In this document: piece by piece, positions 1 through 60,079 of the stretch
Position numbering within the stretch: position 1 is the stretch's first letter
Layout: each line of letters opens with the position of its first letter
NCBI GenBank assembly: GCA_003650675.1
Contig: QMRH01000002.1
Location: 1-60,079 of the forward strand
Direction of reading: 5' to 3'
From: Thermoprotei archaeon
Lineage (GTDB): Archaea > Thermoproteota > Thermoprotei > Thermofilales > B20-G17
Length of the DNA stretch: 60,079 nucleotides
Translations under genes and position numbers: made by a program
Notes under the pieces: model-generated
The model's database searches: none
Seen by the model: only the letters and a program-made list of their open reading frames with translations
What the model was told of the DNA's origin: nothing

Positions 1-16
1 GAGAAGTGGTTGAAAA

Positions 17-415
17 ATGCCTGTAGCAGATACTGAACTACTCTTTGCTTTGAATCCTAGAGATAAGAGGCATAAAGGAGCCTTGAAAGCCTTATCCATA
101 AAAGGATTAAAGGTGCCGGACACAGCTATACTAGAATTTCAAATAGTATTAAAAGCTAGAGGTAGAAAGACTAGCGAAATCTCTTCTGCAATGCAAGCAC
201 TTAGACACATTTTCAGACAAAGAAAAATAAAAGAAGTTTCAACTATAAGCATAGATCTATTCATAAAACAATCTGAAATAGAAGAGAAATACGGTTTAAC
301 GTACTTCGATAGCCTAATTGCCGCCTCCGCCCTCATGGTAGATGGTATGGTAGTCTCAGATGACAAAGCCTTCGACAAGATACCGATGCTAAAAAGAATA
401 CCCTTAACCACTTAA
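17..415 (+). CDS. PIN-domain ribonuclease (VapC-type toxin)
   Basis: A 132-residue PIN domain, predicted to be a Mg-dependent RNA-cleaving toxin or RNA-processing nuclease. The acidic residues expected of the fold are present: D5 in the first strand, E40 in the first helix region, D98 in the FDSLIAASAL segment and D115/D116 before the last strand. The length is normal for VapC. A VapB-like antitoxin would be expected directly upstream but lies beyond the left edge of the window. The few bases there are open in more than one frame, so the partner cannot be identified. Family assignment is firm; the toxin role is inference. Confidence 0.8.
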   Translation: MPVADTELLFALNPRDKRHKGALKALSIKGLKVPDTAILEFQIVLKARGRKTSEISSAMQALRHIFRQRKIKEVSTISIDLFIKQSEIEEKYGLTYFDSLIAASALMVDGMVVSDDKAFDKIPMLKRIPLTT

Positions 416-500
416 CTTCAGCCAAGATCATAGCCTGTGAGCCGGGAAAACCAAGATATTCTAGGTGAAACTTATTTAACATAGGATCATATTTTGGGAG

Positions 501-2183
501 ATGACTATGATAGGCTCGATACTGGTTACTCTCTCATTAAGCCTCCTCTCTCTAAGGCTAATGGGCTTGAAAGGAGAGTACGATTGGGGAGAGCTAGTAG
601 TCTTGCTGGTGTTTCCAGCCCTGCCGTTCATGGGGCTACTGGGAACCCTATTTCTATTGTTTAAACCTCCACCCCAGTTCCCTCTAATCCTCGGATTACT
701 TTTACTACCCCTTGCCCTGAAATTTAGGCCCAAAATTAAACTAGAGAAAAATACCCTCTACCCCTTAATCTCAATAATCACAATACACTCGCTTCTCTGG
801 ATACTATACTTCTACAAATACCCCATCCTACACAGTTTCCTCATGAGCCACGACCCGATCTTCCATATGCTAAAAGTCAAACAACTCTCCGAGGGAACAT
901 TCCCGGCCGGAAGATACCCGCTAACACTCCACTTTACAGCCCTCTTCTACTCCATAGAATGGGACTACAATCCAGCCGCAGTAAGGTACTTTGTGGGGGC
1001 AATGGAGCTCCTAGCCCCTCTACTAACCTACTCTGTTGGAAAAAGACTCTTCTCCAAACAAACAATAGGGTACCTCGTTTCAACAATGTACTCTCTCGTG
1101 TATGTCCCGGCATCAGCCCACATATACTTCATGGGCACCTACCCCAACTTCTACGAAGAAATACAAGTACTATTCATACTGTTTATATCAACCCTATTAA
1201 CAAAAACGGACACAAATATCTTTAATTTAATTTTGATACCATTCTATTCAATATACGCCCTATCAGTACACTGGTTTTCTTCTTTGTTTTTTACAGCCCT
1301 TACAGTTTCCTGGCTCATAGAAGCCCTTTACAGGAGGTTTAAATTAGATATTGTTATGCTTAAGAAAGGGCTCCTTTTCGCGGCACCATCTTCCCTACTT
1401 GTATTATTTGTTAGGCCCAACTTTGTAGTAAGTGTTTTATCTGGTCATCTACGCTATTCAGAATCTCTAGATCCCCTTTTCCTATACTTAAAAAATAGAA
1501 TCCCTTACCTCGCATATCTCATTTCTGAAGCCACCTACGTACCCTCATTTCTTGCCCTCCTAGCGCTAGCATATGTATTTATAAGGTTGCTAACGAAAAG
1601 GGAAGAAAAGTGCCTTTTTCCGATACTACTTTGGGTTGTTCTCTGCGCACTGCCTCCTTTTTTCATGAAGACCCAACCCGGTAACACCCCAAGGTTTGTC
1701 GTGGAATCACTTATACCATTGTCTCTCCTTTTAGGGTACTTTCTCGGAAAAATTTACGATTTCATCGAAAAGAATTCCATTCAAAAGGAATGGAAAATAA
1801 TTGTTAAAACATTATTTTTGATTTTTATTTGTATTATAGTTACATTTTCTCCATTTAGACTACGTGTGTATGATATAGCGGATGGATTTGGAAGAGTACA
1901 TGACATTTATACATCAGTATATGACTCTATGCTATGGCTTAAAACAAAAGGCAATGCTACTGTAGTTTCGATAGTTTTACCTCACTACAGATATCTTCCA
2001 ATTTTCTCACGCTGTAAGTTGATTGGAGACTACTATGCTAACGCATCGCAGGCGATCACCCTTAATGCGGACTATATTGTAGTAGCAAAATATTATAGAT
2101 ACTATGATATGTATACAAATCATTCAAAGTTAATCCTAGTATATGAGAATAAATGGGTGGCTGTGTTTGAACGCCGTAAATAG
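501..2183 (+). CDS. Polytopic membrane protein, GT-C glycosyltransferase-like
   Basis: A 560-residue protein with about 12-13 hydrophobic segments and no soluble domain. An early exofacial loop holds the acidic motif SHDPIFHMLK (around residues 115-124). This resembles the first-loop acidic motif of GT-C enzymes, which use lipid-linked sugars at the outer face of the membrane. The position just upstream of a pilin gene would suit a pilin or S-layer glycosylation role, but that is inference. An A/T-rich TATA-like stretch (cttatttaa, near 471-479) precedes the start. Two ATG codons (501 and 507) are possible, with GGGAG just upstream. It could equally be another polytopic transferase or polysaccharide-export protein. 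Confidence 0.5.
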   Translation: MTMIGSILVTLSLSLLSLRLMGLKGEYDWGELVVLLVFPALPFMGLLGTLFLLFKPPPQFPLILGLLLLPLALKFRPKIKLEKNTLYPLISIITIHSLLWILYFYKYPILHSFLMSHDPIFHMLKVKQLSEGTFPAGRYPLTLHFTALFYSIEWDYNPAAVRYFVGAMELLAPLLTYSVGKRLFSKQTIGYLVSTMYSLVYVPASAHIYFMGTYPNFYEEIQVLFILFISTLLTKTDTNIFNLILIPFYSIYALSVHWFSSLFFTALTVSWLIEALYRRFKLDIVMLKKGLLFAAPSSLLVLFVRPNFVVSVLSGHLRYSESLDPLFLYLKNRIPYLAYLISEATYVPSFLALLALAYVFIRLLTKREEKCLFPILLWVVLCALPPFFMKTQPGNTPRFVVESLIPLSLLLGYFLGKIYDFIEKNSIQKEWKIIVKTLFLIFICIIVTFSPFRLRVYDIADGFGRVHDIYTSVYDSMLWLKTKGNATVVSIVLPHYRYLPIFSRCKLIGDYYANASQAITLNADYIVVAKYYRYYDMYTNHSKLILVYENKWVAVFERRK

Positions 2184-2255
2184 CTATTTAAATATTTTTA
2201 TGAAAATAAAAATAACATATATATCTAGGTAATACCATTACCATTCGGAGAAAAC

Positions 2256-2690
2256 ATGAATAAGAAAGCAGTTTCGCCGGTAATAGCTACACTATTGCTC
2301 GTCGTCATAGCAGTTGCTGCAGCAGTGATAACCTATGTATGGATAACAGGGTACCTTGGCACATTGCAACAACAGTCAGGTGCTCAACAGGTTCAAGAAA
2401 GATTAAAAATCGACGCCGTGGAAATAGCTTCTAGTGGTAAAGCACTAACAATATATGTTAGAAATATAGGCGATGTACAAATAAAAATAGCAGACGCTTA
2501 TCTGCTCGATGAAGGAGGTTCTTTAAAAGCAAATAAAACAATTAATACATCACTAGATCCAGGAAAAACTCTTACTGCACAGTTATCTTGGACCGATAGC
2601 AGCCTTACAAATGGAAAAACATATGTCGTAAAAGTAATAACCGAAAAGGGTACGGAAGCTACATATCAATTCATTTATAGAAAAAGCTAA
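2256..2690 (+). CDS. Type IV pilin (archaeal N-terminal pilin domain)
   Basis: A 144-residue major-pilin candidate. The N terminus MNKKAVSPVIATLLLVVIAV is a textbook archaeal class III signal peptide. A PibD/PilD-type peptidase would cut after KKA, leaving a hydrophobic helix of about 20 residues for filament packing. The remainder (about residues 35-144) is a beta-rich, serine/threonine-rich head domain with one N-glycosylation sequon cluster (NKT/NTS around 90-98). A good ribosome binding site, GGAGA at 2246-2250, sits five bases before the ATG. The promoter is probably the A/T tract near 2187-2200. It heads a pilus operon with the ATPase and platform genes that follow. Confidence 0.9.
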   Translation: MNKKAVSPVIATLLLVVIAVAAAVITYVWITGYLGTLQQQSGAQQVQERLKIDAVEIASSGKALTIYVRNIGDVQIKIADAYLLDEGGSLKANKTINTSLDPGKTLTAQLSWTDSSLTNGKTYVVKVITEKGTEATYQFIYRKS

Positions 2691-2696
2691 ACTAAG

Positions 2697-2741
2697 GTTT
2701 TTATTTTTAGGTTTATTTTTATTTTTGTTTGTTTTATTATA
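2697..2741 (+). terminator. T-rich tract after the pilin gene, probable partial terminator
   Basis: Between the pilin stop and the ATPase start the + strand is almost pure T with a few G and A (repeated runs of four to five T). Archaeal RNA polymerase terminates on such U-rich stretches without a hairpin. Its place after the first gene of the operon would let pilin transcripts outnumber the assembly-gene transcripts. The tract is seen directly; the attenuation role is inference. Confidence 0.45.
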
Positions 2742-2749
2742 GTAGTTAG

Positions 2750-4258
2750 GTGTGGTTTGGTTTGAGTGTAGTGGGGTTGGATAGGGAGCGGTATGTGTTG
2801 GTGGATTTTTATCCTGTTAAGCCGCCTTATGCTTATGCTGGAATATATATGGATAAGTTTGAGGGTAGATTGAAGTATATTGCCATTGAGCCCGTGTTGA
2901 GGGATGTTGATAGAAGGGTGTTGAAGATTGTGGAGAGGCTTCTCTTGGAGGACCGCTCTATAGATTTGAAGGTTTTGTTGGAGAAAAAGGATGTGGAGGA
3001 CTTTTTGAAGCGTCGGGTTGACTGGATTCTCAAGAAGCGTAGGATAAGGCTTGAGGATGAGGCTGTAGAGAAGATAAAGTACTATGTTTTGAGGGATCTG
3101 CTGGGGTATGGTAGGGTCGACGTTTTGATTAGGGATCCGGATATAGAGGATATATCCTGCGACGGTGTAGGTGTCCCCGTATACGTTTGGCATAGGAGAT
3201 ACGAGTCCCTTGCCACGAACATAGTGTTCGAGGACGTTGAGGAGCTTAACAGCTTCATAATAAAGTTGGCTTACAGGGCTGGTAAACAGATTTCCGTGGC
3301 CTCGCCTATAGTGGAGGGAAGTATACCTGAAGGCTACAGAATACACTTGACGTTGAAGGAGGTTTCCCGTAGGGGAGGAACCTTCACCATTAGAAAGTTC
3401 AGCGAAGTACCCTACACGGTGATCGATTTAATTGGCTTCGGCACCTTCAGCATCGAGCTGGCAGCCTACCTATGGTACCTGATCGACGCCAAGAAAAGCT
3501 TGATGATAGGTGGAGCCACGGCTGCGGGCAAGACTACGGCGTTAAACTCGCTGGCCGTGTTCATCAGGCCGGAGGCGAAGATAGTGACCATTGAGGAAAC
3601 CCCTGAGCTAAGGCTTCCCCACGAAAACTGGATCCCCTTGGTGGCGCGGCCGGGCAGGGGAGAGTGGATCGAGAACATAACGTTGTTCGATCTGCTTAAA
3701 TCCGCTCTCAGGATGAGGCCAGACTACATTATTGTTGGAGAGGTTAGAGGCGAAGAAGCCTATACACTGTTCCAGAGCATTGCCACTGGACACGCAGGGA
3801 TGTGTACGATACACGCCGAAAACGTGGATTATGCCATTAAAAGGCTTGAAACAGAGCCGATGAACATCCCTCGGCTATTAATACCTATGATGAACGTGTA
3901 TATTCAGATGGAGAGGGTGAAGATAGGGGAGAAGATAGCTAGACGGGCGATCGACACATATGAAATCGTTGGGTTGAACCCGGAAACAGAGGAAGTTATA
4001 TTAAACAGGGTTTTCCGCTGGAACCCTACAATAGATAAGATTGAACATGAGGGGGAAAGCGAGCTGTTAAAACAGATTGCTAGGACGAAGTTCCTCAGCA
4101 TGAAAGATATATACGCGGAAATAGAGAACAGGAGGAGGATCATCGAATACCTGTTAGAGAAGGGGATGAGCTCCTTCCACGAAGTCAGCCGGGTTATAAG
4201 AGACTACTATGGGAACCCCGATGAAGTCCTCTATAGGATTGAGGCAGGTGCCCTTTAA
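2750..4258 (+). CDS. Type IV pilus assembly ATPase (GspE/TadA/VirB11 superfamily)
   Basis: A 502-residue secretion ATPase that powers pilin polymerisation at the cytoplasmic face. The motifs are complete: Walker A GGATAAGKTT (254-263), Asp box TIEETPEL (280-287), Walker B DYIIVGEVRGEEA (325-337) and a His box GHAGMCTIHAEN (348-359). The N-terminal 240 residues carry the usual sensor domain with GYGRVDVLIRDPDIEDI. The start is taken as GTG 2750. No ATG lies nearby and AGGTG overlaps the start, so the first residues are uncertain. The stop overlaps the next ATG by one base, implying translational coupling to the platform protein. Confidence 0.93.
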   Translation: MWFGLSVVGLDRERYVLVDFYPVKPPYAYAGIYMDKFEGRLKYIAIEPVLRDVDRRVLKIVERLLLEDRSIDLKVLLEKKDVEDFLKRRVDWILKKRRIRLEDEAVEKIKYYVLRDLLGYGRVDVLIRDPDIEDISCDGVGVPVYVWHRRYESLATNIVFEDVEELNSFIIKLAYRAGKQISVASPIVEGSIPEGYRIHLTLKEVSRRGGTFTIRKFSEVPYTVIDLIGFGTFSIELAAYLWYLIDAKKSLMIGGATAAGKTTALNSLAVFIRPEAKIVTIEETPELRLPHENWIPLVARPGRGEWIENITLFDLLKSALRMRPDYIIVGEVRGEEAYTLFQSIATGHAGMCTIHAENVDYAIKRLETEPMNIPRLLIPMMNVYIQMERVKIGEKIARRAIDTYEIVGLNPETEEVILNRVFRWNPTIDKIEHEGESELLKQIARTKFLSMKDIYAEIENRRRIIEYLLEKGMSSFHEVSRVIRDYYGNPDEVLYRIEAGAL

Positions 4259-5106
4259 TGCACCCCCTTAAAAAACTTCTTTCAGGCGAGGAGTTTTACA
4301 GGGAGCTGAAGAAGATCTACGTTAAATCAGGCATTAAAATGTTCTTCGAAGACTACATGAAAATATTCAAGTTTTCCCCATTTATAGCCGCCTTCTCCAC
4401 GTTCACCCTGTTTACGATACTGCATTTTCTGTTTTTGAGATATAATATTGTTTTATCGTTGCTTCTGGCCACAATACCCGGCCTAATTGCGGGTCTCTTG
4501 ACGTTCCTCGTTATAACATATTATCCTCTACTCATGATGAAGAACAGGGCCTCTAGCATCGATGCAACATTGACCTACACGCTTGCCTTCATGGCAGCCC
4601 TTGCCGCCGGAGGTTTAAGTGTAATAGATATTTTTTCGGAGTTGCTTGAAGTAGAAGAAAACAGGGACATTAAGGAGGAGGCTGCAGCTTTTCTCAAGGA
4701 CACGACTCTAGGCGGCCTTGATGTGTCTACAGCTCTGGAAAGAGCGGCGAAGCGAAGCCCCTCCAGGATGCTTGAAAGGATCTTTGAGGGTATTAGACAA
4801 ACCATAATAACAAGCGGTAACTTAACGGGTTTCCTTGAATTTATTGTGGAGAGGCTCATAGACGAGAAGAGAAGGATGCTACTAGAACTTTCAAACGCCT
4901 TGGGATTATTGTCGGAGGCCTACATAACCTTAATGGTAGCTGGACCCGTCATATTTGCTATTATTCTAGGCTTAGCGTCGATGCTTGGTGGAGGAATAAT
5001 GGGATTAGACCCTATACTCCTCCTAATATTCTTCACATTCATCCTTCTTCCTTTATCTTCTCTAGGAATACTCGTTTTAATAGACTCCTGGCTGAGTAGG
5101 GTGTAG
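4258..5106 (+). CDS. Type IV pilus platform protein (T2SF domain, TadB/TadC/FlaJ-like)
   Basis: A 282-residue inner-membrane platform protein. There are two hydrophobic hairpins near residues 40-90 and 220-282. Between them is a cytoplasmic T2SF helical domain (about 95-210) with the typical small-residue helix MAALAAGGLSVIDIFSELLE and a phase such as GNLTGFLEFIVERLIDEKR. It anchors the pilus base and contacts the ATPase encoded just upstream, with which it shares one base (TAATG). Its size is half that of a tandem archaeal FlaJ, and the next gene supplies the second copy, as in Tad-type systems. Confidence 0.85.
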   Translation: MHPLKKLLSGEEFYRELKKIYVKSGIKMFFEDYMKIFKFSPFIAAFSTFTLFTILHFLFLRYNIVLSLLLATIPGLIAGLLTFLVITYYPLLMMKNRASSIDATLTYTLAFMAALAAGGLSVIDIFSELLEVEENRDIKEEAAAFLKDTTLGGLDVSTALERAAKRSPSRMLERIFEGIRQTIITSGNLTGFLEFIVERLIDEKRRMLLELSNALGLLSEAYITLMVAGPVIFAIILGLASMLGGGIMGLDPILLLIFFTFILLPLSSLGILVLIDSWLSRV

Positions 5107-5109
5107 AAT

Positions 5110-6021
5110 ATGCCTTACCTTCCGCTTACCAGAAAAACTAAGGCTGCTATCATACTGCTGTGCATGTCTTTGTCGCTAGCCAGGCTATTCGCCCTCCTAT
5201 TGTTCGAGAGAGAAGCCTTAAAGTTTCAGAATGTAGGGGGAACAGTCATCGCCCTACCCACTACACTGGAGTTTAATAAGGCGATCTTAGAAGCCTTAAT
5301 ATTGGGACTATTACCTTATACTATAATAGAGGTGATGAATAGAAGCTACATTAACTCCATAGAAGCACATATACCCGTGTTTATGAGAGAAATAGCTGAG
5401 GAAATTACGTCCGGACACCCGTTCATGCAAGCCCTAGAAATAGTGGCTTTACGTAGTGCGGGTCCCCTAGGCCATGAGATCAGAAAGGCGTTATATAGGG
5501 TTAGGCTTGGGGAGACCCTTGAAGAAGCATTCAGCTGGCTTCGATCGAGAATACCTTCAGTAAAGTTGAGTAGAGTGTTGATTATAATTGAAGTGGCTGG
5601 AAGAAGTGGAGGCAGGGTGGCAGAGGTTCTCAATACATCGGCTAAAATAGTTGCTCTAATAGAGTCCTTTGAGGAGGAGAGGAAGAGTAGGATAAAACCT
5701 TACGTTAGCACGGTTTACATAGCTTTATTCATGTTACTTGTCATATCCTTCATTTTAATCGAAATATTTTTCAGGCCATTTACCATGGTAACGGAAGGCC
5801 CGATATTCGTATCAGGCGTTAGTATAGCAGTATATGAATCAATATTCTTCTATATAGAGATCATAGAATCAATTTTCGGAGGCTTTGTGGCAGGTAAGAT
5901 AGCTGAGGGAAGTATAAAGGCAAGCTTTAAACACGTGTTGCTTTTACTCATAATGTCCTATGTGTCTACAGTTTACGTGTTTCCTCTCTTACGCCCCTTC
6001 CTTCACATCGGCTTCTCTTAG
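5110..6021 (+). CDS. Second type IV pilus platform protein (T2SF domain)
   Basis: A 303-residue membrane protein of the same family as its upstream neighbour, starting three bases after that gene's stop. Hydrophobic segments lie near 10-35, 55-80, 200-225 and 240-300. The T2SF cytoplasmic region (about 95-190) includes ITSGHPFMQALEIVALRS and VLIIIEVAGRSGGRVAEVL. It presumably forms a heteromeric pilus platform with the preceding protein. The last 33 bases overlap the end of the convergent TackOD1-like gene on the other strand, so the operon ends here. Confidence 0.82.
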   Translation: MPYLPLTRKTKAAIILLCMSLSLARLFALLLFEREALKFQNVGGTVIALPTTLEFNKAILEALILGLLPYTIIEVMNRSYINSIEAHIPVFMREIAEEITSGHPFMQALEIVALRSAGPLGHEIRKALYRVRLGETLEEAFSWLRSRIPSVKLSRVLIIIEVAGRSGGRVAEVLNTSAKIVALIESFEEERKSRIKPYVSTVYIALFMLLVISFILIEIFFRPFTMVTEGPIFVSGVSIAVYESIFFYIEIIESIFGGFVAGKIAEGSIKASFKHVLLLLIMSYVSTVYVFPLLRPFLHIGFS

Positions 6022-7023
6022 CTTCCTGTATTTCGAGAGAATAAGGGAAGCCGTTTCCCTTATCCTTCGGGAGAAATCCTCCAGGCTGCTGAAAACTATT
6101 ATATGCACGTTTCCGAAAGACTCGGTTTCAACAGAAGATATTTCCATAGGTGTTACTATCACAACCTCAGAGTCCGCGAGATCTATGCTAAGACCATATA
6201 TCCCCGCCATCTCGGCTTCAATTGCCTCATATTTACCTCCAAAACCCATGAACCTTATGCCTATAGTGATTTCATTCAGCGTGGCGGTATAGTCAAACTT
6301 ATGGGATATTCCACTTTGACCCCTTATACTTCCACCCTCAGCCACGTTGAAACCTTCTTTACTGAACTCGGTTACCACGATTTCCTTTGCTCTTCTAATA
6401 ATATATTCACCTACTTTATCTAGATTTACCTTGAACCTGTAGAACTTTTTCATAAGGGCGTCAAAGGGGCCGAAATCCTCTCCACATATAATACACTTAA
6501 ATTTGACCGAGAGGTTAGCGAAACGGCGTTTACATGAATGACAGTAGAATATCCTGCCTAGGATTGTGTAATCTTCCTCGCTTTCAAGCCTCCTTTTACA
6601 GTTGGGACAAACGAGTTCATCGTTTTTCTTGAAATCTACTAGAAGCCCCGTATACCCGCAAACAACATGGCTCATTACAAGTGTTGGCTCTATGTCTACT
6701 GAATTGCAGCTGGGGCAAGTGTACATGACTACTATGCTCGGGTTCTTACATTTAGGGCATACTACGATACGTCCTTCAGTCTCAACGGTGACGATACCCT
6801 CTTTTACTAAAGCATCAATTATGCTTTGTTCAGCTAAATAAACTCCGCTGTTCTTCAGGATTTTCTCCAGCTCCTTGTACCTTATGGTTATATAGCCTGC
6901 AAAACCAGCCTTTATTTCCTCAAGCCCCTCCTTAACCAGGCTGTCAACAACCCTATCTAGCTCACTCTTCTTCACAGCTAACTTGTATTTATCCTCGCTG
7001 GACATCGATGTTGCACCGACCAC
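5989..7023 (-). CDS. TackOD1-like zinc-ribbon protein with predicted nuclease-fold C-terminus
   Basis: A 344-residue protein in three parts. Residues 20-80 look like a winged-helix or helical module. Residues 89-180 hold six Cys/His pairs (C89/C92, C103/C106, H119/C122, C139/C142, C161/C164, C177/C180). The central part follows the HxxCxYxG plus CxxC plus Y plus CxxC spacing of the thaumarchaeal output domain TackOD1. Residues 205-320 carry a GxSGxxHxFD element (H241, D244) followed by two strands. This resembles Mrr/RecB-like PD-(D/E)XK folds, although the catalytic lysine is not obvious. GTG 7023 is the longest start and ATG 7005 is possible. The function is probably signal output or nucleic-acid binding; this is inference. 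Confidence 0.55.
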   Translation of the reverse strand: MVGATSMSSEDKYKLAVKKSELDRVVDSLVKEGLEEIKAGFAGYITIRYKELEKILKNSGVYLAEQSIIDALVKEGIVTVETEGRIVVCPKCKNPSIVVMYTCPSCNSVDIEPTLVMSHVVCGYTGLLVDFKKNDELVCPNCKRRLESEEDYTILGRIFYCHSCKRRFANLSVKFKCIICGEDFGPFDALMKKFYRFKVNLDKVGEYIIRRAKEIVVTEFSKEGFNVAEGGSIRGQSGISHKFDYTATLNEITIGIRFMGFGGKYEAIEAEMAGIYGLSIDLADSEVVIVTPMEISSVETESFGNVHIIVFSSLEDFSRRIRETASLILSKYRKLREADVKEGA

Positions 7024-7085
7024 TACCCAATGACAATAAATGTATTTATAATGTATTTATTTTCATAAAAACCTTAACGTATAAA

Positions 7086-7655
7086 ATGCTTAGCTCAGAA
7101 GAGAAAAACTTCCGTGACTATATTAGGGAGATAGAGGAGAAGAACCTAAGGTTGAAAGTCGAAGAACTATACAGTAGGCTTGAAGAAGACCCCTCATATA
7201 AAAACTTAAAGAAGTTAATGAACCTGCTTGAAGAGAACAGGGATCTACTGGGTGTAGCTCAATATTATGGTAAAATGCGGGCGACACTACTGGAACTATA
7301 TGTCTATCTGTTCTTCAAGAAACTTGTTGATGAAAAGTATATTGTCGCGTGGAGACCTAGGGTGAAGTTGAACCGTGAAGTATACTATAAACCTGATGTA
7401 GCCATCTTCGGCGAAAAGGGACTACAGGTTGTTGTAGAGTGTAAGGTTGAGCTTGATGCAAGTAGACTTAAAACCGCTCTCGGTGATAAAATGCTTCTCG
7501 ATGCTTCCCTAAAAAACGTAAAATACATTATAATATATTATAAGAGGGAGCTAAGCGACAGTTTATTTAATTTAGCCATAAAATGCGTTGATGGGATATT
7601 CTCGGTCGATGAACTTTCTAGGCTACGGGTTCTTTTGACTTCTCCTCGTCGGTGA
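7086..7655 (+). CDS. Predicted PD-(D/E)XK nuclease
   Basis: A 189-residue protein with a helical N-terminal half and a C-terminal nuclease core. In the core, D104 (YKPDVAIF), E118 and K120 (VVVECKVE) form the PD-(D/E)XK triad, with E70 in the preceding helix. The final region is a strand-rich close. A longer frame opens further upstream, but ATG 7086 is preferred. The 60 bases before it contain the promoter (TATA-like tttataat and tatttatttt between 7045 and 7070), and the gene diverges from the TackOD1-like gene there. Its last 38 bases overlap the convergent XPF-type nuclease gene. Likely role is DNA repair or a Holliday/flap-type activity; substrate unknown. Confidence 0.65.
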   Translation: MLSSEEKNFRDYIREIEEKNLRLKVEELYSRLEEDPSYKNLKKLMNLLEENRDLLGVAQYYGKMRATLLELYVYLFFKKLVDEKYIVAWRPRVKLNREVYYKPDVAIFGEKGLQVVVECKVELDASRLKTALGDKMLLDASLKNVKYIIIYYKRELSDSLFNLAIKCVDGIFSVDELSRLRVLLTSPRR

Positions 7656-8304
7656 ACGGTGTTAAAAGAACCTTCTCGATCCTCCTCTCCGTTTCCACAC
7701 CTATCCCCTTTATACGCCTCTTCCATGCACGGAAGTTGTTGAGAGCATTTAATGGTGTTTGAAAGGTCTTTAATATCGCCTCGGCTTTCTCGCGTCCTAT
7801 AGACGGAAGGCTGCTGATCATTAGAAGCTGAAACTCCCTTATACTTCTAGCTTTTTTAACGACCTTAACCTCGAAACCACCTCCCTCCTTCCTCTGTTCC
7901 TGACGAGCAGCAAAAAACAGGAAACGTGCTGTTTCATCTTTCCCCCTTGTGGGGACCACTGGAATCCCGCTTCTAGCAAGGGTTGCCAATGTACCTAAAA
8001 GAGCATTCGGATGTATCCTACGGAAGTTCATTGCCAGGTATAGGTCCCCTTCAAGAACAAGGATCGTCCTAGTATAAACTGTTTTAAGCGATAATACTTG
8101 CTCGAAGAGATCCCGTCGTGTAAGTGTTGATATAAAATCGTTTACTGTTTTCCTCTCTACCCCCAGCTCTTCAGAAAGTATGTAGTCGCCAGCGACAAGC
8201 GGTTTAACCTGCACTATCGCACCCATTTTTCTCAAACTTCTTATAATATCCTTAGCTACCGTTGCTTCGCGCGAATCAACTACAATCATCGGTCTAAACT
8301 TCAA
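7618..8304 (-). CDS. XPF/ERCC4-type structure-specific endonuclease (short archaeal form)
   Basis: A 228-residue nuclease that cuts 3' flaps and fork structures during repair. The ERCC4 core shows D10 (VVDSRE), D40 (AGDYI) and the signature V49-E-R-K-x3-D56. After about residue 150, a (HhH)2 DNA-binding domain includes SLPSIGREKAEAIL and IKGIGVETERRIEKVL. There is no N-terminal helicase, so it is the short, PCNA-dependent form known from crenarchaea and relatives rather than euryarchaeal Hef. No clear PIP box is visible in the last residues. It is translationally coupled (4-base overlap) to the zinc-finger gene upstream. Confidence 0.9.
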   Translation of the reverse strand: MKFRPMIVVDSREATVAKDIIRSLRKMGAIVQVKPLVAGDYILSEELGVERKTVNDFISTLTRRDLFEQVLSLKTVYTRTILVLEGDLYLAMNFRRIHPNALLGTLATLARSGIPVVPTRGKDETARFLFFAARQEQRKEGGGFEVKVVKKARSIREFQLLMISSLPSIGREKAEAILKTFQTPLNALNNFRAWKRRIKGIGVETERRIEKVLLTPFTDEEKSKEPVA

Positions 8305-8576
8305 TTCTCTCCCCTCTTTTCAGCGCATTCCAGACAAAGGTACCCGGCACCGACTTTAACAGAGCAGGCTTCACAAACGTGTCTGCCGCAGGAATTACAT
8401 ATAGCTATGGAAAGCCACGTTCCACAACGTTGGCATAAGGTCTCCAGACAAACGAGACAGATGTTTTTCTCGGAGTCGAATTCGTCTTCACATACCTTTC
8501 TGCCGCAGATCATGCAGACTCTAGGTTCCTCGACCTCACGGCCACATATCTCGCAGGATGTTTTTTCATGCTGCAT
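8301..8576 (-). CDS. Small multi-zinc-finger protein (B-box/AN1-like)
   Basis: A 91-residue protein made almost entirely of cysteine pairs: CEIC, CMIC, CLVC, CQRC, CNSC and CLEC, with intervening histidine and aspartate. This fits three to four cross-braced zinc sites like B-box or FYVE-like treble clefs. It is the first gene of a two-gene unit with the XPF nuclease, so it may be a DNA-binding or protein-interaction partner of that enzyme. Its start ATG lies about 42 bases from the centre of a palindromic TATA element. No specific family name is claimed. Confidence 0.7.
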   Translation of the reverse strand: MQHEKTSCEICGREVEEPRVCMICGRKVCEDEFDSEKNICLVCLETLCQRCGTWLSIAICNSCGRHVCEACSVKVGAGYLCLECAEKRGEN

Positions 8577-8611
8577 TAAGGGTTCCCTAGATGCAAAAAA
8601 TATATAATTCT

Positions 8612-8625
8612 CCTTTATATAAAGG
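8612..8625. promoter_or_regulatory. Perfectly palindromic TATA element between divergent genes
   Basis: The sequence CCTTTATATAAAGG is its own reverse complement and contains a TATA box readable in both directions. The divergent starts at 8576 and 8660 lie almost equally far from its centre (about 42 and 41 bases). One TBP site could therefore serve both transcripts. Confidence 0.55.
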
Positions 8626-8659
8626 TGGAGGAGTTCTTCGGTAAATCGGGGGAGGGTTT

Positions 8660-9070
8660 TTGTCCAAACGTATCGAAACTTTAGATAGAAAGATAGGCTA
8701 CATCCTGGCCCGTCTCGGCGTTCCCGTTAAGAAGCCTTTTTTCGTGAAAATGGTTAAACGGTTGCTCGATAAAGGGCTTAACGTGGATGTCAAAATATAT
8801 AATGTGGAGGGTAGACTGGTTTCCCCAACCATAGAAAACATTATGGAGCGGCTCGCGGAAAAAGGCTACGTTAAAATACTCTATACTTTAGATAAAAGGG
8901 GTTACGCAAACCTATATGTAGAGGTCTATTCGCCAACGGAGAAGATCAAAAAGTTCCTGGAAAACCCTAAGTTCAGTAAGAAGGATAAGAAAATTATAGA
9001 CGATTATGTAGACGAGTTTCTAAGCAGAGTTAAGCTTATCAGCAAATCGGCCTCACAGACGACAAGTTAA
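8660..9070 (+). CDS. Uncharacterised conserved-looking basic protein, winged-helix-like
   Basis: A 136-residue basic protein that I do not recognise. Residues 1-80 alternate helices and a beta wing (IENIMERLAEKGYVKILYTLDKRGYANLYVEVYSP), which fits a winged-helix or double-stranded-nucleic-acid-binding module. The C-terminal 50 residues are a charged helix. The start is TTG 8660, supported by a strong GGGGAGGG ribosome binding site at 8649-8656 and by the promoter element just upstream. It stands alone, followed by the promoter of the CBS gene. Confidence 0.5.
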   Translation: MSKRIETLDRKIGYILARLGVPVKKPFFVKMVKRLLDKGLNVDVKIYNVEGRLVSPTIENIMERLAEKGYVKILYTLDKRGYANLYVEVYSPTEKIKKFLENPKFSKKDKKIIDDYVDEFLSRVKLISKSASQTTS

Positions 9071-9123
9071 CTGTAATTTAAAAGTATTTTAGATCGAAGT
9101 TTATCTACATACTGGTAGAGAAA

Positions 9124-9984
9124 ATGTTTTACCCGGTTTCACATATAATGTCCACGCCCGTCATCTCGACCTCCATACAGGACACACTTGCACACGTACG
9201 TAAACTGATGCTTCGACACCATATAACCAGAATAGTGGTGGTGTCACCAGAGGAAAAGCCCGTAGGGATAATAACTCAAAAGGATATGGTTAGGGTATTA
9301 GCAAACACCCTTAAAGACATAGACAACATCCTTGCCGGAGAAGTTATGAGCACTCCTCTCATAACAGTTAGACCCGAAACCCCTATCCCCCTCGCCGCCA
9401 AAATCATGCTGGAAAAGGATATTAGTTCAATTATAGTGGTCGACGAAAGAAACTTTGCTAAAGGCATTGTCACTAAAACAGATATGTGCCGTCATTACGC
9501 CGAAAGGTTTAGGGGCGTAGCAACGGTAAGAGACTTTATGACAAAAGATGTTGTGACCGTTCGATCCTCTACTTCAATTTATAGGGTTATTGAAGTAATG
9601 TCGGAAAACAATTTAGATAGAGTGGTGGTTGTAGAGGGAAAGGAGCCTGTAGGGATAATAACTTCACGAGACCTTATTTTCGGTGTAAGCTTCAAAGAGC
9701 GAAGGAAAACAGGAAGATGCGTTGGAAGAGGCAGTAGGATCAGGGAGATTGGTCTTAAAGCGTATAGGAGAGCGTCTATAGCGTTAATGGCTGAAGATGT
9801 AATGAATTATCCGCTCATAACGATCAAAGAAGACGCAGACCTCGCTGACGCCGCTGAAACCATGTTGAGGGAGGACATAAGCGGTCTACCGGTAGTGGAT
9901 GACACAGGTAGCCTTAAAGGCATCATAACTAAGAGTGATATAACCCGTGCTATAGCCTTTATAGGTGGCGAAACCATCACATGA
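9124..9984 (+). CDS. Four-CBS-domain protein (two Bateman modules)
   Basis: A 286-residue cytoplasmic protein of four CBS motifs in two pairs (about 8-60, 70-125, 133-185 and 220-280). Typical repeats are MSTPVISTSIQDTLAHVRKL, GIITQKDMVRVLA and GIITSRDLIFGVS. Bateman modules bind AMP, ATP or SAM and act as energy or ligand sensors. No effector domain is fused. A basic linker at about 190-215 separates the pairs. The stop overlaps the next ATG by four bases, so it is coupled to a HAD-type phosphatase that may be its target. A second four-CBS protein occurs at 17783. Confidence 0.85.
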   Translation: MFYPVSHIMSTPVISTSIQDTLAHVRKLMLRHHITRIVVVSPEEKPVGIITQKDMVRVLANTLKDIDNILAGEVMSTPLITVRPETPIPLAAKIMLEKDISSIIVVDERNFAKGIVTKTDMCRHYAERFRGVATVRDFMTKDVVTVRSSTSIYRVIEVMSENNLDRVVVVEGKEPVGIITSRDLIFGVSFKERRKTGRCVGRGSRIREIGLKAYRRASIALMAEDVMNYPLITIKEDADLADAAETMLREDISGLPVVDDTGSLKGIITKSDITRAIAFIGGETIT

Positions 9985-10517
9985 TTTTTCCGAAATCCAC
10001 GAAAGATAGGGTATATGTTTTTGATGTAGATGGAGTACTTGTTGATGTAAGAGATAGGCTTAAAGAAACACTGAAGAGACTGGGGTTAAGTGAACTCATT
10101 AAAGATACAAGTCAGATTACCGGATCCCTTCGAAACAGGTTTTGGAAGATATTTTTGTCCGAAAACATGCTGGCTTACGATAAACCTAGACCCCTGGGTA
10201 TAAGTTTACTTCTAGATAGGTTGCATGAAGGCTCTGTAATAGTGTTGACGGGGCGGCCGGAGACACTGCGAAAAGCCACTTTAAGGGAACTAAAGGGTTT
10301 CGGGGTGCCGGTCGAAAAAATATCACAGTTCCTTTTCAGGCGTAGGGGGGATAGGAGGGCTGATTACATGGTAAAAAGAGAGTATCTAAAATATTTTTCA
10401 AGTATAACAGAGGTTCACGACGATTCTATCGAAATACTATATGAGGCTAAAAGGATCCATCCGAATGCAAGACTCTACCTCCATAAAAACGATTGCTACG
10501 TCCTGTTATTAGAGTAA
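9981..10517 (+). CDS. HAD-superfamily hydrolase
   Basis: A 178-residue HAD phosphatase. Motif I is VFDVDGVLVDV, with nucleophile D15 and acid/base D17. Motif II is VLTGRPE, and the metal-binding acidic motif is EVHDDSIEIL near residue 145. The cap is small (type C1-like insert between residues 25 and 75). The substrate is unknown; small phosphosugars or nucleotides are typical. It is translationally coupled to the CBS protein and converges on the MGMT gene with a nine-base overlap. Confidence 0.75.
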   Translation: MIFPKSTKDRVYVFDVDGVLVDVRDRLKETLKRLGLSELIKDTSQITGSLRNRFWKIFLSENMLAYDKPRPLGISLLLDRLHEGSVIVLTGRPETLRKATLRELKGFGVPVEKISQFLFRRRGDRRADYMVKREYLKYFSSITEVHDDSIEILYEAKRIHPNARLYLHKNDCYVLLLE

Positions 10518-11063
10518 AAACAGATGTTCCTTCCCTATTTTTCCCCTCTCATCCACAACCACGCCTTCTTTCCGTAGTATTTCAGCCTTAATCCACCACA
10601 GTTTCCTGGAACCAAGGTAGCCTCCAACCTTTAAATTGCTTTTTACAACTCTATGACAAGGGTATATTAGGGGATAGGGGTTGTCGACCAGAATTTTTAC
10701 AGCGGATCTAACGCTAATCCCAACATGTTTAGCAAAACTACCGTATGTAGCCACCTTTCCCCTAGGTATTCTACCCAGCATACGTAGTACCGTGTCGCCA
10801 TAGAGTAGGGGAAGCTCGTTCAGTACATCTTCTTCTATTCGAAAACCTCTATACAACCTCTGAATAATATCATATACATTTCTAACTAGTGGAGGTAGAA
10901 ATTCTGGTTTAACTGGTTTAGCGAGATTCACTATGGTCGAATACCGCGGTATATGGCTCAAGACACCCCATTCTAATGGTACACTATTTAACTCTAACAT
11001 AGAGTCGTTGAACACCAATAGTAAATACTTTAAACCACATTTCACAAGGTATATTTTCCTCAT
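10509..11063 (-). CDS. ogt: Methylated-DNA--protein-cysteine methyltransferase (MGMT)
   Basis: A 184-residue suicide enzyme that takes alkyl groups from O6-alkylguanine. The active-site motif is PCHR with acceptor C136. It is preceded by RGKVATYGSFA (101-111, the helix-turn-helix with the arginine finger region) and followed by VGGYLGSRKLWWIKAEIL. The N-terminal 80 residues form the weakly conserved alpha/beta domain. The start overlaps the end of the upstream membrane-protein gene by four bases. Confidence 0.92.
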   Translation of the reverse strand: MRKIYLVKCGLKYLLLVFNDSMLELNSVPLEWGVLSHIPRYSTIVNLAKPVKPEFLPPLVRNVYDIIQRLYRGFRIEEDVLNELPLLYGDTVLRMLGRIPRGKVATYGSFAKHVGISVRSAVKILVDNPYPLIYPCHRVVKSNLKVGGYLGSRKLWWIKAEILRKEGVVVDERGKIGKEHLFLL

Positions 11064-11728
11064 TTTTTAAGCCTAAATCCACATTCTGCGCAATAGATAG
11101 CCTCCATGGGGTTAGGGTTTTCACAGTAGACGCAGTACTTAAGTCCATAAAGGATGTATTGTTTGCTTATTCGATAGATATCCCTCACAACTAGAACCAT
11201 AGCAAGGCTACTGACCAAAGCCATGAGGAGAGGTTTCTGCAGAGGAGACATGACAAAACCTGCAAGATATGCTAAAACAAGAGTCGATACTAGAAGAAGG
11301 TAAATTCTATAGCTTTGCATTAGAAAACGTCGCCATCTTCGCATACGTATAACCGCTTCGGCAAAGGCTTCGATAGCATTGTATCCTGAAATACTAGTGG
11401 CAGCAAGCGCCAGAGGATAGATCGGAGAGATTACCGGTATCAAGGATACTATACCTCCCACAATAGACACAGCTATGAGATTTAGTGAATTAAAGACCGC
11501 CTCTGTTACAACACCGCTGTAACTCTTCTCCCTGTATAGAAGCTCTGATTTAAGCGAGTATAGCATTGAACCTATAGGGATAGAAAAAACCAGGAGAGGA
11601 ACAATATATATTAGTAGAATGAAATTTTGAAATGAGCTGAGAAAATCTACTGGTATATATGCCAGGAGGAAAAGCTCGAGTAAGAGAGTAAATACAGGTA
11701 TTATCCCCGCAAACACAAGGTACTTCAA
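11060..11728 (-). CDS. Membrane protein with C-terminal zinc ribbon
   Basis: A 222-residue protein with about five or six transmembrane segments (roughly 5-25, 35-60, 85-110, 140-160, 165-185). It ends in a cytoplasmic zinc ribbon, CVYCENPNPMEAIYCAECGF, with two CxxC pairs. The function is unknown; such zinc-ribbon-tailed membrane proteins are common in archaea. The start appears to be TTG 11728. The gene lies upstream of and overlaps ogt, which suggests co-transcription rather than a shared function. Confidence 0.6.
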   Translation of the reverse strand: MKYLVFAGIIPVFTLLLELFLLAYIPVDFLSSFQNFILLIYIVPLLVFSIPIGSMLYSLKSELLYREKSYSGVVTEAVFNSLNLIAVSIVGGIVSLIPVISPIYPLALAATSISGYNAIEAFAEAVIRMRRWRRFLMQSYRIYLLLVSTLVLAYLAGFVMSPLQKPLLMALVSSLAMVLVVRDIYRISKQYILYGLKYCVYCENPNPMEAIYCAECGFRLKK

Positions 11729-11887
11729 TGCCGATTCACCAAACCCTCATTCTAACTTTCTATTAATTACCATAAATTTTTATTGATTACCTAGAAGGAG
11801 TTGTCTTGAAGTCTTGGTAACCGGGCGGTTATCAGTTTTAAACGTCCATGAAGTTTATCAACATGAATGATGTAAGATAAACGGAAG

Positions 11888-13360
11888 GTGTTTCGCGGTC
11901 CTATGCCCCTGATGATTAGACTCGGAGAAATAACTTTAAAAAGCAGTAGAACAAGATGGCGGTTTGAAAGCATCCTAGTGAAGAATATAATGGATGCCTT
12001 GAAACGCGAGGGATTCGATGAATACAGTGTATCGAGGGAAAGAGGAAGGATATTCATCTACTTTAAGAACGAAGACCTAGAGGAGAAGGCACAGGAGGTT
12101 TTAAAGAGAGTTTTCGGAATAACCTCCATCTCCAGGGTAAAGGAGACAAGCTTCCAGAGCCTTGAGGACATAGTTTTGGACGCAGAAAAATACTTTAAGA
12201 AACATGTTGAAGGAAAATTGTTCGCAGTCAGGGCTAGAAGAACAGGGGAACACCCCTTCACCTCGATGGATATAGCTAGAAAGGTAGGCGCCGTCTTACT
12301 TAGATACGCTAAAGGCGTGAACTTGAACCAGCCTGAAGTGGAGGTTCATATAGAGGTTAGGGGCTCCAAAGCATATTTCTTCAAGGACATTGTCAAGGCC
12401 TACGGCGGCCTACCTATAGGATCCGAAGGGAAAGTTGTGGCCCTAGTCTCTGGAGGATTCGACTCAGCTGTAGCAGCCTGGTATCTTTTAAAACGGGGAG
12501 CCCAGGTGGATTACGTATTCTGTAATATAGGGGGATTAGCCCATAAAGTTGGAGTCTTAAGCGTTGTGAAGATACTTGCAGAAAAATGGAGTTACGGTTA
12601 CAACCCGAGACTTCATATAATCCCCTTCAGTAGAATCATTAAGGAAATAACTTCCAAGACGGAAGAAGGCGTGTTTAACGTTATCTTAAAAAGGTTTATG
12701 TACCGTGTTGCAGAAAAGCTGGCCAAGGAACACGGGGCAAAGGCCATAGTAACCGGCGAGTCTCTAGGCCAAGTTTCTTCACAAACACTACAAAATTTAT
12801 ATGTTTCAAGCCTGGCAGTCGACCTCCAGATACTGCGCCCACTGATAGGTTTCGATAAGGAGGAAATCATGGCTAAGGCGAGAGAAATCGGGACATATAA
12901 CGCCTCCTCGCTTATGGAGGAATACTGTGCCCTTTATGCAGGTAGACCTAAAACCAGAGTACCTTTATCACTTGTTCAAAGAGAAGAAGAAAAACTGGAC
13001 GTAGCAACACTAGTTGAAGAAGCTGTAGAGAAAAAGGAAACCGTGGATATATTGTCCATAGAAGCACCCTCCATCGAGAAGCTGATTGTCCCAAGACCTC
13101 CTCCACAATCCATTGTAATTGATATCCGAAGCCCCGAGGAATACAAGGCATGGCATTACCCGGGTTCAATTAATATTCCATTCATGGAGCTTTACGGAGA
13201 ATTAAAAAACCTCGATAAAAACAAGGTTTATGTCCTATACTGTGAAACGGGGTCGATAAGCCTAGAAGCCGCCTACATTATGAGGGAAAAGGGTTTTGAA
13301 GCCTATAGCCTAAAGAAAGGGGTGAGGGGAGCAAGGAGGAGCTGTCCAACCACCAGATAA
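11888..13360 (+). CDS. thiI: tRNA 4-thiouridine synthase ThiI with C-terminal rhodanese domain
   Basis: A 490-residue enzyme that adenylates and thiolates U8 of tRNA and supplies sulfur to thiazole synthesis. Order: NFLD plus THUMP domain (about 10-170, IRLGEITLKSS at 10-20), PP-loop adenylating domain with SGGFDS (188-193) and a conserved Cys in EEYCALYAGRPKT (C347), then a linker and a rhodanese domain (about 405-485) with persulfide cysteine C452 in YCETGS. GTG 11888 gives the longest frame, but ATG 11903 or 11912 fits the family's usual N terminus equally well. The fused rhodanese means sulfur can be passed within one chain. Confidence 0.92.
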   Translation: MFRGPMPLMIRLGEITLKSSRTRWRFESILVKNIMDALKREGFDEYSVSRERGRIFIYFKNEDLEEKAQEVLKRVFGITSISRVKETSFQSLEDIVLDAEKYFKKHVEGKLFAVRARRTGEHPFTSMDIARKVGAVLLRYAKGVNLNQPEVEVHIEVRGSKAYFFKDIVKAYGGLPIGSEGKVVALVSGGFDSAVAAWYLLKRGAQVDYVFCNIGGLAHKVGVLSVVKILAEKWSYGYNPRLHIIPFSRIIKEITSKTEEGVFNVILKRFMYRVAEKLAKEHGAKAIVTGESLGQVSSQTLQNLYVSSLAVDLQILRPLIGFDKEEIMAKAREIGTYNASSLMEEYCALYAGRPKTRVPLSLVQREEEKLDVATLVEEAVEKKETVDILSIEAPSIEKLIVPRPPPQSIVIDIRSPEEYKAWHYPGSINIPFMELYGELKNLDKNKVYVLYCETGSISLEAAYIMREKGFEAYSLKKGVRGARRSCPTTR

Positions 13361-13426
13361 CCAGCCTAAATACGAACCCTAGTCAAGCTTAAATAACAAA
13401 ATAGTTAGGATAAGAGAGGTGTCGAC

Positions 13427-14329
13427 ATGAGGTTCAGGGCAGTATGCATACCATGTATCTTCAGCGTCAGAAGTAAGGAAATCCTCGAGTCCGATCTCAC
13501 CGAAGAAGAAAAGAAGAAAGCCTTAAGACAACTGATGAAACTTCTTTACGAACTCTTCGATCCAAACCAGTCAACAACATACGTCGCCTGTGAGGCATTT
13601 AGATATGTCAAGCAAGTCACCCATAACGATGATCCCTACCGTAGGTATAAGGAGGAAACCAATAGACTAGCCAAGAAACTCCTACCAAGGGTTTTAGAGG
13701 AAATGAAGAAGTATGAGGGTAAAGACTTATTCAAAAAACTTGTAGCGGTCTCTGTGAATGCTAATATACTGGATCCAGGAGTCCCTTCACTTAAGTTTAA
13801 GCTAAGTGATCTCGAGAAACTATTGTTAAGGGACGACTTTGCAGTAGATCATAGAGACAAAATATACGATCTTTTACTGGAATCAAAGAAAGTGATCTTT
13901 CTACTGGATAATGCCGGTGAAGCCGTTTTCGACAAGCTTATAGTAGACTTTCTGGCTACTGAAATGGGGTTAAAGGTCTGGGTTGTAGCCAAAGACCGCC
14001 CGTACCAGAACGATGTCACAGTCCGTGAAGCCCTGAAGCTAGGTTTAGGAGAAAACGCCCAAGTGCTGGGAACGGGGAGCGACTATTCTGGCCTCCTGCC
14101 TGGAACATATTCAAAGGAGGTAAAAGAACTTCTAAAATCATGTGACCTGGTTATAGCAAAGGGTATGGCACACTATGAAACCTTTCTCTATGCGCCCCCA
14201 GAAAGAACGGTGGCGCACCTATTTAAGGCAAAATGCCAGCCTGTAGCCGAGACTCTGGGCGTAGCCCCGGGCTCGAACATAGCGTTGCTTAAGCCACCTG
14301 TCGACCAGAATCCTCGGAATTTCGGCTAG
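13427..14329 (+). CDS. DUF89/ARMT1-family metal-dependent damage-control phosphatase
   Basis: A 300-residue protein of the DUF89 family, metal-dependent phosphatases acting on damaged or side-product phosphometabolites. Signatures: the N-terminal Cys pair AVCIPCIF (residues 5-12, typical of the archaeal subfamily), LLDNAGEAVFDKLIVDFL (about 158-175) with the metal-binding D and N, and KGMAHYETFL near residue 245. The terminal KCQPVAETLGV segment is also typical. A TATA-like element (cttaaataac, near 13387) precedes it. Its end overlaps the convergent endonuclease III gene by 41 bases. Confidence 0.85.
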   Translation: MRFRAVCIPCIFSVRSKEILESDLTEEEKKKALRQLMKLLYELFDPNQSTTYVACEAFRYVKQVTHNDDPYRRYKEETNRLAKKLLPRVLEEMKKYEGKDLFKKLVAVSVNANILDPGVPSLKFKLSDLEKLLLRDDFAVDHRDKIYDLLLESKKVIFLLDNAGEAVFDKLIVDFLATEMGLKVWVVAKDRPYQNDVTVREALKLGLGENAQVLGTGSDYSGLLPGTYSKEVKELLKSCDLVIAKGMAHYETFLYAPPERTVAHLFKAKCQPVAETLGVAPGSNIALLKPPVDQNPRNFG

Positions 14330-14990
14330 GACATAGGTCGTTAAGAGGACATTTATCACATAGGGGTTTCGAATCCCTACAATAGGTTCTCCCAAGTTTT
14401 ATGAGATAAAAGTGTAGGTCCAGACAGTTATCCAGTGAAATGTTTTCCAGGATCTTTTTCTGCATCCGTATATAGTTTTTCTCTCCATCGTCGACTATAC
14501 CTAGCCTGCGTATAACCCGGCGTACATGCGTGTCTATGGGAACCACAGGGAAACCTAGATTTACCAGTAAAACATCAGCTGTTTTAATACCTATTCCAGG
14601 CACTGAAGTAAGTTTCTTTCTTATATCCTCTATATTGTTGCTTGACATAAGGTTTTCAAACCAGCCTTTTTTACGAGCCCTCCATGCAAGAAATTTTATA
14701 GCTCTAGATTTCATGAGAGAAAGACCTGCAGGTCTAATAGCTTCCTCGAGGATGCTGTATTCCGCTTCATAGATCTTTTCTGGATCCACACCCACCATTT
14801 TTTCTAGTCTCTCATATGCTTTGAAGGCGTTGCTTTCACGTGTATTTTGTGAAAGAATAGCGGCTACAAGTGTTTTAAATGGATCCCGTGTTTCCAGATA
14901 AATTTTCCGGGCTATGAAATCCTCCTCGTCGATGTTCATCGACTCTTTTAGTCTGGTTAAAACCTGGTCGAGGAAGCCCATGGCTATCAC
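14289..14990 (-). CDS. nth: Endonuclease III (Nth), DNA glycosylase/AP lyase with 4Fe-4S cluster
   Basis: A 233-residue base-excision repair enzyme for oxidised pyrimidines. The helix-hairpin-helix SVPGIGIKTADVLL carries catalytic lysine K136, and the general base is D153 in VVPIDTHVRRV. The FeS loop is C204-x6-C211-x2-C214-x5-C220, exactly the family spacing. ATG 14990 or ATG 14981 can start. The short C-terminal tail after the cluster overlaps the DUF89 gene on the other strand. Confidence 0.93.
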   Translation of the reverse strand: MIAMGFLDQVLTRLKESMNIDEEDFIARKIYLETRDPFKTLVAAILSQNTRESNAFKAYERLEKMVGVDPEKIYEAEYSILEEAIRPAGLSLMKSRAIKFLAWRARKKGWFENLMSSNNIEDIRKKLTSVPGIGIKTADVLLVNLGFPVVPIDTHVRRVIRRLGIVDDGEKNYIRMQKKILENISLDNCLDLHFYLIKLGRTYCRDSKPLCDKCPLNDLCPSRNSEDSGRQVA

Positions 14991-15008
14991 CTGAGATATC
15001 CCCTCATC

Positions 15009-15036
15009 GTTCCATCAAAGCCTAGGGTGATGGAAC
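15009..15036. repeat. Inverted repeat upstream of nth (9-bp arms)
   Basis: GTTCCATCA (15009-15017) and TGATGGAAC (15028-15036) are perfectly complementary around a 10-base loop. An outer pair, ATCCCC (14998-15003) and GGGGAT (15049-15054), extends it with unpaired bulges. It lies between the dehydrogenase stop and the nth start, both on the - strand. It could be a processing or regulatory hairpin in the nth leader or a protein-binding site. Confidence 0.4.
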
Positions 15037-15095
15037 AATTTTTTCATCGGGGATAATATTAAACACCCTTAATCTACATAAACCTTTTCTAAATT

Positions 15096-16103
15096 TTAGT
15101 AGCCTAGATCTAGATTAACCAGGTTCTTCACCTCTCTGCCTTCAATGAAATTAACCACGTTTTCTGCTGCAAGCCTCAAAGCCCTTGCCCTTGCCTCTAA
15201 AGTCCATCCAGCCTTATGGGGGGTTGCCACCACATTTTCCAGTAAATGTATTTTTCTAGGTGAAGGAGCCTTAGGATCAGGAGGATAAGCCCACCACACG
15301 TCTAAGCCCGCTCCCCTTAGGCGACCCCTTTTTAAAGCCTTATATAATGCTTTTTCATCGATTACTGGTCCACGTGAAACATTTATTATTATGGCCCCCG
15401 GCTTAACCTTCTCTAATTCCCTTTCACCTATCATGCCCTTTGTCTCAGGGGTTAAAGGTACCGTTAATACTATGAAATCCGAGTTCTTTAACACGTAGTC
15501 GAGGTCGCTGGGCCCGCCTAGGAATTCGAGGCCAAGCTTCTCCTTTAAGTCCGGTTCAACCGACCTCTTTATGGCCATCACCTTCATACCGAACGCCCTA
15601 GCCCTCGAGGCCACCTCCCTTCCGATGTTGCCTAGCCCTATTATACCTATAGTCTTGCCGTATAGCTCCAGTGACGCTGTTTCAGGGTTATAGGGCGCCC
15701 ATTTACCCTTTTTCATCAACCTGTCGAATTCCACTATCTTCTTGGCTATTGCAAGCATCAAGGCAAAAACCATCTCCGCCACTGTTATTGCATTGGCACC
15801 AGACGCTGTGGCAAGCCGTATGTTTTTCTCCTTAAGTAATCTAAAGTTAAACCTGTCCACACCGGCCGATAAAGTTTGTATCAGCTTCAGCTTCTTAGCC
15901 TTTAGTATAACACTGTCTGGCACATAGCCTCCAATGATCACATCCGCGTCTTCCGCCAATTCAATTAACTCAAGGAACCTGTTTTTACGGGACTTAGGGT
16001 ACACCAATTTAACGCGGTCACCTAGGATTCCCTGCAATATCTCCAGCTCCTCGGGTGAGGGAGGCCAGGTTAAAGCCACTTTAATTAAGCCGCCTACATC
16101 CAT
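15096..16103 (-). CDS. D-2-hydroxyacid dehydrogenase (probable glyoxylate/hydroxypyruvate reductase)
   Basis: A 335-residue NAD(P)-dependent dehydrogenase. The Rossmann motif is GLGNIGREVASRA (about 148-160), the substrate arginine lies in NVSRGPVIDE, and the catalytic histidine in ATPHKAGWT. The start is taken as ATG 16103, with GGGAGAG upstream; an in-frame TTG at 16124 would add seven residues. It is divergent from glycerate 2-kinase with a shared promoter. This suggests interconversion of hydroxypyruvate or glyoxylate with glycerate or glycolate in one small pathway. The exact substrate (hydroxypyruvate, glyoxylate or 3-phosphoglycerate) cannot be settled from sequence. Confidence 0.82.
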   Translation of the reverse strand: MDVGGLIKVALTWPPSPEELEILQGILGDRVKLVYPKSRKNRFLELIELAEDADVIIGGYVPDSVILKAKKLKLIQTLSAGVDRFNFRLLKEKNIRLATASGANAITVAEMVFALMLAIAKKIVEFDRLMKKGKWAPYNPETASLELYGKTIGIIGLGNIGREVASRARAFGMKVMAIKRSVEPDLKEKLGLEFLGGPSDLDYVLKNSDFIVLTVPLTPETKGMIGERELEKVKPGAIIINVSRGPVIDEKALYKALKRGRLRGAGLDVWWAYPPDPKAPSPRKIHLLENVVATPHKAGWTLEARARALRLAAENVVNFIEGREVKNLVNLDLGY

Positions 16104-16133
16104 GACGCATACCTCTCCCAGCAATCATCACGG

Positions 16134-16141
16134 TTTATAAA
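16134..16141. promoter_or_regulatory. Shared self-complementary TATA box (TTTATAAA)
   Basis: TTTATAAA lies between the divergent dehydrogenase (ATG 16103) and glycerate kinase (ATG 16164). The distance to 16164 fits a leaderless + transcript. In the - direction it leaves a short leader carrying a GGGAGAG ribosome binding site. Confidence 0.5.
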
Positions 16142-16163
16142 AAATGCCCCTTCTTTATTATTT

Positions 16164-17525
16164 ATGATGCTCGTTAAGAACAGGGGGGAATTGATAGGTT
16201 TATTCGGTAGCAGGGGGGAGAAGGCTTTAAGGATATTAGAGGAAGGTATAAACTCAGCCGACCCCTATCGGATGACCCTGAAAACCCTGAAGTATGAAAA
16301 GGGTATCCTTAGGGTAAAGGGTTTAGAGTTCAAGGTTAAAGGAAGAATATATGTTATCGGTGTAGGTAAGGCGTCTGGAAGGATGGCTCAAGCCCTAGAG
16401 GATTCCCTAGGGGACTTGATTGACGCTGGAATAGTGGTGGTTCCACGGGGAACCAAAAACAGGTATCCTCTTAAACGAGTTAGGGTGCTCGAGGCCGACC
16501 ATCCTTTACCTACAAAGGAGAATCTGAGAGCCGCTAATGCTATCTTGGATCTAGTTAAACAACTCGACGACGATGATTTAGTGGTGTTTCTTGTCTCGGG
16601 AGGGGGGTCAGCGCTCCTACCTTTACCTCCAGAAGATGTCCCCCTCGAGGAGAAAAGAAGGCTCGTAGATCTACTCTTGAAATCCGGTGCATCGATATAT
16701 GAGTTAAACACCGTTAGGAAACATGTTTCACGTGTAAAGGGTGGGTGGCTTGCAAAACACATGTATCCGGCTACAGTAATCTCCCTCATAATCTCCGATG
16801 TGGTTGGAGACCGTTTGGATATGGTAGCTTCGGGTCCGACAGTGCCTGACCCAACGTCGTTTAAAGATGCTTTAAACGTTTTGGAGCGTTATGGATTGCT
16901 GAAGTTAAGGGATTCGCCTGCTGTCAAGTATATAGTGGAGGGAGCTGAAGGCAGGAGACCTGAAACCCCTAAACCTGGCGACAAGGTTTTCCATAAGGTA
17001 TACAACATCCTGGTGGCGGGAAACAGGATATCTCTTGAAGCCATGTACAATATGGCTAGAAAGTACGGTTATAAGCCGCTGATATTAACCTCTATGCTCG
17101 AAGGCGAGGCACGGGAAGTCGGAAAAGTTGTCGCATCAATAGCTAGGGAGGTTGAATCATACGGATGGCCCATTCAAAGACCTGCATGTATTTTACTGGG
17201 TGGCGAAACCACGGTGAAGGTCGTTGGAGATGGTGTTGGAGGCCGAAACCAGGAGCTGGCTTTAAGCGCCGCATTAAGTATAAGAGGACTCAAGAAAACC
17301 CTCATAGCGTCTATTGGAAGCGACGGAATTGACGGCGTCACCGATGCCGCGGGGGCCATGGTAGACGGGAAAACCGTAGACTACGCTGAAAGTCTAGGAC
17401 TGGATCCTATAGACTACCTGTATAGAAACGACAGCTATAATTTCTTCAAAAAAGTTGGGGGCTTAATTTATACGGGTTATACTGGAACAAACGTCAACGA
17501 CTTCACATTGATACTTGTTGATTGA
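16164..17525 (+). CDS. gck: Glycerate 2-kinase (GckA/MOFRL family)
   Basis: A 453-residue kinase that forms 2-phosphoglycerate from D-glycerate. This is the archaeal step that joins the semi- or non-phosphorylative Entner-Doudoroff route to glycolysis. Seen in the sequence: VIGVGKASGRMAQALE with K69 (family catalytic lysine region), VSGGGSALLPLPPEDV (about 148-163) and ELNTVRKHVSRVKGG. The C-terminal MOFRL domain has LGGETTVKVVGDGVGGRNQE. Length is usual for the family. The start is ATG 16164 (ATG 16167 also possible), directly downstream of the shared promoter. Confidence 0.93.
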   Translation: MMLVKNRGELIGLFGSRGEKALRILEEGINSADPYRMTLKTLKYEKGILRVKGLEFKVKGRIYVIGVGKASGRMAQALEDSLGDLIDAGIVVVPRGTKNRYPLKRVRVLEADHPLPTKENLRAANAILDLVKQLDDDDLVVFLVSGGGSALLPLPPEDVPLEEKRRLVDLLLKSGASIYELNTVRKHVSRVKGGWLAKHMYPATVISLIISDVVGDRLDMVASGPTVPDPTSFKDALNVLERYGLLKLRDSPAVKYIVEGAEGRRPETPKPGDKVFHKVYNILVAGNRISLEAMYNMARKYGYKPLILTSMLEGEAREVGKVVASIAREVESYGWPIQRPACILLGGETTVKVVGDGVGGRNQELALSAALSIRGLKKTLIASIGSDGIDGVTDAAGAMVDGKTVDYAESLGLDPIDYLYRNDSYNFFKKVGGLIYTGYTGTNVNDFTLILVD

Positions 17526-17535
17526 CCAGCCTCAG

Positions 17536-17587
17536 CGCCGGCCCAGACGGGTCACCGCTTCCCGGAGGTGGAAGATCCTCATCGGCG
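17536..17587 (+). ncRNA. GC-rich candidate structured RNA downstream of glycerate kinase
   Basis: A GC-rich island in an otherwise AT-rich intergenic region. CGCCG (17536-17540) can pair with CGGCG (17583-17587) and encloses two hairpins: GCCC-AGAC-GGGT (17541-17552) and CTTCC-CGGAGGT-GGAAG (17558-17574). A Y-shaped fold like this in a thermophile hints at a small RNA or a 3'-UTR element. It is not a tRNA, and no clear C/D boxes are present. The rest of the gap to 17783 is AT-rich promoter sequence. Confidence 0.28.
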
Positions 17588-17782
17588 AAATAATAGATTG
17601 AAAGTCGATTAAAATATTTGACTGTATGCTGGGATCGTTCGACGCCGCCGATAATATCCTAGAGGAATCCCGGCTTTAACTTTGTTGTTTGTCGAATATA
17701 GGTTAGGCGTTCGACGAGGAAATTTTAGTGATATAAAGGTATAAAAAGGGTACTTTCTAAAAATATTATTAAAGGTGCCGAG

Positions 17783-18685
17783 ATGAAACTCTCCGTCCTT
17801 AAGTTTGGTAGATATCCGCCAGCAGTAGTTGCAAAGCTATCAACCCCCATAATAGAGGTTCTAAGAAATCTAAAGATAAAGGGTGTAAGGCATTCCCCTA
17901 TAGTCTCCAATGAAGGTAAACTGGTGGGAATGGTGTCTGCACGCGACCTCATAAACTTTCTGGGCGGAGGCCCTAAACATAGAATAGTTACAGAAAAATA
18001 TGGTGGTGACATATATTCCGCGTTAAACAAGGAACCGGTATCATCGATAATGTATCAACCCCCCTATGTGACGCTAGACCACACACTTCAGGACGTAGTA
18101 AATTTGATGATGGAACGGGATATAGGTGCACTTCCAGTATTAGATGAAGATGGAAAAGTATCGGGCATCATATCTGAAAAACATATAATGAACCTTTTCA
18201 CAGACGTGAAGACATATGTATGCGTCGAGGAAATCATGAGTAGCCCGGTTATAACTCTCCCTCCCCAAGCATATTTAATCGAGGGGCAGGAGTTGATGCT
18301 TGAGAAGGATATTAGAAGACTAGTGTTGGTAGAGAACAGTTCCGTCAAAGGGCTAGTAACCCTGAAGGATATGGTTAGATTCTACTCAAACGACGAAACA
18401 TTGGGGAAGCTTAAGCTTGGACTAGCAAAAGAGGTGCATAAAACCCCGTTAGCAAACATTGCTTCAAGCAGTGTTGTTACAGCAGACGCGAAAATGGATG
18501 TAGGGGACGCGATTAAAAGAATGAGGATGCATAAGATAGGTTGCCTCCCCGTAATGGAGGGAAAGAAGCTTGTGGGTATAGTAACTGAACGTGACATTTT
18601 ATTGAAGCTACCCAAGATAAAGGGGGTTGAAGTATTCGTCGATATGGCTGAAAAGTTGATAACGGCGGGAAGAATATTTCTCTAA
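17783..18685 (+). CDS. Four-CBS-domain protein
   Basis: A 300-residue protein with two Bateman modules (CBS motifs near 12-65, 85-140, 150-200 and 222-285). Typical segments are GMVSARDLINFLG, GIISEKHIMNLF, GLVTLKDMVRFYS and GIVTERDILLKLP. It is a paralogue of the 9124 protein with no effector domain, presumably an adenylate-nucleotide sensor. The ribosome binding site AGGTG (17773-17777) precedes ATG 17783. It converges on the VirB4-like operon with a 28-base gap. Confidence 0.83.
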   Translation: MKLSVLKFGRYPPAVVAKLSTPIIEVLRNLKIKGVRHSPIVSNEGKLVGMVSARDLINFLGGGPKHRIVTEKYGGDIYSALNKEPVSSIMYQPPYVTLDHTLQDVVNLMMERDIGALPVLDEDGKVSGIISEKHIMNLFTDVKTYVCVEEIMSSPVITLPPQAYLIEGQELMLEKDIRRLVLVENSSVKGLVTLKDMVRFYSNDETLGKLKLGLAKEVHKTPLANIASSSVVTADAKMDVGDAIKRMRMHKIGCLPVMEGKKLVGIVTERDILLKLPKIKGVEVFVDMAEKLITAGRIFL

Positions 18686-18713
18686 AACCCCGTTAAACCA
18701 CTATAATGGATAT

Positions 18714-19787
18714 TCACTTCTCCAGCGCTTCTCCCCTAACCCTAAGTTTTATCCTTCTTGGCCGGGGATCCCCCTGTCTCACCAAAACCCCTATTCCACG
18801 TGTATTATAGAGAAGCCAGTCTATTTCACGGGGTCCCAGCCTGACGATCGTTGAAATGCTTCTGACATATCTTTCCGGGCCAGATAAAAGTATGATAAAG
18901 CCAGCTAACTCGTAGAGTATAAGTGGAAGATCTGTTGGGCTCTGGGTTAAGACCCAGAAACCGTAGCCAAACTTCCTGGTCTCCCTATAGCAACGGACAA
19001 GAACATTTTCTTCGCCGCCGAGACTAAGCATCCTATGTGCCTCATCTAAAACCACTATCACATCCGGCTTGCTTCTTATACCTTTTGAGGACATGTAGTC
19101 TGCCACTAATTCAAGGAGCACCCATGTCAGAAACCTGGATTTTCTCAAGGGCATGGGGGATCCCCTAGACTTGTAGACCAAGACTATCGGCCTCAACTCC
19201 TCGAGGATCGTGCTTATAGAGACGAAGGGCTTCTTCCATCCCTCGAACAAGGTTTTAAGCTTAAATGCTGTGGATGGATCAAGTTCATTGAAAATGTTTT
19301 CTGGAAAGGCTTCAGAATCCTTCTCTAAAACCTCTAGAAAGACCTCTCTAATCTCAGCTTCCTCCTCCCCACTCAATCCTAGGATAAGGGAGCATGCTAA
19401 AGCTAGGTTATCCGCCCTGGTTTCAGGCTTCTGCGTGTAAAGCTCCAATGGATTCACAGCATTTTCCTGCATGTCAATCACCACGCCACCCATCCTTTCA
19501 ACGAAATGCTTGTACTCGCCATGGGGATCTATGATCACTGCTCCTATCCCCTCCTCCTGAAGGTCCATTATCAGACTTTTAGCTAAAGTTGATTTACCTG
19601 AACCAGTGCTTCCAACGATTATACCGTGGAAGTTGGGTAGCCTTCTCCAATCCAAGTATACTTCACGTCCATTTTCATCCACCCCCAACACTACCCCTCC
19701 CGCCTCCTCTCTGGGTGGAAGAATACTTGTAGGCAGGAACGGTATTAGGTCGAGAGAGAAGGCTAGTATACGCCCGTATTCAACCAT
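18714..19787 (-). CDS. VirB4/HerA-type conjugation ATPase, C-terminal motor domain
   Basis: A 357-residue ATPase of the VirB4/TraC branch of the HerA-FtsK superfamily. After PFLPTSILPPREE and GVVLGVDENGREV, Walker A is GSTGSGKST (59-67). The strand AVIIDPHGEY (83-92), the VNPLELYT motif (111-118), Walker B VVLDEAH (245-251), and RETRKFGYG plus TQ (268-282) follow in the VirB4 order. It lacks the N-terminal half of VirB4, which is encoded by the upstream gene overlapping it by eight bases. It would energise substrate or pilin movement at the membrane in a Ced/Ted-like or conjugation-like machine. Confidence 0.82.
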   Translation of the reverse strand: MVEYGRILAFSLDLIPFLPTSILPPREEAGGVVLGVDENGREVYLDWRRLPNFHGIIVGSTGSGKSTLAKSLIMDLQEEGIGAVIIDPHGEYKHFVERMGGVVIDMQENAVNPLELYTQKPETRADNLALACSLILGLSGEEEAEIREVFLEVLEKDSEAFPENIFNELDPSTAFKLKTLFEGWKKPFVSISTILEELRPIVLVYKSRGSPMPLRKSRFLTWVLLELVADYMSSKGIRSKPDVIVVLDEAHRMLSLGGEENVLVRCYRETRKFGYGFWVLTQSPTDLPLILYELAGFIILLSGPERYVRSISTIVRLGPREIDWLLYNTRGIGVLVRQGDPRPRRIKLRVRGEALEK

Positions 19788-20883
19788 AATACACGTCCTC
19801 CATGAATCCCTTTAGAATCGGGTCTACGGTAACCGTGAAGCCCAGGTCCTCCAGCATCTTCGAAAATGTCTTTGAATCGCTCTTACTCTCGAAAATCGCC
19901 ACTATTTTAGCCAGATAAGTGGATTCTCTACCTAACATTCGTCTTCGAGCGGCTGTGTAAAGTCTCTCGGCCTTAGCCATCAACGAGAGCTTGTCGAAGG
20001 CTGTTGCTCTTTCGTAAAGCCGGAAGGCCCTTTTCTCGAGGGTTTCACCTAGACTGGGAGGTGCAAGCTTAATCCTAGCCACCAGCATAAAGTTATCTAG
20101 TACCCCCATTATCCTGCTAAACCATTGAGACTTCTGGAGGGTCTCCATGTAGCTTGGCGTCGAATACAGGGAGCTATTTTCCACTACTAGAACCACACGG
20201 CCTTCAACACGGTATCCCTTGTAAGATGAAAGGAGAGAGTATAAACCTGTTAAAAATAAGAGTACTATGGTCGAGTCAGGTAGGCTGAACTCAGGCGGGT
20301 TGAAGATGAATTTGACTGCGGGTGCAAGTATAGGTATAATACACCAAGGTTTTCTCGAAGCAGGAGATATCCAGGGAAGGTCGGGAACTAAGGGTCCACT
20401 ATAACGTACACCCATTGCATCTAAATGTCTCGTCAAAATGTAGAGGATTCTAGCAACCCTTGTTTTAAGGAGTTGAGGGTCAACGCCTTCGACAACAACT
20501 TGAAGAAAAACCCTTAGAATACCGTTTCTTTTAACGTATATTAAAGCATACTCTGCGTCTGGATCCACTATCATACCGTCCAAAAGCAGTTTTGATTTCA
20601 AACAGAATTCCCGTTCATCCACGGCGTCAAAAGACCCATGCTCGACATCTGTTATTTCAATAAAGGTTCCATACTTGAATCTCTTACCTCTCTTAAGAAG
20701 ATAGAATGTTGAACCCTTTTTAACGGGAAGATTCATGCGGATCCCCCATACGGCTTCACGGAGAATGATCCATGGTTCAAGTAAAACCCAGCCTATGGCA
20801 AAAAGTATTGTAGCGAGACGCTGATCCATGGGTATGGTTAAGAAGGATAATCCAAGCACTATGAAAGCCGTCTTCTTCCTCAA
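19780..20883 (-). CDS. Membrane-anchored VirB3/VirB4 N-terminal-like subunit
   Basis: A 367-residue protein starting with two hydrophobic segments (about 6-40), like VirB3 or the VirB3 module fused to some VirB4 proteins. The soluble body (50-367) includes YALIYVKRNGILRVFLQVVV and LKTRVARILYILTRHLDAMG. Near residues 300-325 is a helical stretch LEKRAFRLYERATAFDKLS, reminiscent of the VirB4 N-terminal domain. A further hydrophobic stretch lies near 185-215. It overlaps the motor-domain gene by eight bases, so the pair reads as one VirB4 divided in two. The start appears to be TTG. The homology is inference from pattern and gene order. Confidence 0.5.
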   Translation of the reverse strand: MRKKTAFIVLGLSFLTIPMDQRLATILFAIGWVLLEPWIILREAVWGIRMNLPVKKGSTFYLLKRGKRFKYGTFIEITDVEHGSFDAVDEREFCLKSKLLLDGMIVDPDAEYALIYVKRNGILRVFLQVVVEGVDPQLLKTRVARILYILTRHLDAMGVRYSGPLVPDLPWISPASRKPWCIIPILAPAVKFIFNPPEFSLPDSTIVLLFLTGLYSLLSSYKGYRVEGRVVLVVENSSLYSTPSYMETLQKSQWFSRIMGVLDNFMLVARIKLAPPSLGETLEKRAFRLYERATAFDKLSLMAKAERLYTAARRRMLGRESTYLAKIVAIFESKSDSKTFSKMLEDLGFTVTVDPILKGFMEDVYYG

Positions 20884-20890
20884 GGCATGT

Positions 20891-21715
20891 TCACCCTAGG
20901 TCTTCAAGCAAAAAATGTATTTCATACGCCATCCTCCTTAGGACGGTAGCATGGGCTGGATTATCCTTTGAAAGAAGGAGAAGATCTTCCACGATTATTC
21001 TACCAGCCTCCTTCACCTGTTTTAAGTATATTTCACTGTGACCTTGCTCCTCCATGTTCCTCAGCAACGCTATTATCCTCCTTAAACCCGTCTCAATTTC
21101 ATTTAAAAGTGGGTTCAGCCCCTCTCCTATACGCCGTTTAGAGCAGGGTAAAGTGTATTCGCCTCTTGGATTCAACCTATTATATAGCGCCTCAAACTGG
21201 TATCTCCATATTCTGGGATCAATGCACGGCCTCCATTCTACGCTCCTATACGCCTCTAGTATCCCAGCTTGGATAAGTTTTTTAATGTTCCTGAGGTGCT
21301 TGAAGCTTGTCCTAGATCCAAGAGCTATTCTACGCAGAAATATTTTCTCAAACCAGTTTAAGGTCGGTTTGAACCTCGGTGAACGCTCAATAATTTTCCA
21401 TAGGGTGGTTGAATCGACCAGAACTCTTCTATCGTAGAGAAGGTCTATTAACCTTCTTTCGGCTAAAAACAGTACTCCTATAAGCCATTCATTCGGTCCA
21501 ATCACCTCTATCGGAAAGACCTTCCCCCTTATAATAGATTCATGGTAGAGTACAAGTAGGGCGGTTGAAGCCAACAGTTTTGGGGGTTGATGAATATTTC
21601 TGGATACAAGTCTCCTCAATGCATTTTCTGGGATTTTGGGGGTATAGGTTCTACCGTAGAGGCCTGTAAACAGGTATCCCTGGGATTCCATCCAAAGCCT
21701 CCAGGCTGCCATCAT
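20891..21715 (-). CDS. Uncharacterised soluble helical protein of the conjugation-like operon
   Basis: A 274-residue basic, mostly helical protein with no signal peptide or membrane segment. I do not recognise a family. Regions of note are a tryptophan/leucine-rich stretch near 75-95 (PNEWLIGVLFLAERRLIDLL), a basic middle (RFKPTLNWFEKIFLRRIALG) and a C-terminal helical bundle (200-274). It overlaps the 1086-residue membrane protein upstream by four bases and is followed seven bases later by the VirB4-like N-terminal subunit. A cytoplasmic adaptor role is plausible but unproven. Confidence 0.55.
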   Translation of the reverse strand: MMAAWRLWMESQGYLFTGLYGRTYTPKIPENALRRLVSRNIHQPPKLLASTALLVLYHESIIRGKVFPIEVIGPNEWLIGVLFLAERRLIDLLYDRRVLVDSTTLWKIIERSPRFKPTLNWFEKIFLRRIALGSRTSFKHLRNIKKLIQAGILEAYRSVEWRPCIDPRIWRYQFEALYNRLNPRGEYTLPCSKRRIGEGLNPLLNEIETGLRRIIALLRNMEEQGHSEIYLKQVKEAGRIIVEDLLLLSKDNPAHATVLRRMAYEIHFLLEDLG

Positions 21716-24700
21716 GTTCCCAGCCTTTCTGCAAGCATGGTGAGAATTAGAGTATATGCCGAGGAGTTTCTTTCAAGGAGGGGTATGAGTCGTCTCTCCG
21801 ACACCAGGCTCACAGATATTTCTTCCCATATTTCCCTGTTTCCAAGCAACATTAAAGCCGTTCCAAACACCCGCCTTAACACGGAATTTGGATCGTTTAG
21901 TGGAGGGGGCTCATACCCCTCAAGTAATCTAATAAGTAGGCATAGAGCATTGATGTCCCCAAGGAGCCCATACACAAGGTTAGGGGGTAGGGGGAGCTCG
22001 TATACTGCTTCAAGTAGTTCATCTGGAATATAGCTCCTCCTTGCAAGCATCTCCAAAGGGTATATTTCCCTAAGCTTCTCTAGGATGCTTAACTTAATTT
22101 CATCTAAGATAAAGTCCGCTAAGACTCCCTTCTCGTCTAGATCCTTAAGGGCCCATAGACTACCCTCCTTTAAGGATTTGAAAACGATGAGTCTTAGGGC
22201 TTCGGGCGACGGCGAACCATGAGATATGCTCATCGACAGTAAAGGCGAGTCCACTAAAAGGGCTAATAGAGGGGTTAGATCTATCAGGGCCTCCTTTAAG
22301 CCCAGCGTTTTCTCTAGCTTCACCTTAGCCTCTAAGGCTGATGGGACAAGTAGAGGAGAATCCAACGATGCTACAGCCAGGGTTAAGGCTTCAACCATGC
22401 TATTACCATTAGAAGGCTTGTGTTCCAGGATCCCTTTAAGCCGTTCACCGTACTCGGCCACCAGCACCGCTATCCTCGCTAGTATCCTTTTCTCCGATTC
22501 ATCTAAAGACAATAATTTTTCAAATACTTTTGCCACGGTTATTCCTTGAAGTATAGTCAGCATACTTCGATAGAACTCTTTCTCCATATAACCGGCGGAC
22601 TTAATTACTCGGACTATGTTTAGAAGATTACCTGCATCTATTTTCACACCATGCTCCTCAACGTATTTTAACTCCTTTTCGAAGTTCCGTGAAAACCAGT
22701 TCCAAGGGTCTTTAAGCACCTTGTCAACCTCAAAGCCGGACTCCAGGATCCTTCTTCCATACTTTCCTTTGTACACTGTTTCCAGTAGTCGTGAAAGATC
22801 CTCGAAGAATTTTTCCTTCTCCATGATGGTGGAGGCTCTTTGAAAAAGCTCGATGAAACTCCTAGATAGCTTTTCAGGCCTATAGCTCACAAAGGTATAC
22901 ATTTTATCCAGCATTTTCTTCGATGTCGACCAGGGGGCGTTTAAACCATTATAGATTCCAACGGCGTCGCATGCAAGTCTGAAGATTAAGGGTGTTAAAC
23001 CCTTCTCGTTAAAAATTTTCGCGGCATAGCTTCCTCCAACGTAAACCATCGAAAGGGATTTAGCCAACGTTTGCTGGAGCCCTGGGTTTTTCAACCAAGC
23101 CAGCATTTTCTCCAGCTTAAGCCTCGTAATGCTGATTTTCTCCTTTAATGTAGGAGCTCTTCCAGGAGGCCCCAATTTAACGACCCGTGATGCCATTAAA
23201 CTGTCCTGTCCACCACCCGTAAACCTTTTTGAGAGAATATTTGACGCTAGTTTACCTAAGTGGAACACCGTACGATGGACTATCGTGAGCGTAGAGTAGA
23301 TGAATGAATATGTTTTAGGCGAAAGCCGTCTACCCAGCGTCCCTGTCAAAGAGTATCCTCCTAAAAATCCTCCTAGAATGTCGAAGGCAAAAGCAGTCAA
23401 TATGAAGTTCACTAGAAGTGAGTAAACTGTAGAGAAGAGTTCGGCTATGAAGGAAAAATCCTTCTCCAAAGCTTCCCTATAGGTGGAGTTTAGTAGGGGT
23501 GTTGAAGTTAACCATGGCTGGAGAGCCCAGGGTTTCCCTGAGGGTTTAAACTTTAGTTCAATGATTCCTCTAGAGTGTTGCTGGGATTCAACACGTCTCA
23601 ACCTTATCAGCCACGATTGAGGCCTATATGTAGCGTATTCCCTTGCCGACGCCTCGTCTAATAGCCCTATAGTGGGGGAGGCTGAGTTAAGCCAGTTTTG
23701 GAGTTGAATCCACGTGACGTAGCTGTTGTAGAGATTAATCAGAAACTGTGGCTCAACCCACTTTATGTTAAAGTCTTCTAGAGGCATGTAGCTCAAGTTA
23801 TAGTATACTTTAAATTCATCGGATTCTACAGCCTCGGGTTGAGCCCCCACTACCAACATCTCAACACGTTCTTCAGCATTTATGTTGAAGGATAGCTCTA
23901 AACCGTTGTTGTAGACTATTCCGCAAGAAATGTTTTTTAAATAGACGATGCCGAGGAGGCTTCCGTTCACCATTATGGGGGCCGCAGGAACGTTGATTTC
24001 CACCACATCTGCTTCACCTTCGTAGAAAAGGTATCCGTCTTGGTACACCCCTTTAGCCGATCCCTGTAGATTCTGGGGGGAAGCCACGGTGCTTAGGTTT
24101 CCCAGGAGGGGCTTGGTTATCTGTATGCTCATATTTAGGGGAATTTTAACCCAACAGACTACTGCTTCCTTTAAACGATAGTTTCCTAAAGGTAATACTA
24201 GAAGCCTTTTACCGTACTTGTTTAGCTGAAAGATGTAGGTTCCAGCATCGCCTTCTAAAACTAAGACCATGTAAGGGATATTTGATTCAAAGAGGGCTAC
24301 TCCCGGCTCACCAAGATCATTGAACTCTAGTGGGGGGATCCTGATCCCGCTAATAACCGTGTTCACCGAGAAGGGTAGAACATAGCCTAACAGAATCCCC
24401 CATAGGAGAAAGGTTAGGGCGAGTCTTCTACCGCGTGTGAAAACCGGCGTTAAAGCTCCCACTGTTAGGAAAAGGGGTGATAAGCGTATTGACAGTGAAA
24501 TTAACTCCTTCACTAGAAGGAGAATAACTAATGCAAAACTATACATTCTAGTAAAAGAGTATAATATCGTTGTTAACGTGTCTGAAGCTAGCTTAATGTA
24601 AGGCGTGAAGGTTAAAGTAACATAGGGTTGAAGCGAAGCCAATACCATGAAGAACGTCTCCACATAATATGATGCAAGGATCCCTGATGCGGCGCTACTT

Positions 24701-24972
24701 ATGCGTGCAGCCAGCTTCCCGGAAATGGATTCAACTCTTCTATACGCCTCTTCGAGATCCAGGCTGATGAAGGGTACTCCTACGATCCTGGAGACCCACC
24801 ATGGATTCAATAGCTGGATGAAAACCAGCGACGCTAAGATGGAGAGTGTTGTTTTAGTAAAACTCTCTAACGCATTTCTTCTTCGACCTTCAAGCCACCG
24901 TAACACTATTACAGAATATTCTAGGACAACTACAATTACGATAAACCTTACGAGAAGGTCTCTCAGACTCAT
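21712..24972 (-). CDS. Large membrane protein with exofacial and helical cytoplasmic domains
   Basis: A 1086-residue protein with about six hydrophobic segments in the first 215 residues (e.g. 8-25, 42-60, 100-120, 155-180, 190-212). A beta-rich exofacial region follows (about 215-490). Another membrane hairpin lies near 505-550 (YSLLVNFILTAFAFDILGGF), then a long all-helical cytoplasmic domain (560-1086). The polytopic N-terminal part, next to VirB4-like genes, is consistent with an extended VirB6-type channel subunit. No family is recognised with certainty. It is encoded inside an overlapping operon, so it is almost certainly a structural part of the same apparatus. Confidence 0.6.
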   Translation of the reverse strand: MSLRDLLVRFIVIVVVLEYSVIVLRWLEGRRRNALESFTKTTLSILASLVFIQLLNPWWVSRIVGVPFISLDLEEAYRRVESISGKLAARISSAASGILASYYVETFFMVLASLQPYVTLTFTPYIKLASDTLTTILYSFTRMYSFALVILLLVKELISLSIRLSPLFLTVGALTPVFTRGRRLALTFLLWGILLGYVLPFSVNTVISGIRIPPLEFNDLGEPGVALFESNIPYMVLVLEGDAGTYIFQLNKYGKRLLVLPLGNYRLKEAVVCWVKIPLNMSIQITKPLLGNLSTVASPQNLQGSAKGVYQDGYLFYEGEADVVEINVPAAPIMVNGSLLGIVYLKNISCGIVYNNGLELSFNINAEERVEMLVVGAQPEAVESDEFKVYYNLSYMPLEDFNIKWVEPQFLINLYNSYVTWIQLQNWLNSASPTIGLLDEASAREYATYRPQSWLIRLRRVESQQHSRGIIELKFKPSGKPWALQPWLTSTPLLNSTYREALEKDFSFIAELFSTVYSLLVNFILTAFAFDILGGFLGGYSLTGTLGRRLSPKTYSFIYSTLTIVHRTVFHLGKLASNILSKRFTGGGQDSLMASRVVKLGPPGRAPTLKEKISITRLKLEKMLAWLKNPGLQQTLAKSLSMVYVGGSYAAKIFNEKGLTPLIFRLACDAVGIYNGLNAPWSTSKKMLDKMYTFVSYRPEKLSRSFIELFQRASTIMEKEKFFEDLSRLLETVYKGKYGRRILESGFEVDKVLKDPWNWFSRNFEKELKYVEEHGVKIDAGNLLNIVRVIKSAGYMEKEFYRSMLTILQGITVAKVFEKLLSLDESEKRILARIAVLVAEYGERLKGILEHKPSNGNSMVEALTLAVASLDSPLLVPSALEAKVKLEKTLGLKEALIDLTPLLALLVDSPLLSMSISHGSPSPEALRLIVFKSLKEGSLWALKDLDEKGVLADFILDEIKLSILEKLREIYPLEMLARRSYIPDELLEAVYELPLPPNLVYGLLGDINALCLLIRLLEGYEPPPLNDPNSVLRRVFGTALMLLGNREIWEEISVSLVSERRLIPLLERNSSAYTLILTMLAERLGT

Positions 24973-24981
24973 GGTTTTCTA

Positions 24982-25197
24982 TTATTCCCTGATCCCTTCC
25001 TTGAACATGTTTCTCGGCAGCTCTAGCCCATCCTCTTCTTCAAGATTCTCCTGAATCCATTTGAAGAAAAATTGTATTGATGTGGGTTTACCCGACATCC
25101 TCTTCTTCACCTTACACTCGAGCCTGGAAAGCCTCTTCTCCTCCTTCAATATTCTCTTGAAAGATTTCTTACCGCCTTTTCTGGAAAAAAGTTTCAT
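24982..25197 (-). CDS. Small basic protein
   Basis: A 71-residue cytoplasmic protein. The basic N-terminal 40 residues are lysine/arginine-rich (KLFSRKGGKKSFKRILKEEK), and the C-terminal half has an acidic patch (NLEEEDGLELP). No motif or family is recognised. Its existence is supported by a four-base overlap with the pseudopilin-like gene upstream and a nine-base gap to the large membrane protein. The start codon is ATG 25197. Confidence 0.5.
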   Translation of the reverse strand: MKLFSRKGGKKSFKRILKEEKRLSRLECKVKKRMSGKPTSIQFFFKWIQENLEEEDGLELPRNMFKEGIRE

Positions 25198-25583
25198 GGA
25201 GGAACCACCCTCAACGTAACTTCCATACCCTTCTTCTGAACCTCCACCAGTAGGAACCCTTCTAGCCTGACTGCCTCTCGTACCTTAATGGGTAAGGTAA
25301 GTGCATGTCCCTCCTCCCCTACTGTCCCATTGAAATACAGGGTTTGCCAGAAACCTAACGGTTTCCTTAAGATGATCAGCCCGTCTCCGACAACTACAGG
25401 TTTGCTAACCTGTAGGGGGATCCTGTTGAAGTATCTTCTAGAAAGATTAGCTGTTAAAATCTCTCTTACGAGGATGTTTAGATCCACGTCTTCTACCCAC
25501 TTTAGGGATGGAAGTAGGCTTAATAGCATAGGGATAGAGGACAAGATAGTCAACGTTATTATGAGATACTCTAATTCCATCAC
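25194..25583 (-). CDS. Pseudopilin-like single-pass protein
   Basis: A 129-residue protein with one N-terminal hydrophobic helix (about residues 5-28) and a beta-rich outer domain. No charged pre-peptide with a clear PibD site is visible, so processing is uncertain. It is the sixth of seven small genes that overlap in series, each N-terminally anchored with a small exofacial domain. That layout matches minor-pilin clusters of type IV pilus and secretion systems. Overlaps of four bases occur at both ends. Confidence 0.5.
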   Translation of the reverse strand: MMELEYLIITLTILSSIPMLLSLLPSLKWVEDVDLNILVREILTANLSRRYFNRIPLQVSKPVVVGDGLIILRKPLGFWQTLYFNGTVGEEGHALTLPIKVREAVRLEGFLLVEVQKKGMEVTLRVVPP

Positions 25584-26173
25584 GGGTTCACCTGAAACCT
25601 TATCCCATACTCGTCTTCAAGGATGTAGGGTATCGACGGAACAGCAACGATCCACGTGTATTCCCCTGTCCTCCATATCCCCGCAACTCCCTGTGGATCC
25701 CTAATTTGGGGGCTTAGCCTAACAACGCCCCATACTCCACGGTATTCATGGAAAAAGGTCAAGGTGACATTGCGGTATACTCCGCCTTTTTCCCGCCAAA
25801 TAAATGGCTTAGACACTGATATGACACTCCAAATTATCTTAAGACTGGGCGAAGAATATTTGTTTTTAAAGGATATTTGGTAGAATCCCTTACCTTTGCT
25901 AAACTCCACTTCGACTTCAGGTATCCAGGTGTAATTCCGAGCAACATCCAAGATCCTTTGTATCTCGTCCGCCGGGTTTATGGATCCTTCTGTCTTAAGG
26001 TAGTTTGCTAAGACTACTCTAGCTATATGAAGCAGTTGCACATCATCCAAGTAGTCGTAGAGGAATACTACCGAGGGTTTAATCACCCTTACGACCGCTA
26101 CGGCATCTATGAGAAGCATCCCGAATATGATTACTGCTAAAAGGAGAATCTGCCCTCTAGATTTTAACACCAT
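25580..26173 (-). CDS. Pseudopilin-like protein with RGQ N-terminus
   Basis: A 197-residue protein beginning MVLKSRGQILLLAVIIFGML. A basic leader ending RGQ then a long hydrophobic helix is the pattern of archaeal pseudopilins and TadE/TadG-like minor pilins. Residues 40-197 form a mixed exofacial domain with aromatic residues and one NYT sequon near 95. It is encoded between overlapping genes of the same kind (17-base overlap upstream, 4 downstream). It is likely a minor pilin of the composite machine. Confidence 0.55.
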   Translation of the reverse strand: MVLKSRGQILLLAVIIFGMLLIDAVAVVRVIKPSVVFLYDYLDDVQLLHIARVVLANYLKTEGSINPADEIQRILDVARNYTWIPEVEVEFSKGKGFYQISFKNKYSSPSLKIIWSVISVSKPFIWREKGGVYRNVTLTFFHEYRGVWGVVRLSPQIRDPQGVAGIWRTGEYTWIVAVPSIPYILEDEYGIRFQVNP

Positions 26174-26489
26174 ATTCTATCACCGTTACCACCGGGGTGG
26201 AGTCCCTGTACTCTATCTTGACGAAAACCCATCCCACTCCAGCTCTAGACCCGTAAACAAGGGTTCCGTTCAACGATAAGTACGTTAACTCCTCTCCAAG
26301 CACTCGAAGAAGCTGCCGGAGCAATGCATCTTTATCCCAGTCGTCTTTTAAGAGGAAGAGCCAGGCTAAAACCCTGTTTGCGGTATTTTGATAAGCCAAG
26401 GCTTTTTCGGTTAAAAGTAAGGTTGAATAGAGGTTGCCTGCTAGTACGGTGAAGGCTAAGCATATTCCAAGAGCTTCAATGATCCTCAT
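26157..26489 (-). CDS. Pseudopilin-like small protein
   Basis: The frame extends to TTG 26510, but ATG 26489 is preferred because a strong GGGAGG site lies about eight bases before it. That gives 110 residues: MRIIEALGICLAFTVLAGNL is a short leader with an E before the hydrophobic helix, as in pilins. A beta-rich C-terminal domain with an NGT sequon follows. It overlaps the neighbouring genes by 14 and 17 bases. Confidence 0.5.
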   Translation of the reverse strand: MRIIEALGICLAFTVLAGNLYSTLLLTEKALAYQNTANRVLAWLFLLKDDWDKDALLRQLLRVLGEELTYLSLNGTLVYGSRAGVGWVFVKIEYRDSTPVVTVIEYGVKI

Positions 26490-26685
26490 ATACAACCCCT
26501 CCCGGTCCAATTAGGGCCACTTTAGTGGTGTTGGCTAAGTGAATCACCTTTTTCAGTTCTTCAAGCTCCTTGGATAGGGTTAAGGTAGAGTAGGATAACG
26601 CCGAATAGTATACTGTATATCCAAGTGACACTATAAGAATGAGGAAAATTACCGACGTTAAGGCGAAGATTGCTTCGTCTAACAT
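26476..26685 (-). CDS. Very small pseudopilin-like protein
   Basis: A 69-residue protein beginning MLDEAIFALTSVIFLILIVS. A short leader with acidic residues precedes a hydrophobic helix, which continues into an amphipathic helix (to about residue 50), the architecture of a pilin stalk with almost no head domain. Its ATG overlaps the previous stop by one base (TAATG), which supports translation. It could pack in a pilus core or prime assembly. Confidence 0.5.
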   Translation of the reverse strand: MLDEAIFALTSVIFLILIVSLGYTVYYSALSYSTLTLSKELEELKKVIHLANTTKVALIGPGGVVYEDH

Positions 26686-27227
26686 TATATTTTCACCTCT
26701 ATTACATATATTTCAAATATACCGTTGAAGCGATACTCCCCGAAGACGGTTTCTATAGTAGGGTTCATCAATGTTATTTGATAACGGATCAAGGTATAGG
26801 GATAGAAGACCGTTAAAGTATTCTTTGAGGCATTGACGTAAAAAATTATCAACCTGTCTCCCTGCTGTTTAACAAGTATGCGAGAGTATATTAACACGTG
26901 GAATCTGCCTTCGATAATCCATTTCAAGCCCCATAGACCTTCAGTATCATTGGAGTAGACGGCGGAGACCAACCAATCCCATTCAATTAAAGTAGCTTTT
27001 AAAGGTATACCTGAAATAAGGATGAAGGTTTCCTTAACCGTTAAATCAGCCTCCCTGGGGAGCCTAAAGGGTTTAAACCTCTCCAGGATTTCATGCACCC
27101 TTACCACGGTTTCTGGATCAACTGGAGTCAGAACAGTATTTGATTCTAGAACCTTCAGTTGCACTAGGAAAATTGACGAGGTCAAGCTAACGACGAGAAG
27201 GATAAACAGATAAGTGAATGCCTTCAT
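26685..27227 (-). CDS. Single-pass exofacial protein of the pseudopilin cluster
   Basis: A 180-residue protein with an N-terminal hydrophobic helix (about 4-24) and a beta-rich outer domain containing two sequons (NDT near 94, NAS near 128). ATG 27227 is preceded by a GGAGTAGGAG site. It sits between the 833-residue surface protein (three-base gap) and the 69-residue pseudopilin (one-base overlap). A minor-pilin role is inferred from position and topology only. Confidence 0.5.
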   Translation of the reverse strand: MKAFTYLFILLVVSLTSSIFLVQLKVLESNTVLTPVDPETVVRVHEILERFKPFRLPREADLTVKETFILISGIPLKATLIEWDWLVSAVYSNDTEGLWGLKWIIEGRFHVLIYSRILVKQQGDRLIIFYVNASKNTLTVFYPYTLIRYQITLMNPTIETVFGEYRFNGIFEIYVIEVKI

Positions 27228-27230
27228 CTC

Positions 27231-29732
27231 CTACTCCTCACCCTTCTCTAAATTCCTGAATTCAAAGGGGAAGGGACAGTAGATCACGTTCCGCGATTCC
27301 ATAGGTAGATAGATGAGCTTAAGGCCTTCAAGTAGGCTGGTCAAGTCCACGTAAACCCTGTATACTGTAGCGTTAAGATACTCTGTGAAAACGACATCAC
27401 CGTAGACTACTGTCAGGTTGCCTGGCGGGTGGAAAGAGGCTCCTAAAGCATTTACTTTAAAGTCCACGAACTCTTCAGCTAATTGAACTATTTCAATACC
27501 TATTGGAATCAACGGTAGATCCTTAGCGAAGGGTAGTGGGGAACCGTCAGGCCAATTCAATTCAACCTTAATCCTTGCGCCTCCCTCCCTAACGACTTGA
27601 TACAGCTTCGATAAAGGTATGTTTACATTGGCTACACCCCTTCTCATCGTCGACTTAATTTTTTCTGTACCCAGCTCCACGGTTGCAAGCAGATTCGCAT
27701 TTAAGGACCTGTTTTGCAGTAGAGGATTAGTATAACTGGCTATTATACGTAGTTGAACAGAGGCGATATTATAGGTGGCTTCAACCCCTATGGATAGCCC
27801 CGATGGATACACTTTCAAAAGCCGTGTACCGTTAACCAGTAAATAGAAGAATCCATCTAATTGACCCGTATCGGAAGACGAAAACACTAAGCCAGCTAAA
27901 CCATCCTCCAGCGAAGGAAGGGTAAGCGGCTTCTTTAAGTCTACAGTAAACGGTAGTTGTCTCGATGCCCCATTGTTAAACACTGCTAGAATAGACTTCC
28001 TGAAGGAATGTGGTTCAACGTCTATGTAAAGTGTACCTGCATAAAGATGTAAACCCGTTATCCACTGCTGTGGTATAACAGCCTTTTCCTGAACCCCATA
28101 CATGAGCTTAAGCAGGGAAGTGGAGTTATTGGGAACAGTTACTTTAAATAAGGTAAAGTAGCCAGATGGATACTCCTTTAGGTTGCCTGCCCCCTCTAGA
28201 ATACATCCTGTTAAGGGGCTTCCATCGACATATACTTCGAGCCTAGAAAAAACTATTTTAACCCTCTTCTCTGAGCTTAAAACTAGTCTCCAGAGGCCTT
28301 CAGGAACCTTTAGAAATACATCACCTTGATCTGAGCTAAGTACCGTCGCTAGGATAAATCTACCATCGTCAGATAAAAGGCCTACCTCCAGTCCTGAAAG
28401 CTTAACTCCCTGGTAACTTAGTTTAGCTGAACCCGATTTCAAATAATTCCTTGCAATTATTCGGCTACCCTTAGACAGGAAGTCTATTCTAAGGCGACCC
28501 GCATAACTGCGAAGTACTACGTTTCCGGCAGTCTCCCATAGGGTAGCATCGAGTAAATTCAACGGTTTACCGTCGAAGATGAAGACCGGTACACGTATGA
28601 AAGCCTCGAAAAGAGAGTTTTCGAGACTGCGATAAACTATGGTAAAAGGGGTGTAATCCACCTTTTCCTCCGGCTGGAAGGATGTTGTGAATGATAAAGG
28701 TATTGAGACCTCTTTTCCACCTTCAAGAGCGACTATTCCAAGCGTACTTTGATAGAGGTAGTACAATGCCTTTATCCTTGAAATCTCCTTATTGGAAGCA
28801 AATTCAATTGACCTATTGTAAACCCTATTCTGGGTGCCTTTTCTCGTCTCGAAAATCCATGAATCGAAAAGGAAACCTCTCCATGAGGGGGGTGCTGTGA
28901 AATTGGCCTTTGTAAAATCAGTATTAAGTATAAACGGAGTATTTTCCTCTCCTTCCTTGATGGTTGAACCTGAGAACACCCTGTATTTTATTGGAACACC
29001 GCCCATTAAATCCAAGTTGCTTTCTACAACTAGGCCTCCGCTTCCAGTAGATGATGGAAGTCCCTTCTCTTGGTATGTTATGAATAACGTAGCTCTGTAG
29101 AGTAGCCCACCTGCATTTAACAGCCCTTCTTGCTCGTTTTCAATGCCCACAACGACAGACACGTATTCTATTGAACAGTAATCCAGTTCGAGTAGCAATT
29201 CCTCACAATCCTCTAATGTTTCTTCGAAGAGAGTAAAGTTTTGTTCCAAGTGTATTAGGGTGGAAGGCTGAGTCAAATAAAGATATTTTTCCATCGCATA
29301 AACCCTTTTTACCGTGAATTCCTCCTCATTTACATCTAAGGAAGAACCAGTCACATCGATTTTCATTTTAGAGTAAAGTAGATTTATCGTGTAGAGTGCT
29401 TCGACGCGGAGGTGAACTACCAGGCCACCGGATCCCCCAGTATATATTTCCGTTATATCTTTTAGCTCGAAAACCAGGTTCCCTGTTAAAGATACTTTTT
29501 TCACATTACTTCCGAGAACCCTTATTTCACCGTGGAAAACCCTTCCACTCTGGTTTAAAGTAATATCGTTGTAGGTTATTTTTATAGGTGACTCATACCC
29601 CACTACATCGATTAAAGCATTGTTGACCGTTGTATAGGCGAGCCACCCCTGTAGAAGAAACGTATATAATAGGAGCATTACTGTTTTCCAAAGATACTTG
29701 CTGTCCCTTTCTGATCTCTCCACCAGACACAC
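27231..29732 (-). CDS. Large surface protein, candidate adhesin or pilus-tip protein
   Basis: An 833-residue protein that opens its operon. It has one N-terminal membrane segment (about 15-35, WKTVMLLLYTFLLQGWLAYT) and then about 800 residues of beta-strand-rich sequence with many N-glycosylation sequons and almost no cysteine. A stretch near 290-330 (PPSWRGFLFDSWIFETRKG) resembles the strand-turn-strand of bacterial surface repeat domains. Size, topology and its place at the head of a minor-pilin cluster fit a tip or adhesive subunit. No family is recognised. It diverges from the ParA-like gene across a 154-base AT-rich region that must hold both promoters. Confidence 0.55.
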   Translation of the reverse strand: MCLVERSERDSKYLWKTVMLLLYTFLLQGWLAYTTVNNALIDVVGYESPIKITYNDITLNQSGRVFHGEIRVLGSNVKKVSLTGNLVFELKDITEIYTGGSGGLVVHLRVEALYTINLLYSKMKIDVTGSSLDVNEEEFTVKRVYAMEKYLYLTQPSTLIHLEQNFTLFEETLEDCEELLLELDYCSIEYVSVVVGIENEQEGLLNAGGLLYRATLFITYQEKGLPSSTGSGGLVVESNLDLMGGVPIKYRVFSGSTIKEGEENTPFILNTDFTKANFTAPPSWRGFLFDSWIFETRKGTQNRVYNRSIEFASNKEISRIKALYYLYQSTLGIVALEGGKEVSIPLSFTTSFQPEEKVDYTPFTIVYRSLENSLFEAFIRVPVFIFDGKPLNLLDATLWETAGNVVLRSYAGRLRIDFLSKGSRIIARNYLKSGSAKLSYQGVKLSGLEVGLLSDDGRFILATVLSSDQGDVFLKVPEGLWRLVLSSEKRVKIVFSRLEVYVDGSPLTGCILEGAGNLKEYPSGYFTLFKVTVPNNSTSLLKLMYGVQEKAVIPQQWITGLHLYAGTLYIDVEPHSFRKSILAVFNNGASRQLPFTVDLKKPLTLPSLEDGLAGLVFSSSDTGQLDGFFYLLVNGTRLLKVYPSGLSIGVEATYNIASVQLRIIASYTNPLLQNRSLNANLLATVELGTEKIKSTMRRGVANVNIPLSKLYQVVREGGARIKVELNWPDGSPLPFAKDLPLIPIGIEIVQLAEEFVDFKVNALGASFHPPGNLTVVYGDVVFTEYLNATVYRVYVDLTSLLEGLKLIYLPMESRNVIYCPFPFEFRNLEKGEE

Positions 29733-29886
29733 CTAAAGGGAATTTAACTCTTCCCATATCTAAGTTTATTTTCATATTTCTCACTTTTTATAAACTTTCA
29801 CCAAACATTATTAAATCATATTTACATAGACTCCCCATTAAATGTAAAAATTTACCTTTTCATGTAGAGTAAGAAGATGGAAGTTA

Positions 29887-30558
29887 ATGCGGTATGTTGC
29901 ATGCTTTACTAGTGGAACAAAAGGAGGGACAGGGAAGTCTATGTTAAGTCTACTTCTGACGCTTTCACTAGCCTATGTGAAGGGGAGGGTTCTTTTAGTA
30001 GATATGGGTGGTGCGGCAAGAAAAATGCTTGCCACGCTCGAACCACCCTATCTTTCAGATGTAATGATTAATAGGGTTTCTTGGAGGGAGGCGGTATTAG
30101 AAGTGGAGGTGGAGTCTACGGTTTTTCACCTCATACCACGAGGCCACCGTATTGAACAACTGAGACTCGAGTGGCTAGATGAGGCGAAGAGTTATTTTGA
30201 AAACATTTTAATAGATATGCCTGCATACCAGTCCCCCATCTTCGACAAGGTTATCGACTCGTCAGATGTATGCATACTGGTTGCGGAGCCGGGAGCTGTA
30301 AGCGAAGTGGTTTCATCTTATAGGGGTGAAAGCTACCTTATCGTTGTTTTAAATAAGTATAAGCCACACTTCATTGAAGATAAAATTTACCTAGAAAACA
30401 CCTTTGGAGAGGAAAACGTCTATGTCTTGCCCTTCGACCCCGCCCTCTCCTGCCTCAATCCAAGGTATTTCACACAGGCATTATCGTATGTTTCAAAGGA
30501 TTTCATGAAAAGCTTCAAGAGGCTTCTCTCAAGGATGTTAAACCCCTACGAGAGGTGA
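29887..30558 (+). CDS. ParA/MinD-family ATPase (TadZ/CpaE-like)
   Basis: A 223-residue P-loop ATPase with the deviant Walker A KGGTGKS (12-18), VLLVDMGG (switch region, about 35-42), ILIDMPAYQSP (about 113-123, Walker B) and VVLNKYKP. Such proteins position pilus or secretion machines at specific sites in the cell; TadZ does so for Tad pili. It is the first gene of a + strand operon with a coiled-coil protein and a secretion ATPase, which supports a placement role rather than chromosome segregation. A nearby aagaag stretch may serve as the ribosome binding site. Confidence 0.8.
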   Translation: MRYVACFTSGTKGGTGKSMLSLLLTLSLAYVKGRVLLVDMGGAARKMLATLEPPYLSDVMINRVSWREAVLEVEVESTVFHLIPRGHRIEQLRLEWLDEAKSYFENILIDMPAYQSPIFDKVIDSSDVCILVAEPGAVSEVVSSYRGESYLIVVLNKYKPHFIEDKIYLENTFGEENVYVLPFDPALSCLNPRYFTQALSYVSKDFMKSFKRLLSRMLNPYER

Positions 30559-30562
30559 TCGC

Positions 30563-30859
30563 ATGAGCATAAAGGTCAGAAGACCTTCTTTAAAGTCTCT
30601 CTCGGAGCGGCAGGAATCCACTGAAGCCCCAGGTAATGTTCATGTAAAGCCACCAGAAATCGTTACATTGAGGAAAATACTCGAGGAGCTAGGCCTTGAC
30701 ACCTCTTGGATAAACGAGTTGAGGAAAAGGTACAAGGACATTTGTTTCGAAATAGAGAGGCTTGACAAGGAGCTAGAGGAACGGCGGAGAAAAAGGGAAG
30801 AGCTCAGCAAAAAGAAAAAGCTTCTTGAAACCTTGATGGAGGGGCTTCAACTACGATGA
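30563..30859 (+). CDS. Small coiled-coil protein coupled to the secretion ATPase
   Basis: A 98-residue protein. The first 40 residues are probably disordered. Residues about 42-55 (TLRKILEELGLDTSWINEL) form a short helix, and residues 58-98 are a highly charged coiled coil (EIERLDKELEERRRKREELS). The stop overlaps the ATPase start (ATGA), and the gene begins four bases after the ParA-like stop. It may link the two ATPases or dimerise at the base of the machine. No family is recognised. Confidence 0.6.
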   Translation: MSIKVRRPSLKSLSERQESTEAPGNVHVKPPEIVTLRKILEELGLDTSWINELRKRYKDICFEIERLDKELEERRRKREELSKKKKLLETLMEGLQLR

Positions 30860-32112
30860 ACAGGTTTTTTAGATATCTCGATGAAATGAAGGGAAATAGA
30901 GAAGTTTTAAGAAGATTTCACTTAAGATTTAAACTTCTCCATAAGCGGGAGAATACACCCTTACTGGAATCCGTTTTACATGACCCGGATTTCATGTATG
31001 TGGATTTCTTTAGGGATAGGGGAAGGATATACGCGTTCGGCGAAGAGGAGATACATGTCTGGTGGAGGAATGGGAGCAACCCATGGGGTCCGCTTAGACC
31101 TTTAGTTGAAAACAGATTCATCAATGAAATATGGGTTCGAGGGGGAGAAGTATACGTTAATGTAGCCGGTAAGGGTATTTTAAAGGTCGTTTTTCATCCC
31201 TCAGCTTCACCGACACTGATAGAAGAAGTTTTCCACAACATTTCAGTCGAGGCAGCAATAAGGGTGGATATGAGGAATCCTATAGGCTTTGGAGAATATA
31301 GGGGATGGAGGATACAGCTGAAGCTTCCATACGTATCCGATAACGCTTTCGAAGCAGTGTTAACAAGGATAATACAGGTTCCTAGGTTAACCGCCATCGT
31401 GGATAACCTTCTTGCCGCAAGACTGCTAACGTTATCCCTATCCTCCACCGTTGTGATAGTAGGTCCCGCAGGTTCAGGTAAAACGACGCTTCTCAACAGT
31501 ATTTTAAGCGAAATCCTGAGGGGGTATAAACTTAAGATAAGTGTTATAGAGCATGTCAAGGAGCTTGTTTTACCAGAGACCGCTTTACTTTCTCGAAGTA
31601 TAGGCGAAGACGTAACGGATTTAATTAGAAAGGCCATTAGATACGAGAGACCCAACATCCTCGTCCTAGGAGAAATGGCTGGAGAGGCTGTAATCTCTTG
31701 GATAGAAGCCTCTAAACAAGGGCTTCCAACCTTGACAACATATCATTCACAGAATATTGTTAAGGCTCTGTGTTCCATGCAGGATATAATGAAAGCCAAA
31801 ACAGGTATAAGCACTCCTATTATAAGGTACATCGACGTCTTCGTGGTTCTGAGAAAAACGCTTAAACCAAGGGTGATTCGGAGAGTTGATGAAGTTTACG
31901 TATCTGACGGCCAGAGACTACATCCGATATACATCGAAGACATACACTGTACAGAGGAAAAATTCCTAGAGTTGATTCCAAGAAAATGTATCCTAGGATC
32001 AACAGCGAAAGTATACAGTGAAATTAAAAATAAATTTATGGTCAGCTTAAATAACCATAATATTAAAAACATAGATTCAGTAATCACTCTCAAAAAAATC
32101 AATTTAAAATAG
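30856..32112 (+). CDS. Secretion/pilus assembly ATPase (TadA/VirB11-like)
   Basis: A 418-residue hexameric ATPase. Walker A GPAGSGKTT (203-211), Asp box SVIEHVKELVLP (229-240), Walker B NILVLGEMAGEAV (267-279) and His box TTYHSQN (294-300) are all present. The N-terminal domain is shorter and more divergent than that of the 2750 ATPase. The C-terminal 30 residues are AT-rich and asparagine/lysine-rich, and they probably overlap the promoter of the pilin gene that follows. It powers assembly of the pilin at 32140 through the platform at 32570. Confidence 0.88.
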   Translation: MNRFFRYLDEMKGNREVLRRFHLRFKLLHKRENTPLLESVLHDPDFMYVDFFRDRGRIYAFGEEEIHVWWRNGSNPWGPLRPLVENRFINEIWVRGGEVYVNVAGKGILKVVFHPSASPTLIEEVFHNISVEAAIRVDMRNPIGFGEYRGWRIQLKLPYVSDNAFEAVLTRIIQVPRLTAIVDNLLAARLLTLSLSSTVVIVGPAGSGKTTLLNSILSEILRGYKLKISVIEHVKELVLPETALLSRSIGEDVTDLIRKAIRYERPNILVLGEMAGEAVISWIEASKQGLPTLTTYHSQNIVKALCSMQDIMKAKTGISTPIIRYIDVFVVLRKTLKPRVIRRVDEVYVSDGQRLHPIYIEDIHCTEEKFLELIPRKCILGSTAKVYSEIKNKFMVSLNNHNIKNIDSVITLKKINLK

Positions 32113-32139
32113 TTTTTACAAATAAGAGTTGGTGAAAAA

Positions 32140-32568
32140 ATGAATAAAAGAGGGGTTGCCGAGTTAACTTACATCATAGTCTTAATCGCCATGCTCGTCG
32201 GTGCAGCTCTAATTTCAAGCTATATACTTGCTTTAACAAAATCTATGACAAACAGGGCTGTTTTAAGGATTGCAGGTGCCTCCGTCGTCGATAACAAACT
32301 TTACTTAACAATTCTTAATGACGGAAGCTCCGCTTATACAGGCCCGCTATCCATTTCAGTTAAAGGGTACTCTGTGAGCTCTCTTAATATTCAAGGATCC
32401 TCCTCCGGGAGCTCGAGCTCAAACACGGTCAACGTTAATATTCAGCCAGGAGATGGAATAGTAGTCGTCGCCACACTTTCCTCAACCGTATCAGGTAAAA
32501 ATGTCGTTGAAGGTGCTGTATCGACGAATGTTGCCACCCTAAGTTTTAAGGCGGTGGTTTCGGGCTAA
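32140..32568 (+). CDS. Type IV pilin-like protein
   Basis: A 142-residue pilin candidate. The class III signal MNKRGVAELTYIIVLIAML gives cleavage after KRG, with E at mature position 3 before the hydrophobic helix, then a small beta-rich, serine/glycine-rich head (residues 50-142, SSSGSSSSNT loop). A GGTGA ribosome binding site precedes ATG 32140. The A/T stretch at 32100-32111 may be its own promoter. The stop is one base before the platform ATG. Confidence 0.85.
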   Translation: MNKRGVAELTYIIVLIAMLVGAALISSYILALTKSMTNRAVLRIAGASVVDNKLYLTILNDGSSAYTGPLSISVKGYSVSSLNIQGSSSGSSSSNTVNVNIQPGDGIVVVATLSSTVSGKNVVEGAVSTNVATLSFKAVVSG

Positions 32569-32569
32569 A

Positions 32570-33658
32570 ATGAAGATCCCTCTTTTAATAGTTTTTTATA
32601 CATCTCCCCTCCCGCCGCTAATAACTCTTCGAAGGCTCAAGGAACTGGGTTTTGATATAAGGCTCGACCACGAGTTAACTAATGTGATAAAGGAGGCTCA
32701 GTTAACTGGCTCCAAGGAGCCCATACGCAGGCTTCTTGAAAACGAAATCGATAGACTTGACGCCCGCATTGAAACAGCCGACTATGCGTTAACTCAGATC
32801 TACTCCCTGGTTTCAACAACCTTGATTATCGTGCCTTTAATGGTTTTTTCGATATCTCTTTTCACGGCGCCTAGGTTGATTTTGCCTTCCTCCATATTTT
32901 TCTCGGCTGTTTCGGCGCTTCTCGGTGTAGCATCGTCAACGAGGCTTATACCACGTGAGATGCGTGAAGAGAACCCGCCACCAATATATTATGCTCCGTT
33001 AACACTATCCCTATTTTCTCTTTTGTCCTGGGATTTGGGAATCCTGGTGGCAACCCTCATATCCGCCGTATTCTTCTACCGTTTCATCCTGCTCAAGCAG
33101 ATGCGCCAACGGGAGGGGGAGGGGCTTTTCAACAGGATTATGAATTACGCCTTTAACCCGAGTTTTGCCCTAAGGGAATCTGGAGTAAAATTGAGTGACC
33201 TTGCTTCAAGACGTTTCCCTGAGTTTTATCGGCTTATATTTTCAACAGTTAGTTTGTTGATGGTTTTTGGTGGCGGAATTGAAGATTTTAAAAGGCTTGA
33301 AGAATATGTATCGAGGTTTCAGAGACTGAAGAGAAGGCTTAGGATAAAGGTTTCTACAATGCTTGTATTTTCCTTGATATCTATGGGTATTCTAGGTTTC
33401 GGTTTAGGGTTCATACTCTACTTCAATAAGATTTTTTCTAACGCAGGGTTCATGGGATCCTTCCTCCTTTACACTGTAGATCCCATCGAGATTAAAGCTT
33501 CTCTTACAGCCTTCTCCCTCGCTTTATCCCTGGTAACGGCCAGCGTGATGCACGGGAACCCGCTTTATTTCCCCATATACCTTGCGTTCTTCAATGTAGT
33601 GGGTTTATTATTCTTCAATGCAACCCCCCTATTAGCCCGGAGTTTTCTAGGTGTATAA
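32570..33658 (+). CDS. Divergent T2SF-type platform membrane protein
   Basis: A 362-residue polytopic protein. A cytoplasmic N-terminal helical region (15-75) precedes a membrane hairpin near 78-125 and another at 140-170. A cytoplasmic helical block (175-260) then leads to C-terminal membrane segments (262-290, 305-362). This layout and its position after ATPase and pilin match TadC/PilC-type platforms, though the sequence is more divergent than the two proteins at 4258 and 5110. It starts one base after the pilin stop. Confidence 0.65.
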   Translation: MKIPLLIVFYTSPLPPLITLRRLKELGFDIRLDHELTNVIKEAQLTGSKEPIRRLLENEIDRLDARIETADYALTQIYSLVSTTLIIVPLMVFSISLFTAPRLILPSSIFFSAVSALLGVASSTRLIPREMREENPPPIYYAPLTLSLFSLLSWDLGILVATLISAVFFYRFILLKQMRQREGEGLFNRIMNYAFNPSFALRESGVKLSDLASRRFPEFYRLIFSTVSLLMVFGGGIEDFKRLEEYVSRFQRLKRRLRIKVSTMLVFSLISMGILGFGLGFILYFNKIFSNAGFMGSFLLYTVDPIEIKASLTAFSLALSLVTASVMHGNPLYFPIYLAFFNVVGLLFFNATPLLARSFLGV

Positions 33659-33661
33659 GGG

Positions 33662-33970
33662 ATGAGATTAGATATGATTATAGTGGCCTTGGTTGCTGTT
33701 ACAGCTGTAGGTGAACTCTTACTGATCTACAGTAAAGTTACAAGCATGCGTGTGGAGCAAGATTACGTGAAGGCGTGGCTACAGGCCGAAAAATATGCTT
33801 ATAACGGTACGCTATCCAACGAAAAATACACGGTTAAGGCGACATTGTTTAATTTAACAAGTAGTGTAGTAATCTTCTACGGTAGGAATATCACACCCCC
33901 ATACGGCGCCTACACTTTCAGGTTCCTCCCAAACGGAACACTACTCAAAATAGAAGTAAAGAAAGGATGA
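33662..33970 (+). CDS. Pseudopilin-like small protein
   Basis: A 102-residue protein with an N-terminal helix (MRLDMIIVALVAVTAVGELL) and an exofacial remainder with three sequons (NGT, NLT, NIT). It starts three bases after the platform stop and ends the operon. It is likely a minor pilin, by analogy with the small proteins on the other side of the divergent promoter. Confidence 0.5.
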   Translation: MRLDMIIVALVAVTAVGELLLIYSKVTSMRVEQDYVKAWLQAEKYAYNGTLSNEKYTVKATLFNLTSSVVIFYGRNITPPYGAYTFRFLPNGTLLKIEVKKG

Positions 33971-34185
33971 GTCAACTAATGGAAAGATAAAGCAAACACC
34001 TGGAAAATGTTTTGAGTCGCCCATGAAATCTATATTTTACGGGGATCCCTCAACTTTTATTGAAATAGCATGAAGAATTTTGCTACCATAACTGGGAGTT
34101 CCATGTTTCAGGGTAAAGAAGAGATTGGAAGATGCTTCAATTTCAAAAATACTATAAAGTTAATGTTACTACTGCGGCTTTCAGT

Positions 34186-34983
34186 TCAAATCCATTTTAA
34201 TGTTAAACCTATTCCACCAATCATGGAACTGATGCCTGCAGCTACGGCTGATGCTATAGCGAGACCCGTCACGGAGACCACTAATGGTCCTATAACCGTA
34301 TACGCCGCTTTAGCCATGAGGTCTGCTGCTATAATCCATTTAACGGGATTGAAGTAGTCTGGTAATCCTGGTGGAGATAGGTCTGGAGGTATATTTAAGG
34401 CTATAAGGGGTATTGCTGTTCCATAGACAAGGTATATTGACAGCAACCATCCCCCGAGTCTCCTTAATTTATCTACAGGTGTCAACGTAACACCTAATGA
34501 GAGAAGCCAGTCTTTAATGGAGTTCAAGAGATAGGTTAAATACTCTAGGAAAAGGAAGCTGGTTGCAGCCGTACTTAAAACCATGTTACTCCAGAATGTT
34601 GCTGCACTGAAAGCCTCCGCAAAACCGGATAAAACAGGCGTAGATGCTATTATACTACGTACTGTACCGGAGTAAAGTACCCAGCCGATACAGTATTCCT
34701 TTATCGTCTTAAATCGAGTTGCACTAAGCTCCATTGAATTCCATGCAGACCATATATCCCCTAGCTTACCCTCAGAAACGGATATTATAATCAAATTGGT
34801 TGCCCAGAAAATCGTGCCGTTGACGGCTAACATCAGGGGGATTTCAATAGCCTTCTCCACATACATTATAGCGTTGCCTCGTTGCCCTACGCTCCAAAGA
34901 ACGATAGCATATGAAATATAGACCACCGCCGCAACCACAGGTATCAAGAGAGCATATATCACCCAGCTAACCCCCCAGTGCAC
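34186..34983 (-). CDS. Polytopic VirB6/CedA-like membrane protein
   Basis: A 265-residue protein with about six or seven transmembrane segments (roughly 5-30, 45-65, 105-125, 130-155, 175-195, 215-235, 238-262). Size, topology and gene order match CedA of the crenarchaeal DNA-import system and the polytopic VirB6 family. It overlaps by 17 bases the gene for a small two-helix protein that resembles VirB2/CedA1. The sequence alone is too hydrophobic for a firm family call; a structure-based comparison would decide. Confidence 0.5.
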   Translation of the reverse strand: MHWGVSWVIYALLIPVVAAVVYISYAIVLWSVGQRGNAIMYVEKAIEIPLMLAVNGTIFWATNLIIISVSEGKLGDIWSAWNSMELSATRFKTIKEYCIGWVLYSGTVRSIIASTPVLSGFAEAFSAATFWSNMVLSTAATSFLFLEYLTYLLNSIKDWLLSLGVTLTPVDKLRRLGGWLLSIYLVYGTAIPLIALNIPPDLSPPGLPDYFNPVKWIIAADLMAKAAYTVIGPLVVSVTGLAIASAVAAGISSMIGGIGLTLKWI

Positions 34984-35386
34984 TTAAGAGTATCCTAAAG
35001 CCTTCATCCAGCATCTGTCTAAGCATCGGCGCAACATCCTCCACCTCGGGTATACCTATGTTTGCTAAAACCTGAACTATCAGGAAAACTATGGGTATAG
35101 CGGCCAGGCTTTCAGCGGCTCTTACAAAGGAGCGTATAGCACTCATCCTCCCGAAGCTTCCACCCAGAACCCAGTTTAAAATACCGTTTACAACTAGAAA
35201 TATGAAGCCAAGCACCCCTACCGCAAAGGATAGGGCTAGAAGTGTACATGCGATCGCCTTAAATGGTCCAAGTAGCCGCGACAAAATCTGCTCAGGCGAG
35301 TAGGGTTCTCCATGTACATAACGACCAATCGACAGTGCTGTAAAGATTACGTATAATATAATTTTTATGAATAATCCCCTATTCAT
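34967..35386 (-). CDS. VirB2/TrbC-like two-helix pilin candidate (CedA1/TedC-like)
   Basis: A 139-residue protein. A cleavable signal (about 1-26, ending VHGEPYS) is followed by a hydrophobic helix near 45-70, a short glycine/basic loop (GGSFGRMSAIRS, about 74-85), a second helix near 90-108 and an amphipathic tail. Signal plus helix-loop-helix is the design of conjugative pilins VirB2/TrbC and of archaeal CedA1/TedC pilins. It is paired with a VirB6-like gene. The assignment rests on architecture. Confidence 0.5.
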   Translation of the reverse strand: MNRGLFIKIILYVIFTALSIGRYVHGEPYSPEQILSRLLGPFKAIACTLLALSFAVGVLGFIFLVVNGILNWVLGGSFGRMSAIRSFVRAAESLAAIPIVFLIVQVLANIGIPEVEDVAPMLRQMLDEGFRILLSALGG

Positions 35387-35475
35387 GGTTGATCGCTATT
35401 ATTAGAGGATAGAGAAAACTATGTTTTGCTGTGAGAGTATAAAGAAACTAAGACACCTGTATGAAAGTTTCTTAA

Positions 35476-36261
35476 TTACTTCGACTTTAAGAGCATGTAA
35501 ACTATTACCAAAATAACTGCTAGACCTGTAAAGGCTCCGGCAATGGCCAATATAGTGTAAATGTTGAAGCCTTCACCTTCATCTGTAGGCGTCTCCGTTG
35601 ACTGGGAAACGTTTTCAGAGCCGTAATAGTATTTCCTAACCAGTTTCATGAATTTATCCCAGTCAAATGTCGATCCCGGGTCACTGTGATGACTTTTCCC
35701 TCCACCTAGACGGGGGTTATTGGGGTCGGGAACCTGGTTGTGTCCTATTATACCGGTGCTTGATTCAGGGTTGGCTGGTGCCACACCCTTCGGATGGACT
35801 GGCTCAATCTTATATTTTTTAGCAAGCCAGGCTACAAGCTTAGCCAGTGCATCGTACATGCTGTCGGGCCATCGCGTTACCCCAACATATCCCTCTATCT
35901 CTATTCCTATTGAATGGGTGTTATAGGCCCAGTTGCCTGCATGCCATGCCACATCCTTGTCCCTTACCATCTGTGTTATCTCGCTTCCATCCATCTTAAC
36001 AACGTAGTGGGCGCTGACCTTTGCCTGAGGGTTCTTAAACCAGGAGATCGTCCCAGAATAACTGCCTTCAGCTACATGTATTATAATCCATCTTATATCG
36101 TAGGTTTCTTCCCTATTGGATGTAGTATAGTTGTTTTTGTACGCTGGGTTCCAGACGGCTTGAGGATAATCCGGCTGACCTGAAACCATAAATGTACCCA
36201 CTAAAAATACTAGTAGAAGAAACTTAAATAGGGTTTTTCCGGTAACCGCCCTTAGCCACAT
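35476..36261 (-). CDS. Membrane-anchored N-acetylmuramoyl-L-alanine amidase (Amidase_2)
   Basis: A 261-residue secreted hydrolase with a signal sequence (1-28) and an Amidase_2/PGRP catalytic domain (about 45-210). Zinc ligands are visible as H62 (IIIHVAEG), H174 (IIGHNQV) and D194 (HSDPGSTFDW), with a supporting IGIEIEGY strand (E121). A threonine-rich stalk then leads to a C-terminal transmembrane helix (235-258). It cleaves the amide between muramic acid and peptide in bacterial walls. The catalytic domain would sit outside an archaeal cell that has no peptidoglycan of its own. It follows the VirB2/VirB6-like pair on the same strand and was probably acquired from bacteria. Confidence 0.88.
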   Translation of the reverse strand: MWLRAVTGKTLFKFLLLVFLVGTFMVSGQPDYPQAVWNPAYKNNYTTSNREETYDIRWIIIHVAEGSYSGTISWFKNPQAKVSAHYVVKMDGSEITQMVRDKDVAWHAGNWAYNTHSIGIEIEGYVGVTRWPDSMYDALAKLVAWLAKKYKIEPVHPKGVAPANPESSTGIIGHNQVPDPNNPRLGGGKSHHSDPGSTFDWDKFMKLVRKYYYGSENVSQSTETPTDEGEGFNIYTILAIAGAFTGLAVILVIVYMLLKSK

Positions 36262-36392
36262 AACCTTGCCCTAATACTATAAGGTATAAAATTTTTAAAT
36301 ATAGCTACTTTTCAAATTTATTGAATAAAACAGCCTATTAAATCTAAAATATTATATAAATAAATAGGTATTAGTATTTATTACGTGAGATT

Positions 36393-37319
36393 TTGCTGTA
36401 CCCTAACATCATACTTGTGGCTCTCGGCGGCAACGCCCTCGTAAGAAAAGGTGAAAGAGGTAGGTTCAACGAGCAAGTAGCAAACCTATCTAAAATAGCC
36501 TCTCATCTAGTGGATTTATCTAGAAGATACATCCTTGTAGTAACCCACGGGAACGGTCCACAAGTTGGAGCCCTATATTTACAGCAGGAAACGGTTAAGG
36601 ATGTTCCTCCGATGCCACTCCACGCCTGCGTCGCCATGACTCAGTCTCTCATAGGCTACATGATCCAAGAAGCCCTAAACGATATAGACCCCTCCCTCAG
36701 CATCGCAGTATGTACGACAAGGGTTCTAGTAGACCCCAGCGACCCTGCCTTCAAGAAACCTAGCAAGCCTATAGGACCCTACTATTCCCGCGAGGAAGCC
36801 GAAGAACTACAAAGGAAAAGAGGATGGGTCTTCGTGGAGATACCTGGCAGAGGGTTCAGAAGGGTTGTACCTTCACCTAAGCCACTTAAAATAGTCGACC
36901 TACCTGTAGTAAAATCGCTTTTAGGTAAAGTTGATGTGATAGTGGCTGGTGGCGGAGGAGGAATCCCAGTAATACGCTATGGCAACGGTTTTAAGGGCGT
37001 CGACGCAGTAATAGATAAAGATCATCTTTCATCACTTCTAGCAGTAGAGCTCAATGCAGAACTGTTAGCCATCTTAACAGACGTGGATGGAGTATACCTT
37101 GATTACGGTAAACCTTCTCAAAGGCTTCTAAAGAAATTGACCGTCGACGAAGCAGAAAAACTGCTGGATAGAGGCGTTTTCCCGCCAGGATCCATGGGAC
37201 CAAAGGTGGAAGCCGCAGTAAAATTCGTCCTAAAAACAGGTAGACCCGCGGTCATCGGTAACCTAAAGAACTTGAAGGATGTGGTTAAACTTAAGAAAGG
37301 CACCATCATAGAACCCTAA
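36393..37319 (+). CDS. arcC: Carbamate kinase
   Basis: A 308-residue amino-acid-kinase-family enzyme that makes ATP from carbamoyl phosphate, or the reverse. Signatures: VALGGNALVRKGERG near the start, VTHGNGPQVGALYLQQE, GGGGGIPVIRYG, DKDHLSSLLAVELNAELL and FPPGSMGPKVEAAVKF. The full length matches the family. The start is TTG 36393, because the only nearby alternatives are out of frame. The 130 bases upstream are very AT-rich and contain TATA elements for this gene and the divergent amidase. Confidence 0.93.
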   Translation: MLYPNIILVALGGNALVRKGERGRFNEQVANLSKIASHLVDLSRRYILVVTHGNGPQVGALYLQQETVKDVPPMPLHACVAMTQSLIGYMIQEALNDIDPSLSIAVCTTRVLVDPSDPAFKKPSKPIGPYYSREEAEELQRKRGWVFVEIPGRGFRRVVPSPKPLKIVDLPVVKSLLGKVDVIVAGGGGGIPVIRYGNGFKGVDAVIDKDHLSSLLAVELNAELLAILTDVDGVYLDYGKPSQRLLKKLTVDEAEKLLDRGVFPPGSMGPKVEAAVKFVLKTGRPAVIGNLKNLKDVVKLKKGTIIEP

Positions 37320-37551
37320 AGAGGTTTGAGGTTTATACCCAGCAATCTCAAAAAGAAAGAAGATGGATATTAACCTACTAACATGGATACTTCTGGAAAT
37401 TGAGCTTATCATGAGAATATAGCTAGATTCTTAAATGAAGTTCAGAAGGCAAATCTACTACATAAATGGTGGTAGCTTACTATGCCGTTTGACCTACGTT
37501 CCCGATAATTTTATATTTATCTGAAAGAAGAGTAATTTCGGTAATAAAATA

Positions 37552-37794
37552 TTGTCTGAAATTATCCTTAAAGTCGGAAAAAGAGGAGAAATATATACTA
37601 GCAAGGAAATAAGAATGAAAACCGGTATCAGGGAGGGAGGTAGAGTTAAAGCAACAGTTGAGGATGGAAAACTCATAATAGAACCTATTCCCACAATAGA
37701 GGAGAGAATTCAATGTTTTGTAGTTGAACTAGATCCTGAGGAAGCCGAGAAACTGAGCGAGGAAGCCCAGAAAGAGGAAGGTATATATGGATAA
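37552..37794 (+). CDS. AbrB/SpoVT-type antitoxin (VapB-like)
   Basis: An 80-residue protein with a swapped-hairpin AbrB DNA-binding domain (residues 3-48: VGKRGEIYTSKEIRMKTGIREGG pattern). Its acidic C-terminal tail (LDPEEAEKLSEEAQKEEG) would embrace the toxin. The start is TTG 37552, with the TATA element ttttatattt near 37507-37516. It overlaps the PIN toxin gene by eight bases and would neutralise the toxin and repress the shared promoter. Confidence 0.8.
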   Translation: MSEIILKVGKRGEIYTSKEIRMKTGIREGGRVKATVEDGKLIIEPIPTIEERIQCFVVELDPEEAEKLSEEAQKEEGIYG

Positions 37795-38266
37795 ACTACT
37801 CCTTGACACCACTTATCTTCTACCAATATTCGGCGTCAGGGTAAAGCTTAAAGACTACGAAGCTTTTTTCCCTAGATTACTCACCGAGTACACGGTCATG
37901 TATAATCCCATATCTATAGTAGAGTCAAAATGGATAGTGATAAAGCTATGTAAAAGATATCCCTCGAAAAAATCACTATTACTTAAAACATATAGGCTTG
38001 GGTTAACGGCTTTACTAAATAGTACACAGCTAAAACAGACGGCCCTAACCAGCCCCGAAGTAGAGGAAATAGCCGATAAACTTCTATCAGAAGCCGAACT
38101 GAAAGACTACTTTGATAGAATAATCTATGCAACCGCCGTCCTCCAAAAGTCAATATTATTAACCGAAGATAAGGAACTTGAGAAAATTGTTCAAACAAAC
38201 ATACCTAAACCAAAAAAGGTAATGTCATGGAATAACGTAATCCGATCAATGGGATCCAGCGTTTAA
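37787..38266 (+). CDS. PIN-domain toxin (VapC-like)
   Basis: A 159-residue PIN domain: D7 (LLLDTTYLL), a helix-borne E in SIVESKW (about residue 46), D108 in KDYFDRIIYATA and D127 in LLTEDKEL supply the acidic cluster. It is predicted to be a ribonuclease toxin paired with the AbrB-type protein directly upstream. It is somewhat longer than the 17-415 PIN protein and not closely similar to it. Confidence 0.82.
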   Translation: MDKLLLDTTYLLPIFGVRVKLKDYEAFFPRLLTEYTVMYNPISIVESKWIVIKLCKRYPSKKSLLLKTYRLGLTALLNSTQLKQTALTSPEVEEIADKLLSEAELKDYFDRIIYATAVLQKSILLTEDKELEKIVQTNIPKPKKVMSWNNVIRSMGSSV

Positions 38267-38347
38267 AGCATACGGGAAAACACGGTTTCCTAAAAGCTTT
38301 TGCGGTATTAGAAAGGTTTATATGTCCTGTTGTTGGGTGATTTTACG

Positions 38348-38575
38348 GTGAAAAAGTTGTCAGATAAGGTTGCTGTAGAAATTTCTAAGGAGCTTTTTGA
38401 GAAAGCTGAAAAATTCGTTAAGGAGAGTGGTGGAGAATTTAAGAGTGTGGAGGAACTTGTGGAATTCGTCTTGAAGGAGGTTTTGGAGGAAGAGGAAGGT
38501 TCAGGGGAGAGTGTTTACAGCAAGGAAGAGGAAGAGGAGATCAAGAAGAGGCTTAGAGCCTTAGGCTACCTTTAA
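38348..38575 (+). CDS. Small acidic protein with RLRALGYL C-terminus, coupled to phosphodiesterase
   Basis: A 75-residue protein. GTG 38348 is chosen over the longer TTG frame because GGGTGA at 38335-38340 lies at proper distance and a TATA-like ggtttatatg lies near 38314. Residues 6-45 have a strand-helix-helix look (KVAVEISKELFEKAEKFVKE), like a ribbon-helix-helix protein. A glutamate-rich linker ends in the motif KRLRALGYL. A second small protein (40080-40289) ends with the same motif, and both flank the phosphodiesterase gene that starts 11 bases downstream. Confidence 0.6.
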   Translation: MKKLSDKVAVEISKELFEKAEKFVKESGGEFKSVEELVEFVLKEVLEEEEGSGESVYSKEEEEEIKKRLRALGYL

Positions 38576-38586
38576 GGGGTTCATAT

Positions 38587-39987
38587 ATGAGAGTTTTTGT
38601 ACTTGGTATTGATAGCGCTGAACCCGATCTAGTTTTCAGGGAGTGGGGTGAAAAACTACCAGCAATTAAATCCCTGAGAAGTGAAGGTGCCTGGGGCAGA
38701 ATTTCAAGTACAATTCCACCTATAACGTGCCCTGCCTGGCCCTCCGCCTTCTCGGGTTTTAATCCAGGACACTTCGGCCTATATGATCTACGCTACAGGA
38801 GGCCTGGAACATACACTGACTTCGGCATAGTAAACAGCAGGGTTATCAAGGTCCCTAGAATCTGGGATATACTGTCCCGCAGAGGACTTAAAAGCGGTGT
38901 CGTCTTTGTACCCACCACCTATCCTCCCTCTAGGATCAACGGTTTCATGGTCTCGTCCTTCCTCACACCCACGGTTGAAAGCCAGTTCACCCACCCTCCT
39001 AGCTTAAAGAAACTGGTTTTAGATGCGGTAGGCGGACCAGAAAACTATATTATAGATGTCTACGATTACAGGAGAAAGGATCCAAAACAGCTCTACGAGG
39101 AACTTAAAAGAAAGACAGAACACGACTTCAAGGTCATTAGAAAGCTTCTTAAAACTCAGGGAGAATGGGACCTCTTTGTAGCTGTAATAATGACCGTGGA
39201 TAGGGCTCAACATACATTATGGAAGTTCTTTGACAGGGACCATCCAAGATATGTGGATGATCCAGAGTTGAGGGACGGCCTACTCGACCTATACGTCCAA
39301 ATAGACAGAGAACTGGAGAAAACCCTTGAACTTATCCCAAAAGATACTGCAGTTATAGTGGTTTCAGATCACGGTGCCAAGAGAATGTTCTACAGGATAA
39401 ACGTAAATGAGGCCTTAATGTCCGAGGGATTCCTGAAATTAAAGGAGAAACCTAAGGAGCCTATAGGCCTAGCAGATGCCGATAAAAGGGGTTTAATAGA
39501 TTGGGAACACACCCAGGCCTTCGCCTTAGGTGCCTATATCGGACAGGTTTTCATAAACCTTGAGGGTAGAGAACCTAAGGGAGCCGTCGAGAAAAACGAG
39601 TACATTGAGGTTAGAAAGGAGGTTGCAGACTTCCTGAAAAACATTAGGGGGCCTAACGGCGAGAAACTTGATAACCGCGTCTTCGTAAGAGAAGAAGCTT
39701 ATAGAGGTGAAAACATTGATAGAATGCCGGATATAACAGTATACTTCGATAACCTCCATTACGGTGCTAATGAAGCCCTAGGATTGGGTTCACTTTACAG
39801 CCTTGAAACAGTCAAGGGACCGGATGATAGCAACCATGGAGAATACGGAATCTTCGTGTTAAGAGACCCCGAAGGGAGAGTCAAGGGAGAGATTAAGGGC
39901 CTAAAAATGGAGGATCTAGCGCCCACAATACTAAAGCTTCTAGAAATCCCAGCACCCTCCGGAATAGAGGGTAAAAGCATCTTCTAA
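38587..39987 (+). CDS. Alkaline-phosphatase-superfamily phosphodiesterase (nucleotide pyrophosphatase type)
   Basis: A 466-residue metal-dependent phosphodiesterase/phosphatase. The metal-binding D9 lies in VLGIDSAEPD, nucleophile T47 in PPITCPAWPSAFSG, the DHG motif in VVVSDHGAKRM (about 258-268), and the last histidine in DSNHGEYGIFVL (about 416-427). It has no signal peptide, so it is cytoplasmic. The family acts on nucleotide diesters, lipid head groups and phosphonates, and the substrate here is unknown. A small RHH-like protein is encoded just upstream, probably co-transcribed. Confidence 0.88.
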   Translation: MRVFVLGIDSAEPDLVFREWGEKLPAIKSLRSEGAWGRISSTIPPITCPAWPSAFSGFNPGHFGLYDLRYRRPGTYTDFGIVNSRVIKVPRIWDILSRRGLKSGVVFVPTTYPPSRINGFMVSSFLTPTVESQFTHPPSLKKLVLDAVGGPENYIIDVYDYRRKDPKQLYEELKRKTEHDFKVIRKLLKTQGEWDLFVAVIMTVDRAQHTLWKFFDRDHPRYVDDPELRDGLLDLYVQIDRELEKTLELIPKDTAVIVVSDHGAKRMFYRINVNEALMSEGFLKLKEKPKEPIGLADADKRGLIDWEHTQAFALGAYIGQVFINLEGREPKGAVEKNEYIEVRKEVADFLKNIRGPNGEKLDNRVFVREEAYRGENIDRMPDITVYFDNLHYGANEALGLGSLYSLETVKGPDDSNHGEYGIFVLRDPEGRVKGEIKGLKMEDLAPTILKLLEIPAPSGIEGKSIF

Positions 39988-40017
39988 ACAATCACTATCC
40001 ACAAGCATTTTTTAAAC

Positions 40018-40043
40018 CTTTTGAGAAGTAGTTTCCTCAAAAG
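40018..40043. repeat. Hairpin between convergent genes
   Basis: CTTTTGAG (40018-40025) and CTCAAAAG (40036-40043) are perfectly complementary around a 10-base loop. It lies in the 92-base gap where the phosphodiesterase and the - strand RHH gene converge. A run of six T (40007-40012) precedes it. It may mark 3' ends or processing on either strand. Confidence 0.35.
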
Positions 40044-40079
40044 TACCTGGACATTATTGCAGCGGTATAATATTTTGGA

Positions 40080-40289
40080 TTAGGGGAGATACCCTAGTGC
40101 ACGGAGCCTTCTTTCAACCTCCTTCGACTCCAAGTCTGGAAGGTTCTTTCTTATAAGGAAGATAATGTACTCGGTTGGGCTCCTATACCCCGAGTCTTCA
40201 AGCGCCTTTGCAAGTCGCTCGTACAATGGTCTAGGTATAGGGATATTGACATACTCTCTTTTACGTCCTTTCCTTGTTTTCTCCATCAA
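40080..40289 (-). CDS. Ribbon-helix-helix-type small regulator with RLRALGYLP C-terminus
   Basis: A 69-residue protein. Basic N terminus, then a strand (YVNIPIPRPLYERLAKALED) and two helices (SPTEYIIFLIRKNL) are typical of CopG/Arc ribbon-helix-helix DNA-binding proteins. The C-terminal tail RRLRALGYLP matches that of the small protein at 38348. It converges on the phosphodiesterase gene. Probable target: its own promoter or that of its paralogue; inference. Confidence 0.65.
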   Translation of the reverse strand: MMEKTRKGRKREYVNIPIPRPLYERLAKALEDSGYRSPTEYIIFLIRKNLPDLESKEVERRLRALGYLP

Positions 40290-40402
40290 AATCCCCTAAA
40301 TTATATTAGCTTTAGCTCTGATAAAACTTCCTTTAAAACAGTTTTAAATCCACAAAGTGGAAAACAAGAATATATTTGGTTTAACATTGCATTTCGAATT
40401 CC

Positions 40403-41137
40403 TTATATTTCGGGAATTGCTGCACTTAAAACTTTTTTAATGCCTAGTATGACTTCATTTATTGGGTCTTTCAGGGATTTAACGGTTTCCTCGGCGTCGC
40501 TGTATTCTATATCCTCCTTGGCTAGTAGCGAGTCTTGCCCAGCCGTCAACATGCCTGCTTTATCAAGAAGTATCGTGATAGCCTTCTCCTTAAGCTCCGA
40601 AGGTATTTCAGCGTCGAGGAGAATCTTCTGAAGGAGCGCTACTTTTTCGTCTATACTTTTAATGAAACAGTTGTAGATCTCTAGTGGATCGCGGGATTTA
40701 GCGTTAATGCGTTTAAACAGGTCTTCCGGCATATTGAAGGCTGCTTCAACGTAATTTTCTTTAGCCTTTTTAACGTAAATTACGCTTAACCCTCTTAAAA
40801 CCAGAATCTCCTTTAAGATGGTCTCTATTCTAGCCGTTAAAGTCTCTACCATTTGGCGAAGTCTATCCCTCTCTTTTCTCTTCTCGATGTAACCGTCGGC
40901 AATCTCCTTAAGCCTGTTAAAGTACTCTATCTGAGTCGCGTCAGTTACTTGGAAGACTCTATCATGGTATTTCACTGTATAGTTACTTGCGTCGAAGACT
41001 GCGTTCAAAGCAAAGTTCTTTAAGTCGACTTGCTCCAATAGTTTAGAGGAGAAGAAAGACTTCGAAAATATTTTCAACGTCTTCTCGTCGAATTCTAGAA
41101 TGTATTTCTTTCCGCCTGAAACAACCTTAAGCTTCAT
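40403..41137 (-). CDS. Helical protein, last gene of the tubulin-like operon
   Basis: A 244-residue soluble protein. The first 60 residues are beta-rich (KLKVVSGGKKYILEFDEKTL), like a small sensor or PH-like fold. From about 70 to 130 a coiled coil follows (ADGYIEKRKERDRLRQMVETL), then a helical bundle to the end. No family is recognised. It overlaps the 329-residue gene by 11 bases, so it is translated with the tubulin-like system and probably binds one of its parts. Confidence 0.55.
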   Translation of the reverse strand: MKLKVVSGGKKYILEFDEKTLKIFSKSFFSSKLLEQVDLKNFALNAVFDASNYTVKYHDRVFQVTDATQIEYFNRLKEIADGYIEKRKERDRLRQMVETLTARIETILKEILVLRGLSVIYVKKAKENYVEAAFNMPEDLFKRINAKSRDPLEIYNCFIKSIDEKVALLQKILLDAEIPSELKEKAITILLDKAGMLTAGQDSLLAKEDIEYSDAEETVKSLKDPINEVILGIKKVLSAAIPEI

Positions 41138-42116
41138 GCCTTCTCAACCCCAGGATTTCCAGTGTGCTTAAAGCTGGCTTCGGGTCGGATACTATCTTCT
41201 CCACCATCCTACAGCTGGATGAGAGATGCCCATACCAATTGTCGGATAAACGTGTGGTAGCCATAAGCAGGACCATGAGCTCCCTATCCTTACTGTCGCC
41301 GTAAATTACATCGGCGTCCACAAGGTTGCTGAACTTTGTAAGCCAGAGACGAAACTCGTGCTCGGTGGTTGCAGGCTCCTCCTCGAATCCCGTACCGTCC
41401 AAATATAATATAACGTAGTTGACGTCCTCTCTATCATATTTTAGTAAGCTGTTTTCCTCAGCGATATTCAACGCCCCCTGTAGTCCAGTAAACATGCTTG
41501 CATGAACATTGTACATGATCGACGGAGATATTATCTTGGATTTAAGGGAACTTATTTTCCTAATTCTCTCTGTTCCAAGGATGGGGAATAGGCTTTCTAT
41601 CAAGTCTCCTAAAACTTCGGCTGGTTGTTTTATTATACCCTTGTCGATGAACATTAATTCATTCCAGAGAAGCTCATAATCCAGCAAAATTATCGATCTA
41701 CTTTTTGTTAGTCCAGGGTGGATGCCTTTAAGGGCCTCGAACACCCGTAGTGGAGGCTCCCCCTTAGGCGGCACTATGGTTATAAATGCGTCTATACTGT
41801 TATCCCACTCTGAGACAACCTTATTTAATGTATGGAATAAGCGATCCTCAGCCCTGCCCGCTATAAACAGCTGGGTGACGTGTTTAACACCTAGACTTTG
41901 TAGCCACTTCTCAATAACCCCTCTTCCCTCCCCCTCCAAGTCCCTAGTATGTAAAGTTAGATTCGGGGCGTCAAGCCGTGTGGCGTCCCCTTCATTCAAG
42001 TATACCGTAAATCGGCCACGTTTAGCGAAGCCTAGGTTGATTGCTATAGCCAGCCGGTTCGGCAAGTTTATCTCTATTCTAGGAATCTTGAATGCATCTG
42101 TAAGTCTAGAGCTCAC
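41127..42116 (-). CDS. Possible degenerate tubulin/FtsZ-fold protein
   Basis: A 329-residue soluble protein with no Walker motifs. Read against FtsZ it follows the fold order: strand RLAIAINLGFAKRG (21-34) where the T1 loop would be, TVYLNEGDATRLDA (37-50) at T2, HTRDLEGEGRGVIEKWL (56-72) at T3, and TQLFIAGRAEDRLFHTLNKV (81-100) where the glycine-rich T4 would be. Next come FITIVPPKGEPPLRVFEALK (111-130) and RSIILLDYELLWNELMF (140-156), close in feel to the tubulin strand ending in LDNEALY. The GTP-binding glycines are missing, so it would be a non-GTPase partner of the 883-residue protein. This is pattern-based inference. Confidence 0.4.
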   Translation of the reverse strand: MSSRLTDAFKIPRIEINLPNRLAIAINLGFAKRGRFTVYLNEGDATRLDAPNLTLHTRDLEGEGRGVIEKWLQSLGVKHVTQLFIAGRAEDRLFHTLNKVVSEWDNSIDAFITIVPPKGEPPLRVFEALKGIHPGLTKSRSIILLDYELLWNELMFIDKGIIKQPAEVLGDLIESLFPILGTERIRKISSLKSKIISPSIMYNVHASMFTGLQGALNIAEENSLLKYDREDVNYVILYLDGTGFEEEPATTEHEFRLWLTKFSNLVDADVIYGDSKDRELMVLLMATTRLSDNWYGHLSSSCRMVEKIVSDPKPALSTLEILGLRRHEA

Positions 42117-42117
42117 A

Positions 42118-44538
42118 TTAGACCACCTCTCTCCTCCTAACTATCATCCCCGATGAATCGAAAGTGTATTCTAGGTTTTTAAGTGTAAATAATTTCACGA
42201 AGAAGCGAGAGTATTCTTCTCTTAAAGGTATATCCTCTAGGTGAACGCGCTTTTTCTTTTCTAAAAGTTTCTTAACGTACCTCTCCACCTGGGGAAACAC
42301 GCTTGCGGCCTTTATGAGAACCTTGTCCCTCTCCATCGCTTCAAGCAACTTTTTCCTAAGCTCAGTATATTCTCTTGCTAGACGGTATAAGTCCTCCCCT
42401 GACCTCCAGGATCTCAAGCGTTTTTCAAGCCTCCCCATGGCCTCAATGTACGCCGACGATTCTGTCCTTATAAGTGAGGGGTCTATGCCCGATTCCTTAA
42501 CCAAAGTGTAGACCAGGTTGTTGAACCCTTCAATCCTCTTCCTATATTCACTTAACTCGCCTGCAAGTTTTTCAACGGCCTCGTCCAATACCTTGATGAA
42601 CAAATCTGCGTTCAACACGTTTTTAAACTTTTCTTCAACTTCCATCCCGAAAACACCTGCTATTTTCCCGCACATCTCCCTGTACCTCTCGCTGAACGTT
42701 GCATGTAAACCCAAGAGACTCCTTCTGACAAAGAGGTCGAGTATCATGTAGTCCCTCTTAAAGCTCTCTTTGTTTGGAACGGTGTAAATTTCCTCCACCT
42801 CGGGGATAAGCTTGCTTAAAGCCTCTATGACCCTACTATATTTTTCAAGAACAATGTCCACTAGGTTCAGGAAAAGCTGTCTAGCATAATTATACGTTTT
42901 TATGGTTTCCTCAAACCCCATATCCTCCAACTTCACTTCAATAGGTTTCATCTTCTCTAGTTGTTCATGCTCATAACCCAGCCGTCTGAGCTGAGTTAAG
43001 ACCATGTTGTAGATGTCTAGCAGGGTTTTTGTCTTAGATCTTATTTCAAGTTCAAGTGTTCTGGAGCGTCTTTCGATCTCCCCACTTAATGCCCTAATCT
43101 TCTTTATGCTATCCTTCAAATCATTGATGCTTGAGCTACGTAGAGCAGCGGCAACCATGTTTTCGGCACCCTCGTAAAGCTTGTCTACCACTATTTTTTC
43201 GGGTACGTCGAGACCTGTTTCCGCTTTCAGACGCTTGTACTTGAGGGTGAAAAGATCGTATTTATCTATAAGGCTCTCATGAACCTCTCTAAGCCTTTTC
43301 TTGAGCTGGTCAAGCTGCGTTATACGGTATTCGAGGTAATCTCTTATAGAAATAACGCTACCTAACCCAAGGACAAAAAGTATGGAGTATAATCCGGCAG
43401 TCCCCTCCAATGTGATGTCGGTTCTGTACATTAAGGGGTCTTTCATGGAATTTATAAGCCATATGGTTAGTGCCGTTAAAACGGTTACTGAGATTATGGT
43501 TGAAAGTAGCCTAAAGGGTGGGAACTTTTTCTCTAAGAGACCTATAAACCTCCTGTTGATAAAGTCGCTGTATATTAGGAACATGCCTATGGCGAGTATA
43601 ACTCCTATCGAAACGCTTATCATCACCATTAGTATGAAGTGTATCACGATGTAGTTTAATAGGGAGAAGTTTAGGCCCCCAAGTATAATGTTAATCCATT
43701 CCCTAAGCCGAGAAAACGAAAACAGTGTTCTTGCATCCATTTTCACCCCGATTTTATCAAGGAATTCATTTAGCCCCGCTACAACGTTGTTCATGGGTCC
43801 CGTTTTCCCAGATGCTCCGCTAGTGAATTTGATTATGAAGTCCCATATATTACTGACTGGAGGTACCAAATCTATGGGTAGCTTTAGCGGGCTACCTTTA
43901 CCGAGTATATCCGAGTAGCCTCCATAGATATTGGTGTATGGCACCGTTAAAATGGAGTACGAGGGTAAAACTTCACTCCCCATAAACGAAGACTGGTAAA
44001 CAATGTTAGCTAAGTTCATGGCCAATACGAACGGAGTGTAAATGGCTAGGAAGAGCAAGACCACCGAGGTGGCTGTCTTAGCATCTATGCGTTCCAAAGC
44101 TATAGTTAATATTATTAATGGTATCGAAAACACAAAGAAGGTGGGGTGAAGTGTAAGGGCGGCGGAGAGAAAGACTATGAACTTGATGGTTGGCTTTACC
44201 GTGAAGGAGGAGACTATAAGGTAGAGTATTGTTAGAAAAGAGATGTTCATGAATATTAGGAGATCCAGTCCCCTATATACGTAGAAGATGTTAAGTAACA
44301 GTGCCAAGTAGGATAATATATAGAAGATTTTGAAGCCTAAATCCATCTTGCCTTGGAAACTTAACAGTGCTATAAGAAGAGAAATTATGGATGGGATTAT
44401 GTAGTTTCCACCTACAGGTAGAAGCGGGAAGATGTACAGGAAGCCTAGTGAAGAAACAAAAGCTATTATACTGTTGATGCTTCTGTTTATTCTGTCCAGC
44501 AGAAGTTTCTCGGTGGATGGAGTCTCCGCCAAAATCAC
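42118..44538 (-). CDS. Polytopic membrane protein with long cytoplasmic coiled coil (tubulin-like operon)
   Basis: An 806-residue protein. The N-terminal 400 residues hold about 11-12 transmembrane segments with one larger exofacial loop (about 195-285). The C-terminal 400 residues are cytoplasmic and mostly coiled coil (DQLKKRLREVHESLIDKYDL near 400, and further heptads around 450-530 and 640-740). No enzyme motif was seen. It overlaps the tubulin-like gene by four bases and is followed by one base and the degenerate tubulin-like gene. It is a likely membrane receptor that binds filaments through its coiled coil. Confidence 0.6.
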   Translation of the reverse strand: MILAETPSTEKLLLDRINRSINSIIAFVSSLGFLYIFPLLPVGGNYIIPSIISLLIALLSFQGKMDLGFKIFYILSYLALLLNIFYVYRGLDLLIFMNISFLTILYLIVSSFTVKPTIKFIVFLSAALTLHPTFFVFSIPLIILTIALERIDAKTATSVVLLFLAIYTPFVLAMNLANIVYQSSFMGSEVLPSYSILTVPYTNIYGGYSDILGKGSPLKLPIDLVPPVSNIWDFIIKFTSGASGKTGPMNNVVAGLNEFLDKIGVKMDARTLFSFSRLREWINIILGGLNFSLLNYIVIHFILMVMISVSIGVILAIGMFLIYSDFINRRFIGLLEKKFPPFRLLSTIISVTVLTALTIWLINSMKDPLMYRTDITLEGTAGLYSILFVLGLGSVISIRDYLEYRITQLDQLKKRLREVHESLIDKYDLFTLKYKRLKAETGLDVPEKIVVDKLYEGAENMVAAALRSSSINDLKDSIKKIRALSGEIERRSRTLELEIRSKTKTLLDIYNMVLTQLRRLGYEHEQLEKMKPIEVKLEDMGFEETIKTYNYARQLFLNLVDIVLEKYSRVIEALSKLIPEVEEIYTVPNKESFKRDYMILDLFVRRSLLGLHATFSERYREMCGKIAGVFGMEVEEKFKNVLNADLFIKVLDEAVEKLAGELSEYRKRIEGFNNLVYTLVKESGIDPSLIRTESSAYIEAMGRLEKRLRSWRSGEDLYRLAREYTELRKKLLEAMERDKVLIKAASVFPQVERYVKKLLEKKKRVHLEDIPLREEYSRFFVKLFTLKNLEYTFDSSGMIVRRREVV

Positions 44539-47186
44539 ACCTCCATCGCGGTTTTTGAGCGGGTTTTCTCGGCCTCTGTATACAATTTTACGGCGTCAAC
44601 ACCCTGCTCAAGGAGAAAGGACATGAACATCGTTCTATCGATCACCTGGTAGGCGTTGAACCTTATTGTATCGTATATTTCCAGGTGCTCTGGCTTAGCC
44701 TTAGCACATATTATCAGGAACTCTATTGTCCACGGATCCACGGGCTCGATAGGTCTTATATTTATAGCTATACCCGCCTCCACAAGCGCGTAGATCGCCA
44801 GGGAGTTTCTCAGGCTTTCCTCTAGATCCTTATCCCATATTATTGGCGTGGCTACTATAGCCCATATTACATCGCTCCTATAGTTGTCTTTAAGCCCGAA
44901 AAATCCCGGGACGGAGAACGTTTTCATATGGCTTTTAAGGATGTCTCTTAGCCGCGCCATGTTTATTATGTTTTTTACTTCGGATGGGTCTCTGAGCTTC
45001 TCCTCTTCCTCCCTCATTATGACACCAAGTATCCTTAGCCTCTCCTCCTCTGTTAACTCGATAACCCTTTCGAAGAACCTTGTTGATCGGGTGGCCTCAC
45101 TCATCCTCCTGGTGTATTCAGCATCTATTCTAGCTATGGAATTCAATGTATTCCTATAATCGCTGTTTATCTCAAGGCTTTCAATGATCTTGTCTATAGT
45201 CTTAAGCGTGTACTCTATGTCGCTTCTCTTAGAATAGTAGTAGTCGAGCTCCGACTTTATTTTGCTGATCTCTTCTTCGAGATCCGAGATCTCCGCCCGC
45301 AATCTCTTCTTCTTGCCGCTGAGGTCTATCCTTATCCTTGAAATCTTCTCCCTTAACTGGTCGATACTTTCTTTCCTCTCCGCCATGCTCCTCTCCAATG
45401 CCTCAATGTAAGCTGCGAGAGTATTCTTCCTGTCTTCAAACCTCCTTTTAGCTATAACAAGGGATGTTAAAACAGGGTCTATCATCTTCGCCTCCTTGGT
45501 GGGTTCCTCGAGAATCGTTGACACAAGCTTGTAGAGGGCTATTGAAAGCTCTAAAGCCCCCTCAAAGACGTCGCTAACTTCTTTGCTAGTCTTCGCATAA
45601 AGTACACGAAGCTCCTCTGCAAGATATCGGGTCCGCAGGTACCTTTGAAGGAAGTTTATAGATATGTCCACTAGCTTCAACAGTGTTAACGTCCTTCCGA
45701 GATAAGCCTTCTGCTTCCACGTCAATTCCTTTACAGTTTCCAGTCCAAGACTCAACTCCTTTTCGAATTGCTGAAGCCTGTTACCAAAGTCCTTTGAATA
45801 GTTTTTATGTGGTTTTAGAGCATAATCCAGGCACTCCCTATACTTTCTGATGTAGCTGGCTGCCATGGTGTCCTCCTCGAACCTAGTTGCCCTAAGAGGT
45901 GTTAACAGAACCTTGGAAATAGCTTGAAGAGTGTTTTCAAATGCTTTAAGGTTTTCGGACAACTCTATATCGAACCTGCCGCCCCTCCTGACGATATCCT
46001 CGGCATACTTTTCTAGCTCCACATCTAATCTATTCTCTGTGACATGTGACCGTAGCAGTTCATACAACTCACTGTAGAGTTTGTCCATGATGCTTTTAGC
46101 CTGCTCGATTAACTGAATCTTATACTGGAAAAGGTTGTTCATTAAATCGATTTTATTTAGTAGCATTCTTAGAAGCTCTATGTATTCATCTACAGGAAAC
46201 CTTATCTTCAGGATGCCTGCAACGTTCATAAACGAGTCCCTGAGCTCCGCGCTGGATCCTATGGTGGCCACCATGTCGGCTAAATCGAAGCTTGAAAGGA
46301 CTTTAATCATCTCGACTATCGCGTCGTCTATATGTCGTTTAGCCTCCTCCAATGTACCCTCCTTAGTGTAGGTGACCGCGGCTTGAAGAGGTATAAATAG
46401 TGCTAGGCTAAACGGGTTCCTATACTTTTCGCCGAAACGCTCTATCACCTTACGGTTTATCGTGTGATCGAAGAGACACCGCATCTCCTGGAGCGCCTGG
46501 TAGGGTGAAGCACCCTTCGCTAGGGAATCGTCGAGGGTTGCGGGTAGGACGGAGAGGAGGACTAATGGAACCCCGCTTCCCAGTTTCTCCCTTAGATGTC
46601 GCCCAATATCAAATACCACTCCGCTCCCGGTTCCGCCTCCGAGACCAAATATGATGTATACTATCGGTGATAAAGGTGAAGAAAGCACCTTGTCTCTGAA
46701 TTCATTTAGATAGGTGTTTAGTTGACCAAAATGGTAGTAGTTGAGAGCATATACTGCCTTTGCCAGCGCACGTTGTCTCCCGGCACCTCCTGCAAGGGAG
46801 GGGATCTTCGTTCTCAAGGTTATCCAGCTTCTATACTTCTCCGTTTTTATTCCCTCTTTAAGAAGATAATCTGGATAAAGGGACATGAAATCGAACAATA
46901 TGTCTGGGCTAGGGAACTTTATGGTTAAGGCTCTGAGGTAGAGTCTATCTAAAGGTATACCCTTCCTCCTCATCTCCTCTAGAAGCCTGTTATACTCGTC
47001 CTTCAACTCCATGATGTCCCCATCTGCTATGTCGATTGCTAGGAAAGCGGGTCTAAAGTCCTCTATGTTGAACAAGAGTTCTTTAAACACGGGTTGCCTA
47101 AGAAAGGTTGTCACAACGTTGGCTCCTGTACCGCCCAGCCCTATTATATGAAACTGGGAGTAAAATTTAATACCCTTGCTACTCAT
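44535..47186 (-). CDS. Tubulin/FtsZ-superfamily GTPase, large divergent form with coiled-coil insertion
   Basis: An 883-residue protein with a tubulin-type nucleotide pocket in the first 220 residues. T1 is IIGLGGTGANVV (14-25), T2-region FLAIDIADGD (48-57), T3 SLAGGAGRQRALAKAV (130-145), and the tubulin signature T4 FGLGGGTGSG (180-189) is followed by VPLVLLSVLPA (206-216). After about residue 380 come long helical and coiled-coil regions (strongest near 590-690) and an alpha/beta C-terminal part (770-870) ending in a basic tail. It is about twice the length of FtsZ and lacks a clear NxDxxD T7 motif. It best fits the large tubulin-like (Tubulin_2/FtsZ-like) families predicted to remodel membranes. 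Central gene of a five-gene operon. Confidence 0.75.
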   Translation of the reverse strand: MSSKGIKFYSQFHIIGLGGTGANVVTTFLRQPVFKELLFNIEDFRPAFLAIDIADGDIMELKDEYNRLLEEMRRKGIPLDRLYLRALTIKFPSPDILFDFMSLYPDYLLKEGIKTEKYRSWITLRTKIPSLAGGAGRQRALAKAVYALNYYHFGQLNTYLNEFRDKVLSSPLSPIVYIIFGLGGGTGSGVVFDIGRHLREKLGSGVPLVLLSVLPATLDDSLAKGASPYQALQEMRCLFDHTINRKVIERFGEKYRNPFSLALFIPLQAAVTYTKEGTLEEAKRHIDDAIVEMIKVLSSFDLADMVATIGSSAELRDSFMNVAGILKIRFPVDEYIELLRMLLNKIDLMNNLFQYKIQLIEQAKSIMDKLYSELYELLRSHVTENRLDVELEKYAEDIVRRGGRFDIELSENLKAFENTLQAISKVLLTPLRATRFEEDTMAASYIRKYRECLDYALKPHKNYSKDFGNRLQQFEKELSLGLETVKELTWKQKAYLGRTLTLLKLVDISINFLQRYLRTRYLAEELRVLYAKTSKEVSDVFEGALELSIALYKLVSTILEEPTKEAKMIDPVLTSLVIAKRRFEDRKNTLAAYIEALERSMAERKESIDQLREKISRIRIDLSGKKKRLRAEISDLEEEISKIKSELDYYYSKRSDIEYTLKTIDKIIESLEINSDYRNTLNSIARIDAEYTRRMSEATRSTRFFERVIELTEEERLRILGVIMREEEEKLRDPSEVKNIINMARLRDILKSHMKTFSVPGFFGLKDNYRSDVIWAIVATPIIWDKDLEESLRNSLAIYALVEAGIAINIRPIEPVDPWTIEFLIICAKAKPEHLEIYDTIRFNAYQVIDRTMFMSFLLEQGVDAVKLYTEAEKTRSKTAMEV

Positions 47187-48127
47187 CTGATAGACCTCCG
47201 AAGTTTTTCGCTTATGGAGGAAAGGTCTCGGGAAAGTCTTTTATCAACCCTCTCTAACGAAGCCTGTAGAGACGCTATATCCCTTAAAGCCGAGTTCACG
47301 GTTTCAGTTATATACGACGCCCTACCCTTAGCCCTTAAATAGAGGAGGAGGAAAACCACTGTCGTGGCGGCTAAGACACCGGCAACGCCTATCATAGAGT
47401 ACATTATAAGCGGGTTTGGCGGTTCGGGAAACTCGTAGTCCTGCAGGACGTCGACTATCCTGGTTGCAAGTTCGGTGAGCCCAAGGCTGTTGAATTCATC
47501 TGCTATCGCCAAAAGAGAGGAAATTAGATCCTCGTATGCCTCCGGTGCAGAAGACTTTATTTCGGTAACCTTCTTTTCAAATTCATAGATTTTACTAGGG
47601 AAAAGCTTGTACTTGATCTGGCCGACGACATTATCCTCTAAAACCACAGTAACCAGCCTGAAATCCGATTTAACTGTATATATTTTAAGGACCTTATTGG
47701 TGGGCGTTAAAACGGTAAAAATGACGTTGTTTTCTGCGGGAATCTTAAATTTGACACGTATAACTAAGTCTCCCTTCACAACCCTAAAGGTTATCTTCCT
47801 ATTGGTTAACTCCTTTCTAGTCCTGTTGTCAATACCAGGGTATCCGCTTGTACTGATCTCCCAGAAGGGGGTTGTAGGGGTAACGGGTTGAGCCTCGTCA
47901 GCTATTTTAATGTAGAACCTTTTATCGGGGATCGATATAGGGACACTTATAGATATTTCCAAAACATATTCTGTATCAACGAAGATAACGTCCCCTATCG
48001 GTTTATTAGCTCCCACGAAATCAAAGGACTTTATCCAGTTCTCTTGTGCTAGAACAGTGCTGGAGGAAAGGATAAATAGGACAAATGTCGTGAACCCTAG
48101 GAGAAATGTTTTACTTTTCGGAAGCAT
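47183..48127 (-). CDS. Signal-bearing single-pass protein with exofacial domain and cytoplasmic coil
   Basis: A 314-residue protein, first gene of the tubulin-like operon. It has a signal peptide (1-27, ending VLAQ) and a beta-sandwich-like exofacial domain (30-180). A helical stretch (185-235) leads to a transmembrane helix (about 244-266). The short cytoplasmic coiled coil (275-314) contains SLERVDKRLSRDLSSISEKL. It overlaps the GTPase gene by four bases. It could couple an outside ligand or S-layer to the filament inside. No family is recognised. Confidence 0.6.
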   Translation of the reverse strand: MLPKSKTFLLGFTTFVLFILSSSTVLAQENWIKSFDFVGANKPIGDVIFVDTEYVLEISISVPISIPDKRFYIKIADEAQPVTPTTPFWEISTSGYPGIDNRTRKELTNRKITFRVVKGDLVIRVKFKIPAENNVIFTVLTPTNKVLKIYTVKSDFRLVTVVLEDNVVGQIKYKLFPSKIYEFEKKVTEIKSSAPEAYEDLISSLLAIADEFNSLGLTELATRIVDVLQDYEFPEPPNPLIMYSMIGVAGVLAATTVVFLLLYLRAKGRASYITETVNSALRDIASLQASLERVDKRLSRDLSSISEKLRRSIR

Positions 48128-48311
48128 AATTCACCCTCCAAATATAGTATTGTAAAATATTGCTTCACCGTAAAATATAACGTTTACTCATATTACATGC
48201 TTCTGGTGCAAATAAGCAATTACACCTCACACTAGACGCTTAAAAATCCAAGTGTTCTAATAACGATAAAAACCTGTTTTCTCAGTTACATAAAGTTTAA
48301 ATATAACTGAT

Positions 48312-48932
48312 ATGTCGTTTAAGAGAAGGTGCTGGATCATTAAATGGAGTAATGCACTGTACTGTGGACGTTTCCAGCCACCACATCAAGGACACTTGAA
48401 TAGCGTGAAATATGGGTTAAAGTTGGCTGAAAAAGTCTACGTAGGTATAAGGGCTACCCCCCTAAGTCTCAAAGACCCCCTAACACCAGAGGAGAGAGTT
48501 GAAGCTTGGATCCGTCTCCTGAAAAGCGAGGGAATCGCCGAGAAAGTGGTTATAAAGATTATCCCCGATTTTGGAAAGGAAACAGAATTGCCGAGGGAAG
48601 ATAAGGTTGTCCTGAAAGGCCACCCCCTTCTCGAGTGGGGGAGAAAAGTAGAGGAGATTTTTGGGACAAGTCCCGAAGACACAGTGTTCATAGGTAATAA
48701 GCCTTCCATGGTTTTAGCCTTCAATCTACTTGGATATATAGTCGTACCGGGACACAGGAATGTGCATCGGTTAGTGGATGTATCGGCTTCACAGCTACGC
48801 CAAATGATATTAAACGAAGATAAAGAATGGATGAAACTGCTTCCTAAACCCATAACAGAATATCTCTTGGAGATTAAAATTAAGGAGAGACTTGAATCCC
48901 TCATAGGAACAGGAGACATATCGACGGGATAA
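48312..48932 (+). CDS. Nicotinamide-nucleotide adenylyltransferase-like nucleotidyltransferase (NadM family)
   Basis: A 206-residue nucleotidyltransferase. The signature YCGRFQPPHQGHL (about 17-29) contains the HxGH motif, and VSASQLRQMI (about 165-174) replaces the ISxTxIR loop. VKDPLTPEERVEAW-like segments match archaeal NadM. It would make NAD from NMN and ATP, but the altered second motif and extra N- and C-terminal residues leave room for another cytidylyl- or adenylyltransferase. ATG 48312 follows a TATA-like tttaaatata at 48294-48303. Confidence 0.78.
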   Translation: MSFKRRCWIIKWSNALYCGRFQPPHQGHLNSVKYGLKLAEKVYVGIRATPLSLKDPLTPEERVEAWIRLLKSEGIAEKVVIKIIPDFGKETELPREDKVVLKGHPLLEWGRKVEEIFGTSPEDTVFIGNKPSMVLAFNLLGYIVVPGHRNVHRLVDVSASQLRQMILNEDKEWMKLLPKPITEYLLEIKIKERLESLIGTGDISTG

Positions 48933-48995
48933 TATCCGATACTTAAACCGGTATCTTATATGAAAAGATTCTGGCGAACCCTTACTCTGCTAAGA

Positions 48996-50147
48996 TTAGT
49001 CCACTAAGGAATATTGGTGGCATATATTCTGATAGAAGTTTACCAGTCTATGAATGTTCTTCTCGACTGTGAAGTTGTATCGTAGCTTCATGAGATTATC
49101 TTGCAGGGTCTTTATTTTTCCTCTGTTTTTAACTATTTTTGGTATATCATCTAGGCTGTTTAATACTATTCCTATATTGTATTTTTCTACAAGATTTCGA
49201 ATACTCTTGTGCTGTTGGAATGTTAATACAGGGAGTCCACAGGCTACATATTCAAAGAATTTGTTTGGAAGAGCTATCTCCATGTGTTTTTCATTCTTCT
49301 CGTTAATATTGAATCCAGCCCACCCGAAATCGTATTTAGTTATCTCGTAAAGCAAGGTTTTATGGTCCAAGTTTCCATGGTAGTGAATGTACCTGCTGTT
49401 GGACGCCATATCTTTATACGCTTTATCGTTTAGGCTTAGCCGAGATGGATATAAATGTACATGTATCCCATGTTCCGCGATCCCCTTGAATATTTTCCTC
49501 AGGTCATAGTGGCTTCCGGGCACACGGCTGGTTAAGGTGCCAATGTACACCACATGTACTTGTCCATCCCTCCTAGAGAGTTTCTCCTTGAGTCTTTTAG
49601 GTGTAGCGGATAACAATGCATAGTTGTGGAAAACTAGCTCATTATTTGGATCCAAACGGTATATGCTGTGAAAGTACTCTCTAATTCCTTCAGCAACGTA
49701 TATCCTTCCATCACACTCCTCGTTCGCTATCTTTTCGTGTACGCGGTATATCTGTAACTTTGTTTCAGAGTCATTCGAGTAGTATTTTGTCTTTCGCATG
49801 GAGAGAGGGTCATGTGTATCATGCACTATTGGGATGTCCCCTTTAACGGCTTCAATAGCTGCTACGGTTAGGTAGTCGGGGGCGTTATGACTGTGAATAA
49901 TATGGATATTGTGTTCTTTAACAAGCCTTCTAATATCGTTCTTAAGGTTGCTTAGATTCAGTTTCTCGAATTTATTAAAAAGCTCGTTGCCGTATCCATA
50001 AAGGTCGTTTAAAGTGGAATGTACGTAGCCGAACACTATTTTTATCTTCTCTCCCAACATCCATCTAAGACCGCTAGCATACTTTAATGCCCTTATGCAT
50101 GGCTGTGGCTCTAGGAATAGTATATTCTTTATCTGCACCTGTATCAC
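48996..50147 (-). CDS. GT-B glycosyltransferase (family 4-like)
   Basis: A 383-residue glycosyltransferase. The C-terminal Rossmann half shows VHVVYIGTLTSRVPGSHYDL and ALPNKFFEYVACGLPVLTF, the latter with the acceptor/donor glutamates of GT4-type enzymes. The N-terminal half includes HIIHSHNAPDYLTV. It probably transfers sugars to surface glycans or N-glycan precursors. GTG 50147 gives the longest form; GTG 50138 has a better placed AGGTGA site. A stem-loop lies just upstream. Confidence 0.82.
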   Translation of the reverse strand: MIQVQIKNILFLEPQPCIRALKYASGLRWMLGEKIKIVFGYVHSTLNDLYGYGNELFNKFEKLNLSNLKNDIRRLVKEHNIHIIHSHNAPDYLTVAAIEAVKGDIPIVHDTHDPLSMRKTKYYSNDSETKLQIYRVHEKIANEECDGRIYVAEGIREYFHSIYRLDPNNELVFHNYALLSATPKRLKEKLSRRDGQVHVVYIGTLTSRVPGSHYDLRKIFKGIAEHGIHVHLYPSRLSLNDKAYKDMASNSRYIHYHGNLDHKTLLYEITKYDFGWAGFNINEKNEKHMEIALPNKFFEYVACGLPVLTFQQHKSIRNLVEKYNIGIVLNSLDDIPKIVKNRGKIKTLQDNLMKLRYNFTVEKNIHRLVNFYQNICHQYSLVD

Positions 50148-50161
50148 CTAAAAGATGGGGT

Positions 50162-50179
50162 CGGCCAAGGCTTTGGCCG
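50162..50179. repeat. Stem-loop ahead of the glycosyltransferase start
   Basis: CGGCCAA (50162-50168) and TTGGCCG (50173-50179) form a perfect 7-bp stem with the loop GGCT. On the - strand it falls about 15 bases before the glycosyltransferase start codon, so it would sit in the 5' leader close to the ribosome binding site. Regulatory use is possible, not shown. Confidence 0.35.
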
Positions 50180-50405
50180 AAAACTGGGATAAATACCCGG
50201 AAACACTTTCCTTATCCTATATACTCGCATATATAAAAACATTGCTATATATAACTATTAGTAATATAATGCTGACGTTTAAATAAAACTGCCGTATTTT
50301 AAATATAAATACATCCATTTTCGCCTACGGGAATCAAGATTCATAAAACTTGTTAATGGTGTCGGGAAGAGTTTATATCGCTTATATCGTTTTGTATTAG
50401 GTGGG

Positions 50406-51041
50406 ATGGGAGATAGGGTGGATAGAGAACTTGAGGAAAAACTTCTGAAAGTCAAATCTTACAGCACGGAGCTTGGCCTCGACCTAAGTAGACCTGAAGA
50501 CCGTTTCAAGTGGTTTATTGCTTCCATGCTTTTTGCAAAAAGAATCTCGTCAGAGATCGCTAAAAGAACCTTCCGTAGATTTCTTGAAGAGGGATTGACC
50601 ACGCCTGAGAAAATCCTTTCCGCTGGATGGGATAAGCTGGTTGAAGTTCTGGATTCCGGAGGCTACGTTAGATACGATTTCTCCACCGCAACCAATATTC
50701 TTGAAGCAGTAAAACTTCTCAAGGAGAAATACGATGGAAGTATAGATGAGGTACATTCAAGAGCGAGAAGCCCAGCGGACTTAGAGAAGAGGCTGATGGA
50801 GTTTAGAGGCATGGGACCAGTAGCAGTCAATATCTTTCTAAGGGAGCTTCGGGGAATATGGGTCAAGGCAAAACCCAAGCCCTCATCCCTTGCCATCAAA
50901 ACCGCCAGAAAACTAGGGTTAAATGAAGAAGATATCAGAGTCTATGAACCATACTTAGTGAAAATTTTTATAGAGTACTGTAAGAAGGTAAAGTGCAGGA
51001 GTTGCCCGGTCGAAAGCTACTGCCGTGAAAAGAGGAAATGA
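50406..51041 (+). CDS. HhH-GPD/endonuclease III-like protein lacking catalytic residues
   Basis: A 211-residue protein of the endonuclease III fold with the helix-hairpin-helix EFRGMGPVAVNIFLREL and a C-terminal cysteine cluster C-x4-C-x2-C-x5-C (YCKKVKCRSCPVESYC) that could hold an iron-sulfur cluster. The usual catalytic lysine is replaced (GPVAVN instead of GRKTAN), and the aspartate segment reads KPSSLAIKTARKLG with no aspartate. It may bind DNA lesions without lyase chemistry, or use a different mechanism. The true nth gene is at 14289. Confidence 0.7.
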   Translation: MGDRVDRELEEKLLKVKSYSTELGLDLSRPEDRFKWFIASMLFAKRISSEIAKRTFRRFLEEGLTTPEKILSAGWDKLVEVLDSGGYVRYDFSTATNILEAVKLLKEKYDGSIDEVHSRARSPADLEKRLMEFRGMGPVAVNIFLRELRGIWVKAKPKPSSLAIKTARKLGLNEEDIRVYEPYLVKIFIEYCKKVKCRSCPVESYCREKRK

Positions 51042-51418
51042 AACAATATTTGCATGGAAAGACAACCGCATGTAAGTCGGGTAAAACACTTGATTATTGA
51101 GCTTATGACTTCAGGTTTAAAGAACTCTCCAGCTAAAAGAAGAATATTAAAAATGTATAGACGAGCCTCACGAATAAATATAGCTGCGCCTGTTTCAAAG
51201 GTATAAGATCTTTCATCTCGAAGCTTCCACCAATATTAAAATCGTACAGCAAATTAGTTTTATAATATTTTACTTAATATTATATAGATTTAATGCAGAT
51301 AAATATAATACTTTACATTAATAAATTTTCCCTCCGATTAGGGTATTTAATTAAACTGAAAAACTATTGAAATGCAAAGTTTCTTATATCCCATTAGTGT
51401 AGATCAATGGGGTATTAA
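51042..51418. other. 377-base AT-rich intergenic region
   Basis: No open frame of note. It contains an AT-only inverted repeat, TATAATATT (51261-51269) and AATATTATA (51276-51284), and several TATA-like elements. Only the A/T elements nearest 51390 can plausibly be the promoter of the gene at 51419. No tRNA or other RNA was recognised. Confidence 0.6.
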
Positions 51419-51727
51419 ATGCGGAAGTATCGTGTTGTAGTCTGTGTTAAGGAGGTTAAAGGTAAGTGTGCGGCAGGCTATAAACCAGGTGATACGTTCA
51501 CGTTCGAGTGGTTTTATATTAAACCGATGCAGAATACCAAGATATGTCTCCATGCATTGAACTCTATGCTAACCTTGTTAATGCCCTTCATTAAGGGGGT
51601 TTCCGCTAGAGAACTGGGTATAGGAACCGAAGATGACATAGGTTATTTGCAGTGCCCGGACCCGGGGAAACCCTATACACGTGGAGGAACAGTACTCTTC
51701 GAGCTTAAGCGGGAGGAAGTAGATTAA
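51419..51727 (+). CDS. TIGR04076-family small protein
   Basis: A 102-residue cysteine-containing protein of the TIGR04076 type. The family pattern is visible: VVVCVKEVKGKCAAGYKPGD at the start, KICLHALNSMLTLLMPFIKGV in the middle, and QCPDPGKPYTRGGTVLFEL at the end. Conserved cysteines suggest metal or redox chemistry, but the family's function is not established. It converges on the DUF4143 ATPase with a four-base overlap. Confidence 0.8.
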   Translation: MRKYRVVVCVKEVKGKCAAGYKPGDTFTFEWFYIKPMQNTKICLHALNSMLTLLMPFIKGVSARELGIGTEDDIGYLQCPDPGKPYTRGGTVLFELKREEVD

Positions 51728-53082
51728 GGCTCTGTCAGCATAGGAGTTTTCCGAAAGTTTCCGAGAAGCCATTCGTATGCTGGAACACATTCTACAACCT
51801 TGTTACCGACCACTATTTTCTCCTTTAAGTCAGATGTAATTATAGTCCCTTTATCCACTTTGAACTCGTCCATACATTTTATTAGTGCTTTAAGCTCCCT
51901 CTCCTTATTCTCGTACGTTAAACTCCATGTGACTTGGATCAATTCTTTTACACTATCGAATTCTCTAACTATGAAGTCCACCTCTCTTCCCCTTCTATCC
52001 TTCCAGTAGTTTATTGTGAGTGCAGGGTTTCTAAGACTCCTACGCTTTAACTCTAAAAACACTATATTCTCCAGTATCTTTCCTTTGTCTTCTAGAGATG
52101 CCGCTATAACGTTTCTTAAACCTGTATCAACAGCGTATATTTTTCTTGGATACTTCAGCTGGTTCCGCACCTTTTTCGAGTAAATAGGTACGAAGAAAAA
52201 GAGAAAAATCTCCTCCAATATGGAAGTATATCGTAGCAACGTTCTTGTGGATGTACTAATTCCTATGGAGGAAAAATATTTGGCTACACGTTTATAACTG
52301 AAGTACCTAGCTATGTTGAGAAAAAGGTATTTAAGGAAATTCTCTAAGACATGTATCTCCCTTATCCCATACCTGTCTACAATGTCTTTGTAAAGGATAT
52401 CTTCATAATATGCTTTAAGAATCTCCATTTTTAATTCGCTACTTCCAGCTAACACCACTTCGGGTAACCCTCCGTACTGCAAGTATTCATTAAAATATTC
52501 TACCACTTTTGCTCTCTTAAAGTCGGAATACCTTGCTTCTTCCAGGGATACCTTGAGACCCTTAAAGTAGAGGAACTCCCTGAAGCTCAATGGAAGCAAT
52601 TTTATTGATAAATGTCTACCTGTTAGTAGCGTGGATGCTTCGGGAGCAAGTATTTTAGACGTTGAGCCAGAAACAAACAGCTTAACTCTACCCTTATAAT
52701 AGTCGTAGATATTTCTAGCCCATTTTTCCCACCCTGGAACATTTTGTATTTCATCAAGGAACAAGAAGACCTTATTTTCTTCCGACAATGAGACATAGAT
52801 CTCGTCCAGTAGCGCGTCCAGCATGTTTGCTGTTAAGGGATATAATCTACGGTCTTCAAAATTTACGTAGATAACATTTCTTTTATTATATCCTCTTTTA
52901 AAAAGCTCCTTTATCATAAGGAACATCAGGTAGGTTTTACCTGACCTTCTAACACCTACTATATCCACTATATGGTCTGATTCCAAGAAAATGTCTATGT
53001 TTATATCTCTCTTTTTAACTTTAGGAAGTCCTCGTTCTCTCCACTCTATTAAAACCCTTTTCAGTCTCTCTTTCGTTTCCAT
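51724..53082 (-). CDS. Archaeal AAA ATPase with C-terminal DUF4143 domain
   Basis: A 452-residue protein from the preferred start ATG 53082. An AAA_14-type domain has Walker A VGVRRSGKTYL, Walker B KVFLFLDEIQNV and the sensor segment KLFVSGSTSKIL. A C-terminal DUF4143 nuclease-like domain includes EVDFIVREFDSVKELIQVTW. The family is widespread in archaea, often patchy, and of unclear role. A longer frame to 53148 would translate two operator-like repeats and give a repeated LVYHSK peptide, so it is rejected. Palindromic sites sit on both sides of its TATA box. Confidence 0.85.
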   Translation of the reverse strand: METKERLKRVLIEWRERGLPKVKKRDINIDIFLESDHIVDIVGVRRSGKTYLMFLMIKELFKRGYNKRNVIYVNFEDRRLYPLTANMLDALLDEIYVSLSEENKVFLFLDEIQNVPGWEKWARNIYDYYKGRVKLFVSGSTSKILAPEASTLLTGRHLSIKLLPLSFREFLYFKGLKVSLEEARYSDFKRAKVVEYFNEYLQYGGLPEVVLAGSSELKMEILKAYYEDILYKDIVDRYGIREIHVLENFLKYLFLNIARYFSYKRVAKYFSSIGISTSTRTLLRYTSILEEIFLFFFVPIYSKKVRNQLKYPRKIYAVDTGLRNVIAASLEDKGKILENIVFLELKRRSLRNPALTINYWKDRRGREVDFIVREFDSVKELIQVTWSLTYENKERELKALIKCMDEFKVDKGTIITSDLKEKIVVGNKVVECVPAYEWLLGNFRKTPMLTEP

Positions 53083-53084
53083 AT

Positions 53085-53141
53085 GTTTACTATGGTAAAC
53101 AAGAATAAATAAATTTTGTTTACTATGATAAACAAGAATAA
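53085..53141. promoter_or_regulatory. Two 24-base direct repeats with palindromic core at the ATPase promoter
   Basis: The palindrome GTTTAC-TATG-GTAAAC at 53085-53100 and the near copy GTTTACTATGATAAAC at 53118-53133 are each followed by AAGAATAA. They are 33 bases apart, about three helical turns. The A/T tract between them would be the - strand TATA element. The arrangement looks like tandem operators. A weaker relative, TGTTT-ATAG-AAACA, lies at 53179-53192 in the divergent MetE-like promoter. Confidence 0.6.
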
Positions 53142-53221
53142 CGGTCATATTTTAGAGTTTTATTTGTTTTTGAATATTTGTTTATAGAAACATTTATAAT
53201 AGTTTATAGCAATTGATATAT

Positions 53222-54382
53222 ATGAAAAGAATTTTAACTACTGTTGTCGGAAGCTGGCCTAGATCTCCTGATCTCGTCAAGCTTCTAATGGGATTTCAAA
53301 AAGGAGAATATGTCGAACCCTCATGTTTTGAAGAGGCTTTTAGGAATGCTATAAAATGGGCTATTGGAGAACAGGTTGAAGCATGCGGTTCCGAAAGCTG
53401 TAGAGCCGGTGTTGTAGGTATAGATATAGTTAGCGATGGAGAGCAGGGTAGATTCGGCTACGTGGACATGCTCAGGAAATATACGGGATTTGGGAAGCTG
53501 CTACCCCAACAGTTTAAACTGGATTCACATAAGGAATTGATGCTGGTTATGGATCCAGAGGATGTAAAAAGACTTGCAAAGAAGTTTCAGTTCTCTAGAA
53601 TAATTAGGGAACTCGAGTATACCGGTGAGGGGCTTACTTTAAGGGAGATTAGGGAGGCTAAGAACATGTTGCCAAAAGGAAAGAAGCTTGTATATACTGT
53701 GCCTTCACCCGCAACGGTGATCTTCTTCCATCCCTATGACAAAAACATGTATAGAGATGATATAGAGGCAATGGCCGGGGTGTCGAAAGCATTAAGAAGG
53801 GAATATGAAACCGTGTTGAGCGTCGAGAACACTATACTTCAAATAGATGATCCTGCTTCGGCCATGGGCTATCACTTGAAGTGGGGTGGAAAGCTGTTGG
53901 AAAGGTTGCCGGAGCATGCTAGAATACTGAACGAAGCTATTAGAGGCCTACCTAAAGAGAGAATCAGAGTCCACGTATGTTATGGAAACTACGCGGCACC
54001 CCACATGGACGATATTCCATTTAACAAGATAATGCCATACCTATCAGATCTAAAGGTTGGTGGACTAGTGGTGGAGATGGCTAATCCGAGGCATCAGGCG
54101 GATATAGAATTCTTCAGGGAACATCCTACGGATAAAACTATAGCCGTAGGTGTAGTGGATGTAAAAACCCCTATAATTGAACACCCTAAGGTCGTTAAGA
54201 AACGTCTATTAGAAGCTGCAAAATACATTCCGTTAGGCAAGCTTCAGGCTTCACCTGACTGTGGCTTCGGAACCTTTGCCTTCTTCCCCTCGCTTCATCC
54301 GAAAATTGCACGCTGGAAGCTAGACTCCCTTGTGGAAGGAGCCTATCTGGCTTCAAAGGAATTGGAGCTAGATTTCTACTAG
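53222..54382 (+). CDS. Core-MetE-type cobalamin-independent methyltransferase
   Basis: A 387-residue TIM-barrel zinc methyltransferase corresponding to the C-terminal half of MetE. VVGSWPRSP (8-16) opens the barrel. QIDDPASA (207-214) is the substrate motif, normally DEP. The zinc ligands are H251 and C253 (VHVCYGNY), E285 (VVEMANPRH) and C347 (SPDCGFGTF). Archaeal core-MetE proteins take methyl groups from corrinoid proteins to homocysteine, and related enzymes act on other thiols. ATG 53222 is preferred to TTG 53213. TATA elements lie at 53193-53205. Confidence 0.82.
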   Translation: MKRILTTVVGSWPRSPDLVKLLMGFQKGEYVEPSCFEEAFRNAIKWAIGEQVEACGSESCRAGVVGIDIVSDGEQGRFGYVDMLRKYTGFGKLLPQQFKLDSHKELMLVMDPEDVKRLAKKFQFSRIIRELEYTGEGLTLREIREAKNMLPKGKKLVYTVPSPATVIFFHPYDKNMYRDDIEAMAGVSKALRREYETVLSVENTILQIDDPASAMGYHLKWGGKLLERLPEHARILNEAIRGLPKERIRVHVCYGNYAAPHMDDIPFNKIMPYLSDLKVGGLVVEMANPRHQADIEFFREHPTDKTIAVGVVDVKTPIIEHPKVVKKRLLEAAKYIPLGKLQASPDCGFGTFAFFPSLHPKIARWKLDSLVEGAYLASKELELDFY

Positions 54383-54388
54383 GTTTCA

Positions 54389-55633
54389 CTAAATAATTTT
54401 TTCTATAATGTCTTTGTGTCTTGCATGAAATTTATCAAATGTTAGATTTTCAGCCTTCTCTAAACCCCTGCTACTGAACATGTTCCATGTTCTCTCTTCA
54501 TTCATTAACTTTACAACTTTTTCCGCCGCCTCCTCTGCAGTATTGTAAACAAAGCCTCGTAAACCGTTTTCCACAATATCCGATGAGGCTCCACCCGAAT
54601 CGTGTATGGTTACTGGTAAGCCACGTGCCATAGCCTCTGTTACGACAACCCCCCAGTGTTCATTGATCGTTGCGTGGAAGAACACCTTTGCTTTATCCAT
54701 GGTCGAGTTTATCAATGAGCGAGGAGCGTCAGTATACAATAAAACATTGTATTCCTCTTCTTTAATGGAATCCTTATTTAAGGCTAGTTTCAACCCTGTT
54801 TTCCGCGCCGTGGACTGGAGGTATTCCACATAGCGGAATGCTGTTGGCGTACCTGCCCCACCGAAGATATATAATTTGACCTCGGGATCCTCCTTCAGTA
54901 TTTTGGGCATAACCTGCCGTATCACCCAATGGTATCTTTTTTCTTCACTAAATCTACCCACCATGACTACGATCTTTTGTCTTTCATGAAAGCCGGGAGG
55001 ATCTTTGAGTATTTCAACATTAGGCGGTATAGGTGGATTCAAGACTATGGGTCTCATACCGTAGGCTAGTTCAACCTTCTCCGCAGTCCATTTAGAGTTT
55101 GTAAGCACGGCTTCACATACTTCGAAGGGATTTTCTCGGATAGTTTTCTTTAGCAGGTATAGGAAAAATTCAAAGTAAATGTTCATGGGGAATCTACCGT
55201 ACCTTTCGAAGATATATGGGTCGTTTTTATAGTAGAATGGTAGATTCTTAAACCTGGAGTCTACGTAGAGTTCAAATGGAAAGTGGACATATTCGATAAG
55301 CTTGAATCTCCTCTCATTTAATATTGGCTTGTATGTGACCTCATCGGTCCAAATTAAATCTGGGTCGAATTTCTTTATAGCCTTCTTTAGAGGATACCAT
55401 AGGAGAACTCTTGTAAACAGTCCGAAAGCTTTGAGTCTTATAGGTGGAGTATATATTTTATAGGAAGTAAGGGGTAAGCCGAACCATTCACCATATTTTT
55501 CGGGGCTAAATTTAGAGGATCCGACAAGGACAGGTTCTATTCCAAGGTAATCTAAACTATGTGCTGCGGCAGCGGAGACAAGTTGCCCTCCGCCGGGTCT
55601 ACCCCAGTAATGGTGGGCTATTATTCCTATCAT
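54389..55633 (-). CDS. GT4 glycosyltransferase (ALG11-like)
   Basis: A 414-residue GT-B glycosyltransferase. The N terminus MIGIIAHHYWGRPGGGQLVS holds the glycine loop. The second half shows VVMVGRFSEEKRYHWVIRQV and the EX7E motif NEHWGVVVTEAMARGLPV, followed by HDSGGASSDIVENGLRGFVY. It resembles ALG11-type mannosyltransferases acting on lipid-linked oligosaccharides. ATG 55633 is preferred over an in-frame TTG at 55642. It converges on the MetE-like gene with six bases between stops. Confidence 0.88.
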   Translation of the reverse strand: MIGIIAHHYWGRPGGGQLVSAAAAHSLDYLGIEPVLVGSSKFSPEKYGEWFGLPLTSYKIYTPPIRLKAFGLFTRVLLWYPLKKAIKKFDPDLIWTDEVTYKPILNERRFKLIEYVHFPFELYVDSRFKNLPFYYKNDPYIFERYGRFPMNIYFEFFLYLLKKTIRENPFEVCEAVLTNSKWTAEKVELAYGMRPIVLNPPIPPNVEILKDPPGFHERQKIVVMVGRFSEEKRYHWVIRQVMPKILKEDPEVKLYIFGGAGTPTAFRYVEYLQSTARKTGLKLALNKDSIKEEEYNVLLYTDAPRSLINSTMDKAKVFFHATINEHWGVVVTEAMARGLPVTIHDSGGASSDIVENGLRGFVYNTAEEAAEKVVKLMNEERTWNMFSSRGLEKAENLTFDKFHARHKDIIEKII

Positions 55634-55728
55634 TGCTACCAACTGAAAATAGGAGGAGAGGTTAAATAATATATTTATTTTAGTGTTGTACGGGAATCCT
55701 TCTTTACAGAAATATCAGTGTATAGATT

Positions 55729-57975
55729 TTACTTCTTTTTCCCTCGAAAATGCTTCAAGGCACTACGTACTTCAATGAACGTGATCAATACCACTATAAG
55801 CAGTATTATTGTGGTAAATACTATTCTCCCTGTAGATTCGGAGCCGAACATTAGACCGAGTAGAAGACTTCCTCCATTATAGAAGTCTGTTAAGGCTTGG
55901 GCTAGCGCCACAGTTATCGATGGAGGTTTTACCTCAACATAGACGATATTCGATGAAGCTTGGAAGGGGAGATCCATGTAGCTGTATTCGACCTTCGCTG
56001 GAGTTAGCGTATAGACCCCTAGCCTCTCTAACCTGACTTTATACTCTAATGTAACTTTCTCTCCTGGGTTAAGTTGCGGCCAGAAAGCTGTAACCTGGCC
56101 TTCTATCACCTTTACTGCGTTGGCTATCGCATATGGTTGAAGCCACATTTCGTCGTCCAGCCTTACGTTGGTTGCAACAGCTTCATCGTTGTTGGTTATC
56201 GTTACGGTGACCGTCACTATACCCCTTTCTCCTATCGCTTTAACGTCCACGGTCTTTTTAACTCTAATGTTTAATGGAAGTATTCCACTGAACGTTACGG
56301 AAATATCGTCTGGAGATAAAGATGAGCCGGATTCCATGAATTTGGCGTCGAATCCCCCACTTATATTACTTAGCTGGGTTAACGCTTTAAGCTCCGAGTA
56401 CCCTGGGCTGGTCTCTCCAGCATACACTCTTGCTTTAACAATCTGGCCTTTCGGCACGGAGGCTGTTACAAGAAGTATTGAGGTATCGGCGTCCGGCGAA
56501 AACTTGATTTTCTCTACACCTAGAAGCTCCGTGATTTTTACTGTATGGTTTTCCTGCGGAGAGTGTATCCAATTTAGCCAGTAGGCGATGGTGGAGGACA
56601 CCTTGACTATCGTGTCGCTCGGAGGCATTATGACGTTCAGGTAGGTTGCATATGGAACACCATGCCCGAAGAAAACTTTCACCTTTAAGGGGTTGACTAA
56701 GCCCAGTATAAATGCGCTACCATTGGCTGAAAAGCCTGTCGCCCCCGGCGTCAAGCGTCCGTTCTGATAAGCCTGCCAAATCGCCTCCGCTAACCCCCCA
56801 TGCTCCACAGGGATATGGCTTGCTATTGCGTTAGAGGATTTACTAAATGAGACACTGGAGAAGTACACGAAGATAGTATAATTGCCAACTGGTTTGGTGA
56901 ATTGTGAAGGTAGGGAGAGGGGCTTGAACTCCAAGTTAAGAGCTTTAGCAAACATGCCAGCGACCTGCTTGGCTTTCAGATTAGCGTCCGTAACGCCCTT
57001 CTCGTATACTAGTATAAGAATGGTTTCAGGCATAAGTTGAAGAATGCTTCTAAACATGGGTTCTTCTTGGTAGATTTGTGAAACAGAGGGTGGAAGGGCC
57101 CATGGATGAACCTTATAGGATAAAGCTAAACCGGCTATAAATCCATTGAAGCTAGGATCGGCGGAGTTAATGCCGTTCATAGTCCATTGCTCCTCAATAA
57201 ATACCGATGCAACATATGCTGTGGAGTCTGGGGAGGCTACGCCAATGAGCATCTCGGAGTAAAAGTCTTGAGACTGAGCACTCACCTCAGTGGCCATCGG
57301 GTAAACTGCTGTAGCAGAAACCATCACCAAAAGAAAAACTAATGCGGGTGTTACTGTTTTAGCAGAGACGCTACCTGTTTTCTTTTCACTCTTTTTTCTG
57401 AAAGTTTTCTCTAGAAACCATCCAATGTAGCATCCTGCTAAAGTGGAGATCGTTATAATCACCATTATTACTGCAGGTTGGAACAGAATGATTTGAACGT
57501 TCAAGCCCATGGCCTGTTCTCCCGTAAATTTACCCATACTTTCAAGCATTGGTTCGATCATACTTCCTATAATGGGGGCTTCGGTGAGGGTGGAGAGGGT
57601 TATTCCGGGAGGCAAAGGAGGTAGGGAATATGTGTTTTCCAAAACTTTTCCGACTTCAAGAAAAACCATGAAGAGCTGTAAAGCAAAAAGGGCGAAAAGC
57701 GAAAAGTATACAATAAGTCCAGTTAATACTCCCCCTAGCCTTCGTCGAACTATGAGACCCGAGAGAAGACCCACCGTTACCCATATGGTCAACACTGGTG
57801 TATAGACAAGGGGGTTCGCAAGCAGAATATAAAGTAACGATAATATAGTATATAGCCTGACCCCTATAAATGGTCCCATCCACTCCACAAAACCCATAAA
57901 GCTTGGATGAACAACATAGTATCCTGCTGAAAAGGCTATAATCCAACATATTATAAATGCAATAATTTTCCTCAT
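55729..57975 (-). CDS. Large membrane protein with exofacial CARDB/DUF11-like domain
   Basis: A 748-residue protein. About five transmembrane segments fill the first 225 residues (4-25, 40-60, 62-80, 88-110, 170-190, 210-232, the last followed by VSAQSQ, which looks like an internal signal site). An exofacial alpha/beta and beta-sandwich region follows to about residue 690, including VKAIGERGIVTVTVTITNN (a DUF11/CARDB-like Ig fold). A C-terminal anchor helix (715-737) has a basic tail. The function is unknown; a surface or transport-associated role is likely. Confidence 0.55.
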   Translation of the reverse strand: MRKIIAFIICWIIAFSAGYYVVHPSFMGFVEWMGPFIGVRLYTILSLLYILLANPLVYTPVLTIWVTVGLLSGLIVRRRLGGVLTGLIVYFSLFALFALQLFMVFLEVGKVLENTYSLPPLPPGITLSTLTEAPIIGSMIEPMLESMGKFTGEQAMGLNVQIILFQPAVIMVIITISTLAGCYIGWFLEKTFRKKSEKKTGSVSAKTVTPALVFLLVMVSATAVYPMATEVSAQSQDFYSEMLIGVASPDSTAYVASVFIEEQWTMNGINSADPSFNGFIAGLALSYKVHPWALPPSVSQIYQEEPMFRSILQLMPETILILVYEKGVTDANLKAKQVAGMFAKALNLEFKPLSLPSQFTKPVGNYTIFVYFSSVSFSKSSNAIASHIPVEHGGLAEAIWQAYQNGRLTPGATGFSANGSAFILGLVNPLKVKVFFGHGVPYATYLNVIMPPSDTIVKVSSTIAYWLNWIHSPQENHTVKITELLGVEKIKFSPDADTSILLVTASVPKGQIVKARVYAGETSPGYSELKALTQLSNISGGFDAKFMESGSSLSPDDISVTFSGILPLNIRVKKTVDVKAIGERGIVTVTVTITNNDEAVATNVRLDDEMWLQPYAIANAVKVIEGQVTAFWPQLNPGEKVTLEYKVRLERLGVYTLTPAKVEYSYMDLPFQASSNIVYVEVKPPSITVALAQALTDFYNGGSLLLGLMFGSESTGRIVFTTIILLIVVLITFIEVRSALKHFRGKKK

Positions 57976-58057
57976 ATTATCAACTTAAGATTTAAACAAT
58001 TATATCCTATTAAAGGTTGCTATGCCTATTCGAAAAACTTCTCTACGACCCCAGGCG

Positions 58058-58342
58058 TCATCGTCCCCAGAACTTGTAGCGAAAATCTAAAAGTCGCTTT
58101 ATAGTCTTTAAACTAAACATTTCATCTAAATGTTTAGAATAAATCTCCGTAAGCTCCTCGACCGCATTCTTATCGAGATATTTTGACACCCTTAATCTAA
58201 ATTTCCATTTGTTAACGGCCTTCCTCACCTTAATCCATACTAAAGCTAGTACTAAGTCTATCGCGAAATCTATTAAGGTGACTATAATCCTAAAAAACAT
58301 CAGTGAAAGAGAAACTATTTTTAAAAAAATATTTATATTCAA
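58058..58342 (-). CDS. Small membrane-anchored basic protein
   Basis: A 94-residue protein with two closely spaced hydrophobic stretches (about 5-20 and 22-40) and a basic helical tail (KVRKAVNKWKFRLRVSKYL onward). The start is TTG 58342 with GGGGAT just upstream. It begins 12 bases after the acidic-tailed neighbour stops, so the two are probably co-transcribed. No family is recognised. Confidence 0.45.
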   Translation of the reverse strand: MNINIFLKIVSLSLMFFRIIVTLIDFAIDLVLALVWIKVRKAVNKWKFRLRVSKYLDKNAVEELTEIYSKHLDEMFSLKTIKRLLDFRYKFWGR

Positions 58343-58354
58343 AATCCCCTACCT

Positions 58355-58756
58355 TTAATCCTCTTCTTTCTCCTCTTCCTCCTCTTCTTCTCCTTCTCTC
58401 TTCAGCTTCTTCAATACCTTTATTTTTTTCCCGCCCTTTATCGCCTCAGAGATAAGTGAAGACAAATCCATGAAGGATAGTTTCTTCTCGAGGAACTTCT
58501 CCGTTAAACGCTTAGCATGCTCTGGATCCATACCAGCTTCTATGAGTTGCTTATAGAAAGCCCCCGTCTCTTCACCTAGTTTTGCGCCATCTATAGCTGA
58601 AAGTACTGTGTCTAGGATCTCCTTAACCATTGGTCCTAAATCTTTAAGAAACTCGCTTACAGCGGAAAGGACGCCTCTAAGCTCCATAACATCCTCTGAT
58701 ACAAATTCAACTTCCTTTTCCTTCTCTTTCTTTTTAATTTCCTCTTTTTCTCCCAT
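58355..58756 (-). CDS. Small charged helical protein with polyglutamate tail
   Basis: A 133-residue protein. A lysine/glutamate N terminus is followed by a helical core (about 25-105, VSEFLKDLGPMVKEILDTVL and EHAKRLTEKFLEKKLSF) and a tail of nearly uninterrupted glutamate. ATG 58756 is preferred over GTG 58786 because AGGTGGTG lies just before it. The function is unknown; the acidic tail might bind the basic tail of the neighbouring membrane protein. Confidence 0.55.
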   Translation of the reverse strand: MGEKEEIKKKEKEKEVEFVSEDVMELRGVLSAVSEFLKDLGPMVKEILDTVLSAIDGAKLGEETGAFYKQLIEAGMDPEHAKRLTEKFLEKKLSFMDLSSLISEAIKGGKKIKVLKKLKREGEEEEEEEKEED

Positions 58757-58829
58757 TTTTTCACCACCTGTATTGTTTTTGTTCACGGAAAAAACTTTTT
58801 TGTATCCAAATTGTTCACTTTCACGGCCC

Positions 58830-59258
58830 TTAACTTTTAATTCTGACCACTTTCCCTCTCCCCTCCCTACAAACCTCTACAAGTCCACGCGCCTCCAATT
58901 TTTTCACCTTTTCGGCGACTATTCTTCTTGAAGCTTTTCCCCTGTATCTCCGTATTTCCCCTGTCAGCTGTGAAATATTCATAGGCCCTTTAACAGCCAG
59001 TATTTCTAGTATGGCCCTAGATATACCGTCCAAACCATAGCTGGCTATCATCCTATCGGCTTTTACTAGTCGTTTGGCCGCTTCAGAGAGGTCCACCGTG
59101 GCTGCTCCTAGTTTAATGAGGGTTGCAATAAGGGATATGGTTCTAGCCTCATTCAACGCATCCCTCTCTGCAAGCTTGGCTTCTAGAGCTTCCAGCCTCC
59201 TGAGAATCTCGTTTAGGATCTTCTTTAAGTCCCGTGCATCTTCGAGGCTCAAATCCAA
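58830..59258 (-). CDS. Winged-helix transcription regulator with N-terminal coiled coil
   Basis: A 142-residue protein. The N-terminal 35 residues form a short coiled coil (LKKILNEILRRLEALEAKLA). Residues 75-142 form a winged helix: ISRAILEILAVKGPMNISQL, then KASRRIVAEKVKKLEARGLVEV and a terminal wing VCREGRGKVVRIKS. It is likely a DNA-binding regulator; its targets are unknown. It lies upstream of the small charged proteins and may control them. Confidence 0.65.
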   Translation of the reverse strand: MDLSLEDARDLKKILNEILRRLEALEAKLAERDALNEARTISLIATLIKLGAATVDLSEAAKRLVKADRMIASYGLDGISRAILEILAVKGPMNISQLTGEIRRYRGKASRRIVAEKVKKLEARGLVEVCREGRGKVVRIKS

Positions 59259-59292
59259 TCCACTATATTTTCAGTTTTCTTTGAATAAAAAT

Positions 59293-59838
59293 TTAAAGTC
59301 CCAATTGCTCGTGTATTTCCTTTAACGCATCAAGCCCCAGCTCAAAGAATTTCTCAAGGGGTATTCCTATGTCCTCACACAGCTTTATCTTTTCGCGTTT
59401 AACCCCTCTAGCAAAGTCCTTCTGCTTAAACTTCTTTTTGAGAGAGGAAACCCGAACCTCCTCGAGTTTCTTGTGTGGCATTACAAGGGCTGTTGCTATT
59501 ATAAGGCCTGATAGCTGGTCTGCCGCTCTAAGGGCTTTCGCGAGCCTGCTGTCACAGGTGTAGCCTGTCATCTCATTGTGGGCTCGAATTGCCTCCAGAG
59601 CTTCCTCGGGGAGCAAGCCTTCAAGCATTTTAGCCGATACAACCCCATGCTCCTTGAAGTCGCTCACCTTCTCGTAGTCCAAGTCATGTAGGAGGCCAAC
59701 TAGATACCATAGGTTTTTATCCTCGCCCAAAACTTCAGCCAGCTTCTCCATTATTGTTGCAACCGCTAACATGTGTTTCCGGAGTTTCCTGTTTTTAACA
59801 TTGGCTTCAACTAGATTATACGCCTCTTCCCTATCCAT
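59293..59838 (-). CDS. HD-domain phosphohydrolase
   Basis: A 181-residue HD-superfamily protein. Metal ligands are visible as H (RKLRKHMLAVA), the HD pair in GLLHDLDYEKV, H in KEHGVVSAKML, H in IRAHNEMTGY and D in LRAADQLSGLI. This is the pattern of small HDIG hydrolases acting on nucleotides or tRNA ends. The substrate is unknown. Confidence 0.85.
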   Translation of the reverse strand: MDREEAYNLVEANVKNRKLRKHMLAVATIMEKLAEVLGEDKNLWYLVGLLHDLDYEKVSDFKEHGVVSAKMLEGLLPEEALEAIRAHNEMTGYTCDSRLAKALRAADQLSGLIIATALVMPHKKLEEVRVSSLKKKFKQKDFARGVKREKIKLCEDIGIPLEKFFELGLDALKEIHEQLGL

Positions 59839-59880
59839 AGGGACGCCTCAATCTCTTAAATGACAACATATTTAAACGCT

Positions 59881-60078
59881 TTACGGCTCCCCAGCTCTAT
59901 CACCCTCCAGCTTACGGTATATTTTCTCTAGCCAGCGGGTTTGATCAACCTCGGCTCTAAAGGGCGCAGTTACCATTTTTTCTAGAAGGCTTTTAATGTA
60001 GGTGGGATTTCTTACACCGTAAATGCATTTCAAGGGGTTTCTGGAAACCTCCTTGAGCATCCTTATGTAGCCCGCCCC
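59881..60078 (-). CDS. C-terminal end of an unidentified gene (cut by window edge)
   Basis: An open frame on the - strand runs from the right edge of the window to a TAA at 59881-59883. It gives about 65 residues of basic, helical sequence containing NPTYIKSLLEKMV and QTRWLEKIYRKLEG. The 5' part is missing, and the fragment is too short to identify. A TATA-like element (catatttaaac) lies between it and the HD gene. Confidence 0.5.
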   Translation of the reverse strand, partial: GAGYIRMLKEVSRNPLKCIYGVRNPTYIKSLLEKMVTAPFRAEVDQTRWLEKIYRKLEGDRAGEP

Positions 60079-60079
60079 C

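Follow-up and report, generated by a model that had tools for sequence, protein, structure and literature searches.

A vWA-free archaeal gene cassette joins an FtsZl1-type GTPase to a second, degenerate tubulin and two predicted membrane proteins

A five-gene cassette from a Thermoprotei archaeon encodes two proteins of the tubulin superfamily, a GTPase of the FtsZl1/Tubulin_2 type (protein B) and a second, degenerate member (protein D), together with two predicted membrane proteins (A and C) and a fifth protein (E). The cassette lies in a 60,079-nucleotide stretch of DNA (the window) and is real: a chance occurrence of the gene set is ruled out by a B protein that passes the Tubulin_2 cut-off, by the fold matches of the AF2 models and by recurrence in dozens of genomes. 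Judged by its sequence, it looks like a candidate membrane-attached cytoskeleton. The FtsZl1 (Tubulin_2) family itself has been known since 2010 and is among the most divergent relatives of tubulin (Makarova & Koonin 2010, PMC2875224). Its presence in Sulfolobales is mentioned in a paper on Culexarchaeia (PMC9723716), and a link to membrane remodelling has already been predicted for it (PMC2875224, PMC9871819). The literature searched reports neither a tested function nor GTP-dependent polymerisation for FtsZl1. What is new here is the defined vWA-free partner set, the recognition of D as a degenerate tubulin and the T7 loop of B, none of which we found described among openly licensed PMC papers.

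The ORF list of the window places the five genes head to tail on the minus strand (40403-48127), with four-base overlaps between A and B and between B and C, a one-base gap between C and D, and an 11-base overlap between D and E, just as an earlier note made on this DNA had described:

47183-48127, minus strand: gene A (314 aa), signal or anchor sequence, extracytoplasmic region, one transmembrane (TM) segment and a short cytoplasmic helical tail, from the ORF and hydropathy.
44535-47186, minus strand: gene B (883 aa), FtsZl1/Tubulin_2 GTPase that carries a large insertion of helices and coiled coil, from PF13809, profiles, AF2 and Foldseek.
42118-44538, minus strand: gene C (806 aa), about 9-10 predicted TM segments and then a long helical cytoplasmic region, from hydropathy.
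41127-42116, minus strand: gene D (329 aa), degenerate tubulin/FtsZ-fold protein, predicted pseudo-GTPase by motif, from AF2, Foldseek and profiles.
40403-41137, minus strand: gene E (244 aa), probably beta in its N-terminal part, followed by helices, from the ORF.

Genes A to D are each preceded by a purine-rich, Shine-Dalgarno-like stretch in the window sequence, and the overlapping or nearly touching genes match the expectation for translational coupling. By Pfam, the neighbours on either side of the operon look unrelated (a nucleotidyltransferase, a glycosyltransferase, a phosphodiesterase and a PIN protein), and the upstream neighbour, at 48312, is on the plus strand. Pfam searches of A, C, D and E gave no vWA, OmpA, kinase or P-loop GTPase partner, which agrees with the initial description of an operon with two membrane proteins and without a vWA or OmpA protein. 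The partner proteins of a related Chloroflexota locus (L079) likewise had no Pfam match to a vWA domain or a distinct GTPase. Elsewhere on the minus strand of the window are a gene for a secreted, membrane-anchored N-acetylmuramoyl-L-alanine amidase (35476-36261; Amidase_2 E=3e-32), which is a peptidoglycan-type amidase in an archaeon, and two long ORFs of 1086 aa (21712-24972) and 833 aa (27231-29732) with no Pfam match at E<=0.001.

By hydropathy alone, A has an N-terminal hydrophobic segment (residues 8-26) and one TM segment (residues 246-264), and C has its TM segments within the first 400 residues, ahead of the long cytoplasmic helical region; both fit the signal-bearing, single-pass protein and the polytopic protein of the earlier note. 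In nearly all loci that show the position immediately upstream of B, an orthologue of A occupies it, and the C profile made 38 matches among the related loci examined, duplicates counted. Homologues of E were found in the B24 lineage and in locus L062, and same-position genes in other loci resemble E in having strands followed by helices. Whether the E proteins of distant groups are homologous was considered, but profile scores hardly above those of controls did not establish it. From its sequence, E is possibly a PH-like adaptor.

Protein B belongs to the tubulin superfamily, as a GTPase of the FtsZl1/Tubulin_2 type. It matches the Pfam Tubulin_2 profile (PF13809) over residues 14-338 with E=6.9e-13 and 49 bits against a cut-off of 27, scores 31.4 bits against PF00091, under the cut-off of 33, and has no FtsZ_C match in Pfam. 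Because B alone matched only coiled coils among PDB sequences, profiles and structures were used. A profile of the N-terminal domain aligned with FtsZ around T4 (E=4.6e-8), and the AF2 monomer model of B (pLDDT 85, pTM 0.74) matched CetZ2, FtsZ and tubulin with a Foldseek probability of 1.00. These results uphold the earlier note, which had called B a tubulin-superfamily GTPase and had named a match to a non-tubulin Rossmann fold as evidence to the contrary; the structural matches were to tubulin and FtsZ. Four loops were placed in B, including the three glycine loops that the earlier note had already picked out from the sequence:

47112-47141, minus strand: T1 loop GLGGTGANVV (residues 16-25), from the sequence and the FtsZ alignment.
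46773-46793, minus strand: T3-like loop AGGAGRQ (residues 132-138), conserved in homologues and putatively assigned to T3.
46620-46646, minus strand: T4 signature loop GLGGGTGSG (residues 181-189), near-invariant across 20 homologues and aligned to FtsZ GLGGGTGTG.
46275-46289, minus strand: predicted T7 catalytic loop FDLAD (residues 300-304), from conservation and the extended profile alignment.

In the extended profile alignment to FtsZ, T1 falls on T1, and SSFDLADMV of B falls on the FtsZ T7 loop INLDYADLR (NLDYADL), a T7 placement that appears only with this extension. G133, G134, R137 and R139 are invariant across 20 homologues, as are D301 and D304, and at the T7 position two further FtsZl1 proteins from Thermoproteota read TFDLDDIRT and TFDLEDLRT. 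By these motifs, B retains T1, T4 and a T7 catalytic loop. A recognisable T7 loop distinguishes B from FtsZl1 as first described, where the T6-H7 elements of the family could not be placed (PMC2875224).

Protein D is also a tubulin-superfamily protein, by descent and fold. The earlier note had its length right, as a 329-residue protein, but missed this relationship; the window D alone gave no useful family match in Pfam, and PF00091 was absent. The AF2 monomer model of D (pLDDT 77.8, pTM 0.79) matched tubulin in Foldseek with E 8.8e-11 (about 1e-10) and CetZ1 with a TM score of 0.60, and all 50 of the Foldseek matches listed were tubulin, CetZ or FtsZ. Searched against the PDB, the D profile found CetZ2 (E=2.2e-7) and then FtsZ and Asgard tubulins; with the Chloroflexota sequence removed, only tubulin-superfamily chains were listed, with a best E of 0.0033. 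Profile alignment also related D to FtsZ over 255 columns (hhalign, E=6e-8) and to B (E=6.5e-5). Since iterated searches pulled FtsZ into the D family, the homology of the D proteins was established from non-iterated profiles together with structure. A profile of the window and B24 D proteins reached Bathyarchaeia D at 5e-7, and one of Bathyarchaeia D reached the Chloroflexota D (L079) at 1e-25. The Chloroflexota protein contains ALGGGTGSGTAP, has an intact T4 motif (GGGTGSG) and passes the PF00091 cut-off (E=1.3e-9). The T4 glycines are missing from every other D, with SSxWDGxGS in Bathyarchaeia and the following in the window:

41808-41873, minus strand: degenerate T4 region of D (approximately residues 82-103), with FIAGRAEDR where GGGTGSG is expected, from the motif table and AF2 elements.

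The FtsZ T7 acids (D-x-x-D at the aligned position) were seen in no D in the motif table. By motif, D is a predicted pseudo-GTPase. Some D proteins (L039, L063, L065 and L079) have an N-terminal Cys/His zinc-ribbon-like motif. D also evolves much faster than B, with 34% identity to its B24 orthologue versus 62% for B.

The AF2 secondary structure of B has the FtsZl1-type order of an N-terminal FtsZ domain, an extended central coiled coil and a mostly helical C-terminal part, features that B shares with the published family along with T1 and GGGTGSG (PMC2875224). After T7, the B model has a strand at residues 320-329, a helical region at 332-763, a strand at 774-779, a helix at 786-799 and strands at 808-813 and 820-830. 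The corresponding order in the D model is strand 195-202, helix 212-221, strand 232-240, helix 248-259 and strands 267-272 and 280-287. The loop lengths of the two models are nearly equal, from which we infer a complete FtsZ activation domain in B, with approximately 430 residues of helices taking the place of helix H9. The models suggest that B is a whole FtsZ fold interrupted by this helical stretch:

44898-46193, minus strand: helical insertion of B (approximately residues 332-763), with two long helices at 562-616 and 625-670, from AF2 secondary structure.
44697-44867, minus strand: C-terminal strand-helix-strand-strand unit of B (residues 774-830), proposed to complete the FtsZ activation domain as its second half, from AF2 topology.

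Sequence profile comparison found no similarity between this C-terminal unit and FtsZ. A split activation domain, which the C-terminal part of B may hold, went undetected in the original account of FtsZl1 (PMC2875224).

Related loci were collected from one genome scan and from phylum searches, which gave 35 distinct loci that contain a B belonging to this clade. The full set of A, B, C and D occurs in 26 of them, and eight of the remaining loci are incomplete or broken by contig ends. The partner set, which had been thought unusual, is instead conserved and widespread as a cassette, and relatives keep the genes together, where their parting would have spoken against an operon of this kind. Two layouts occur, A-B-C-D-E and A-B-inverted D-C, and the joint presence of A, B, C and D despite this varying order points to functional linkage beyond one fixed transcript. 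A genuine exception is L058:8408-11290 (genome G097), which has a lone B of this clade, with a zinc-ribbon-like C-terminal extension and without A, C and D, so B may act alone. In L039:7514-10170 (G353), B is present as two ORFs (417 and 454 aa) inside an otherwise complete A-B-C-D-E cassette, for which a frameshift, a pseudogene and a true two-chain protein are candidate explanations. In L057:7616-11960 (G401), a 319-aa ORF interrupts the FtsZl1 gene and recurs nearby, resembling SSO1376, which is broken by a transposon (PMC2875224).

The cassette is carried by Bathyarchaeia, B24, 'Thaumarchaeota' MAGs, Desulfurococcales/Pyrodictiaceae, a Sulfolobus-like genome (G353) and one Chloroflexota MAG, which could be a mis-binned contig. 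In the tree, the window B is the sister of the B24 B with full support (62% identity). A search of 61 genomes (the window's own and its relatives) found B in the window's own genome and one weak match besides, and a Tubulin_2 protein occurs in 4 of 81 genomes of the window's class. The same class includes a tandem array of FtsZ paralogues, with four consecutive FtsZ-type genes of 312-345 aa in L059:6118-10343 (G030; PF00091 E 1e-25 to 1e-33). The window assembly is a MAG with 6.45% contamination. Genomes of the same order share 66-74% identity with the genes that flank the operon at 48312 and 50406, and B24-lineage genomes reach at most 36-39% identity to the gene at 48312. These flanks indicate that the operon is not on a contaminant contig, and a B24-like contaminant is an unlikely source, as the flanking genes are closest to the window's own order. 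The sister position of B24, the patchy occurrence and the native flanks together suggest that the cassette was likely transferred horizontally or repeatedly lost. A viral origin was also considered, and the search turned up no viral contig with a relative.

In Bathyarchaeia, gene B probably begins with ACG as a non-canonical start codon. ACG precedes the conserved B N-terminus RIYQNSVQ(L/V)(I/V)GLG in 19 of 21 distinct Bathyarchaeia loci (L041-L045, L047-L051, L055, L066, L070, L071, L073, L080-L082 and L084); the other two have ATG (L086) and TTG (L046), and the window's own B starts with ATG. An in-frame ATG, GTG or TTG upstream of the ACG is absent in most of these loci, and the next start codon downstream would often delete the T1 loop. 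The stop of A falls within a conserved GGGATGTGA that lies a few bases before the ACG, and ACG accounts for 8.7% of Thr codons within the same genes. Another start is possible in the few loci that have an in-frame GTG three codons ahead of the ACG (L055/L083) or an in-frame TTG further upstream (L048 and L073). Fusion of A and B by readthrough or frameshift in Bathyarchaeia was ruled out, as their relative frame varies. We found no account of an ACG start of gene B among openly licensed PMC papers; the probable ACG start is, in its own right, an oddity of archaeal translation initiation that can be tested.

Like the FtsZl1 neighbourhoods reported previously, the cassette is an operon with membrane proteins and a predicted connection to membrane remodelling, but it has no vWA, OmpA, kinase or P-loop GTPase gene, where a vWA or GTPase partner is typical though not universal, and it adds a second, degenerate tubulin (PMC2875224). 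A close relative has a different FtsZl1 system: L035:133-3171 (G002, of the window's family) encodes a vWA and FtsZl1 pair. There too the FtsZl1 GTPase gene adjoins a gene for a membrane-anchored protein, but the partner protein is of the classic vWA kind (PF00092 E=6e-22), and C, D and E were unseen on the 3.9 kb contig. The fold is shared with CetZ and FtsZ, the D profile being closest to CetZ2 and the B model to CetZ2/FtsZ, whereas PF00091 falls under the cut-off for B and is absent for D.

Our preferred reading, to which we give a probability of roughly 55%, is that the cassette encodes a GTP-driven, membrane-attached filament of B, which would be held by A and C, with D as a cap or partner. 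The polymerisation, contacts, cap role and membrane function that we infer from sequence and models would be as follows. B would bind GTP and polymerise head to tail as in FtsZ, each subunit using its T7 aspartates to set off hydrolysis of the GTP in the following subunit. The helical insertion would project from the filament as a docking arm, and A, with its single TM segment and helical cytoplasmic tail, and C, with its polytopic part and long cytoplasmic helical region, would be the membrane receptors. D would be a partner without catalytic activity, probably capping or nucleating the filaments of B, packing on the GTP face of B and giving the next subunit no GTP site and no hydrolysis-triggering acid. 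E probably serves as a small adaptor. The system would shape or organise a membrane patch and would not serve routine division.

It is conceivable, if rather unlikely, that B and D instead form an obligate heteropolymer like alpha/beta-tubulin or BtubA/BtubB, with the GTP of B buried unhydrolysed in the dimer and D as the subunit whose lower face is without a catalytic acid. As in those pairs, two tubulin-superfamily proteins are encoded together and one is catalytically handicapped, and nearly all complete loci have two tubulin-fold genes per cassette. Beta-tubulin is without the catalytic glutamate, much as the T7 acids are missing from all D proteins. Unlike in those pairs, D is degenerate in the nucleotide loop as well as in T7, B carries an insertion of approximately 430 residues, and the heterodimer of B and D is hypothetical. 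Outside L079 the nucleotide loop of D is lost, so the D-to-B interface would hold no GTP, and the much faster evolution of D (34% versus 62% identity to B24) is more in keeping with a regulator at the periphery than with a 1:1 subunit of the lattice.

A GTPase-tubulin system for conflict or defence, with the tubulin as an invader-triggered assembly component, is improbable. Tubulin proteins are found in DO-GTPase and vWA conflict systems, and some GAP1/DO-GTPase systems have two tubulin genes with coiled coils and membrane proteins (PMC7159879). The patchy distribution of the cassette would fit, as would the L040 neighbourhood (L040:7015-13432), where a second Tubulin_2-type gene adjoins a DO-GTPase2-like gene as in those systems and which shares its genome (G353) with a window-type cassette. 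However, the TRAFAC GTPases that define the GAP1/DO-GTPase systems and the vWA and FNIII components that go with them (PMC7159879) are absent from the cassette, which also has no effector, HSP70 or P-loop GTPase and no convincing PADLOC match, and its partners are conserved, not hypervariable.

That the cassette is the cell-division machine of the window archaeon, in place of FtsZ and CdvB, is more doubtful still. Beyond the cassette, the carrier genome gave neither a PF00091 match nor a match to Snf7/CdvB, but the CdvB search was of modest sensitivity, the assembly is a MAG, and one actin-family protein is present. The full protein occurs in the window's own genome only, among the 61 genomes, and some other holders of B also carry conventional FtsZ-type matches of FtsZ length; this rarity and the conventional FtsZ in some holders make a general division role unlikely. 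The least credible reading, a TubZ-like DNA segregation system of a mobile element, would suit the sparse distribution and a window copy closest to that of a different lineage (B24, 62% identity), but not the two membrane proteins, the lack of a recognisable DNA-binding partner gene, the lack of a viral contig with a relative, or chromosomal neighbours typical of the window's order.

In this cassette the FtsZl1 family retains the T7 loop on which assembly-driven GTP hydrolysis depends, and it is joined by a tubulin-fold partner that is, by its motifs, catalytically dead. Only tentatively do we propose that the B GTPase and pseudo-GTPase D make up a two-tubulin, membrane-anchored cytoskeleton of archaea (and perhaps a bacterium), distinct from FtsZ, CetZ, TubZ and BtubA/B. 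If true, B would have a coiled-coil arm inserted in its activation domain, and the pair would be a prokaryotic parallel to catalytic/non-catalytic tubulin pairs. The carrier archaeon has no other recognisable tubulin or FtsZ, and with the defined partner set, the T7 loop and the dead tubulin-fold partner this makes the role of archaeal non-division tubulins directly testable.
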